Origin: Bacteroidetes bacterium 24-39-8 | GTDB taxonomy: Bacteria > Bacteroidota > Bacteroidia > Chitinophagales > Chitinophagaceae | Assembly (NCBI GenBank): GCA_002256765.1 | Contig: NCHJ01000014.1 | Location: 1-37,908, forward strand | Reading direction: 5' to 3' | Length of the DNA stretch: 37,908 bases | Notes under the pieces: generated by a model | Told to the model about the DNA's origin: nothing | What the model saw: the letters and a program-made list of their open reading frames with translations, nothing else | Database searches by the model: none | Shown here: in pieces, positions 1 through 37,908 of the stretch | How the letters are laid out: each line of letters starts with the position of its first letter | Numbering within the stretch: the first letter of the stretch is position 1 | Program-made: the position numbers and the translations under genes

Positions 1-2
1 TA

Positions 3-398
3 TTTGCTGCTATTTCTGGATTACTTTCAACAAGAGAATCAAATTTTGCACTTATTAACCAAATAAAAGCAGCCAATAGATGGTCTTATTTTGAAGCAAA
101 AACCATCAAAAGAGACCTAAAAATGATGGACTCTACCAATGGTTACAGCCGCATTGAGGTGGAAAAAATCAAAAAAGATTTACCCGCTATTAAACAGAGT
201 GCTGAATTTCATGAACAAGAAGCTGCAACCCATTTATCAAAATTAGCAAGATTAGCAGCCGCAGTAACCCTATTTCAAATTGGCATTGCAGCCTCCGCAA
301 TTGCTATTTTAACCAAGAATAAAATTCTTTGGTATAGTAGTGCCTTGGTTACTATTATTGGTATTGCTTTTCTATTATTGGGGATTTTCAATATTTAA
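3..398 (+). CDS. DUF4337-like membrane protein, 5'-truncated by window start
   Basis: The open frame runs from the first bases of the window without a stop, so the gene begins upstream; the ATG at 123 is internal. The readable 131 residues contain the segment NRWSYFEAKTIK followed by a charged helical stretch, then two C-terminal hydrophobic helices (about residues 87-106 and 111-130 of the visible part) ending in GIFNI. An N(R/D)xWxYxxAKxIK motif before a helical region and two closing membrane segments is what I know of DUF4337 proteins, whose biochemical function is unknown. It is probably an inner-membrane protein with its first helix outside the window. A hairpin with a T-run follows at 442-487. 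The family call comes from motif resemblance only. Confidence 0.65.
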   Translation, partial: FAAISGLLSTRESNFALINQIKAANRWSYFEAKTIKRDLKMMDSTNGYSRIEVEKIKKDLPAIKQSAEFHEQEAATHLSKLARLAAAVTLFQIGIAASAIAILTKNKILWYSSALVTIIGIAFLLLGIFNI

Positions 399-441
399 AA
401 CATCACTATCAAATACTAACTTATTAAAAAAGACAAATTAT

Positions 442-487
442 GCCGTCAAGATCAAATTACATTGAACTTGCTTGACAGGCTTTTTTG
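442..487 (+). terminator. Probable rho-independent terminator after the DUF4337-like gene
   Basis: GCCGTCAAG (442-450) pairs with CTTGACAGGC (471-480) with one bulged A, and TTTTTT follows at once (481-486). The loop is long (about 20 nt), which weakens the call. The position 44 bases after the stop codon fits. Confidence 0.5.
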
Positions 488-502
488 TGCCATCTGCTGC
501 TC

Positions 503-547
503 AAAATTGTTTCGTTTTGTAAATTATTGACGAATCGAAACAATTTT
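503..547 (+). promoter_or_regulatory. Stem-loop in the leader of the DUF4239-like trio
   Basis: AAAATTGTTTCG (503-514) and CGAAACAATTTT (536-547) form a perfect 12-bp inverted repeat around a 21-base loop, about 80 bases before the first start codon. No T-run follows on the + strand that would make it a clear terminator. It could be a leader hairpin or an operator. Function is inferred only from position. Confidence 0.4.
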
Positions 548-624
548 CTTCTTAAAAATTGCCATTTCTAGCATTAAAATCCAGAAATTCAATAACGAAT
601 TTTTGTCATACCAAAACCCCTAAC

Positions 625-1401
625 ATGCCTGAGACCTTCCTCTATAATATTAACGCGGAGTATATTGTCCTTTTTCTAATGTTTGGCATGTTTGTCCTTT
701 TTGCTTTGGGCAGAAGATTGCATATGCATCAAAAAGACAAGATTCAAGACCTTGGCCCCTTGTCAAACTTTCTATTTGCTCTTTTGGGTTTAATGATGGC
801 TTTTACATTTGGTATGTCAGCCTCAAGATTTGAAACCAGAAACGCCATTGTCATTGCTGGAACAAATCATATAAGAGATGCCATTATGCGGGTTGATTTA
901 TACCAGGATTCCGCTGTTAGAAAAGCATTTAAAGCTGACTTTCAAGAATATGTGCAAGCAAGAATTGATTGGTCTTTATCTAAACGAGACTTAAAATTAG
1001 CAGAAGAGGCCCAAAAAAGAACAAAAATAGTAGCGGATAGACTTTTAAACCGTGCTGCAGTTTTAGCAAGGGATCCCGCCAATTTGGTAGCCAGTCAGCA
1101 AATGATTCCCCCGCTTCATGCCATGATTGAAATTGTGACACTAAGAGAAGGTGCAACCAAAGCAATTGTTCCAGAACCCATTATCTATTTATTATTTCTC
1201 ATGGCTTGGATATCAAGTTTCATGGCGGGCTATGCAACAAATATTCAAAAGAAATTTAACTACCTAGCTGTTACTGGCTATACAATCCTTGTTGGGCTTG
1301 TTATCTATATCATTTTAGACTTAGACCGCCCAAGAAGGGGAATCATCAGTAATAATTTTGTTAACCAATTTATTGTAGACCTTTTAGAATTATTTAAATA
1401 A
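625..1401 (+). CDS. DUF4239-like (bestrophin-like) membrane protein, copy 1 of 3
   Basis: The protein has 258 residues from the ATG at 625. The frame opens at 559, but 625 was chosen because both downstream paralogues start with the identical MPETFLYNINAEYIV. Two hydrophobic segments lie near residues 13-28 and 48-66, then a soluble region of about 110 residues, then two more membrane helices, and an invariant LDRPRRG motif near the end. A paired N- and C-terminal helix layout with SRF(E/D)TR after helix 2 and DLDRPRRG after helix 4 is the pattern I associate with DUF4239 proteins, which are distantly compared to bestrophin channels. This copy is the most divergent of the three. Channel activity is not established for the family. 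Confidence 0.6.
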   Translation: MPETFLYNINAEYIVLFLMFGMFVLFALGRRLHMHQKDKIQDLGPLSNFLFALLGLMMAFTFGMSASRFETRNAIVIAGTNHIRDAIMRVDLYQDSAVRKAFKADFQEYVQARIDWSLSKRDLKLAEEAQKRTKIVADRLLNRAAVLARDPANLVASQQMIPPLHAMIEIVTLREGATKAIVPEPIIYLLFLMAWISSFMAGYATNIQKKFNYLAVTGYTILVGLVIYIILDLDRPRRGIISNNFVNQFIVDLLELFK

Positions 1402-1408
1402 AACACAA

Positions 1409-2182
1409 ATGCCAGAAACTTTTTTATACAATATCAATGCCGAATATATTGTCTTAGTTCTCATGCTTGGCATGTTTGGCCTTTTTTACTTGGGAAGACA
1501 GTTACACAAACACAATAAGACTGAAATCCAAGACATGGGACCACTTACTAGTTTCCTATTTGCTTTGCTTGGCTTGATGTTAGCGTTTACATTTGGCATG
1601 TCGGGTTCAAGATTTGATACCAGAAGAGGGTTAGTAGTTCAAGCAGCCAATAATATGCATGCGGCTATTCTAAGGGCTGATTTATACAAAGACGATTCCG
1701 TTAGAGTAGCATTCAAAGCAGACCTAAAAGACTATGTACAAGCCAGAATCAACTGGTTTGATGCAAAAAGAAGTCCAGCACAAGTTCTTGAAGCAACAAG
1801 AGAAACAAAGCGTCTTGGAGACAAATTATGGCATAGGGCTGCAGTGCTTGCCAGAGACCCAGCAAACATGGTTGCTTCCCAACAAATGATTCCTGCCCTT
1901 AACGCCATGATAGATGTGGCCATTAGCAGGGAAGCAGCCACCAAGGCCATTGTTCCAGAACCGGTACTCTACCTTTTGTTTATCATGACACTAGTTACTA
2001 GCCTGATGGCGGGTTATGCAACATCCATTCAAAAAAAGTTTAATTATGTTGCCGTAATAGGTTTTATAGTTTTGGTTGGTTGTGTTATCATGATCATTCT
2101 AGATTTAGACAGACCAAGAAGAGGACTTATTACCAATGTTGCGGTAAATCAGTTTATTAGAAATCTTTTGGAGCTTTTTTAA
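1409..2182 (+). CDS. DUF4239-like (bestrophin-like) membrane protein, copy 2 of 3
   Basis: 257 residues, starting 7 bases after the stop of copy 1, so the genes are almost certainly cotranscribed. It keeps the same four-helix plan, with GSRFDTRR after helix 2 (about residues 67-74) and DLDRPRRG in the last 25 residues. By eye it is close to 90% identical to copy 3 and clearly less like copy 1. The differences from copy 3 cluster in one short stretch of the soluble domain (about residues 122-131). That pattern suggests a recent duplication with change limited to one loop. Likely an inner-membrane protein; a hetero-oligomeric complex of the three copies is possible but only inferred. Confidence 0.6.
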   Translation: MPETFLYNINAEYIVLVLMLGMFGLFYLGRQLHKHNKTEIQDMGPLTSFLFALLGLMLAFTFGMSGSRFDTRRGLVVQAANNMHAAILRADLYKDDSVRVAFKADLKDYVQARINWFDAKRSPAQVLEATRETKRLGDKLWHRAAVLARDPANMVASQQMIPALNAMIDVAISREAATKAIVPEPVLYLLFIMTLVTSLMAGYATSIQKKFNYVAVIGFIVLVGCVIMIILDLDRPRRGLITNVAVNQFIRNLLELF

Positions 2183-2213
2183 CCCCGTTTATCCATTGCC
2201 AAAAAAATAAAAT

Positions 2214-2987
2214 ATGCCAGAAACTTTTTTGTACAATATCAATGCCGAGTACATAGTCTTGGCCCTCATGCTGGGAATGTTTGGATTGTTTTATTTAGGG
2301 CGTCAATTACACAAACACAGTAAGTCTGAAATCCAGGATATGGGACCGCTTACTAGTTTCTTATTTGCCTTATTGGGTTTAATGCTTGCTTTTACATTTG
2401 GTATGTCAGGTTCAAGATTTGATACCCGAAGAGGGCTGGTTGTTCAGGCCGCTAATAATATGCATAGCGCTATTCTTAGAGCAGAATTATACAAAGATGA
2501 TTCAGTAAGAGTAGCTTTTAAAGCAGACTTAAAAGATTATGTTCAAGCTAGAATTAATTGGTTTGACTCTAAGAGAAATGCACAAGAAGTTAATAAAGCA
2601 ATTTTTGAAACAAAAAGAATTGGTGATAAACTTTGGCATCGCGCAGCAGTTTTGGCAAGAGACCCAGAAAATATGGTTGCTTCTCAACAAATGATTCCTG
2701 CACTCAATGCCATGATAGATGTTGCAGTTAGTAGAGAGGCTGCCACCAAAGCCATAGTACCTGAACCAATTTTATATCTTTTATTTATTATGACACTTGT
2801 TACTAGTCTAATGGCGGGCTATGCAACTACCGTACAGAAGAAGTTTAATTATATAGCTGTTGCTGGATTTATCATATTGGTAGGTTCTGTTATTTTTATA
2901 ATTCTAGACCTAGATAGACCAAGAAGAGGTCTAATTACCAATACAGCTGTGAACCAATTTATTCGAGATTTATTAAAACTCTTTTAA
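2214..2987 (+). CDS. DUF4239-like (bestrophin-like) membrane protein, copy 3 of 3
   Basis: 257 residues and the last gene of the tandem trio, 31 bases after copy 2. It has the same start (MPETFLYN), helix layout, GSRFDTRR and DLDRPRRG motifs as its neighbours. The segment around residues 122-131 differs strongly from copy 2 while the flanks are nearly identical. A perfect hairpin follows the stop by 13 bases (3001-3030) and probably ends the operon. The family has no settled function; resemblance to bestrophin-type anion channels is the only functional hint. Confidence 0.6.
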   Translation: MPETFLYNINAEYIVLALMLGMFGLFYLGRQLHKHSKSEIQDMGPLTSFLFALLGLMLAFTFGMSGSRFDTRRGLVVQAANNMHSAILRAELYKDDSVRVAFKADLKDYVQARINWFDSKRNAQEVNKAIFETKRIGDKLWHRAAVLARDPENMVASQQMIPALNAMIDVAVSREAATKAIVPEPILYLLFIMTLVTSLMAGYATTVQKKFNYIAVAGFIILVGSVIFIILDLDRPRRGLITNTAVNQFIRDLLKLF

Positions 2988-3000
2988 TTAATAAAAAAAT

Positions 3001-3030
3001 AAATGCCCCGGCCAAAACGCTGGGGCATTT
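3001..3030 (+). terminator. Hairpin terminator after the DUF4239-like trio
   Basis: AAATGCCCC (3001-3009) and GGGGCATTT (3022-3030) make a perfect 9-bp stem with a 12-base loop. The A/T arms give a U-rich end on either strand, so it may act in both directions and also separate the trio from the minus-strand transcript that ends at 3340. Confidence 0.7.
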
Positions 3031-3057
3031 AAAATATAGTTAAGACCATCACCACTT

Positions 3058-3339
3058 TTATCTCTTCACTTTTTCTTCCAAACTTCTCATTCCTCTCACT
3101 CTTCACTCTTCACTTTCTTCTTCCTCCTCTCTTCACTCTTCACTCTTCACTTTTCACTTTCTTCTTCCTCCTCTCTTCACTCTTCACTTTCTTCTTCTTC
3201 CTCCTCTCTTCACTCTTCACTCTTCACTTTCTTCACTTTCTTCACTTTCTTCACTCTTCACTTTCTTCTTCTTCCTCCTCTCTTCACTCTTCACTCTTCA
3301 CTCTTCACTTTCTTCTACACTCTTCACTTTCTTCACTCT
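3058..3339 (-). repeat. Pyrimidine-rich tandem repeat (AGAGTGA heptamers in mRNA sense), array A
   Basis: About 280 bases are almost pure C/T on the + strand, built from TCTTCAC and TTTCTTC heptamer-like units plus CCTCCTCT blocks arranged in a loose higher-order pattern. Read on the minus strand it is GTGAAGAG-type purine sequence starting directly after the TAG stop of the gene ending at 3340. The repeat has TGA every 7 bases, so stops occur in all three frames of the minus-strand RNA. Two sister arrays with the same units lie at 22620-22808 and 27764-27934. Confidence 0.9.
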
Positions 3340-4905
3340 CTACTCAATTTGATAGATAGCCCAGTTCTTTGTTTGGTACATGAGCAAGGTTCTTAGATTT
3401 TTTTGAACAATCATTTGTTGCAGGTTATAGGCATTCAAAACCGTTTGGTTATGGGTCAGGTTTTCACGCTTGGCTATGAGCATGTATTTAACCGCCACTG
3501 TTGGATTTTCTACAATGGTTACAAATGATTTCTGATGGGGAAGAATGAGGCCATTTAGGCTACCTATATGCACCACCACACCATAGGCAGACGCGTCATC
3601 AACCAACATTTTGTTTTTGTCAGAAACAATGCTGGCAATATAATTAGCCACTTGTTCAGATTCACTTAATACCCTTGGCCCCTGCCAGTTATCATAGATA
3701 CCTTTCATCTCTAGTTCAAACTGGTACTCTTCATCATTATCCGTGTGAATAAAGAAATAGAAGCCCATTCCAATGGTAAGAATAGTTGCTACGCCAAAAA
3801 TCCACGATGAGGTTTTTAGGCTATACTTGGAGGTTCCATAATAACAAATGGTCACTAGTCCAATAGGAATAAAAAGCAAGTAATATCCTAAGGTAAGCGT
3901 GTACTTATAATCTAATAGCATTAAGGAATAGTAGAACAACATGGCCAAGATGGTGAATAGCTCATAGAGCTTTCCCCTGAATAATACCAAAGCAGCTACA
4001 AAAATGGGGGTCAAAAACAAAATAAAACCTTGAATCACAATTTGTGATTGGTAGATAAAATTGTTTCTAATAACAGAACTAAGTACGTTACTCACCGTTC
4101 TGTTACCCGTGATCCGCCAGTTGGCGTACTGGCTATCTAAGAAGTAAGTGGGAGATCCCGCATACTGGGCATTCAAACCACGGAATAAAACCACCGCCAT
4201 CAGTGGCAATAGAAACAGAATTAAGTAGATAGAAGCTGTTCTATTGGCCAGTTTTCTTCTTTGAGAACGATTGTTTAAGGCTTCAAAATATTGGAATAAA
4301 GGAGAATCGTCTTTGTTAATTTTTATCCCGTCTAAGGAGATTAAAAAGATAAATGGAAAGAAGGCCAATACCAACCAGATAAACTCATAGTTGGTAAAAA
4401 TAAAACAGGCAATAAAGATACTAGCCAGTGATAAGTGATAGGTTACTGGTTGTTTGTAATACCTAAATAAAGAACGGAAAATAAGATAAGCCACCAAGGC
4501 CACAATGGCATTTCTTCTTCCTGTTACCGCCGCAAATACAAACATGGGATGCATGGTAAACAATAAGAAAATGAGCGGTGTATATAGTTTCCAAGAGAAT
4601 TCTGATTTTTTGAACTCTTCCAATAATTGATAGAACAATCCGCAAATCATGACAATACTGGCTGCTACAGGAGCATACAAATATCCCAATGGAACAAAGG
4701 CCAGACCAGACATAAATACCAAGGATGGGAAAGTGAACCCAAGGGTCAAGATGGTGTTTTCATTGGTATTAAACAACAACATCAACTTCTCAGAATAGAA
4801 TAATCCTGAAGAGTGTTCAAAACCATTTCTTCTCAATAACCACGAGATAATCACGTAGAAGAAGATCAGAAAAATGGTTAATATTTTATTCAGATTCTTT
4901 GGCAT
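3340..4905 (-). CDS. Multi-spanning membrane protein of the polysaccharide locus
   Basis: The protein has 521 residues from the ATG at 4905; a GTG at 4911 sharing its G with the TAG of the preceding glycosyltransferase gene would add two residues. It begins with a hydrophobic helix and has roughly 10-12 membrane segments up to about residue 390, then a soluble tail of about 130 residues ending NWAIYQIE. Large loops between helices and a C-terminal extracytoplasmic domain resemble GT-C-type glycosyltransferases and polysaccharide polymerases, but I see no diagnostic acidic motif and do not assign a family. The near-zero spacing to the GT2 gene implies translational coupling and a shared task, for instance completing or exporting the polymer. 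A CT-rich repeat follows the stop directly. Confidence 0.6.
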   Translation of the reverse strand: MPKNLNKILTIFLIFFYVIISWLLRRNGFEHSSGLFYSEKLMLLFNTNENTILTLGFTFPSLVFMSGLAFVPLGYLYAPVAASIVMICGLFYQLLEEFKKSEFSWKLYTPLIFLLFTMHPMFVFAAVTGRRNAIVALVAYLIFRSLFRYYKQPVTYHLSLASIFIACFIFTNYEFIWLVLAFFPFIFLISLDGIKINKDDSPLFQYFEALNNRSQRRKLANRTASIYLILFLLPLMAVVLFRGLNAQYAGSPTYFLDSQYANWRITGNRTVSNVLSSVIRNNFIYQSQIVIQGFILFLTPIFVAALVLFRGKLYELFTILAMLFYYSLMLLDYKYTLTLGYYLLFIPIGLVTICYYGTSKYSLKTSSWIFGVATILTIGMGFYFFIHTDNDEEYQFELEMKGIYDNWQGPRVLSESEQVANYIASIVSDKNKMLVDDASAYGVVVHIGSLNGLILPHQKSFVTIVENPTVAVKYMLIAKRENLTHNQTVLNAYNLQQMIVQKNLRTLLMYQTKNWAIYQIE

Positions 4906-4910
4906 GTTCA

Positions 4911-6782
4911 CTAGTGGGCTGCAACAGGTTCAGCTGCATTTGCTTGGTTGGCACTGCTACTTACCTTGGTTAGACCATGGTTTGTTTTTTCCCAATAAAA
5001 CGGTTTATAAATTAATTGCCACAATCCTTTATAAGCTGCAATGCTGTGCATGATCCAATACAAGGGATTTAGGGCTGCAAACAAAATCAGTTCATAATAC
5101 CTTCTTTTAAATACGCTCAACATATTCACATAAATCATCAAAGTATTACCTGCTACTAAGTTAAAGGTTGCTATATATAAGATCCAATCTGGAAACAATG
5201 CAGTTACAAAAGTTAGTTTTACTATACTATAGAGCAATAGAAAACTTAATAATATTGGATACAATAAGAAGGTGATTGAGGTACCCGCAATAAAGAAGTT
5301 GAACCCAAGAAATCCTCTCCATCCAATCCTTCTAATCAAACGCGCAGGGTTACGCATATGCACAAGGGTTGTTTGCATATATCCCTTAATCCATCTTGAA
5401 CGCTGACGGATCCAGTTAAAGGGTTCGTTATTGGCTTCTTCTAATGTGGTACTATTTACCACCCCTACTTTAAATCCTTTTTCAAATACACGTACCCCCA
5501 AATCCGCATCTTCTGTTACGTTAAACGGATCCCATCCACCAAGCTCCATTAATTTGTCAAACTTAAAGTGATTACTAGTACCTCCCAGTGGAATAGGAAT
5601 ATCCAAAGACATTAGACCTGGCAACATATAATCAAACCAATACGTATATTCTAAAGTAAACATGCGGGTAAGCATGTTTTCATTTTTATTAAAGTAGTTC
5701 AAAGCCCCTTGCAATACCACAAACTCATCTGGCAATTTTCGGAAGAGTACCACGCATTTTTTAAGCTGATCGGAATCCGGCACATCTTCTGCATCATAGA
5801 TGGCCAAGTATTCACCCTTACAAAAGAATAGCCCGTAGTTACAAGCTTTGGGTTTTGTCTTGGGCATGTGAAAGGGTACCACAATGGTTTCAAAGTTGGC
5901 TGGAAAGTCCAAGTTTCTTACCGCGTTCAAAGTCTTATCATCATCTTCCTCAATCAAGAGTTTTACGTCTAGTTTACCACGCGGATAGTCCAAACTTCTC
6001 AGGTTCCAGATCAGCTTACGAATCAGTTTATCCTCTTTATACACCGGCAACAAAATGGTGTATACAGGCAAGGTATTTTCAGGAAGTGCTTTTACCTCAT
6101 CTTTGTTCACCATTTCATTCATCTCTGCCATGGACCCCTTTAAAGAGAGATAGAGTTTAAAAAGGATGGTAAAGAAAAAAGCCACACTAAATAGTACATT
6201 GGAGTACATGGCTGTTTTCACAAAATTGATAAACAGCAATGAAACAAATATGGCAATGGCGCCAAAAATAAAAATCAGTTGAGGATCTGTAAAAGTTACC
6301 AACCCAGATTGTTCCGGGTCTTTGCGCATCAGCGAGAATACAGATTCTTTTACATAGTATTCACCACGTTTAATGTGCACTAACCAAGTAATATCCAAAT
6401 CAGATGCCGCCACAAACTGAATGGGCATCTGAAAGCGAACCGTTAAAAGTGTTTTTAATTTTTCATCCTGTGGGTCAGCAGCTGCTACCAACAAATGCCC
6501 GTCTTCTAATTTTCGCAAAGGGGCATAGAGCAAGGCATTCAATTCTAATAAGTCACACTGCTCAATATAGGACTCGTCCATTTCTTCCTCCCTAACAGCC
6601 ACCAATTCAAAGCCCTCCTCCTCTAAAAATGAAACATACTTTTTACGAGTCAGGAATCCAAAGTTCAGTGCCGTCTTAATATAACAATAGCCGAATTCAG
6701 TTGAAATGACTTCAATCTCCCTAAGCTTGTTTTTTTCAAACAAACCAACGGAAACCATGTTTTCTAATACTGATACTGGCAT
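4911..6782 (-). CDS. Membrane GT2 glycosyltransferase with GspE/MshE-type N-terminal domain
   Basis: 623 residues. Residues 1-150 resemble the N-terminal domain of type II secretion ATPase GspE (MshEN/T2SSE_N), including the VAAADPQD segment near 99-106. Two membrane helices follow (about 168-187 and 194-213). A GT-A family 2 domain begins at YTILLPVYKE (241-250) and carries DAED (330-333, the DxD-type metal site), TED (423-425, catalytic base) and RQRSRW (459-464, the Q/RxxRW motif of processive enzymes). Several C-terminal helices follow. The architecture recalls NfrB-type proteins and BcsA-like polymerases, but there is no PilZ domain. It probably polymerises a sugar at the inner membrane. 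Its neighbours are a BcsB-like protein upstream and a membrane protein downstream. Whether the N-terminal domain binds c-di-GMP cannot be told. Confidence 0.85.
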   Translation of the reverse strand: MPVSVLENMVSVGLFEKNKLREIEVISTEFGYCYIKTALNFGFLTRKKYVSFLEEEGFELVAVREEEMDESYIEQCDLLELNALLYAPLRKLEDGHLLVAAADPQDEKLKTLLTVRFQMPIQFVAASDLDITWLVHIKRGEYYVKESVFSLMRKDPEQSGLVTFTDPQLIFIFGAIAIFVSLLFINFVKTAMYSNVLFSVAFFFTILFKLYLSLKGSMAEMNEMVNKDEVKALPENTLPVYTILLPVYKEDKLIRKLIWNLRSLDYPRGKLDVKLLIEEDDDKTLNAVRNLDFPANFETIVVPFHMPKTKPKACNYGLFFCKGEYLAIYDAEDVPDSDQLKKCVVLFRKLPDEFVVLQGALNYFNKNENMLTRMFTLEYTYWFDYMLPGLMSLDIPIPLGGTSNHFKFDKLMELGGWDPFNVTEDADLGVRVFEKGFKVGVVNSTTLEEANNEPFNWIRQRSRWIKGYMQTTLVHMRNPARLIRRIGWRGFLGFNFFIAGTSITFLLYPILLSFLLLYSIVKLTFVTALFPDWILYIATFNLVAGNTLMIYVNMLSVFKRRYYELILFAALNPLYWIMHSIAAYKGLWQLIYKPFYWEKTNHGLTKVSSSANQANAAEPVAAH

Positions 6783-6832
6783 ATTGGGTATTAACCGCTT
6801 TACAGCCCTGCATACAACAGGGATTCAATCTT

Positions 6833-6869
6833 AAAAAACCCATTGCCGGCATTTGCTGCAGGCAATGGG
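6833..6869 (-). terminator. Intra-operon rho-independent terminator between the bcsB-like and GT2 genes
   Basis: On the minus strand CCCATTGCC and GGCAATGGG form a perfect 9-bp stem (arms 6861-6869 and 6839-6847) followed by TTTTTT (6838-6833). It starts 10 bases after the stop of the BcsB-like gene and lies about 50 bases before the GT2 start. It would reduce read-through into the glycosyltransferase gene or act as a regulated attenuator. Confidence 0.75.
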
Positions 6870-6878
6870 AGTAATTTT

Positions 6879-8888
6879 TTATACAATCTCCTGAGACTTC
6901 TTAACGCGCTTGCGTACAAAGAAGAAGCTAAATACAATCAGCAACAGGAAGATGATTAGGATAAAGTATTTGTATTTTTCCCACAATTCCAATAAGGTAT
7001 TTTTATCTCCCTTATACGTAACCAATTTTTCGTCTTCTCTTAGTTTGAAGAAGAAGCTACTCTTACCATCACTAGTGGTGATACACACATTACTTTGAAT
7101 GGCAGAAGCCTGTCCACCAAAGCTCTTGATCACACTTTGAAAGGCGTCTTTTTGGGTACTGTCTCCCAAGGATGACACCAACAAGATGGTACTATTGGCT
7201 TGCCGGAAAATCTGTGCTATCCCCGAATTGGAGAAGTCATTAAAGGAATAAGAGGTTTCACCATCCAAGTCTTTATAGAGCTGGAAATCTCTATTAAACT
7301 GAATAGGCATATTGGTAAAGTTCTTGATAAAAGGATCCGCTCTTTGTAAAAGGGCAATCACATTAAATCCTTTCAAGTCATTCATGTTAGTTTTATCAGA
7401 CTGTACCAATTGTGGTAGAATCATGGCAGCATTTAGCAAAGAAGCCGCATTAATTTGGTAGATCAACTCACCAACAGCAGAAGTACTGTGTTGATTTAAT
7501 TGCGGTGATACCATGATTTTCAAAGGACGCTTTCTAAACTCACCTGGATAGTTAAAGAAGTTGTAGAACTCTGTGGCTTGTTCACCAGAGAAGGTAATGG
7601 TAGAAGTTCGGCTATTGATAAATCCAAAGAAGCTGGCAAACCCATCTTTACAAACACTATTGCTTGGGTGAAAACGCATCTCCACCACCAGAGAATTCAC
7701 TTTAGTCAATAAATAAGGCGGTAGGTCAATATCGTTATTGAAATTGTTCAAATCCGCTAGAGACGTGGTATACACCAAGTTATCATTGAGGTATACGTTT
7801 AAGAATCCACGGTCATTCTCTCTTAGTTTAGAGAATAATGCTTCTAAGTGAAGGGTAAGTTTTTTAGGAATGGCATTGTAATCAATCAGGTTAAACGGAT
7901 AGTTGGTATTCAGTGCCAATACCCCTTCCATTAAGGCAGAAGGAATACCCAATTGCTCTAGGGTTAATACCTGTGGCAAAACGCTATTCTCTGCTGTTTT
8001 AACCACCGTATTGTCTACAACTAATTTTTGTGAGAAAGTACTATTTAAGATGGTATAATTACTCAATACATTAATGGCTTTCTTATACCCTTCTTGATCC
8101 GCTCCTGTAACTACCAAGACCTGGTTTCCCTCTGGACCTAGTGCAATAATCAAACCCTCCCCTTTTTTCAAAGCAGGCAATTGACGTTTAATGGCTTCAG
8201 GCAATTTATTTTGTAATCCTACTATCAAAGTATTGTTCAAAGAATCACTGGGATTAAATAAAGTGGTACCCACTTTTAATTCCTTGTTATTCTGTTTTGA
8301 TAGAGAATATAAAATACCACCAGCTAAAACGTCATCAAGATCTGAATTAGTTGGAGAAGCAATGGTTGTAAATTCTTGAATGGTCTCTTTTAAACTTCTT
8401 TGATAAGTAAGAAAGGGTTGTTTATTGGCAGTAAAATAAGAAGTGTTACGAATGTTGATCCAAACGGCAGGGTTATCAATGTCCTTACAAATCTGGTCAT
8501 CAATACTCATTTTAACCACCATTTTCAACTTCACAAATCGTCCGTCTGGCTGTACGTATTTCTTACTCATGGGTAGGATAATGGTAATCAATGAGTCCAT
8601 TGACTGTCCAATAATCCTTTGCGTATACACGGGGGCATCTTTCAAAGAAATAGTAATGGTAGAAGTGTTGGGATTCAACACCTGAGAAGGTCTAATATAC
8701 AAGACCAGCTTACTATTCTCCATATCGTCATCAGGCTTCACCTTTACGAAGTAGGTGATAGATCCCGTGATACCGTAGATGGATTGGTCCCGGTATCCCA
8801 TGTCTTCGAATGTTCTTTGCACAGACTGTGACCATGCCATTGAGCAAGCCAACAGGAACAGGGCGGAGAGTAGGATTCTTTGCTTCAT
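6879..8888 (-). CDS. BcsB-like periplasmic membrane-anchored protein
   Basis: 669 residues from the ATG at 8888. The frame opens at 8987, but the shorter start gives a clear signal peptide (MKQRILLSALFLLACSMAWS) with cleavage likely before Q or S. The body is a long beta-rich extracytoplasmic region, and a C-terminal membrane helix (about 640-658) is followed by a short basic tail. Two segments match the repeated BcsB fold: an LVLYIRPSQVLNPNTS stretch near the N-terminus and a related one with an FLNVYLNDN core in the middle. BcsB is the periplasmic partner of cellulose synthase BcsA, guiding the polymer through the periplasm. The next gene downstream is a BcsA-like GT2, so a partner role is likely. 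No BcsZ or BcsC homologue is visible, so the polymer need not be cellulose. Confidence 0.7.
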   Translation of the reverse strand: MKQRILLSALFLLACSMAWSQSVQRTFEDMGYRDQSIYGITGSITYFVKVKPDDDMENSKLVLYIRPSQVLNPNTSTITISLKDAPVYTQRIIGQSMDSLITIILPMSKKYVQPDGRFVKLKMVVKMSIDDQICKDIDNPAVWINIRNTSYFTANKQPFLTYQRSLKETIQEFTTIASPTNSDLDDVLAGGILYSLSKQNNKELKVGTTLFNPSDSLNNTLIVGLQNKLPEAIKRQLPALKKGEGLIIALGPEGNQVLVVTGADQEGYKKAINVLSNYTILNSTFSQKLVVDNTVVKTAENSVLPQVLTLEQLGIPSALMEGVLALNTNYPFNLIDYNAIPKKLTLHLEALFSKLRENDRGFLNVYLNDNLVYTTSLADLNNFNNDIDLPPYLLTKVNSLVVEMRFHPSNSVCKDGFASFFGFINSRTSTITFSGEQATEFYNFFNYPGEFRKRPLKIMVSPQLNQHSTSAVGELIYQINAASLLNAAMILPQLVQSDKTNMNDLKGFNVIALLQRADPFIKNFTNMPIQFNRDFQLYKDLDGETSYSFNDFSNSGIAQIFRQANSTILLVSSLGDSTQKDAFQSVIKSFGGQASAIQSNVCITTSDGKSSFFFKLREDEKLVTYKGDKNTLLELWEKYKYFILIIFLLLIVFSFFFVRKRVKKSQEIV

Positions 8889-8904
8889 AACGTTGTATTT
8901 TATA

Positions 8905-10272
8905 CTAAGCCAGTTTGAACTTGATTTTAAAATAGTTTCCATAGGTATCGTTGCTATTATAGGTGAGTTCACCACCCATGTCTTCAATCATTTTCTTAGA
9001 AACAGAAAAACCCAGACCAGATTGGTTGGTGGCTGAATCGTAGCTATTGGGATTCTGTAACTTGTTAAAATATTCGGTGAGCTTGCCCATACCAATGGGT
9101 TTGCCCATATTGATCATTTCAATAACGCAATAGTTTTCAGACTCTGAGGTATGAATACTGACCACTGTTGACTTTTGAACAAAACGGATAATATTGCTCA
9201 ATAATTTGAATAGGATATGCCTAATAAAAATTCTGTCAAGGTTTACTACTAATGGATTGGGTGAAAGATTAATCTGTAAACTAATTTGTTTCATACTTGC
9301 TGCATCAACCAAACTAATAGCAGCACGTTCTACTTCAGGAATAATATCAAAATCTTCTAAGTTGAATTCCACTTTACCCGTATCGGCGTCAGCTGAATCA
9401 GACAATTTTTGAGAGAGATAATGGAGTTTCTCATTACCCATGGTAATATAACTCAAAATCTCCTTCTGATCCATGGTTAGGTTAGAAGAAGTTCTATTAA
9501 TCAGATCTATTGAAATTTGATTTGACCCAATAAAGTTCTTGAGGTCATGAATCATAATGTTCAAAGTATTCTGACGGTAGTCACTCAATTGTTTCAATCG
9601 CCTATTGGCTTCTTCAATGACCTGGTGTTGGTCATTGATCATTTCATTTTGTTCCAGCAAGCGTTTGTTAGACTCTTCAATGATCAGATTTTTCTGAATC
9701 TCTCTTCTCACAATTAAGTAACGGTTATGGGCAATCAAACAAGAGAAAGAAGAGATTAAGAAGTATACCCCACCGCCATTGCGGATCAGACCCGCATAGC
9801 CATCATCCCTACCCGTAATAGAATATAATAAAAGAATCACCACATAGGTTAAACCTACGTGCATCATACTATAAATGGGTTTCCAGAAAATGGTGGTGTT
9901 CAGCAAAAGTACCATTACCGATGCCAGCATATAATAAGGCATGGAAGCAGAAGCTGGTAAGATACCACAGGAAAAAGCAGCTAAACCAAGGTTGACCGCT
10001 ACAATTAAATTTAAGGAAATCAGGTAACTCCAACGCTGTTTGGTACCAAACCAATAAATCAAATAAGAAATAGCAAAGCAGACCACCCTTAGGAACATGT
10101 AGTTTACCCACTGTGGTTTAGAGAACAGCAGGTCTAGCACCCAGAAAAGCGGAAGCGAGAAGAGCATGGTCCAGATGGCTACGTTTGCATAGAACGTACC
10201 ATTCTTATCCATTTCCTCCTCAAACTGCTCGGGAGCAATGTTTACATAAGGGATTTTATGATAATTGATCAT
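8905..10272 (-). CDS. Membrane sensor histidine kinase at the head of the polysaccharide locus
   Basis: 455 residues. Five or six hydrophobic helices fill residues 31-180, then a coiled coil (about 188-235), then an H-box IHDLKN with the phospho-acceptor His at 242. A HATPase_c domain follows, with an N-box like LLSNIIRF and a G2 box SGLGF. The usual G1 box DxGxG is replaced by NMGKPIGMG, so the nucleotide site is non-canonical though probably still able to bind ATP. No response regulator is adjacent. Its stop lies 16 bases before the BcsB-like start, so it probably senses a membrane signal that controls polymer synthesis. Its partner must be elsewhere, or it may act directly on the machinery. 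Confidence 0.8.
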   Translation of the reverse strand: MINYHKIPYVNIAPEQFEEEMDKNGTFYANVAIWTMLFSLPLFWVLDLLFSKPQWVNYMFLRVVCFAISYLIYWFGTKQRWSYLISLNLIVAVNLGLAAFSCGILPASASMPYYMLASVMVLLLNTTIFWKPIYSMMHVGLTYVVILLLYSITGRDDGYAGLIRNGGGVYFLISSFSCLIAHNRYLIVRREIQKNLIIEESNKRLLEQNEMINDQHQVIEEANRRLKQLSDYRQNTLNIMIHDLKNFIGSNQISIDLINRTSSNLTMDQKEILSYITMGNEKLHYLSQKLSDSADADTGKVEFNLEDFDIIPEVERAAISLVDAASMKQISLQINLSPNPLVVNLDRIFIRHILFKLLSNIIRFVQKSTVVSIHTSESENYCVIEMINMGKPIGMGKLTEYFNKLQNPNSYDSATNQSGLGFSVSKKMIEDMGGELTYNSNDTYGNYFKIKFKLA

Positions 10273-10472
10273 TTTTTACTTAGGGTACAATCAACTGTTA
10301 ACGGATGATCAACCGGTCTGAGGGCACCAAATTGACCGCTATTTTCCAATTAAGCTGGTTGTAGCTTACACATAACGCTCAAATAGGGGCAGATATTAGA
10401 AAATGTGAAAAAATATTTATACGGTATGACTAATTTCAGGCATGTTTCTATCTTCACCCTACAATTTATACT
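10273..10472. promoter_or_regulatory. Divergent promoter region, polysaccharide locus / ABC exporter
   Basis: This 200-base AT-rich gap separates divergently transcribed genes and must hold promoters for both. I find no convincing TTTG/TAnnTTTG pair or perfect palindrome in it, so the promoter call rests on gene orientation alone. Confidence 0.4.
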
Positions 10473-11372
10473 ATGCAAGAAGTGCTAAACATCAACGGAA
10501 TCTCCAAATCCTATGGCCCTATTAAGGCATTGCAAAATGTTAGTTTTACAGTGCCACAGGGTTCTGTTTTTGGATTATTGGGACCAAATGGTAGTGGCAA
10601 AACCACGCTTTTGAGTATTATTTTAGACATTCTAAAGGCCGATGCCGGCAGTTTTGCTTGGTTTGGGCATCCCGGATCACCCGCAACAAGAAAGCAAATT
10701 GGCTCTTTATTAGAGACCCCAAATTTTTATCATTATCTCTCTGCAACGGACAATTTAAAAATCACTCAGGCCATTAGTGGCAGGGGCGATAATAACTCCA
10801 TAGATACCGCCCTGAAAATTGTGAAATTGTATGAGCGGAAAAATAGCAAGTTTAGCACTTACAGTTTGGGCATGAAACAAAGGTTGGCCATTGGCGCAGC
10901 TTTATTGGGCAACCCAGATGTATTGTTGTTTGATGAACCAACCAATGGCTTGGACCCTGTAGGGATAGCCGAAATTAGAGAACTGATTAGAGAACTGGCC
11001 AAACAAGGCAAGACCATTATCATGGCCAGCCACTTACTAGATGAGGTAGAAAAAGTTTGTACGCATGTGGCCATTATGAAAAGAGGAACCCTTTTAACAG
11101 CAGGCCCAGTAGATGAAGTGTTGGCTAATGAAGACATTGTAGAATTGGGAAGTCCTGATTTAAATGCATTAGAAAATATTTTGCAACAATACCAAGGTGT
11201 CACTCAAATAAAAGCAACGGACCATCAATCCTTGCAAGTATTCTTTCCTATTGGCACAGCCAGTATGGAAGCTATTAACAAGCATTGTTTTGAACAAGGT
11301 GTGGTGCTGAACCAACTGACCTTGAAAAAGAAAAGCCTTGAATCCAAATTCTTTGAATTGACCAACGACTAA
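10473..11372 (+). CDS. ABC transporter ATP-binding protein (ABC-2 exporter type)
   Basis: 299 residues. Walker A GPNGSGKT is at 37-44, the signature YSLGMKQR at about 130-137, Walker B LLFDEP at 151-156 with TNGLDP following, and the H-loop in ASHLLDEVEKV. A C-terminal extension of about 80 residues after the core is usual for CcmA/NatA/DrrA-type ATPases. It powers the permease encoded 10 bases downstream. Substrate is unknown; such pairs export drugs, lipids or antimicrobial peptides. It is divergent from the polysaccharide locus, and nothing in the sequence proves a functional link with it. Confidence 0.9.
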   Translation: MQEVLNINGISKSYGPIKALQNVSFTVPQGSVFGLLGPNGSGKTTLLSIILDILKADAGSFAWFGHPGSPATRKQIGSLLETPNFYHYLSATDNLKITQAISGRGDNNSIDTALKIVKLYERKNSKFSTYSLGMKQRLAIGAALLGNPDVLLFDEPTNGLDPVGIAEIRELIRELAKQGKTIIMASHLLDEVEKVCTHVAIMKRGTLLTAGPVDEVLANEDIVELGSPDLNALENILQQYQGVTQIKATDHQSLQVFFPIGTASMEAINKHCFEQGVVLNQLTLKKKSLESKFFELTND

Positions 11373-11382
11373 CACTAGCAAT

Positions 11383-12213
11383 ATGAACCTATTAGCACTT
11401 GTAAAAATAGAATGGCTTAAAATAAAAAAATACCCAGCATTCTGGTGGATGTTTGGCATAGTGGCTTTGACTTATCCAGGCACCAATATGATGTTCTATT
11501 ATGGATATAGTGAGGGCACCAAGGGTAAGGAAGTAGCTAGCAGTGTGGCCAAAATGCTCTTGGGTAATCCCTTTGCATTTCCTGAGACCTGGCATACAGT
11601 AGCATTTTTATCTTCCGTATTTATCATGATTCCAGCCATCTTGGTCATCATGTTGGTGACCAATGAATACAATTACAAAACGCATAGACAAAATATCATT
11701 GACGGTTGGAGCAGGAGCCAGTTTGTGACCAGTAAATTATTTGACGTATTGATTATTTCTTTAGTGAGTACCGTACTGTATGCGGTTGTAGCATTTGGTT
11801 TTGGGGCTTGGGCCGATTATGACAATATTGGAAGATGGGCAGAACAATTGCAATACATTCCCTTATTCTTATTGCAAACATTTGCCCAATTGTCTATTGC
11901 TTTTCTGTTGGGTTTCTTGATTAAGAAAGCCTTTATTGCTTTAGGTATTTTCTTTTTCTATAACCTGATCTTAGAAAATATTGCAGTGGCTTATGCCAAA
12001 ATGAAATTGGATGATATTGGTAAATTCTTACCCTTTGAAATTTCTGACAGGATTATTCCATCCCCTGCATTTATGTCTAGGTTTGGCAAGGATATGAAAG
12101 CGGCATACGAAAAAGCGTTAGACGCTATTCCCTTGCACATAGGCTTGACCTTGGTATTAACTGCTGCTATCTGGGCATTTTGTTATTGGATGCACAAACG
12201 CAGAGATCTCTAA
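11383..12213 (+). CDS. ABC-2 type permease subunit
   Basis: 276 residues. It begins with a short amphipathic segment (KIEWLKIKKYPAFW) and has about six membrane helices, with a large first extracytoplasmic loop around the GNPFAFPETW segment and a C-terminal helix ending in a basic tail (HKRRDL). That N-terminal amphipathic helix followed by a six-helix bundle is typical of ABC-2/NatB-like permeases. It directly follows its ATPase gene with a 10-base gap. It is convergent with the epimerase gene ending at 12239, separated by 25 bases in which I see no hairpin. Confidence 0.8.
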   Translation: MNLLALVKIEWLKIKKYPAFWWMFGIVALTYPGTNMMFYYGYSEGTKGKEVASSVAKMLLGNPFAFPETWHTVAFLSSVFIMIPAILVIMLVTNEYNYKTHRQNIIDGWSRSQFVTSKLFDVLIISLVSTVLYAVVAFGFGAWADYDNIGRWAEQLQYIPLFLLQTFAQLSIAFLLGFLIKKAFIALGIFFFYNLILENIAVAYAKMKLDDIGKFLPFEISDRIIPSPAFMSRFGKDMKAAYEKALDAIPLHIGLTLVLTAAIWAFCYWMHKRRDL

Positions 12214-12238
12214 GGCAGAGTTGAATGTTTTGAAAATC

Positions 12239-13171
12239 TTATTTACTGGTTTGAACCAATTCTTCCAATGCTTGGTCAATGGTAGGGTAAGTATGTTTAA
12301 AACCTGCTGATTGAATTTTGAAACTGTTTACTTTGGCGCTTTTTAATACTTCAATACTCATTTCTCCTAAGACTAATTTTAGTAAGAAGGCAGGCACATG
12401 AAAGCTCAAGTAAAAACTGCCTTTCATTTTTTTGGCCAGGGTGAGCATTAAATTTTTGTTGGTCACCGTTTCTGGTGCCACCGCATTATAGATACCATTG
12501 AATTGGGTTTCTTCTATGGCTTGTAACAGTAAGTTGCAAAGGTCTTTGATATGGATCCAACTAATGATTTGGTTGCCTGAACCTAAGATAGTTGCAATGC
12601 CAAATTTTACCGGCTTTTTAAATTCAATCATGGCACCACCGTCATTGCTGAGCACTATACCAAATCTAAAAATGACCAATCTTTTGCCCATGGTTGCAAT
12701 AGGTGCCACTGCATTTTCCCATAGTTGACATGTCTCTCCCAAAAAGTCTTTGTCTGCAGGTGCGTCTTCCATAAATCCTTTATCCAAACTCTTTGCCGTG
12801 TCTGGACCGTACCAACCAATGCCAGAAGCAGACACCAATGATTGCACCTGATTGGGAATGGTTTTTAAAGCATGAACCAAGAGTTCACCTGATTGCACCC
12901 TACTGTCTAGAATTTCTTGTTTGCGTGCTTTATTCCAGCGCTTGTCTGCAACACCAGCTCCTGCCAAGTGAATAATATGATCTGCACTACTAATGGCTTT
13001 GGGGTCAATGGTTCCATTTGGAATATCCCATTGGTAATAACTGATATTGGGATTACTAGAACTAGTTGGGTTTCTGGTTAAGATGGCTACTTGATGCCCT
13101 TTTGCAATTAAGACCTGGGTAAGTGCACGCCCTACCATTCCTGTTCCTCCGGTAATTAGAATATTTGCCAT
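12239..13171 (-). CDS. TIGR01777-family NAD(P)-dependent epimerase (SDR)
   Basis: 310 residues from the ATG at 13171, chosen over the longer frame (13240) because MANILITGGTGMVG places the Rossmann glycine motif (8-14) at the N-terminus as in the family. Other family marks are HLAGAGVADKRW, SASGIGWYG containing the YG pair, and ISWIHIKDL in the C-terminal half. The protein is an extended SDR; relatives include E. coli YfcH and plant SulA-type proteins, with unclear substrates. It lies downstream of ftsZ on the same strand, but a strong terminator (13206-13235) overlaps its upstream region, so it probably has its own promoter or relies on read-through. Confidence 0.85.
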   Translation of the reverse strand: MANILITGGTGMVGRALTQVLIAKGHQVAILTRNPTSSSNPNISYYQWDIPNGTIDPKAISSADHIIHLAGAGVADKRWNKARKQEILDSRVQSGELLVHALKTIPNQVQSLVSASGIGWYGPDTAKSLDKGFMEDAPADKDFLGETCQLWENAVAPIATMGKRLVIFRFGIVLSNDGGAMIEFKKPVKFGIATILGSGNQIISWIHIKDLCNLLLQAIEETQFNGIYNAVAPETVTNKNLMLTLAKKMKGSFYLSFHVPAFLLKLVLGEMSIEVLKSAKVNSFKIQSAGFKHTYPTIDQALEELVQTSK

Positions 13172-13205
13172 ACTGCAAGTTAATCTGGTTTTGCAGAACT
13201 CACAT

Positions 13206-13235
13206 AAAAAACCCCCGGAAGCTATTCCGGGGGTT
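13206..13235 (-). terminator. Rho-independent terminator closing the dcw cluster after ftsZ
   Basis: Arms AACCCCCGGAA (13210-13220) and TTCCGGGGGTT (13225-13235) form a perfect 11-bp stem with a 4-base loop. On the minus strand the stem is followed by TTTTTT (complement of 13206-13211). It lies 43 bases after the ftsZ stop codon and is the strongest terminator in the window. Confidence 0.9.
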
Positions 13236-13277
13236 AACAACTAAATCACCATGTTGTGAGATCAAAGCTAGCAATCG

Positions 13278-15104
13278 TTAATCTGGCTTTTTTCCATCCA
13301 GAAAGGTATTGATGGTAGAGAGTTGGGTTTGGTTATTGGCATCTTTTCCAACAGTTACCTTACTGTAAAAATTCTCTACAGAAGTTAAGGTATTACCAAA
13401 CAACTCCATATTCCTACGTATGTACGCAGGTACCGAATCAAATTCATTGTTGGGGTCGGTAGTGTTCATGTTAAAAGACAGGTTGCGCAACTTTTGAATA
13501 CGCTCTGCGGCCCTTCTTTTTTGTTCTTCCGACTCGTCTAAATAGGCGTCTTCTTGAGGAATAGAAGCTTGCACAGGCGCTACTTGTGGGGCTGGTGCAA
13601 CAACTTCTTCACGCATCACCAATTGCATAGGTTCCTCTTCCGTCTCCACAGGTGGAGTTACAGGAGTTTCAGCATAAATATTATTGGGTTTGCTTAAACC
13701 TGCAAATCTATTGGTATTTACCACAGCTGGTTGTTCAGAAACCGTAAAGTTGACTAATTCTTCTAATTCAGTTTTTGCAACAGGCTCAGGAGTAATTTCC
13801 ATTTCAGGAGCTTTTACTTCCATGGTTTCAGGAAGATCCAAACTCAGTTCAAAATGAAATACCTCGTGTTCTTCTGTAGTATCTAATGCAGCTGAAACAA
13901 TGGGCTCCACCATGTATACAGGTGCTTCTACTTCCAACTCAGACTTATAAATTGGCATGTCTAACAGCTCGTCTGAATCCTGTAGACTTGGCTCAAAAGG
14001 GTCAAATTCAGGTTGCGGATTGGCTGGCTTTGCAGCTACTGGCATTTTGGGTTCCGCACCAGCAACGTCTAAAGTCATGACAATTTTCTCTTCAACTGGT
14101 GCCGCTTTTTGTACAGGCACAGGTTTGGAGAATGGATCTTTGTGTTCAAATCCTGTAGCAATTAATGTAATGCCAATTTTCTTATCCAGTGTTGGGTCAT
14201 AACCCATACCCACAATCACGTCTGTGGCTTCACCAGCCTGCATACGGAGATAATTATTAATGGTTTCAACCTCATCCATGGTGCATTCGTGTTCGCCTTC
14301 TGCACTATTAATATTGATCAGAATCCATTTAGCACCTTTGATATCGCTATCATTTAATAAAGGAGAACTCAAAGCTTCTTCAATAGCGCGTTGTGCCCTA
14401 TCTTCTCCTTCTACTTCACTCTTGCCCAAGATGGCAACACCACCATTCTTCATTACCGTACATACATCGGCAAAATCCACTATAATATGACCGCGACTAT
14501 TGATGATATCAGTGATACATTTTGCAGCTGTAGCCAAAACATTATCGGCCTTGCTAAATGCTTCTTTCATTTTCAGGTTACCATATTGCATGCGCAATTT
14601 ATCATTGCTAATCACCAATAAAGTATCTACATAAGGTTTCAATTGACGAATCCCTTCTTCTGCTTGTTGCAAACGTCTTGGACCTTCAAATCCAAATGGC
14701 GTAGTAACAATACCAACGGTTAAAATTCCTAGGTCTTTACAGATTTGAGAAATAATGGGAGCACCACCAGTTCCTGTTCCACCACCCATTCCAGCACAAA
14801 TGAATGCCATCTTGGTATTCACTTCTAGAATGCGTTTAATTTCTTCCAAGGATTCTTCAGTTGCTTTTTTGCCTACTTCAGGATTAGCACCAGCACCCAG
14901 ACCCTGGGTCAAGTGTGGTCCAAGCTGGATTTTGTTAGGAACCCTGCTTTGTTCAATAGCTTTTGCATCGGTATTGCAGATAATAAAATCTACTCCCTCA
15001 ATGTCTTGGGCAAACATGAAATTGACTGCATTGCTTCCTCCACCTCCAACACCAAGGACTTTGATGATAGAAGATTTCTGTTTTGGAAGATCAAAATGGA
15101 TCAT
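13278..15104 (-). CDS. ftsZ: Cell division protein FtsZ with long C-terminal linker
   Basis: 608 residues. The tubulin-like GTPase that forms the division ring has GGGGSN at 20-25 and the tubulin signature GGGTGTG at 107-113, and the globular core ends near residue 320. A linker of about 220 residues rich in Pro, Glu, Val and Ala follows, much longer than the roughly 50-residue linker of E. coli FtsZ. The conserved tail region holds VPAYIRRN before about 50 further residues. It is the last gene of the cluster, 74 bases after ftsA and before a strong terminator. The extra residues after VPAYIRRN mean the usual terminal FtsA-binding peptide is either internal or altered. Confidence 0.97.
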   Translation of the reverse strand: MIHFDLPKQKSSIIKVLGVGGGGSNAVNFMFAQDIEGVDFIICNTDAKAIEQSRVPNKIQLGPHLTQGLGAGANPEVGKKATEESLEEIKRILEVNTKMAFICAGMGGGTGTGGAPIISQICKDLGILTVGIVTTPFGFEGPRRLQQAEEGIRQLKPYVDTLLVISNDKLRMQYGNLKMKEAFSKADNVLATAAKCITDIINSRGHIIVDFADVCTVMKNGGVAILGKSEVEGEDRAQRAIEEALSSPLLNDSDIKGAKWILININSAEGEHECTMDEVETINNYLRMQAGEATDVIVGMGYDPTLDKKIGITLIATGFEHKDPFSKPVPVQKAAPVEEKIVMTLDVAGAEPKMPVAAKPANPQPEFDPFEPSLQDSDELLDMPIYKSELEVEAPVYMVEPIVSAALDTTEEHEVFHFELSLDLPETMEVKAPEMEITPEPVAKTELEELVNFTVSEQPAVVNTNRFAGLSKPNNIYAETPVTPPVETEEEPMQLVMREEVVAPAPQVAPVQASIPQEDAYLDESEEQKRRAAERIQKLRNLSFNMNTTDPNNEFDSVPAYIRRNMELFGNTLTSVENFYSKVTVGKDANNQTQLSTINTFLDGKKPD

Positions 15105-15178
15105 AAGGAAAGGTTTAGATGGACGTACTGTTTTCTACGGGGTATAGGATTATAGGTATTAACGAAAAAAAATAACAA

Positions 15179-16546
15179 TTATTTTATAATCTGATCTTCT
15201 TCCTCTTTGAACATGTCTATTAAGTTGTCTTTAAACATATTCCAGAACTTATTTTTTCTATTGGCAACATTCACAACTGGCGCTGCAGGAACTTCCATTT
15301 TCACTTCATCTTCTTGTTTGGTAAGTGCAGATGGCACATTTACTTTTACAAAAGCAGACTGGAAGTCTTTGTTATGATGCTCGTAGTCATTATAACCTTT
15401 TAGGATTAAGCCAATACAAGTACTGTACATAGGCTTTTTCAATTCCTCAATATGGTTAGGCGCCAAGTGCTCATTGGGCAAGCCAATTCTAGCATTTAGC
15501 CCCGTGGTATATTCGGTTAATTGAATCAGGTGTTTCAGCTGAGAACCGCCACCAGTAAGGATAACACCACCATTTAGTGCGCGGCTATCCAAACCAACTT
15601 GCTTTAAGTGGTAGCTTACAAAATCCAAGATCTCACTCATTCTTGCTTGAATAATCTGAGCCAAGTTTTTCACGCTGATTTCTTTGGCAGGCATGCCTTT
15701 TAAACCAGGGATGGTAATATAGGCATTGGCTTTTGCTTCATCGGCCAAGGCGCTACCAAACTGAACCTTCATGGCTTCTGCTTGGCTTTTCAGCACACCC
15801 AGACCCAAACGGATATCGTTGGTAATATTCTCACCACCAAAAGGAATCACTGCAGTATGTTTTAAAATACCTTCATAGAAAACAGCTAGGTCAGAAGTAC
15901 CACCACCAATATCTAGAATAGCCACACCAGCTTCCATATCAATCTCACTCATAACAGCACTAGCAGAAGCCAATGGCTGTAATACTAGGTCTTTGGTAGA
16001 CAAACCGCTTCTTTCAACGGCACGGTTAATATTGCGGATAGCGTTTCTATCTCCAGTAATAATATGGAAATTGGCACCCACTTTAACACCATTAAAACCC
16101 ACTGGATCTTTGATGTTTTGGATATTATCTACATGAAAATCTTGCGGAATTACGTCAATGATTTGGTCTCCTGCAGGAATAAAAGTCTTACGTTGGTTGT
16201 TAACCAATTGGTCAATCTCCCAACCTTGAATTTCATTGTCAGGTTCTTGTCTTACCATATCGCCGCGGGTTTGCAAGCTCTTGATATGGTGACCAGCAAT
16301 ACCTACATAGACTTCTTTCACTTCTAAATCAGGATTGCTTTCATAGCAATTAGCCAAAGCCTGTTGAATGGCTTTGATGGTCTGGTCAATATTCAAAACT
16401 TGACCATGCTGAACCCCACTACTATTGGCCCTACCAAAGCCCAGGATTTCTAATTTGCCAAACTCATTTTTTCTTCCTGCGATGGCTGCAATCTTGGTGG
16501 TACCGATGTCCAGACCAACAATGATGGGCGATTCATTGAGACTCAT
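15179..16546 (-). CDS. ftsA: Cell division protein FtsA
   Basis: 455 residues. The actin-like ATPase that ties FtsZ to the membrane shows the phosphate-1 motif VGLDIGTTKIAAI (about 9-21), the phosphate-2 motif LDIGGGTSDLAV and the adenosine motif LTGGGSQL. The C-terminal stretch KFWNMFKDNLIDMFKEE can form an amphipathic membrane-targeting helix, as in other FtsA proteins. It sits 18 bases after ftsQ and before ftsZ, the common order. It is somewhat longer than E. coli FtsA (420 residues), mainly in the region before the amphipathic helix. Confidence 0.96.
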   Translation of the reverse strand: MSLNESPIIVGLDIGTTKIAAIAGRKNEFGKLEILGFGRANSSGVQHGQVLNIDQTIKAIQQALANCYESNPDLEVKEVYVGIAGHHIKSLQTRGDMVRQEPDNEIQGWEIDQLVNNQRKTFIPAGDQIIDVIPQDFHVDNIQNIKDPVGFNGVKVGANFHIITGDRNAIRNINRAVERSGLSTKDLVLQPLASASAVMSEIDMEAGVAILDIGGGTSDLAVFYEGILKHTAVIPFGGENITNDIRLGLGVLKSQAEAMKVQFGSALADEAKANAYITIPGLKGMPAKEISVKNLAQIIQARMSEILDFVSYHLKQVGLDSRALNGGVILTGGGSQLKHLIQLTEYTTGLNARIGLPNEHLAPNHIEELKKPMYSTCIGLILKGYNDYEHHNKDFQSAFVKVNVPSALTKQEDEVKMEVPAAPVVNVANRKNKFWNMFKDNLIDMFKEEEDQIIK

Positions 16547-16564
16547 AAAATAGCTATTTAGTTG

Positions 16565-17431
16565 TTAACGGATTATTGTTTGATTTATTGTTTTTTGTTG
16601 GTTTTGAAGCATAATTTGCTTGGCCAGACCTGAGTCTATTTGGGCTTTCTCTGTGCCCCTTCTTATTGCCACTACTTGATTGCTAAAACGAATGTCTAAT
16701 TTCTCATAGGTATTGAGCCCCTGCTGCACCAACGCCTGTTCATAAAAGGCATTGAGTCTTTTAAATTTAGCCGCCAAATGATCCGTTGATCCCAGAAGAA
16801 TAATATGATTACCCACCATGGGAATTAATTCAAATTGACTTTGAGGATCAATATTGACTTGCTGAATCTGTGCCATCCAAAATGAATCCAGCAATATTTG
16901 CTTTGAAAGGTCTACCACCCCTTGCAGCACCATGCTATCAGGATGAGCCAGCACTGGTTTGTCAGAAGGAAAATTGGTAAAGACTGGAACTTTGGCGCTG
17001 ATTTTTTCACTTAAGGGCAATCGCATACCGGTACTGTCTACATAAAAAGAACCTCCCCCAATATGAAATACCCTTGCTACGGGTTGTCTTTCTTGAATAT
17101 GTACTTGCAGGGCTTGGTGATTGTCAAAATACAATTCAGCGTGATCTATCCAGCTATTGGCTTCTAATAAATTTTCTAGATTTCTCAAATTGGTTTTGGT
17201 AGTGGGGCTACCAATCACTTTGCCGTTGGTATTGATTAGTGACAAAATATCTTGCTCGTCAAGGAACATATGTTGTTCCGCACCAACAATTTCAATTTGA
17301 ATAGCCGTGCAAATTTTCTGAGACTTCTTAGTAATAGCCGCACCAAAGAGTACGGTAGCACCAATGCCAAACAAGATCCAAAGGGTTTGGATAATGCGTT
17401 TCTTCCACGGTATGTTCTTAAAACTCATCAA
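16565..17431 (-). CDS. ftsQ: Cell division protein FtsQ/DivIB
   Basis: 288 residues. A short basic cytoplasmic N-terminus (KNIPWKKR) precedes one membrane helix (about 14-32) and a periplasmic region beginning with a POTRA-like domain (VEIVGAEQHMFLDEQDI and so on), the layout of FtsQ. The PVARVF motif and a YVDSTG segment fit the family. The start ATG overlaps the TGA of murC (ATGA), which indicates translational coupling; a second ATG follows directly. Members of this family are poorly conserved, so position in the cluster supports the call strongly. Confidence 0.9.
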   Translation of the reverse strand: MMSFKNIPWKKRIIQTLWILFGIGATVLFGAAITKKSQKICTAIQIEIVGAEQHMFLDEQDILSLINTNGKVIGSPTTKTNLRNLENLLEANSWIDHAELYFDNHQALQVHIQERQPVARVFHIGGGSFYVDSTGMRLPLSEKISAKVPVFTNFPSDKPVLAHPDSMVLQGVVDLSKQILLDSFWMAQIQQVNIDPQSQFELIPMVGNHIILLGSTDHLAAKFKRLNAFYEQALVQQGLNTYEKLDIRFSNQVVAIRRGTEKAQIDSGLAKQIMLQNQQKTINQTIIR

Positions 17432-18786
17432 GATGCCAAAATATTTTTAACCTGCTGAACCAATACGTCAATATCACCCGCACCTGCCATGACTACTAAG
17501 TCTGGTTTATGTTCTTCCATCCATTGTAACATGGCTTCTTTTTCCAAGATGGCTTTTGCTTCCAAATGCATTTTGTCTAAAATGCTATAACTAGTTACAC
17601 CTTCCATAGGCAGTTCTCTGGCAGGATAAATAGGTAACAGAATTACTTGATCTGCTAGATCCAAACTCTCTGCAAATTCTTTTGCTAGGTCATTGGTTCG
17701 GCTAAACAAATGCGGTTGAAATACCAGCACCATTTTTTTATCCGCAAACAAACTCCTAACTCCACTAATCAATGCGCGCAATTCTTCAGGATGGTGCGCA
17801 TAATCATCTATCAATACCTGTTTGGGCTCATTGATCATATATTCAAACCTTCTTTTCACGCCTTTAAAATCGGCAATCGCTGCGCGAATTTTTTGGTCTT
17901 CAATACCCAAATGCTTGGCAACAGTAATGGCAGCTATGGCATTTTCAATATTGTGCAAACCACCCATAGGTAGCAATACATCTGTTACAGTAAATTGGCT
18001 ATGCTGAACATCAAAACAATAAGCGCCTTGCACTATGCGTAGATTTACGGCTTTAACATCGGCCAAGGGATTAGCGTAGTCATAATGGTATTGGTGCGCA
18101 GCTTTTAATTCTGCACTACGCTTCATGCCATATTTACTAACCAAGCAACCGCCTGGTTTAAGTTTCTGAGAAAATTCAACAAAGGCATCCGTTACCGCTT
18201 CAGGTGTTCCATAAATGTCTAAATGGTCTGGATCCATAGAAGTAATTACGGCCACATCAGGAACCAATTTTAGAAAACTACGGTCATATTCATCGGCCTC
18301 TACTACTACCACATTTCTTTCACTACTCCAGAAATTGGTTTGATAGTTAGCAGCAATGCCACCCAGAAAAGCATTACATCCATAACCAGAATGACGCAAC
18401 AAATGTGCAATCATAGAAGTTACCGTGGTCTTGCCATGGGTACCTGCAACACAAATATTAAAAGAAGCTTCCGTAATCAGTTGCAACACATCGCTGCGTT
18501 TCACAACAGGAATTCCTTTCTCTCTATAATACACCAATTCTGCTTGGGTAGCAGGAATAGCGGGTGTATATACCACAAGATCTGGATTTTGAGGAATCAA
18601 GTCTAAGCGCTCTTCATAGTGAATGGGAATACCAGATGCTTCCAGTGTTCTGGTCAATACCGTACTGGTTTTATCATAACCACTAACGGCCACATTTTTA
18701 GCATGAAAATACCTGGCTATGGCACTCATGCCAATGCCACCAATGCCTATAAAATAAATGGTTTGTATGTTGCTTAGTTTACTCAC
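17428..18786 (-). CDS. murC: UDP-N-acetylmuramate--L-alanine ligase MurC
   Basis: 452 residues. MurC adds L-Ala to UDP-MurNAc in the cytoplasm. An N-terminal Rossmann motif GIGGIGMS (14-21) is followed by the ATP-binding loop GTHGKTT (115-121), the central-domain EADEYDRSFL motif and DDYAHHPEE in the C-terminal part. The gene starts with GTG, overlapping the TGA of murG (GTGA), and its own TGA overlaps the ftsQ ATG, so three genes are translationally coupled. No ddl lies between murC and ftsQ, unlike in E. coli. Confidence 0.97.
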   Translation of the reverse strand: MSKLSNIQTIYFIGIGGIGMSAIARYFHAKNVAVSGYDKTSTVLTRTLEASGIPIHYEERLDLIPQNPDLVVYTPAIPATQAELVYYREKGIPVVKRSDVLQLITEASFNICVAGTHGKTTVTSMIAHLLRHSGYGCNAFLGGIAANYQTNFWSSERNVVVVEADEYDRSFLKLVPDVAVITSMDPDHLDIYGTPEAVTDAFVEFSQKLKPGGCLVSKYGMKRSAELKAAHQYHYDYANPLADVKAVNLRIVQGAYCFDVQHSQFTVTDVLLPMGGLHNIENAIAAITVAKHLGIEDQKIRAAIADFKGVKRRFEYMINEPKQVLIDDYAHHPEELRALISGVRSLFADKKMVLVFQPHLFSRTNDLAKEFAESLDLADQVILLPIYPARELPMEGVTSYSILDKMHLEAKAILEKEAMLQWMEEHKPDLVVMAGAGDIDVLVQQVKNILAS

Positions 18787-19874
18787 TTGATGGTATTCAA
18801 TATGGTTTTAGCTATAAGTATGTCTGCATTATCAATGGCCATGGCCCTGCTGTTTTTTTCAAACAAATGAATGCTAACCTGGTCTTTGGCCAACTGAATG
18901 GTTTTGTTGAGTAGCAATGTTTTTACATCGGCGTCTTTGATCATGAATGCTGCTTGCTTTTTAACCAAGGCATTGGCATTATGGGTTTGATGGTCTTCTG
19001 CAGCATGCGGATAGGGAACAAAAATGGCAGCTTTTCCCGCTACACAAATTTCTGTAATAGACATGGCGCCAGCCCTACTGATGACCAAGTCTGCCGCGGC
19101 ATAGGCTTTGTCCATTTCATTGATAAAACTATCTACCCAAATATTGTCCATGCCCTTGGCCTTATCATGATAATAGTCTGCATTGGGCTTGCCTGTTTGC
19201 CAAATCAATTGAAGGTTGTTCATTTTAAAAGCATCCAAATTCAAAGCCAAAGCATCATTAATAGATTTTGCACCCAAACTTCCTCCAATAGCTAAAACCG
19301 TTTGTTTGTTGGCTTGTAATCCAAAATGTTTCAATGCCTCTTCTTTAGAAACGCTTGCTTGCGCGATGGCTTTTCTAACAGGATTGCCCGTGATCATGAG
19401 CTTGTCAGATGGAAAGAATTTTTCCATTCCCTCGGATGCAACAAAAATTTTGGTGGCATTTTTGGCCAAGTATAAATTGGCTTTACCCGCAAAAGAATTG
19501 CTCTCGTGAATAAAGGTTGGAATACCTTTTGCTTGTGCCAATCTCAAAACAGGCAAAGTAGCATAACCACCAACACCTATTACGGCATCAGGTGTAAAGG
19601 ATTTGAAAATTTGTCTTACCTGAAAAAAGCTCTTGATAAGCTTTAAAGGCAGCCCAATATTTTTGATCAAAGAACTTCTATTAAGACCAGCAATGGTAAT
19701 GCCTTCAATTTTATATCCAGCCTGGGGTACTTTTTCCATTTCCATCTTACCAGTTGCCCCAACAAATAAGAACTCCGTATTGGGTTCCAAAGCTTTGATG
19801 GCATTGGCAATGGCAATGGCCGGGAAGATATGTCCTCCGGTACCGCCTCCTGCTATGATGATCTTTTTGTTCAT
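18783..19874 (-). CDS. murG: UDP-GlcNAc transferase MurG (lipid II synthesis)
   Basis: 363 residues. MurG, a GT28 enzyme with a GT-B fold, adds GlcNAc to lipid I on the cytoplasmic face of the membrane. The glycine-rich loop GGGTGGH is at 9-15, a second one (GGSLGAKSIN) lies at the start of the C-terminal domain, and the donor-binding region SRAGAMSITE is near residue 270. The length matches the family. It overlaps murC by 4 bases and starts 21 bases after ftsW. Confidence 0.97.
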   Translation of the reverse strand: MNKKIIIAGGGTGGHIFPAIAIANAIKALEPNTEFLFVGATGKMEMEKVPQAGYKIEGITIAGLNRSSLIKNIGLPLKLIKSFFQVRQIFKSFTPDAVIGVGGYATLPVLRLAQAKGIPTFIHESNSFAGKANLYLAKNATKIFVASEGMEKFFPSDKLMITGNPVRKAIAQASVSKEEALKHFGLQANKQTVLAIGGSLGAKSINDALALNLDAFKMNNLQLIWQTGKPNADYYHDKAKGMDNIWVDSFINEMDKAYAAADLVISRAGAMSITEICVAGKAAIFVPYPHAAEDHQTHNANALVKKQAAFMIKDADVKTLLLNKTIQLAKDQVSIHLFEKNSRAMAIDNADILIAKTILNTIK

Positions 19875-19895
19875 TTAATAATTCTACATTCTTCT

Positions 19896-21200
19896 CTATA
19901 CCATTACTCCCGGCTCTGGATTGCCCATTGTTGGAATGGGAATAGGTGCCGGTTCTTTTCCTTCCATTTGCTCTACGTTTCTAGCCACACTCAAGATTAA
20001 TCCAATGGCGCAGCAAGTGAATAAGAATGAGCTACCACCCATACTCACTAATGGAAGGGTTACTCCCGTTACAGGCACTAGGTTTACATTCACCGCCATA
20101 TTGGCCACTGCTTGAATAACCAAGGTAAAACTCAACCCCAATGCTAAAAATGCGCCAAATGCATACGGACATTTTCTAAAAATCCTTATGCACCTAAACA
20201 GAAAAACCAAGTAGATAAATATGATAAAAGCCCCACCTAGTAAGCCATATTCTTCTATGATGATGCTATAAATAAAATCGTTGTAAGCCTGTGGCAAAAA
20301 ATTTCTTTGACGGCTATTGCCTGGTCCAAGACCCATGAGCATGCCCCCATTAGAAATGGCAATCTTGGCTTGTTGAACTTGATAAGGCGTTTCCTTATCA
20401 GAAGCATACATAAAATCTTGTACGCGCTTAACCCAGGTACCAAACCTTCCAATAGATTTTGCTTCTTCCATCTTACCTGTCTTAACCACATCAGATTTTG
20501 CATTCCCATCATGGGTCAATATTGCCACAGACACAATTAAACAGACCGGAATCATGGCCACCAAGATGACCAAGAAAATATGTTTGAGACTCACCCTACC
20601 AATAAACATGAGCAACAAAGAAGTAGCACCAGTTAATAATGCATTGGATAAGTTAGCGGGCATGATAAGTGCACAAATAATTAAAACCGGTGTTACCACC
20701 GGTAAAAATCCTTTTTTAAAATCTTTGATCACCTCTTGTTTCTTACTGAGCATTTTACTCAAGTACATAAAGAGGGCCAGTTTGGCAAAATCACTGGTCT
20801 GCACCGTCATGTTGATAATGGGCAATTTGATCCACCTGCTTCCCTCATTAATTCTAGCACCAAAGAAAAGGGTGTAGATCAATAGGGGAATAGATAACAT
20901 AAATAGCACGGTGGCTACTTTTGAAAACAAAGTATAGTTAACCCTATGCAGAAAATAAATTAGGGTAAACCCAATCAATGAAAAAGATACTTGCTTAAAC
21001 AAGTACACATTGGTATTACCCTTATACATTTTATAAGCCAATGAACCCGTTGCAGAATAGACTACCAAAATAGAAATCAATGACAAGAGAACAACAATGC
21101 CCCAGATGTATTTATCACCTCGGGTTCTGTTCACCAGCTGACCACGCATACCATTGATGGTGGGCATTTGTGAAAAGAGGGTATCGTTGTTCTCTTGCAT
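19896..21200 (-). CDS. ftsW: SEDS peptidoglycan glycosyltransferase FtsW
   Basis: 434 residues with about ten membrane helices. SEDS signatures include GPGNSRQRNFLPQAYNDFI followed by IIEEYGLLGG, and PLVSMGGSS near the C-terminus. FtsW polymerises lipid II at the septum together with the class B PBP encoded upstream (25598-27703). RodA has the same fold; the location between murD and murG decides for FtsW. The first 35 residues are cytoplasmic and polar. The gap to murD is 41 bases. Confidence 0.95.
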   Translation of the reverse strand: MQENNDTLFSQMPTINGMRGQLVNRTRGDKYIWGIVVLLSLISILVVYSATGSLAYKMYKGNTNVYLFKQVSFSLIGFTLIYFLHRVNYTLFSKVATVLFMLSIPLLIYTLFFGARINEGSRWIKLPIINMTVQTSDFAKLALFMYLSKMLSKKQEVIKDFKKGFLPVVTPVLIICALIMPANLSNALLTGATSLLLMFIGRVSLKHIFLVILVAMIPVCLIVSVAILTHDGNAKSDVVKTGKMEEAKSIGRFGTWVKRVQDFMYASDKETPYQVQQAKIAISNGGMLMGLGPGNSRQRNFLPQAYNDFIYSIIIEEYGLLGGAFIIFIYLVFLFRCIRIFRKCPYAFGAFLALGLSFTLVIQAVANMAVNVNLVPVTGVTLPLVSMGGSSFLFTCCAIGLILSVARNVEQMEGKEPAPIPIPTMGNPEPGVMV

Positions 21201-21241
21201 TGGGTAGGAATGGGGATTACAAAAAACTACTTAAATAAAAC

Positions 21242-22597
21242 TTATAACTCTTTAACGGCATCTTTAAACTGACAGCCTCTGTCTTCATAATTTTTGAACA
21301 AATCAAAACTGGCACAAGCTGGACTTAATAAAACCACATCACCTTTTTCAGCCAATTTAAAAGAAGCATTCACTGCTTTTTTGGCAGTATCCGTTTCAAC
21401 AATCACGGGCACCAGGTCTTTAAATGCCGCAATGATTTTCTGATTATCAACACCCATGCAAACAATTGCCTTTACCTTCTCCTTTACCAGATCCGCAATC
21501 AACCCATAGTCATTCCCCTTGTCTGTACCACCTAATACCAAAACCGTTGGTTTGTTCATACTCTCAAGCGCATACCAAGTGCTGTTTACATTGGTTGCTT
21601 TACTGTCATTGATAAATTCTACACCACGCACCATGGCTACAAACTCCATTCTGTGCTCTAGGCTGTGAAAATTCTTCACGGCTTCTCTAATCTTTTCTTT
21701 TCTGATGCCGATAGTTGCGGCTGCTATTCCTGCTGCCATAGTGTTGTAGTTGTTGTGCTTGCCTTTTAAAGCAAAGTCATAAATACTCATGCTTACTCTT
21801 TCTTCTTGGATTCTTAGCATCATCTGATCGCCTTTGATGTAGCCGCCTTTTTTAAGTTCTTGTTTCATAGAGAATGGTAATGGGTTAGTAGGTAGTATAA
21901 GGGTTGACAATTTGTTAGTGATAATTCCATCATCCAGACAGTAGATAAAATGGTCATCCATGGTCTGGTTCTGAATAATTTTGAACTTGCTGTTGATATA
22001 GTTTTCAAACTTGTATTCGTATCTATCCAAATGGTCTTCTGTAATATTGAGTAGTACAGAAACATCTGGTCTAAATGTTTTGATATCGTCTAATTGAAAA
22101 GAACTGATTTCAGCTATATACCAATCTTTAGGAGCTTCCGCCACCTGCTTGGCAAAACTGTATCCAATATTGCCCACCAATGCCGCATCCAAACCTGCAG
22201 TAATGCAGATATGATAAATAAGAGAAGTGGTAGTGCTCTTTCCATTGCTACCGGTGATGGCAATGATTTTGCTATTGCCTTTAAAACGATAAGCCAATTC
22301 TATTTCACTGATCACTTCAATTCCTTTTGCACGAATCTTTTTCACCATCTCCGCTTTCTCAGGAATCCCAGGACTCTTGCAAACCTCATCTGCATTCAAA
22401 ATCAACGCTTCTGTATGCCCCCCTTCTTCAAAAGCAATCCCTGCTGCTTCTAATTCTTTTTTATAACCATCCTTGATTTTTCCACCATCACTTACAAACA
22501 CTTCATAGCCCTTTTGTTTACCCAACAAAGCAGCTCCTACCCCGCTCTCTCCCGAGCCAAGTATCACTAATCTGTGTTGTTTGCTATTTGTGTTCAT
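21242..22597 (-). CDS. murD: UDP-N-acetylmuramoyl-L-alanine--D-glutamate ligase MurD
   Basis: 451 residues. MurD adds D-Glu to the muropeptide precursor. Visible marks are the N-terminal LGSGESGVGAA loop, the ATP-binding TGSNGKST (115-122), NITEDHLDRY and FINDSKATNV of the central and C-terminal domains, and LSPACASFD near the end. Upstream lies a CT-rich heptamer array of nearly 190 bases instead of the usual short spacer, so its translation is uncoupled from mraY. Confidence 0.97.
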   Translation of the reverse strand: MNTNSKQHRLVILGSGESGVGAALLGKQKGYEVFVSDGGKIKDGYKKELEAAGIAFEEGGHTEALILNADEVCKSPGIPEKAEMVKKIRAKGIEVISEIELAYRFKGNSKIIAITGSNGKSTTTSLIYHICITAGLDAALVGNIGYSFAKQVAEAPKDWYIAEISSFQLDDIKTFRPDVSVLLNITEDHLDRYEYKFENYINSKFKIIQNQTMDDHFIYCLDDGIITNKLSTLILPTNPLPFSMKQELKKGGYIKGDQMMLRIQEERVSMSIYDFALKGKHNNYNTMAAGIAAATIGIRKEKIREAVKNFHSLEHRMEFVAMVRGVEFINDSKATNVNSTWYALESMNKPTVLVLGGTDKGNDYGLIADLVKEKVKAIVCMGVDNQKIIAAFKDLVPVIVETDTAKKAVNASFKLAEKGDVVLLSPACASFDLFKNYEDRGCQFKDAVKEL

Positions 22598-22619
22598 TTT
22601 AATCTTTCTTTCAACTTTT

Positions 22620-22808
22620 AAACTTTCTTCTTCCTCCTCTCTTCACTCTTCACTCTTCACTATCTTCTTCCTCCTCTCTTCACTCTTCACTCTTCACTTT
22701 TCACTTTCTTCTTCTTCACTCTTCACTTTCTTCTTCCTCCTCTCTTCACTCTTCACTCTTCACTTTTCACTTTCTTCTTCTTCACTCTTCACTCTTCACT
22801 CTTCACTT
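22620..22808 (-). repeat. Pyrimidine-rich tandem repeat, array B (between mraY and murD)
   Basis: The + strand is nearly pure C/T with TCTTCAC heptamers, TTTCTTCTTC and CCTCCTCT blocks. In mRNA sense (minus) it begins one base after the TAA of mraY as GTGAAGAGTGAAGAG and continues to about 23 bases before the murD ATG. A segment of about 75 bases appears twice in a row inside it, which suggests growth by duplication. It shares units with arrays A and C. Confidence 0.9.
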
Positions 22809-24119
22809 TTATCTTATCTTAAGCGTTACAATGCTTGCCACCACCAACAGAATGGTGATAATCCAGAACCTAAACGCTATTTTGTTTTCGTGAAACCCTT
22901 TTTTCTGATAATGGTGGTGCAGTGGACTCATCAAAAACACCCTTCTGCCCTCACCGTATTTCTTCTTGGTGTATTTGAAATAACTCACTTGTATAATCAC
23001 ACTCAAATCTTCAATTAAGAATACGCCGCAGAAAATGGGAATCATCAATTCTTTGCGAACAATAAATGCTAGTGATGCAATAATGCCTCCCAATGCCAAG
23101 CTTCCAGTATCGCCCATAAACACTTGGGCTGGATAGGCGTTGTACCAAAGGAATCCAATACAGGCCCCAACAAATGCTCCCACAAAAATGGATAGTTCAC
23201 CAAGGTTGGGAATGTACATGACGTCAAAATAATCGGCAAAGACATAGTTACCACTCACATAGACAAAGACGCCAATACCCGCGCCAATAATGGCACTTAC
23301 GCCAGCAGCTAATCCGTCAAGACCATCTGTAAGATTGGAACCATTAGACACTGCTGTTACAATAAAAATGACAATGAGCACATAGACCACCCAAGTGAAT
23401 TTTTCAGCACCAGGACCAATCCAAGTAAGTAAGCGGCTATAATTGAACTCGTGATTTTTGACAAATGGAATAGTTGTAATGGGTGTTTTAACTTTTACAA
23501 ATCGCTTTTCAACACCATTAATATTTCTAACAAAAATGTTACTGTCTTTTGCTAGACGCTCCCCTTTTTGCAATTGTGCTTGTGGACTTGTAAATACTTC
23601 TCTTTCTACCGTAACAGCATTGCTAAAGTATAAGGTAAGTCCAATGATGGCACCCAAACCAACCTGTCCAATAATCTTAGACAAACCAGCCAAACCATCA
23701 CTGTCTTTTTTCTTATATGCTTCACCCTTGCTCTGAGCTTCTTTGCGGGCACGAATTTTAAAATAGTCATCCAAGAAACCAATAATCCCCAACCATACAG
23801 TACAAAGCACCATCAAACGGATATAAACTTTGTCTAGGTTGGCAAATAGTATTGTAGGAATTAAGATACTTACAAGGATGATAATTCCACCCATGGTTGG
23901 GGTACCTTTCTTTTGTTGTTCACCGGCTAAACCTAACTCTCTAACAGATTCACCAATCTGGTGTCTTTTCAAGAGCATGATCAAGCGTTTACCATAAACG
24001 GTAGCAATCAACAATGAAAACACCACTGCCATGGCAATTCTAAAAGACAGGAATTGAAAGAGCCCTGCTCCTGGAATATGGTAAGACTTATTTAGCCAAT
24101 TAAACAAATAGTATAACAT
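22809..24119 (-). CDS. mraY: Phospho-MurNAc-pentapeptide translocase MraY
   Basis: 436 residues, integral membrane, making lipid I from UDP-MurNAc-pentapeptide and undecaprenyl phosphate. FLDDYFK holds the aspartate pair (117-118), [10 protein letters not shown] is at about 262-271, [11 protein letters not shown] follows, and a triple-His motif (LHHHYQKKG) lies near residue 402. It is longer than E. coli MraY (360) because of an inserted soluble segment of about 65 residues (roughly 168-232), which I recall as usual for Bacteroidota MraY. It is preceded by murE with a 9-base gap; murF, normally between them, is missing. Confidence 0.96.
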
Positions 24120-24128
24120 AGTGGGTAC

Positions 24129-25592
24129 TTATCTTGTGGGTGATTGAAACAGTTCTTTTAATATGGCTTTGTCATCAAAAGCGTGTTTTACACCTTTAAT
24201 GTCTTGGTATTTTTCATGACCCTTTCCGGCAATCAGAATAATGTCTTCAGGCTTGGCCAATTTTACCGCTTGCTCAATGGCAGCTCTTCTGTCTGCAATG
24301 GTTACCGTCTTTCTTTTGGCAGCAGAATTCAAACCTACTTCCATGTCTCTCAAGATCTGCTCAGGGTCTTCTGTTCTAGGATTATCACTGGTCAGGATGA
24401 GTTTGTCACTCAAACTAGCAGCTACTTCAGCCATGATGGGTCTTTTGGTTTTGTCTCTATCGCCACCGCAACCAACAACGGTAATTACTTGCTCATAGCC
24501 TTTGCGTAATTTCTTAATGGTTCCTAACACATTTTCCAAAGCATCGGGCGTATGCGCATAATCCACAATACCAATAACTTTGTTGGCACTAATGATATAA
24601 TCAAATCTGCCTTCTGCACTGCTCAAAGAACTCAACACGGTAAGCACCTGCTCAGGATTCTCACCCAAGCAAACAGCCGCTCCATAAATGGCTAGAATAT
24701 TGTAAGCATTGAATTCTCCAATGAGCATAAAATGCACTTCTTTCTCATTCACTGTCATCACCAAACCTTGCAAACCATTTTCCAAGATCTTACCCTTGAA
24801 AGCAGCCATGGTTTTTAAGCTATAATAATATTGCTTGGCGGGAGTGTTTTGTAACATAACAGCACCGCGCTTGTCATCGGCATTGGATATGGCAAAGGCC
24901 GATGTGCTCAGATGATCAAAAAATGCTTTTTTGGCCTTGATATAAGCTTCAAAAGTTTTGTGATAATCTAAATGGTCATGGCTGATATTGCTAAACAAAG
25001 CACCTGTAAAATCAAGTCCCGTAATTCTGTGTTGGTGTATAGCATGACTGCTACATTCCATGAATACATGGGTACAACCCGCGTCTAACATCTGACGCAA
25101 TAAAGCATTCAAGCTTACCGCGTCTGGTGTGGTATGGGTTGATGGAATTATTTGATCTGCAATTTGGTTTTGCACGGTGCTTACCAAACCGCATTTGTAC
25201 CCCAGTTGACTAAATAGTTTAAATAAAACAGTAGCAATAGTTGTTTTACCATTGGTTCCAGTTACACCCACCAATTTTAAATGCTTGCTAGGTGCACCAA
25301 AGAATTCATGCGCCATATAAGCTACGGCTTCATGACTATTGGCCACTTGTAAATAAGTAATACCATCATGAAATAGTGCAGGTAATTCTTCGCATATAAT
25401 AGCAATGGCTCCCAGTTCAATGGCTTTGCCTATATAGCTATGACCATCGCTCAATTCACCTTTAATGGCTACAAATACATTACCAGTAGTCACTTTGCGT
25501 GAATCAATTTGTATACCGGACACTTCTAAGTCAGTGCTACCATGCACTTCTTTGAGGTGAACTTTGTACAATATGTCTTGCAGCTTAGCCAT
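24129..25592 (-). CDS. murE: UDP-MurNAc-tripeptide synthetase MurE, meso-diaminopimelate type
   Basis: 487 residues. The ATP loop TGTNGKT is at 111-117, the HDHLDYH motif at 205-211 precedes the lysine that is carbamylated in the family (KAKKAFF), and DNPR at 403-406 is the meso-DAP recognition motif. The wall therefore very likely contains meso-diaminopimelate, as expected of Gram-negative bacteria. The gap to ftsI is 5 bases and to mraY 9 bases, so the genes are tightly packed. Confidence 0.97.
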   Translation of the reverse strand: MAKLQDILYKVHLKEVHGSTDLEVSGIQIDSRKVTTGNVFVAIKGELSDGHSYIGKAIELGAIAIICEELPALFHDGITYLQVANSHEAVAYMAHEFFGAPSKHLKLVGVTGTNGKTTIATVLFKLFSQLGYKCGLVSTVQNQIADQIIPSTHTTPDAVSLNALLRQMLDAGCTHVFMECSSHAIHQHRITGLDFTGALFSNISHDHLDYHKTFEAYIKAKKAFFDHLSTSAFAISNADDKRGAVMLQNTPAKQYYYSLKTMAAFKGKILENGLQGLVMTVNEKEVHFMLIGEFNAYNILAIYGAAVCLGENPEQVLTVLSSLSSAEGRFDYIISANKVIGIVDYAHTPDALENVLGTIKKLRKGYEQVITVVGCGGDRDKTKRPIMAEVAASLSDKLILTSDNPRTEDPEQILRDMEVGLNSAAKRKTVTIADRRAAIEQAVKLAKPEDIILIAGKGHEKYQDIKGVKHAFDDKAILKELFQSPTR

Positions 25593-25597
25593 TGTTA

Positions 25598-27703
25598 TTA
25601 ATTAAGTTCTACTTCTACTAGTTGTCCTTTTACCACAGGAAGACCAGCTGTAATGGATTGTGCCATTACCTTTCCCTTCCCGCGTATATTTAATTTCAAA
25701 CCCATATTTTCACATACATACACCGCGTCTTTTAAACCCATGCCGTTTAATTCTGGCATCAGGTTTAAGGGTGTTGATTTTGCTGTAACTACTAAGTCAC
25801 GCGCTTCCCCTTTAACAGCTACATACGCTGCATTAGAAGCCGAATCCCTAAAGCCCATTTTCAATTTGCCCATGACCCTGGCCATGTCTTTTCTTGAACC
25901 AGCATAACTCATGATAGAACTATCCAAGCGTTTTTTATTCAACTCATTTTTACCACCTTTTACATAAGTACTATACAAGCGATCAGCAATTTCTTTAAAC
26001 ACAGGACCTGCAACAGATCCGCCATAGAATACGGCTGCATGTGGTTTGTTCTTGATCACAACCACACAAGTATATTGGGGATTATCTGCGGGAAAATATC
26101 CAGCAAAAGAGGACTGATAAATTTTATCGGCGTAGCCTTTATTGCCATTGGCTACTAAGGCAGTACCTGTTTTTCCTGCAACAGGAAACAAACTTGTCTT
26201 AAACAATTCTTTTGCGGTACCTGCTATGCAAACCCCTTCTAAACATTCTCTTAATTGTGCCAGTGTTTGGTCACTACAAACTTTTTCACGCACTACAATG
26301 GGATCCATATTTTTCAAGAGCACACCTTCTTCTCGCACACTTGACACCAGGTATGGACGCATCATTTTTCCTTGATTGGCCACAGCATTGTATAAAGCCA
26401 GGGTTTGCAAGGGAGAGATCTGTAGGTTATAACCAAATGCCATCCAAGGCATGGTAGTAGGACCCCACATTTTTTGACCAGGTTTGTAAATAGTAGCACG
26501 CCCTTCACCAATAAGATCAATACCGGTAAGGGTATCCATCTGCATTTGCTTTAAGCGATTGATAAATTGAGAAGGCTGACCACTATAATGGGCTGATACC
26601 AATTTAGCCATACCCACATTGGAACTCAGTTCAAAAGCTTGTTTAGCTGTTACGTCTCTATGACCCGATTGCTCTGAATCATACACGGTTTGACCAGCCA
26701 CTCTCCAGATACCACCTTCAAGATCTACCATGGTATTGAGGTTGATCTTTTTGTCTTCTAACAAAGCCATCATGGTAGCCAACTTGAAAGTTGACCCTGG
26801 CTCGGTAGTAGAAATGGCATAGTTATAATCTTCCCAATAGCCACCATTTGGCTTCTTACCCAAATTGGCAATGGCTTTGATTTTTCCAGTCTTTACTTCC
26901 ATGACAATGGCGCATCCATGTTCTGCTTCATTCTTCTCCATCATCTTCATGAGTGCGTTCTCAGCAATCTCTTGAATGAATACATCAATGGTGCTTACAA
27001 TGTCTTTGCCTGTTTCTGGTTCAATAATATAGTCATCATTAATGGGCACTTTTACACCACCTGCAATGGTTCTTACCCACTGCTTTCCTTCTCTACCTTT
27101 TAACAAGCTATCGTAGGTTTTTTCTAAACCCACTTTAGAAGAAGCCCTGTCTAGACCAATGGTTCTAAAAGCCAGAATACCATAAGGATTGAGGCGAATA
27201 CTTCTTTCGTTCACAATCAAACCACTCTTGTACCTCCCGTCTCTGAAGAGCGGAAATTTTCTGAGTTGTTCGTATTCTCTATAAGATGTTTTCTTGTGTA
27301 ATTCTAGATAAGGCTCGTTCTCTTTATAAGCTTCCATTAACCATTGCTTGTAGCCTTCTGCAGAACGATCTTTGAAGAGGTTGGATAAATAAAAGGAGAG
27401 GGAGTCTAGATTTTCGCGGAAGTGAATGCCACTTTTTTCATGTAACCATTCCACGCGAAAATCTATGAATAAATCAAATTGGGGAATGCTGGTACTAAGC
27501 ATTTGTCCGTCTTCACTGTAGATGGTACCACGCTCGGCTTCAATAGAATCAATGCGCTGGTGAAGGCTGTCGCTCATGCTTCTCCAGTGCTCACCCTGCA
27601 CTTGCTGAATGTACACCGCCTTTCCAAAGATGGCGATGCAGACCCCTATCACCAGTATATAACTGAGATAGACCCTCCAGAGTATGTCGCGCTTCACTTC
27701 CAT
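25598..27703 (-). CDS. ftsI: Class B penicillin-binding protein FtsI/PBP3 with C-terminal PASTA domain
   Basis: 701 residues. One N-terminal membrane helix (about 10-31) is followed by a dimerisation domain and the transpeptidase domain with STFK at 304-307 (nucleophile Ser304), SSN at 360-362 and KTGT at 511-514. The last 60 or so residues form a PASTA-like domain ending in VKGQLVEVELN. It crosslinks septal peptidoglycan as the partner of FtsW. PASTA-bearing FtsI (SpoVD-like layout) is typical for this phylum. Upstream, array C separates it from ftsL. Confidence 0.96.
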   Translation of the reverse strand: MEVKRDILWRVYLSYILVIGVCIAIFGKAVYIQQVQGEHWRSMSDSLHQRIDSIEAERGTIYSEDGQMLSTSIPQFDLFIDFRVEWLHEKSGIHFRENLDSLSFYLSNLFKDRSAEGYKQWLMEAYKENEPYLELHKKTSYREYEQLRKFPLFRDGRYKSGLIVNERSIRLNPYGILAFRTIGLDRASSKVGLEKTYDSLLKGREGKQWVRTIAGGVKVPINDDYIIEPETGKDIVSTIDVFIQEIAENALMKMMEKNEAEHGCAIVMEVKTGKIKAIANLGKKPNGGYWEDYNYAISTTEPGSTFKLATMMALLEDKKINLNTMVDLEGGIWRVAGQTVYDSEQSGHRDVTAKQAFELSSNVGMAKLVSAHYSGQPSQFINRLKQMQMDTLTGIDLIGEGRATIYKPGQKMWGPTTMPWMAFGYNLQISPLQTLALYNAVANQGKMMRPYLVSSVREEGVLLKNMDPIVVREKVCSDQTLAQLRECLEGVCIAGTAKELFKTSLFPVAGKTGTALVANGNKGYADKIYQSSFAGYFPADNPQYTCVVVIKNKPHAAVFYGGSVAGPVFKEIADRLYSTYVKGGKNELNKKRLDSSIMSYAGSRKDMARVMGKLKMGFRDSASNAAYVAVKGEARDLVVTAKSTPLNLMPELNGMGLKDAVYVCENMGLKLNIRGKGKVMAQSITAGLPVVKGQLVEVELN

Positions 27704-27763
27704 GTACGGTACGGTTGTTCAACCAGATTAAAAACTATTGTATCAACTCAAAAACTCTAAACT

Positions 27764-27934
27764 TTCTCCTCCTCTCTTCACTCTTCACTTTCTTCTTCTT
27801 CCTTCCATTCTTCACTCTTCACTTTTATCTCTTCACTCTTATCTCTTCACTTTCTTCTTCTTCTTCCTCTCTTCACTCTTCACTCTTCACTCTTCACTTT
27901 CCTCCCCTCTTCACTCTTCACTCTTATCTCTTCA
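27764..27934 (-). repeat. Pyrimidine-rich tandem repeat, array C (between ftsL and ftsI)
   Basis: About 170 bases of C/T-rich sequence on the + strand, with TCTTCAC units, TTATCTC variants and TTCTTCTTC blocks. In mRNA sense it begins directly at the TAG stop of ftsL as TGAAGAGATAAGAG and ends about 60 bases before the ftsI ATG. It is less regular than arrays A and B. Confidence 0.9.
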
Positions 27935-28252
27935 CTACTTCAATCGTTGCGGCGTCTCCCTACTGATCTTCAACCCCAATGGCGTAGCCGCTTTTAGTAC
28001 TTCCGCTTCTTCACTCCTGAACATCAATTCGCTTTTCAACGTCTTGTATTCAAACTGTAATTCCTTTAATTCTTTATTGGTATTATTAATATTGCGCACT
28101 ATTCTATCAGCGTTATGACCGTTGGCTATATAGAGCACCGCCAAACCAGTCAGAAAAAGAAAAAAAGGAATATTCTTCACAATCCACTGATAGTTAAACA
28201 GACCCTTTAAAGGGTTCTTGTTGGTACCAGTATTTGTTGTTTGTTCAGACAT
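27935..28252 (-). CDS. ftsL: FtsL-like division protein (small bitopic)
   Basis: 105 residues. A polar N-terminus of about 30 residues is followed by one membrane helix (about 32-48) and a periplasmic coiled coil (about 52-90) with heptad leucines (NKELKELQFEYKTLKSEL). That is the FtsL/FtsB layout. The family has little sequence identity between phyla, so the call rests on topology and on the place between rsmH (9-base gap) and ftsI. In the divisome FtsL joins FtsQ and FtsB and helps activate FtsWI. Confidence 0.8.
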   Translation of the reverse strand: MSEQTTNTGTNKNPLKGLFNYQWIVKNIPFFLFLTGLAVLYIANGHNADRIVRNINNTNKELKELQFEYKTLKSELMFRSEEAEVLKAATPLGLKISRETPQRLK

Positions 28253-28261
28253 TCTCTTTTT

Positions 28262-29179
28262 TTAATATCGCTCCGCAACCCTTAGCTTGGCACTCCTGCT
28301 TCTGCTATTGCGCTTTAGTTCTTCATCTGAAGCGGTAATGGGTTTCTTGGTAATGATTTTTAAGATCTGTTCTTTATCTATAGAGATTAAGGGATTATCC
28401 TGCACCTCTTCAAAAGTTCCTTGTTTAAAAAAATTCTTCACCATCCTGTCTTCAATAGAGTGAAACGTAATCACGGCCACTCTTCCACCCTCATTCAACA
28501 CGGCAGGCACTTGTTCCAGCATTTCTTTGAGCGATCCCATCTCGTCATTCACTTCCATTCTCAAAGCCTGAAACACTTGCGCCAAATACTTATTGGGATT
28601 CCCTTTTACCACTGGCGCAATCAAAGCCTTGAACTGCTGAATAGTATTTGCTGGCAAGTGTTTGCGATGCTGTGCAATCTGTTTGGCCAATGTGATACTA
28701 TTAGTCACTTCTCCATATTGTTCAAACAATTTGTGCAATTGCTGTTCTGTATAAGTAGCTACAATGGTTGCTGCAGAAAGCGCTTGACGCCTATCCATCC
28801 GCATGTCTAAGGGACCTTCAAAACGAATAGAAAATCCGCGCTCACCCTCGTCAAACTGAAAACTGCTCACACCCAGGTCAGCAAGAATTCCGTCTACCTT
28901 GGTCACTTTGTGTAAACGCAAAAAGCGTTGCAAGTGACGGAAGTTGGCGGGCACAAACACAATCCTATCGTCTTCAGGAATATTCTGTTTGGCATCGGCG
29001 TCTTGGTCAAAGGCAAACAATTTTCCTTTTGGACCAAGCTGTTGCAAGATGCCCCTGCTATGACCACCGCCACCAAAAGTGCAATCCACATAAACCCCAT
29101 CGGCCTTTATGGCCAAAGCGTCTATGCATTCCTGAAACAGAACAGGCACGTGGTAGTCATTGGCGGGGATCTGATTCAT
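28262..29179 (-). CDS. rsmH: 16S rRNA m4C1402 methyltransferase RsmH (MraW)
   Basis: 305 residues. The SAM-binding motif VDCTFGGGGHSRGIL is at about 31-45, ADLGVSSFQFD near 100-110, RMEVNDE in the C-terminal half and the terminal arginine-rich RSRSAKLRVAERY. It methylates N4 of C1402 in 16S rRNA. Its start lies 3 bases after the mraZ stop, so the two are coupled as in most bacteria. Confidence 0.97.
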   Translation of the reverse strand: MNQIPANDYHVPVLFQECIDALAIKADGVYVDCTFGGGGHSRGILQQLGPKGKLFAFDQDADAKQNIPEDDRIVFVPANFRHLQRFLRLHKVTKVDGILADLGVSSFQFDEGERGFSIRFEGPLDMRMDRRQALSAATIVATYTEQQLHKLFEQYGEVTNSITLAKQIAQHRKHLPANTIQQFKALIAPVVKGNPNKYLAQVFQALRMEVNDEMGSLKEMLEQVPAVLNEGGRVAVITFHSIEDRMVKNFFKQGTFEEVQDNPLISIDKEQILKIITKKPITASDEELKRNSRSRSAKLRVAERY

Positions 29180-29182
29180 GGT

Positions 29183-29650
29183 TTAGATTAAACCGTTTTT
29201 CTGATCCATGTTTGCCATCACTTCCTGAGCCAGACTGCTAAATGCATCTGATGAAAAATCTTCAAAGAGCTGATTGTATTTAGCGGCATCCCAGATTTCA
29301 AAACGGTCTAGTGCTGCAGCCAAAACAATATCCTTGCCCAGTCCGGCAAATTCCCTGAGAGAACCCGGCAACAACATTCTGCCGGCGTTATCCAGTTCCA
29401 CTTCAGTAGCTCCACCCAAAAACTGACGGCGGAATTGGCGTACCTTAGGGTCAAAATCATTCAACTGGGCAATCTTGGTAATAATAACTTCCCAACTTTT
29501 CAATGGATATAACGTGAGACATTTTTCAAAACCACGGCTGAGAATGAATCTACTCTCGCCCTCCGGTAACTGCTTTTTCAGCGTACCAGGGAGCAAGAAG
29601 CGACCTTTCGCGTCTACCGTTGCTTCATATTCTCCGTGAAATCCTTGCAT
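29183..29650 (-). CDS. mraZ: Transcriptional regulator MraZ
   Basis: 155 residues with two SpoVT/AbrB-like repeats. Their cores are DAKGRFLLPG (13-22) and DNAGRMLLPG (87-96). MraZ forms rings that bind direct repeats upstream of its own gene and control the dcw operon. Such repeats are present here: four at 10-bp spacing directly upstream (29673-29712). It is the first gene of the cluster, so it is likely autoregulated. Confidence 0.96.
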   Translation of the reverse strand: MQGFHGEYEATVDAKGRFLLPGTLKKQLPEGESRFILSRGFEKCLTLYPLKSWEVIITKIAQLNDFDPKVRQFRRQFLGGATEVELDNAGRMLLPGSLREFAGLGKDIVLAAALDRFEIWDAAKYNQLFEDFSSDAFSSLAQEVMANMDQKNGLI

Positions 29651-29672
29651 TTGTGAGTAAGTTTTCTATTTT

Positions 29673-29712
29673 TTACCACTTGTTGACACAAAATAACACT
29701 TTTTCCCACTTT
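29673..29712 (-). promoter_or_regulatory. MraZ operator: four MraZ-box-like repeats at 10-bp period
   Basis: On the minus strand, at exact 10-base steps, the sequence reads AAAGTGGG (from 29712), AAAGTGTT (29702), TTTGTGTC (29692) and CAAGTGGT (29682). All share GTG at the same place in the unit. MraZ-binding sites described in other bacteria are short direct repeats containing GTG(G/T), spaced about one helical turn apart. The array ends 22 bases before the mraZ ATG and probably overlaps the promoter, consistent with autorepression. Confidence 0.75.
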
Positions 29713-29737
29713 AAATGGTGATTTAAGGCGTTTGTAT

Positions 29738-29746
29738 TTATCCACA
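29738..29746 (+). promoter_or_regulatory. DnaA box (perfect TTATCCACA)
   Basis: TTATCCACA matches the DnaA-box consensus TTATNCACA exactly and lies 25 bases beyond the MraZ repeats. A second perfect copy in opposite orientation is at 29829-29837. Two perfect boxes in about 100 bases are unlikely by chance. Confidence 0.55.
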
Positions 29747-29805
29747 AGTCTGGCAGCCCTCAAATGCATACTAGTAAAGACTTACAGCCAAAATGGAAGA
29801 ATCAG

Positions 29806-29820
29806 CAGGTGAATAACCTG
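29806..29820. promoter_or_regulatory. Small inverted repeat between the DnaA boxes
   Basis: CAGGT and ACCTG flank GAATA, giving a 15-base imperfect dyad midway in the mraZ/queA gap. It could be an operator half-pair. There is no further support. Confidence 0.25.
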
Positions 29821-29828
29821 TGATTAGC

Positions 29829-29837
29829 TGTGGATAA
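29829..29837 (-). promoter_or_regulatory. DnaA box (perfect, minus strand)
   Basis: TGTGGATAA is the exact reverse complement of TTATCCACA. Together with 29738-29746 it forms a pair facing each other across about 80 bases. Confidence 0.55.
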
Positions 29838-29904
29838 CCCGTGAATTAGCCTAAAACAGGGCGTTTTTGAGATGATTTTGATCAAAAAAGCAGATTTGAA
29901 CCCC

Positions 29905-29930
29905 AAAAAGTGGTAAAAAGTGGTAGTGGG
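29905..29930 (+). promoter_or_regulatory. MraZ-box-like decamers facing queA
   Basis: AAAAAGTGGT occurs twice in tandem (29905-29914 and 29915-29924), followed by AGTGGG. The AAAGTGG core and 10-base step are the same as in the mraZ operator, but on the opposite strand and ending 17 bases before the queA ATG. This suggests that MraZ may also bind at the queA promoter. Confidence 0.5.
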
Positions 29931-29947
29931 CATTTAACTTCACGGCC

Positions 29948-31180
29948 ATGTTAGCGGAGCAGGTAAAGAAAATACAGATCAAGGACTATAGTTATGAGCT
30001 TCCCGATGAACGGATTGCCAAGTTTCCCTTGGACAACCGCGATCAGAGTAAATTATTGATAGCCAATCAGCCTTATCAAATAGACCAATACCTGAATTTG
30101 GCCCAACACTTACCCGCTAACAGCTTTCTTGTCTTTAATAATACCAAAGTGGTAGAAGCCAGGATCCTTTTCCAAAAACCTACCGGTGGGGTGATTGAGC
30201 TGTTTTGTCTTGAACCGGATGAATCCTATGCAGATATTACCACCGCGATGCTGCAAAAAGGAACCGTTCAATGGAAATGTTTGGTGGGCGGGGCAAAAAA
30301 ATGGAAGGAGGAATTTTTAGAGAAAACCATCATTGATCAAGGACAAACCATCACGCTCAGGGCCCGCCGTGTTGCACAAGGAGCGGAAGCTTATTTAATA
30401 GAATTTAGTTGGAGTAATGAGCAAATGAGTTTTGCGGAGCTATTGCATATTGCGGGTTTGATTCCACTTCCACCCTATTTAAATAGGCAAGCAGAAAATT
30501 CTGACGCGGAGCGATATCAAACCGTTTATGCCAAACACGATGGTTCCGTTGCAGCACCTACTGCTGGTTTGCATTTTACGGAAGGCGTATTTGCAAGTCT
30601 TGCTTCAAAAGGGATTCAGAAAGATTTTGTAACCCTGCATGTTGGTGCCGGCACTTTTAAGCCAGTAAAAGCTGACGCGATGCAGGATCACGAGATGCAC
30701 GCAGAGTTTATTGATGTATCTATTTCTTTTATTGAAAATTTACTGAGCCGCTTGGGCGATCCGATAGTTCCAGTAGGAACAACTTCTATGCGCACATTGG
30801 AAAGCTTGTATTGGTTGGGGGGCAAGACAATTTCTAATCCAAGTATTAGTCTAGCTGAACTTGCCGTGTATCAATGGGATCCTTATGAAAGAAATGAGGT
30901 AATTCCGGCGAGCATCGCTTTAGCATCATTGCTTCAATGGATGAAAGCGCTTCAGTTAATTAGACTAATTACCAAAACACAAATCATCATTGCACCAGGA
31001 TATCAGTTCCGTATTTGCAGTGGCCTAATCACCAATTTTCATCAGCCACAGTCAACACTTTTATTATTAGTATCCGCTTTGATTGGAGATAAATGGAAAG
31101 ACCTCTATGACCATGCTATGAAAAATGATTTTCGGTTTTTGAGTTATGGAGATGGCTGTTTGATTTGGAATGTATCTTAA
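29948..31180 (+). CDS. queA: S-adenosylmethionine:tRNA ribosyltransferase-isomerase QueA
   Basis: 410 residues. QueA makes epoxyqueuosine in tRNA by transferring the ribosyl part of SAM to 7-aminomethyl-7-deazaguanine. Marks are LPDERIAKFPLDNRDQSKLL near the start, HDGSVAAPTAGLHFTE, TLHVGAGTFKPV, VPVGTTSMRTLES and GLITNFHQPQSTLLLLVSAL. It is about 60 residues longer than the E. coli enzyme (356), mostly before and within the C-terminal third. The promoter side carries MraZ-box-like repeats. Its TAA overlaps the TAA of the convergent antitoxin gene by four bases (31177-31180). Confidence 0.96.
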   Translation: MLAEQVKKIQIKDYSYELPDERIAKFPLDNRDQSKLLIANQPYQIDQYLNLAQHLPANSFLVFNNTKVVEARILFQKPTGGVIELFCLEPDESYADITTAMLQKGTVQWKCLVGGAKKWKEEFLEKTIIDQGQTITLRARRVAQGAEAYLIEFSWSNEQMSFAELLHIAGLIPLPPYLNRQAENSDAERYQTVYAKHDGSVAAPTAGLHFTEGVFASLASKGIQKDFVTLHVGAGTFKPVKADAMQDHEMHAEFIDVSISFIENLLSRLGDPIVPVGTTSMRTLESLYWLGGKTISNPSISLAELAVYQWDPYERNEVIPASIALASLLQWMKALQLIRLITKTQIIIAPGYQFRICSGLITNFHQPQSTLLLLVSALIGDKWKDLYDHAMKNDFRFLSYGDGCLIWNVS

Positions 31181-31476
31181 GCCACTTGAAAAACATACGG
31201 CTTTAATTGAATGCCTTTCATTTTCTTCTCAGCAATTCTTAAGTCATAAGTGGCTTGCATTCTTACCCAAAGCTCTGCGTTACCACCAAACACTTTAGCT
31301 ATCCTTAATGCCATGAGTGGGCTAATTGCAGCTTTTTCATTAAGAACATTTGATAAGGCAGCTCTAGTAACACCAAGCATTTCAGCTACCGCTGTAATGG
31401 AGAGATTATTGGCTTTTATAATCTCTTCTTTTAAAAGTTCTCCTGGATGGGTAAGTTTATTGATAGCCCTTTTCAT
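31177..31476 (-). CDS. higA: HigA-family antitoxin (XRE-type HTH), orphan
   Basis: 99 residues. THPGELLKEEII at the start, an HTH region with VAEMLGVTRAALSNVLN (about 30-46) and ISPLMALRIAKVFGG with AELWVRMQATYDL after it are the pattern of the HigA/VapI antitoxin family. In type II systems HigA neutralises the mRNA-cleaving HigB toxin and represses the higBA operon. HigB is normally encoded just upstream, but no toxin frame of suitable length is present; only a 13-codon possible remnant lies there (31486-31527). It may be a solitary regulator, or cross-act with a toxin elsewhere. Confidence 0.85.
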   Translation of the reverse strand: MKRAINKLTHPGELLKEEIIKANNLSITAVAEMLGVTRAALSNVLNEKAAISPLMALRIAKVFGGNAELWVRMQATYDLRIAEKKMKGIQLKPYVFQVA

Positions 31477-31485
31477 AAATTCTGA

Positions 31486-31527
31486 TCAATGATAACCAAG
31501 AAAGTTAGTGTCAAATGATACAATCAT
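31486..31527 (-). pseudogene. Possible higB relic (13 codons)
   Basis: On the minus strand an ATG frame reads MIVSFDTNFLGYH and stops 9 bases before the higA ATG. Many HigB toxins start MI(V/x)(S/T)F and end (D/x)YH, and higB normally sits exactly here. This could be what remains after an in-frame internal deletion of about 80 codons. The frame is so short that chance resemblance is quite possible. Confidence 0.3.
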
Positions 31528-31528
31528 T
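31514..31528. promoter_or_regulatory. Palindrome upstream of higA, possible autoregulatory operator
   Basis: AATGAT-ACA-ATCATT is a perfect 6-bp dyad with a 3-base centre, 38 bases before the higA start and overlapping the start of the proposed higB relic. ATACAAT recurs at 31548-31554. HigA proteins repress their own operon by binding such dyads. Confidence 0.4.
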
Positions 31529-31723
31529 GGATTGTTGTGTAAAGTTATACAATACGATAATTTATTCAAAATGAATCTTTCATAAATGATTCTTTATAGC
31601 GGAACTAAATAAAAAGTAATTAACTATTAATGAATAAATAAATATGGGGACTTGAAAAAATCTAGTATAAAATCGTTTCACTTAAGGTAGATTCAATTTA
31701 CGTTTGCGTAAAGTGGATATTGA

Positions 31724-31942
31724 TTTTTCGGAAAAAATATTTTAGTCCATTTTTATACTAGAACAAGTATAAATCAGGGGTGTCTATTTTATACTAGAAC
31801 GAGTATAATCTTAGGGAGGGTTTTTATACTTGAACGAGTATAATTTTTGGAAGCATTTTATACTAGAACGTGTATAAAATAGAAGGGGTGTTTTTATACT
31901 AGAACAAGTATAAAAATGAGGCGTTTTTGAAATCTCGAAAAA
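31724..31942 (+). repeat. MITE-like palindrome-array element, copy 1 (five units)
   Basis: The element is bounded by TTTTTCG (31724-31730) and CGAAAAA (31936-31942). Inside are five 18-bp palindromes of the type TATACTAGAACAAGTATA at 31754-31771, 31790-31807, 31825-31842, 31859-31876 and 31895-31912, starting 36, 35, 34 and 36 bases apart. The 16-18 base spacers follow a common pattern: A-rich, then GG(G)G, then a T-run. A reverse-oriented sister copy lies at 35516-35700, with similar ends and partly identical spacers. A lone half-site (TCTAGTATAAAA) lies just upstream, near 31661. No coding frame is present. Confidence 0.85.
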
Positions 31943-31946
31943 CAGT

Positions 31947-31975
31947 ACCCACCCCGGCCTGTGGTCACCCCTCCC
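31947..31975 (-). repeat. GC-rich dispersed element, copy 1
   Basis: The 29 bases match the reverse complement of 34080-34108 at 27 positions. Key parts are ACCCACCCCGGCC and CACCCCTCCC. It lies directly inside the first palindrome-array element. The second copy sits between convergent genes, so this may be a small extragenic repeat family. Confidence 0.6.
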
Positions 31976-32074
31976 GTGAACGGTAGGGGAACTAAATGTG
32001 AATTTGAACAGCGGTCACCCTTCCCGTAAACGGTAGGACAATTTTCTTTGATCTACAATCGTTAGGGGAACTAA
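31963..32074. repeat. Direct repeats of about 28 bp at a 50-bp step after the sensor kinase gene
   Basis: GGTCACCC(C/T)TCCCGT(G/A)AACGGTAGG occurs at 31963-31988 and 32013-32037, about 90% identical. The tail (C)G(G/T)TAGGGGAACTAA occurs at 31981-31995 and again at 32060-32074, ending directly before the stop codon of the kinase gene. The units hold short dyads around CCCGT/ACGG. No gene lies between 31528 and 32074. Confidence 0.6.
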
Positions 32075-33394
32075 TTAGGTTAATGGAATTTCAATGGTAA
32101 ACGCTGAGCCTTTGCCAACGGTACTTTCAACGCGGATTTTGCCTTTGTGTGCATCAATCACTGTTTTCACATAACTCATACCAAGACCAAAACCTTTTAC
32201 ATTGTGAAGGTTGCCTGTGTGTGCGCGATAGAATTTTTCAAAGACGCGTTTCACGGTCTCCTTGCTCATACCAATTCCATTGTCTTCAATGCGAATCACT
32301 AATTGCTTATTGGTGCTATGCGTAGAGATTTTTAATTCAATGGTTTCTTTTGAATATTTAATGGCGTTGTCTACTAAATTAGAGAGCAGATTACTAAAGT
32401 GAACGGGGTCTACACTGGTCAGATCATTCTTGGCATTGTAGAGCTTAGTCACTTGACCATTCTTGTTTTGTAATTGCAATTGGTAATTCTCCAATACTTG
32501 ATCAAGCATATCGTGCATATGCGTTTCTTCACGCTTTAATTCCAATTCTTGTTTTTCCATCAAAGCCGCTTGCAGAATGGTTTCTACGTGCTTGTTCATG
32601 CGAATATTTTCTTCCTTGATAATCCCACTGAAGTAGTTCATCTTCTCAGGATTGTTGCGCACTTTTTCATTGCGTATAGCGTCTACTGCTAAAGAAATTG
32701 TGGCCAAAGGTGTTTTAAATTCGTGGGTCATGTTATTGATAAAATCGCTCTTAATTTCAGAGAGTTTTTTCTGATTCAAGAGTGACCTTACTGTAACATA
32801 GAATGCCGTAATAATGATGATCATAAAGACAGCAGCTACTATAATAATCCATCGCAGCGATGCCCATACCTGTTCTTCATAATTGGGAATGATGACAATG
32901 AGTTGTTCGTAAGAAGCCGCATCGTCCAAACTATTTTCTGAATTTGGAAAAATGGGAATTACAATTTGTTTGTTGTTGATGGTATCTTTAAAAGCAGTTT
33001 CAAAATCCGAAGACATCATTTCTAATTCTGCCGTGGGCGATATAATGGCAAACTCAAATTTCAAGTTACTCCACTCCTTAGTCACAAATACTTTCTCCAG
33101 TTTTACTTTAACTTCTTGGGCAGAGAATTTTTCATCAATGGTTGGTGGCTTTAATAAGCGTAAGTGGAAACCAGAATTAAAACCAATGCCGCCTTGACGG
33201 GGGCGCATAATTTTTGCACCATAAACGGATTTGTACAAATCCTCCGCTACCCTATATCCTTCAGAACTGATTTTATTGTAGAGCTGCACTTCTCTCACTT
33301 CTAAGAGGTTTTTTAACCAAGAGCCCTGCAAGAGTAGCAATCCTAGCAAAGAGAGAGAAATCAGTACGATGATGACAGGGAAAGTTCGCTTCAT
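32075..33394 (-). CDS. Sensor histidine kinase, orphan (RprX-like layout)
   Basis: 439 residues from the ATG at 33394 (a GTG two codons earlier is possible). Membrane helices at about 6-23 and 182-202 enclose a periplasmic domain of about 155 residues. There is no obvious HAMP domain. HisKA carries NMTHEFKTPL with the acceptor His at 224. HATPase_c shows SNLVDNAIKYS (N-box), DNGIGMS (G1) and GFGLGMSYV (G2), so it should be active. The plan recalls Bacteroides RprX, which pairs with regulator RprY, but here no response regulator is adjacent: the repeat region 31528-32074 occupies the downstream side. A TATATTTG box lies 5 bases before the ATG. Confidence 0.9.
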   Translation of the reverse strand: MKRTFPVIIVLISLSLLGLLLLQGSWLKNLLEVREVQLYNKISSEGYRVAEDLYKSVYGAKIMRPRQGGIGFNSGFHLRLLKPPTIDEKFSAQEVKVKLEKVFVTKEWSNLKFEFAIISPTAELEMMSSDFETAFKDTINNKQIVIPIFPNSENSLDDAASYEQLIVIIPNYEEQVWASLRWIIIVAAVFMIIIITAFYVTVRSLLNQKKLSEIKSDFINNMTHEFKTPLATISLAVDAIRNEKVRNNPEKMNYFSGIIKEENIRMNKHVETILQAALMEKQELELKREETHMHDMLDQVLENYQLQLQNKNGQVTKLYNAKNDLTSVDPVHFSNLLSNLVDNAIKYSKETIELKISTHSTNKQLVIRIEDNGIGMSKETVKRVFEKFYRAHTGNLHNVKGFGLGMSYVKTVIDAHKGKIRVESTVGKGSAFTIEIPLT

Positions 33395-33399
33395 TGACA

Positions 33400-33407
33400 C
33401 AAATATA
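33400..33407 (-). promoter_or_regulatory. -7 promoter box of the orphan kinase gene
   Basis: TATATTTG on the minus strand is an exact match to the Bacteroidota -7 consensus TAnnTTTG. It ends 5 bases before the ATG, so transcription would start at or next to the start codon. No good TTTG lies about 20 bases further upstream. Confidence 0.4.
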
Positions 33408-33482
33408 ATGGATTGAAATATTGGCTGCGCTTCGTTTTGCGCTATTTATCAGCATTTTAACGGCAAAATGTGGATTGTTTTT

Positions 33483-33515
33483 TTTGTAAAATATCCCCTC
33501 CTTTTACTAATTTTT
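33483..33515 (+). promoter_or_regulatory. Probable Bacteroidota-type promoter of the yqgE gene
   Basis: TTTG (33483-33486) and TAATTTTT (33508-33515) are 21 bases apart, close to the TTTG-N19/21-TAnnTTTG consensus. The -7 box ends 4 bases before the ATG at 33520, which implies a leaderless or nearly leaderless mRNA. Confidence 0.4.
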
Positions 33516-33519
33516 CCGC

Positions 33520-34068
33520 ATGGAAGCACCCAGTTCAGGCATTTTGCTCATTTCGGATCCCTTTTTGAAGGACCCAAATTTTCAGCGCACGGTGATCTTG
33601 CTCTGCGAACATATGGTAGAGGGTAGTTTTGGTTTTGTTTTGAACAAGCCCCATAAAGGCGTGTTGGGCGATTATGTGGCGGATCTAGAAGGTTGCCAAT
33701 TCCCCGTTTTCAAAGGTGGGCCTGTTCAAAAAGACAGTATTCATTTTATCCATCGCTGCCCAGACCAATTAGGGGGCGTTGAAATTATTGACGGTATTTA
33801 CTGGGGAGGCGATTTTGTGGAAGTAGTCAAGGGCATCAAGACAGAAGAGATAGACCAATCAGAGATCCGATTCTTTATAGGCTATAGTGGCTGGGGCGAG
33901 GGACAACTTGAAGGCGAGCTGGAAGAAAAAAGCTGGATTGTCCGCGATGGGAATAAACGCCTGATTTTTATGAAACAGGTAGACCAAATCTGGAAAGAAT
34001 CTCTCAAGGACCTTGGTGGTGAATATCAGCAAATGCCCAACTATCCCCTGGACCCGCAACTAAACTAA
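33520..34068 (+). CDS. yqgE: YqgE/AlgH family protein
   Basis: 182 residues, the usual size. The N-terminal pattern GILLISDPFLKDPNFQRTVILLCEH and GSFGFVLNKP identify the family; FKGGPVQKD and GYSGWGEGQLEGEL are its later motifs. AlgH was named for effects on alginate genes in Pseudomonas, but the molecular function is unknown; the fold is compact and cytoplasmic. It is divergent from the kinase gene and convergent with the ATPase gene, with a double hairpin in the gap. Confidence 0.93.
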   Translation: MEAPSSGILLISDPFLKDPNFQRTVILLCEHMVEGSFGFVLNKPHKGVLGDYVADLEGCQFPVFKGGPVQKDSIHFIHRCPDQLGGVEIIDGIYWGGDFVEVVKGIKTEEIDQSEIRFFIGYSGWGEGQLEGELEEKSWIVRDGNKRLIFMKQVDQIWKESLKDLGGEYQQMPNYPLDPQLN

Positions 34069-34071
34069 CAT

Positions 34072-34108
34072 CCCCTCTTGGGAGGGGTGGCCGCAGGCCG
34101 GGGTGGGT
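34072..34108. terminator. Double hairpin between convergent genes (GC-rich dispersed element, copy 2)
   Basis: CCCCTC-TTGG-GAGGGG (34072-34087) and GGCC-GCA-GGCC (34089-34099) form two adjoining hairpins starting 3 bases after the yqgE stop and ending before the stop of the convergent ATPase gene (34116). Positions 34080-34108 match the reverse complement of 31947-31975 at 27 of 29 positions. It may work as a bidirectional terminator, though T-runs are lacking. Confidence 0.55.
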
Positions 34109-34115
34109 AATAAAT

Positions 34116-35375
34116 TTATTGCCACAGCATATAAAAAGGCACGGCCCAAAGGTTAGTACCAAAGGGGACTACTTCTTTTCCTGCGTATAAAACAATACCT
34201 CCTATAAAATCCTTACCCGTAAGTTCTGCAAACACTTGAATACCCTTAAAGTCATTCATAGAAAGTGATTCAGATTTCTTTACTTCAATGGCAAAAACAG
34301 ATCCATCAGGTTTCTCCAATATAAAATCAACTTCTTTACCATCGCTGGTTCTAAAATGATACAACCCTGTATTAATCTTAGAATTATTTAATTGCTTTAA
34401 AATTTCTGTAGCTATATAGTTCTCTAGAATATGTTTAAATAGATCAGGTTTATTAATGGCAATATCTGAAAGGCTAAGGTCTAACATATGACAGAGCAGG
34501 CATGTATCAATCATATACCCCTTTGGAGCTTTAACCAATCGTTTGCCAATATTTCTATGCCATGGATTAATATTAAATGTCAGAAACATCATTTGCAAAA
34601 TATGGCGATAGGTTTTTGTAGTAACCGATGTTAGTCCTATTTCACGGGCAATATCTGAATCATTCAATAATCCTCCGGCCCTTGCGGCCAAGATGCGTAA
34701 GAGCTGAGGTAAAACAGCACTTTTTTCTAATTCAGCAATTTGTTTAACGTCTCTTTGAAGTATGGTTGTAATATAACTATCCATCCATATTGTTCTTTCG
34801 GCTTCTGGCTTTTGATGAATTTCAGGGAACCCAGCTAATTGTATTGCATCTACTAATTTAATACCTCTATCAGAAATGCCATTGAAGTCAAATTGCATCA
34901 ATCGCGCAAGCCCGTTACCCATTCCTTGACTAGCTTCTGCAGTTGTAAATGGGTATAAAGTAAGTACGTTCATCCTACCTACTAAAGGGTCTGACAATTT
35001 TGGTAAAGACAGAATATTTGCAGATCCTGTTAACAAGAAATTTCCATTAATTAGCCCTTTGTCCGCCAATCTATCTTCATCAACCACCACTTTCAAAGCC
35101 CTAAAAAGATCCGGAACCATTTGAACTTCATCAATTATCAAAGGTTTTGGATAGGCTTCCAAAAAAGCTTCTGGAGCAGCAGTTGCCGCTGCCATTGCCG
35201 TGGGCCTGTCAAAAGTAACATAGGAGGCAGAAGCTCCATCGCGTCCAATTTGGGATGCAATTTGGTGAACCAAAGTGCTTTTACCAGTCTGTCTTGCCCC
35301 ATTTAAAAACACCACGGGGCTTAGTCTTAAAGCCTCTAAAAGTTGGGGTTTGATATGACGGGGAATTCTATTCAC
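34116..35375 (-). CDS. AAA ATPase with DUF4143 domain (first of two)
   Basis: 419 residues starting with GTG at 35375; an in-frame TGA upstream and no nearby ATG make this start likely. Walker A GARQTGKST is at 26-34 and Walker B LIIDEVQ at 79-85. A C-terminal DUF4143 region ends in a nuclease-like segment, HFRTSDGKEVDFILEKPDG followed by AIEVKKS, which has the D/E-x-K spacing of PD-(D/E)xK folds. Function is unknown; these ATPases are common, often multi-copy and horizontally spread. It lies between convergent yqgE and the second palindrome-array element. A different member of the same family starts at 36794. Confidence 0.88.
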   Translation of the reverse strand: MNRIPRHIKPQLLEALRLSPVVFLNGARQTGKSTLVHQIASQIGRDGASASYVTFDRPTAMAAATAAPEAFLEAYPKPLIIDEVQMVPDLFRALKVVVDEDRLADKGLINGNFLLTGSANILSLPKLSDPLVGRMNVLTLYPFTTAEASQGMGNGLARLMQFDFNGISDRGIKLVDAIQLAGFPEIHQKPEAERTIWMDSYITTILQRDVKQIAELEKSAVLPQLLRILAARAGGLLNDSDIAREIGLTSVTTKTYRHILQMMFLTFNINPWHRNIGKRLVKAPKGYMIDTCLLCHMLDLSLSDIAINKPDLFKHILENYIATEILKQLNNSKINTGLYHFRTSDGKEVDFILEKPDGSVFAIEVKKSESLSMNDFKGIQVFAELTGKDFIGGIVLYAGKEVVPFGTNLWAVPFYMLWQ

Positions 35376-35379
35376 TTTG

Positions 35380-35387
35380 CAAATATA
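35380..35387 (-). promoter_or_regulatory. -7 promoter box of the first DUF4143 ATPase gene
   Basis: TATATTTG (minus strand) ends 4 bases before the GTG start. TTTA, one base off TTTG, lies 20 bases upstream of it. The closeness to the start codon again implies a leaderless transcript. Confidence 0.45.
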
Positions 35388-35515
35388 AGCTATTGTTTTA
35401 AATAATTTAAAGAATCATTTTAAATTTGCAAGAAATTGGCGCCGTTCCGGGAGGGTGCACCAATCAGTGAGAAGTGACTCTAGGACTGAGTATGTTAGAG
35501 GCAAAACCGTACTTG

Positions 35516-35700
35516 CTTTTTCGATTTTTAAAAAAGCCCCGTTTTTATACTTGTTCTAGTATAAAAACGACCCTTCTATTTTATACACGTTCTAGTATAA
35601 AAATCACCCAAGAATTATACTTGTTCTAGTATAAAAAAATACCCCCTGATTTATACTTGTTCTAGTATAAAAACGGCCTTAAATTTAATTTCTGAAAAAG
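35516..35700 (-). repeat. MITE-like palindrome-array element, copy 2 (four units, inverted)
   Basis: The element is bounded by CTTTTTCG (35516-35523) and TGAAAAAG (35693-35700). Four 18-bp palindromes of the type TATACTTGTTCTAGTATA lie at 35546-35563, 35582-35599, 35616-35633 and 35652-35669 (steps 36, 34, 36). Read on the minus strand it aligns with copy 1 along its whole length: the left end (TTTTTCnGAAA), the first spacer (AAATCAGGGG), the variant unit with ACGTG followed by TATAAAATAGAAGGG, and the right end (TCGAAAAA). Copy 1 has one extra internal unit. Confidence 0.85.
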
Positions 35701-35732
35701 TATATACACTTGAGGGATTAATAGACATTGCA

Positions 35733-35824
35733 GTGGAGGTGGATTGGGTGGCCGCGAGATCGGGGTAGTGACGGTGAGATCATGTGTCCGCTGGTCAGTG
35801 TGATTTGGTGGAGGTGGATTGGGT
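35733..35824. repeat. 17-bp direct repeat in the gap beside element copy 2
   Basis: GTGGAGGTGGATTGGGT occurs identically at 35733-35749 and 35808-35824 (75-base step) in a G-rich stretch with no gene. The following GGCCGCGAGATCGGGGTAG loosely resembles the GC-rich dispersed element. Apart from the two repeat types, the 519-base gap 35376-35894 shows nothing else. Confidence 0.7.
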
Positions 35825-35894
35825 AGGTGCGGGCAGGTTGGTTGGCCGGGGGCCGATGTAATAAGTGACTGTAAGTTCAGGTGGCCGGGGCTGT

Positions 35895-36704
35895 TTATTC
35901 TTCTTTTTTAGTAGCGCCTTTAATTCCTCTCCAAGCATATATCAAACTCCAATTCAACTCCTTACTCGCTTCAAAGGGATGGAGTATAAGATAGGTTTCC
36001 GCATCGCGGATGCGATCATCGGTGAGTGGGTGGGTGCTCAAAAAAGAAATCTGCGGCATGCCGTTTTCCTCGTCTACGTCTTTCAAGGTTTGCATGAGGG
36101 CTAGCATTCCCTTGGGGTCAACTTTATTCCTTTCCATGATCATCATGCCTTCCCTATCGGCTTCAGCCTCTAATTGTCTGGAATAATGCAGCTCTCGCAA
36201 AGCGTTGGCATTGCCTATGACAAACTGAGAAATGCCACCGCTAGAGCGGGTTAAAAAAGACAGGAGAAATCCGGTGCTCATAGATTCCAAAATATTGTGG
36301 AGACTATGGCGCTTGTTAATATGCGATGCCTCATGCCCCAATAAAGCCACAAGGGATTCTGGCTTATACAATTTTTCTAACAGACCTGAATTCACCACAA
36401 TATGCCCACCGGGCATGGCAAAAGCGTTTACTTCTTCTGCATTGACCACCGTAACCTTTATGGGATAATTTCTAGAGAGTTTTAATTGATTGGCAAAATC
36501 CTGTATGGCATTGGTAGCCGTTTGATTGATTTCTTGGTTGGCCACCCACTGATGGTATAATTCATTTCCCATGGTAATTTCCCGATCTTCTGAGACAAAC
36601 TTAATAGCAATGCTGGGAAACACGTATACAAATAGAAAATAAGCGGCAATCAGCACACCAATCATGCCGGCTAAGAGTAGATAGACTTTTTTGTTAGATT
36701 TCAT
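35895..36704 (-). CDS. M48-family zinc metallopeptidase (membrane-anchored)
   Basis: 269 residues from the ATG at 36704 (a TTG at 36710 also opens the frame). A hydrophobic N-terminal helix (about 7-30) anchors it. The zinc site HEASH is at 124-128, a third ligand is in LEAEADREG (about 178-186), and AMPGGHIVVNSGLLE precedes the site, all typical of Oma1/BepA/YggG-like M48 peptidases. STHPLTDDRIRD near residue 230 is the usual family end motif. These proteases handle envelope protein quality control. It is divergent from the second DUF4143 ATPase across a long dyad. Confidence 0.9.
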   Translation of the reverse strand: MKSNKKVYLLLAGMIGVLIAAYFLFVYVFPSIAIKFVSEDREITMGNELYHQWVANQEINQTATNAIQDFANQLKLSRNYPIKVTVVNAEEVNAFAMPGGHIVVNSGLLEKLYKPESLVALLGHEASHINKRHSLHNILESMSTGFLLSFLTRSSGGISQFVIGNANALRELHYSRQLEAEADREGMMIMERNKVDPKGMLALMQTLKDVDEENGMPQISFLSTHPLTDDRIRDAETYLILHPFEASKELNWSLIYAWRGIKGATKKEE

Positions 36705-36730
36705 GTGCAAAAAGCATATTGGTCAATAAA

Positions 36731-36782
36731 AGTGTGGTGTAACTACATTTATTCGTACGAATTTATGTATTTTTACTACACT
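36731..36782. promoter_or_regulatory. 52-bp imperfect palindrome centred on ATTCGTACGAAT
   Basis: The perfect 12-bp core ATTCGTACGAAT (36751-36762) sits at the centre of a dyad in which about 20 of 26 positions per arm are complementary; arms start AGTGTGGTG and end CTACACT. It lies 26 bases from the M48 start and 11 bases from the ATPase start, in the middle of a divergent promoter gap. An operator serving both genes is likely. Confidence 0.6.
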
Positions 36783-36793
36783 AAATACTAGTT

Positions 36794-37908
36794 ATGAAAA
36801 GAATTGCCTATCAACAGTTGGTTGATTGGAAAAATAGCCCCAATAGAAAACCCTTGATTCTCAGGGGAGCTAGACAGGTTGGCAAAACCTGGCTGATGAA
36901 GGAGTTTGGCAAAAATGAGTTTAACCAATTGGTTTATATCAATTTTGAAGCATCCAAGCAAATTCATACTATTTTCCAACAGGGCTTTGAGATTCCAAGA
37001 ATTTTACTAGCCCTTAGTATAGAAACAGGAATCAGTATCCAACTTGAATCAGCATTAATTGTTTTTGACGAAATTCAAGAATGTCCTGCGGCATTGACTT
37101 CTCTAAAGTATTTTCAAGAGAATGCCCCTCAAATTGCCATCATTGCTGCTGGCTCCTTGTTAGGGGTTGCCATGCATGCCAATCAATCCTTTCCTGTGGG
37201 CAAAGTTAACTTCTTAGATCTTTATCCCATGAATTTTCAAGAGTTCCTTTTAGCAAATAAACAGGAAGCGCTGGTTCAATTATTGAAAACAATGGATTGG
37301 GAAATGATGAACAGTTTCAAAGACAAATTAATCACCCAATTAAAACAATATTATTTTATTGGAGGAATGCCAGAAGTGGTGAGCAGTTTTGTTCAACACA
37401 ATGATTTTACTATAGCAAGATCCATTCAAGAAACCATATTAAATGCCTACGAACAAGACTTTTCAAAACACGCACCCAACCAAATAGTACCTAGAATTAG
37501 AATGGTTTGGCAATCCATTACAGCACAATTAGCAAAGGAAAACAGCAAGTTTCTATATAGCAGTTTAAGAACAGGAGCCAGAGCAAAAGATTTTGAATTA
37601 GCATTAGCATGGTTGAGTGATGCTGGCTTGGTACATAAGGTTACCAGAATTAGCAAACCCAATATTCCCTTATCGGCTTATGAAGACCTAAATGATTTTA
37701 AGTTGTATTTGCATGATACCGGCTTACTATCTGCCATGGGCAAGATTGACCCAAAAACCATATTGCAAAACAATGAATTATTTCAAGAATTTAAAGGGTC
37801 ACTCACAGAACAATTTTGCCTACAACAACTAAAAAGCTTGGGTATCAAGCCCTATTATTGGACCATTCCACAATCTATGGCTGAAGTAGATTTTGTGATT
37901 CAATTGGA
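36794..37908 (+). CDS. AAA ATPase with DUF4143 domain (second), 3'-truncated by window end
   Basis: 371 codons are readable from the ATG at 36794 with no stop before the window end. Walker A GARQVGKTW (about 25-33) and Walker B ALIVFDEIQE (about 92-101) are followed by AAGSLLGVA and by FPVGKV(N)F with LYPMNFQEF, the standard segments of this ATPase family. The C-terminal half holds YFIGGMPEVV and the DUF4143-type LYLHDTGLL; the visible end AEVDFVIQ is the acidic part of the putative nuclease-like motif. It belongs to a different subgroup from the 34116-35375 protein (little identity outside motifs). Function is unknown. The dyad at 36731-36782 lies right upstream. Confidence 0.88.
   Translation, partial: MKRIAYQQLVDWKNSPNRKPLILRGARQVGKTWLMKEFGKNEFNQLVYINFEASKQIHTIFQQGFEIPRILLALSIETGISIQLESALIVFDEIQECPAALTSLKYFQENAPQIAIIAAGSLLGVAMHANQSFPVGKVNFLDLYPMNFQEFLLANKQEALVQLLKTMDWEMMNSFKDKLITQLKQYYFIGGMPEVVSSFVQHNDFTIARSIQETILNAYEQDFSKHAPNQIVPRIRMVWQSITAQLAKENSKFLYSSLRTGARAKDFELALAWLSDAGLVHKVTRISKPNIPLSAYEDLNDFKLYLHDTGLLSAMGKIDPKTILQNNELFQEFKGSLTEQFCLQQLKSLGIKPYYWTIPQSMAEVDFVIQL

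Follow-up and report, generated by a model that had tools for sequence, protein, structure and literature searches.

The two elements described here belong to a clade-specific, intergenic modular repeat, similar in build to BOX and BrickBuilt elements, whose units are probably operator-like sites for a dimeric protein, likely of the ribbon-helix-helix (RHH) type; we give this reading a probability of about 0.6. Both lie in the window, that is, the whole stretch of 37,908 nucleotides analysed. Element 1 (about 31718-31947, G-rich strand +, 28% GC) comprises a leader end (31718..31753), five palindrome units between 31754 and 31912, and a tail end (31913..31947). Its units, all on the + strand, are found at 31754..31771 (TATACTAGAACAAGTATA), 31790..31807 (TATACTAGAACGAGTATA), 31825..31842 (TATACTTGAACGAGTATA), 31859..31876 (TATACTAGAACGTGTATA) and 31895..31912 (TATACTAGAACAAGTATA again), with start-to-start spacings of 36, 35, 34 and 36. 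Element 2 (about 35510-35706, G-rich strand -, 27% GC) also has a leader and a tail, and its four units, within 35546-35669, read on the - strand as TATACTAGAACAAGTATA at 35652..35669, TATACTAGAACAAGTATA at 35616..35633, TATACTAGAACGTGTATA at 35582..35599 and TATACTAGAACAAGTATA at 35546..35563, spaced by 36, 34 and 36. The window as a whole has 39% GC. On the G-rich strand the spacers begin with aatcagggg, atcttaggg, atttttgg and aaatagaagggg in element 1, and with aatcaggggg, attcttggg and aaatagaaggg in element 2. In agreement with the first-pass annotation, there are thus five and four palindromes at a 34-36 bp period, and the elements match end to end in opposite orientation with a difference of one unit; the neighbours that it named, a HisKA/HATPase kinase, an AlgH-like protein (YqgE) and a DUF4143/AAA_14 ATPase, were also confirmed. 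Alignment with other copies places the ends (TACTTGTTTTTC/GAAAAACAAGTA) slightly beyond the limits first read. Allowing up to three mismatches, the window holds 19 unit matches, where one palindrome can score on both strands, against 0.63 expected, and none of 100 shuffles reached 19.

A search of the genome and its relatives, as proposed from the window alone, showed that the element is dispersed and kept in close relatives. The genome itself contains 50 units (up to one mismatch) in 15 elements, with no match for the reversed control, and four further genomes contain 68, 32, 20 and 12 units, with a single control match across them. The paired-unit pattern was detected in 5 of the 397 genomes searched, this one included (control 0). 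When the loop was left free, the arm palindrome was present in 5 of 147 genomes of the genus. The array genomes form one clade with support of 100/100 in two gene trees, one of which took in all five genomes and the other four. The general plan is a leader end of about 36 nt, 18-bp palindromes of the form TATAC-N8-GTATA, spacers mostly of 16-18 nt, and a tail of about 36 nt, the leader and tail ends being conserved among copies and bearing short inverted ends. Two distinct end modules enclose a variable number of inner modules at many intergenic places: arrays have 3 to 8 units, single-unit versions also occur, and one and the same site can hold different numbers of modules in related genomes. 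Arrays often lie at orthologous sites, shared by species whose flanks are mostly about 80-92% identical. Some orthologous sites lack the element, so that no single copy is essential. The pairing of two elements holds in the window and is no trait of the family, since at the site of element 2 a one-unit version is found in genome G207 and no element in G199. Longer versions with an inner motif and filler occur, most of them in G207; these were left out of the flank-swap and polarity analyses, two arrays at contig ends (L033 and L039) out of these and the end-alignment and target-duplication analyses, and a one-unit element (L041:4104) out of the polarity analysis. The genes flanking dispersed copies are unrelated to one another.

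The arms of the palindromes are the most constant part of the element. In 12 orthologous pairs, chosen by us, differences amounted to 0/419 positions in arms, 18/336 in loops, 79/642 in spacers and 87/956 in ends. Only three changed arm positions were found in 170 units. The arm statistics are biased by retrieval, as 22 loci were retrieved with a two-unit pattern and the others with a unit. In G207, a site found through the similarity of its surrounding genes keeps the arms and has an altered loop (TATACTCGATTGAGTATA). Specific RNA hairpins would keep arms constant too. The covariation term was +0.13, and compensatory, two-sided stem changes occurred at only 2 of 27 pairs. Near-invariant arms together with near-absent covariation suggest that the DNA sequence of the units itself is under selection.

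A candidate for the type of protein comes from phages. Genes of phrog_13890, a phage family resembling ribbon-helix-helix proteins, have the palindrome TATACT-N6-AGTATA in their upstream regions. When loci that had not been picked for the palindrome were merged by similarity, 16 of 28 distinct ones carried it upstream, against 0/28 for the reversed control. The RHH motif had been built from loci L195 and L260 and then scanned, which yielded L269, while L220/L321 came by contig name; a reverse test that excluded these four, and was hence independent of how the link was discovered, found TATAC-N8-GTATA within 250 bp upstream at 23 of 37 family loci. As tallied by us from the match list, there were 30 matches in 9.9 kb of upstream sequence, while the remaining 85.6 kb of these loci had 7. 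There are often two or three such palindromes at a phage gene, 32-33 bp being their commonest distance, and the L269 site (TATACTTGTTCAAGTATA) is one base off an element unit. The centres of the phage sites are more symmetric than those of the element units. Among viral contigs, 95 stretches had the unit pattern (of the 80 listed, each with a single match, two are on one contig) and 5 had the arm pattern. Of the 85 viral palindrome loci listed, at least 4 have the palindrome beside a phrog_13890-type gene. These palindromes may be operators of the adjoining phrog_13890 genes. As the element carries the same palindrome as control-like sites beside phage regulator-like genes, a protein probably binds the element. 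Of the two readings first offered for the regular spacing, the protein-binding array is thus favoured by the near-invariant arms, the near-absent covariation and this phage match, with binding itself a prediction. The RHH fold is only a reading, given that the phrog_13890-type protein scored below the cut-offs of the Pfam RHH models (Arc, HicB, TacA1, RHH_1) and reached a best E of 0.085 in a PDB profile search, with Arc at 0.39-0.56. One motif scan over loci of the five array genomes, a small part of each, revealed no RHH-like gene. Phage and plasmid records gave no match to the RHH-like protein by tblastn and none to element 1, and no leader-array-tail element was seen in the listed viral stretches bearing the palindrome.

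Regarding their position among genes, the arrays are intergenic; two overlap ORFs of about 100 aa, and at L096 a 173-aa ORF extends 45 nt into the array. They are enriched between convergent genes (17/38 arrays vs 19/124 control gaps, p=0.0003), in a test where 38 of 52 sites were classed by a called gene of at least 120 aa on each side, orthologues were counted separately, and element 1 scored as convergent only because a 99-aa higA was ignored. A common regulon was considered and discarded, as the 15 of 20 neighbour proteins that come from loci outside the window had no common theme.

The repeat is rather unlikely to be simply a MITE; it would then be a selfish, non-autonomous transposon with palindromes that bind the transposase of a lost or unseen autonomous partner. 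The scattered copies with common ends amid unrelated genes, their low GC relative to the window, the convergent-gene enrichment, also reported for BOX, and the longer versions found mostly in G207 are what such an origin would give, and a 39-aa frame in one G207 filler resembles the end of an IS30 transposase (9/22 residues identical). This frame, however, matches no NCBIfam or Pfam model, and the target-duplication signal is absent in 45 elements tested of 47 printed (observed mean 2.71, permuted 2.88, with boundaries anchored on the consensus and 2 bp below resolution). The sites common to species with similar flanks also speak against it, and the empty sites that the first-pass annotation proposed to look for did not appear in clean form, absence at two sites going with a change of further DNA. 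In searches for Y1_Tnp and IS30 transposases, PF01797 (Y1_Tnp) was found in none of the five array genomes, and a REP/BIME system with RAYT was rejected on this ground; the sole IS30, in G195, has unrelated ends and was rejected as partner. Of the suggested non-autonomous mobile element, the short inverted ends and the dispersal hold up, whereas a duplication signal, a clean empty site and a RAYT are missing.

That RNA hairpins in the repeat terminate transcription in both directions, or stabilise 3' ends, seems less probable still. Convergent-gene enrichment fits such a role. Four elements with a single unit gave better folds than shuffled sequences on either strand (z from -2.5 to -6.9 in 8 folds), and three of these, L189 being the exception, form a single long hairpin with U tracts. 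Whole elements also out-fold shuffles (z -4.2, -6.6 and -4.5; a 149-nt part only -1.5), and element 2 has a terminator-like match at 35570-35539 (-), formed by its unit 4 plus flanks, the sole one within both window arrays. On the other hand, swapped flanks fold better than native ones in 200/200 swaps, for 79 terminal and 84 internal unit contexts, covariation is near-absent, and divergent genes flank 7 of the 38 arrays that were classed. In 182 unit contexts, from a search expression that fixes the arms, flank pairing was above expectation at two offsets and below it at others. At site C87 the array comes after an ordinary terminator, recognized by eye, which two array-less species retain. 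Rfam gave no match at gathering score for four loci, and in the window region two matches, both below that score. A four-stranded G structure with the hairpins as loops is very improbable. It would accord with the G-rich strand polarity, with the smallest array of 3 units giving four G clusters, and with a run of at least 3 G in the first spacer of 39/40 arrays; such runs, however, occur in only 11/40 leaders, 21/40 last spacers and 30/40 tails, and four or more in just 14/40 arrays, so the G-quadruplex was dropped as not robust. The polarity count was 165/208 after turning each array to its G-rich side, and a flip test that allows for this turning gave 519 vs 253 (sd 29).

The first-pass annotation knew of no described element with this structure. 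Within the searches made this holds for the sequence, but the leader-repeats-tail plan is known. The BOX element of Streptococcus pneumoniae (boxA-boxBn-boxC) is modular and interspersed, with 125 copies in one genome, over-represented between convergent genes and with predicted stem-loops, TIR similarity to an IS and reported target duplications (PMC3049150). The present repeat likewise is interspersed, has two end modules, variable inner modules, a convergent-gene excess and predicted stem-loops; it differs from BOX in its about 15 copies, its operator-like palindrome as inner module, the lack of a visible duplication and its host from another phylum. The BrickBuilt MITE of Porphyromonas gingivalis has a leader, tandem repeats, a tail and small inverted ends; one strain has 19 copies, and the element is found solely between genes, with a limited host range, no internal transposase remnant, 23-nt direct repeats without spacers, and ends resembling those of P. 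gingivalis IS (PMC4596501). Shared with it are the Bacteroidota host, the leader-repeats-tail plan with small inverted ends, the intergenic location and the limited host range. Our arrays, in contrast, do not consist of 23-nt tandem direct repeats without spacers, having 18-bp palindromes with 16-18 nt spacers, and no partner with matching ends was found among IS30 and Y1_Tnp. REP/BIME are clustered extragenic palindromes of variable number with RAYT transposases (PMC2817692, PMC3733652); clustering and varying number are common to both, while the five genomes lack Y1_Tnp and our element has a dedicated leader and tail. The phrog_13890 genes have the same palindrome in multiple copies at a similar distance, but as a few sites in the gene's own upstream region, unlike long leader/tail arrays amid unrelated genes. 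HipB operators (TATCC-N8-GGATA) lie several side by side and are bound by an HTH protein (PMC3376134). Half-site geometry and neighbouring sites are alike; half-site sequence and the HTH protein are not. By this analogy a HipB-type protein is a lead, less likely than an RHH one.

We propose that the element spread to about 15 sites per genome in ancestors of the five related species. Many copies would now be passed on in place, with units being added to or lost from the arrays and individual loops inverted. Each unit would be an operator-like site bound by a protein dimer whose fold is most likely ribbon-helix-helix (Arc/HicB-like), and selection for this would explain why the arms are constant; an array would offer the protein several docking sites in one intergenic region, frequently where genes have their 3' ends. 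A more speculative possibility is that the arrays adopted the operator of a phage RHH repressor. They would then serve as gene-end boundaries that dock a resident relative of this repressor, or else as a sponge for the repressor of incoming or resident phages, tilting the lysis-lysogeny or copy decision, with loop inversions recording hairpin extrusion in the cell.

The operator-platform reading adds to the modular leader-repeat-tail elements one with an almost invariant, operator-like palindrome module. As the repeat is tied to a named small-protein family, its binding partner becomes a concrete hypothesis, namely an RHH gene common to the five genomes and missing from the other 142 genomes searched in the genus. 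If this holds, interspersed repeats can be fixed arrays of repressor sites, besides being remnants of transposons or structures of RNA.

We found that the repeat shared by elements 1 and 2, the two arrays of the window, is a real, clade-specific, modular intergenic element that follows the BOX/BrickBuilt plan in a new form; its palindromes most probably make up a row of operator-like sites. In the window, 19 matches to its 18-bp palindromic unit were counted with up to 3 mismatches, against 0.63 expected from shuffling. The first-pass annotation had described palindromes of the TATACTWGAACNNGTATA type, five in element 1 and four in element 2, at a period of 34-36 bp, and had aligned both elements end to end in inverted orientation with a difference of one unit; all of this proved correct, as did its naming of the flanking genes, by Pfam. 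The proposed lengths of 219 and 185 bp give way to bounds drawn from many copies, at ~31718-31947 and ~35510-35706. Beside element 1, direct repeats (GGTCACCCCTCCCGTGAACGGTAGGGGAACTAA) occupy 31963-32074, and one of the five array-carrying genomes, G207, has similar ones at the same place. A GC-rich repeat, CACCCCGGCCTGCGGCCACCCCTCCC, occurs in two opposite copies (31950-31975, plus strand; 34080-34105, minus strand), with 4 matches in 114 kb of loci from Chitinophagaceae bacterium BSSC1, 2 in 49 kb from G207 and 0 in 58 kb from outgroups. The window also encodes a HigA-family antitoxin (TIGR02607; 31177-31476, minus strand) with no adjoining HigB gene; at the same place BSSC1 keeps a HigB-like ORF (PF05015, L094:1228-1605), and outgroup G175 has an ORF that by eye is similar to it. 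A tandem pair of bestrophin-like membrane proteins lies at 1409-2182 and 2214-2987.

Read on the G-rich strand, an array runs from a leader through a unit, a first spacer of the aatcaGGGGGttctattt type, further units and a last spacer of the aaatagaaGGGccgtttt type to a final unit and a tail, the conserved end reaching ~36 nt past the last unit, as far as GAAAAACAAGTA. When 40 arrays were each oriented with the G-rich side up, G exceeded C in 165 of 208 spacer and end segments (22 the reverse, 21 equal), and the summed G skew was 519 versus 253 (sd 29) under random flips. These arrays hold three units (15), four (14), five (5), six (2), seven (2) or eight (2), and none holds two; two of them conceal one more unit each with an altered arm. 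Single-unit elements occur in three of the four other array genomes. Unit spacing alternates between 36 and 34 bp, with special cases of 55, 58 or 62 bp. Longer versions (L099:2448-3012, L102:7940-8157, L103:2599-2884, L039 and L041:4104) carry an inner motif like CAAAGGCGGC..TTTTCTCCGAGATTT adjoining a unit, plus filler between the ends; the filler of L099 contains a 39-aa frame that is similar to the end of an IS30 transposase. Microsatellites like (GAAGAGT)n flank several arrays on one or both sides (L032, L037, L040, L041, L052, L060).

The window's own genome (212 contigs totalling 3.4 Mb; completeness 86%) contains 50 units with at most one mismatch, in 15 elements by our grouping, and no match to the reversed pattern. 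Searching named public genomes with a two-unit pattern returned 22 loci in four assemblies, BSSC1 among them, which hold 68, 32, 20 and 12 units, with one control match in total. An arm-only pattern with any loop was found in 5 of 147 genus members. A loop-free pair pattern matched 5 of 397 genomes, a set that counts the own genome and includes 147 from the genus, and its controls gave 0. Matching contig coordinates lead us to equate these five with the own genome plus the four assemblies above. Two gene trees, one holding all five and the other four, unite them in a single clade at 100/100 support. In BSSC1, 12 of 14 elements by our grouping lie on one contig (C2), 2.02 Mb of the 4.3-Mb assembly (p 0.003, post hoc).

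Flank comparison showed that many arrays from different genomes share the same site. Where element 1 sits, there are five units in the own genome, eight in BSSC1 and five in G199 (one with an altered arm), and G207 keeps the two end units, another tandem repeat standing in place of the inner ones. The G207 counterpart of element 2 consists of a single unit with a different loop, and G199 lacks both the element and the DUF4143 gene at this site. Two further sites carry the element in part of the five genomes and lack it in the rest, with more of the flanking DNA altered too; no signal of target duplication was seen across 45 elements. The orthologous first unit of L062 (L062:2247) has its loop inverted relative to L036 and L096 between like flanks, and mixed loop orientations also occur within arrays L104 and L098. 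Arrays lie in convergent gaps in 17 of 38 cases versus 19 of 124 control gaps, and in divergent gaps in 7 of 38; the adjoining proteins share no common theme.

Among 12 orthologous pairs of our choosing, differences fell on 0 of 419 positions in the arms (TATAC..GTATA), 18 of 336 in loops, 79 of 642 in spacers and 87 of 956 in ends. One arm change was found over 168 units at all lattice positions and one in each of two further units concealed in long spacers, that is, 3 in ~1,700 arm positions; by our arithmetic, 105 of 108 units are intact once the 62 demanded by the searches are removed. A structured RNA would be one reading of the palindromes, and single-unit elements, on both strands, as well as whole elements, fold better than shuffles. 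Within arrays, however, the two flanks of a unit pair with each other more poorly than flanks swapped between units do (means of -9.56 versus -11.91 in 79 terminal contexts and -7.48 versus -9.56 in 84 internal ones; 200 of 200 swaps lower in each), and 14 three-unit arrays gave a covariation term of +0.13, with 2 of 27 pairs changed on both sides. Therefore, the arm sequence seems to be under selection as DNA.

BOX (PMC3049150) and BrickBuilt (PMC4596501) elements have two ends and a variable count of inner modules, the same plan as our arrays. REP/BIMEs accompany a RAYT transposase (PMC2817692, PMC3733652), whereas none was found in the array genomes. HipB operators (PMC3376134) share only their geometry with the array units, and TAACTGA arrays (PMC4679880) consist of direct heptamers. 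No prior description of the element was found in the open-licence papers searched.

A candidate for the type of protein binding such a unit comes from viral loci. In L260 and L195, neighbouring palindromes adjoin a small ORF that matches the phage protein family phrog_13890 (E 2e-20 and 2e-9) and, below cut-off, ribbon-helix-helix (RHH) models. A motif drawn from both recovered one more of 85 viral loci, L269, again with adjoining palindromes: three lie upstream of the gene, and one of these, TATACTTGTTCAAGTATA, is one base from an array unit. Protein similarity gave 41 loci, 37 after removing four already seen, and within 250 bp upstream of these genes TATAC-N8-GTATA occurs in 23/37, ATAC-N8-GTAT in 27/37 and the reversed pattern in 0/37, with 7 strict matches in the remaining 85.6 kb. 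Merged by similarity into 28, the counts are 16/28 and 19/28, respectively. With two arm changes allowed, palindrome spacing is 32-33 bp in 10/29 cases and 14 to 48 in the others. The relatives score under the cut-offs of the Arc, HicB and TacA1 models, and a PDB profile search gave no significant match (Arc, E 0.39-0.56). From the upstream palindromes and the below-cut-off RHH matches, the units of the arrays resemble operator sites for a putative RHH-type dimer. A motif scan of the loci from array genomes, which covered a small part of each genome, revealed no phrog_13890-type gene. Judged by sequence, the phrog_13890 genes (L260, L195, L269 and L297-L337), with TATACT-N6-AGTATA upstream, look like autoregulated RHH genes, which may provide a possible function for a family listed in PHROGs as of unknown function.
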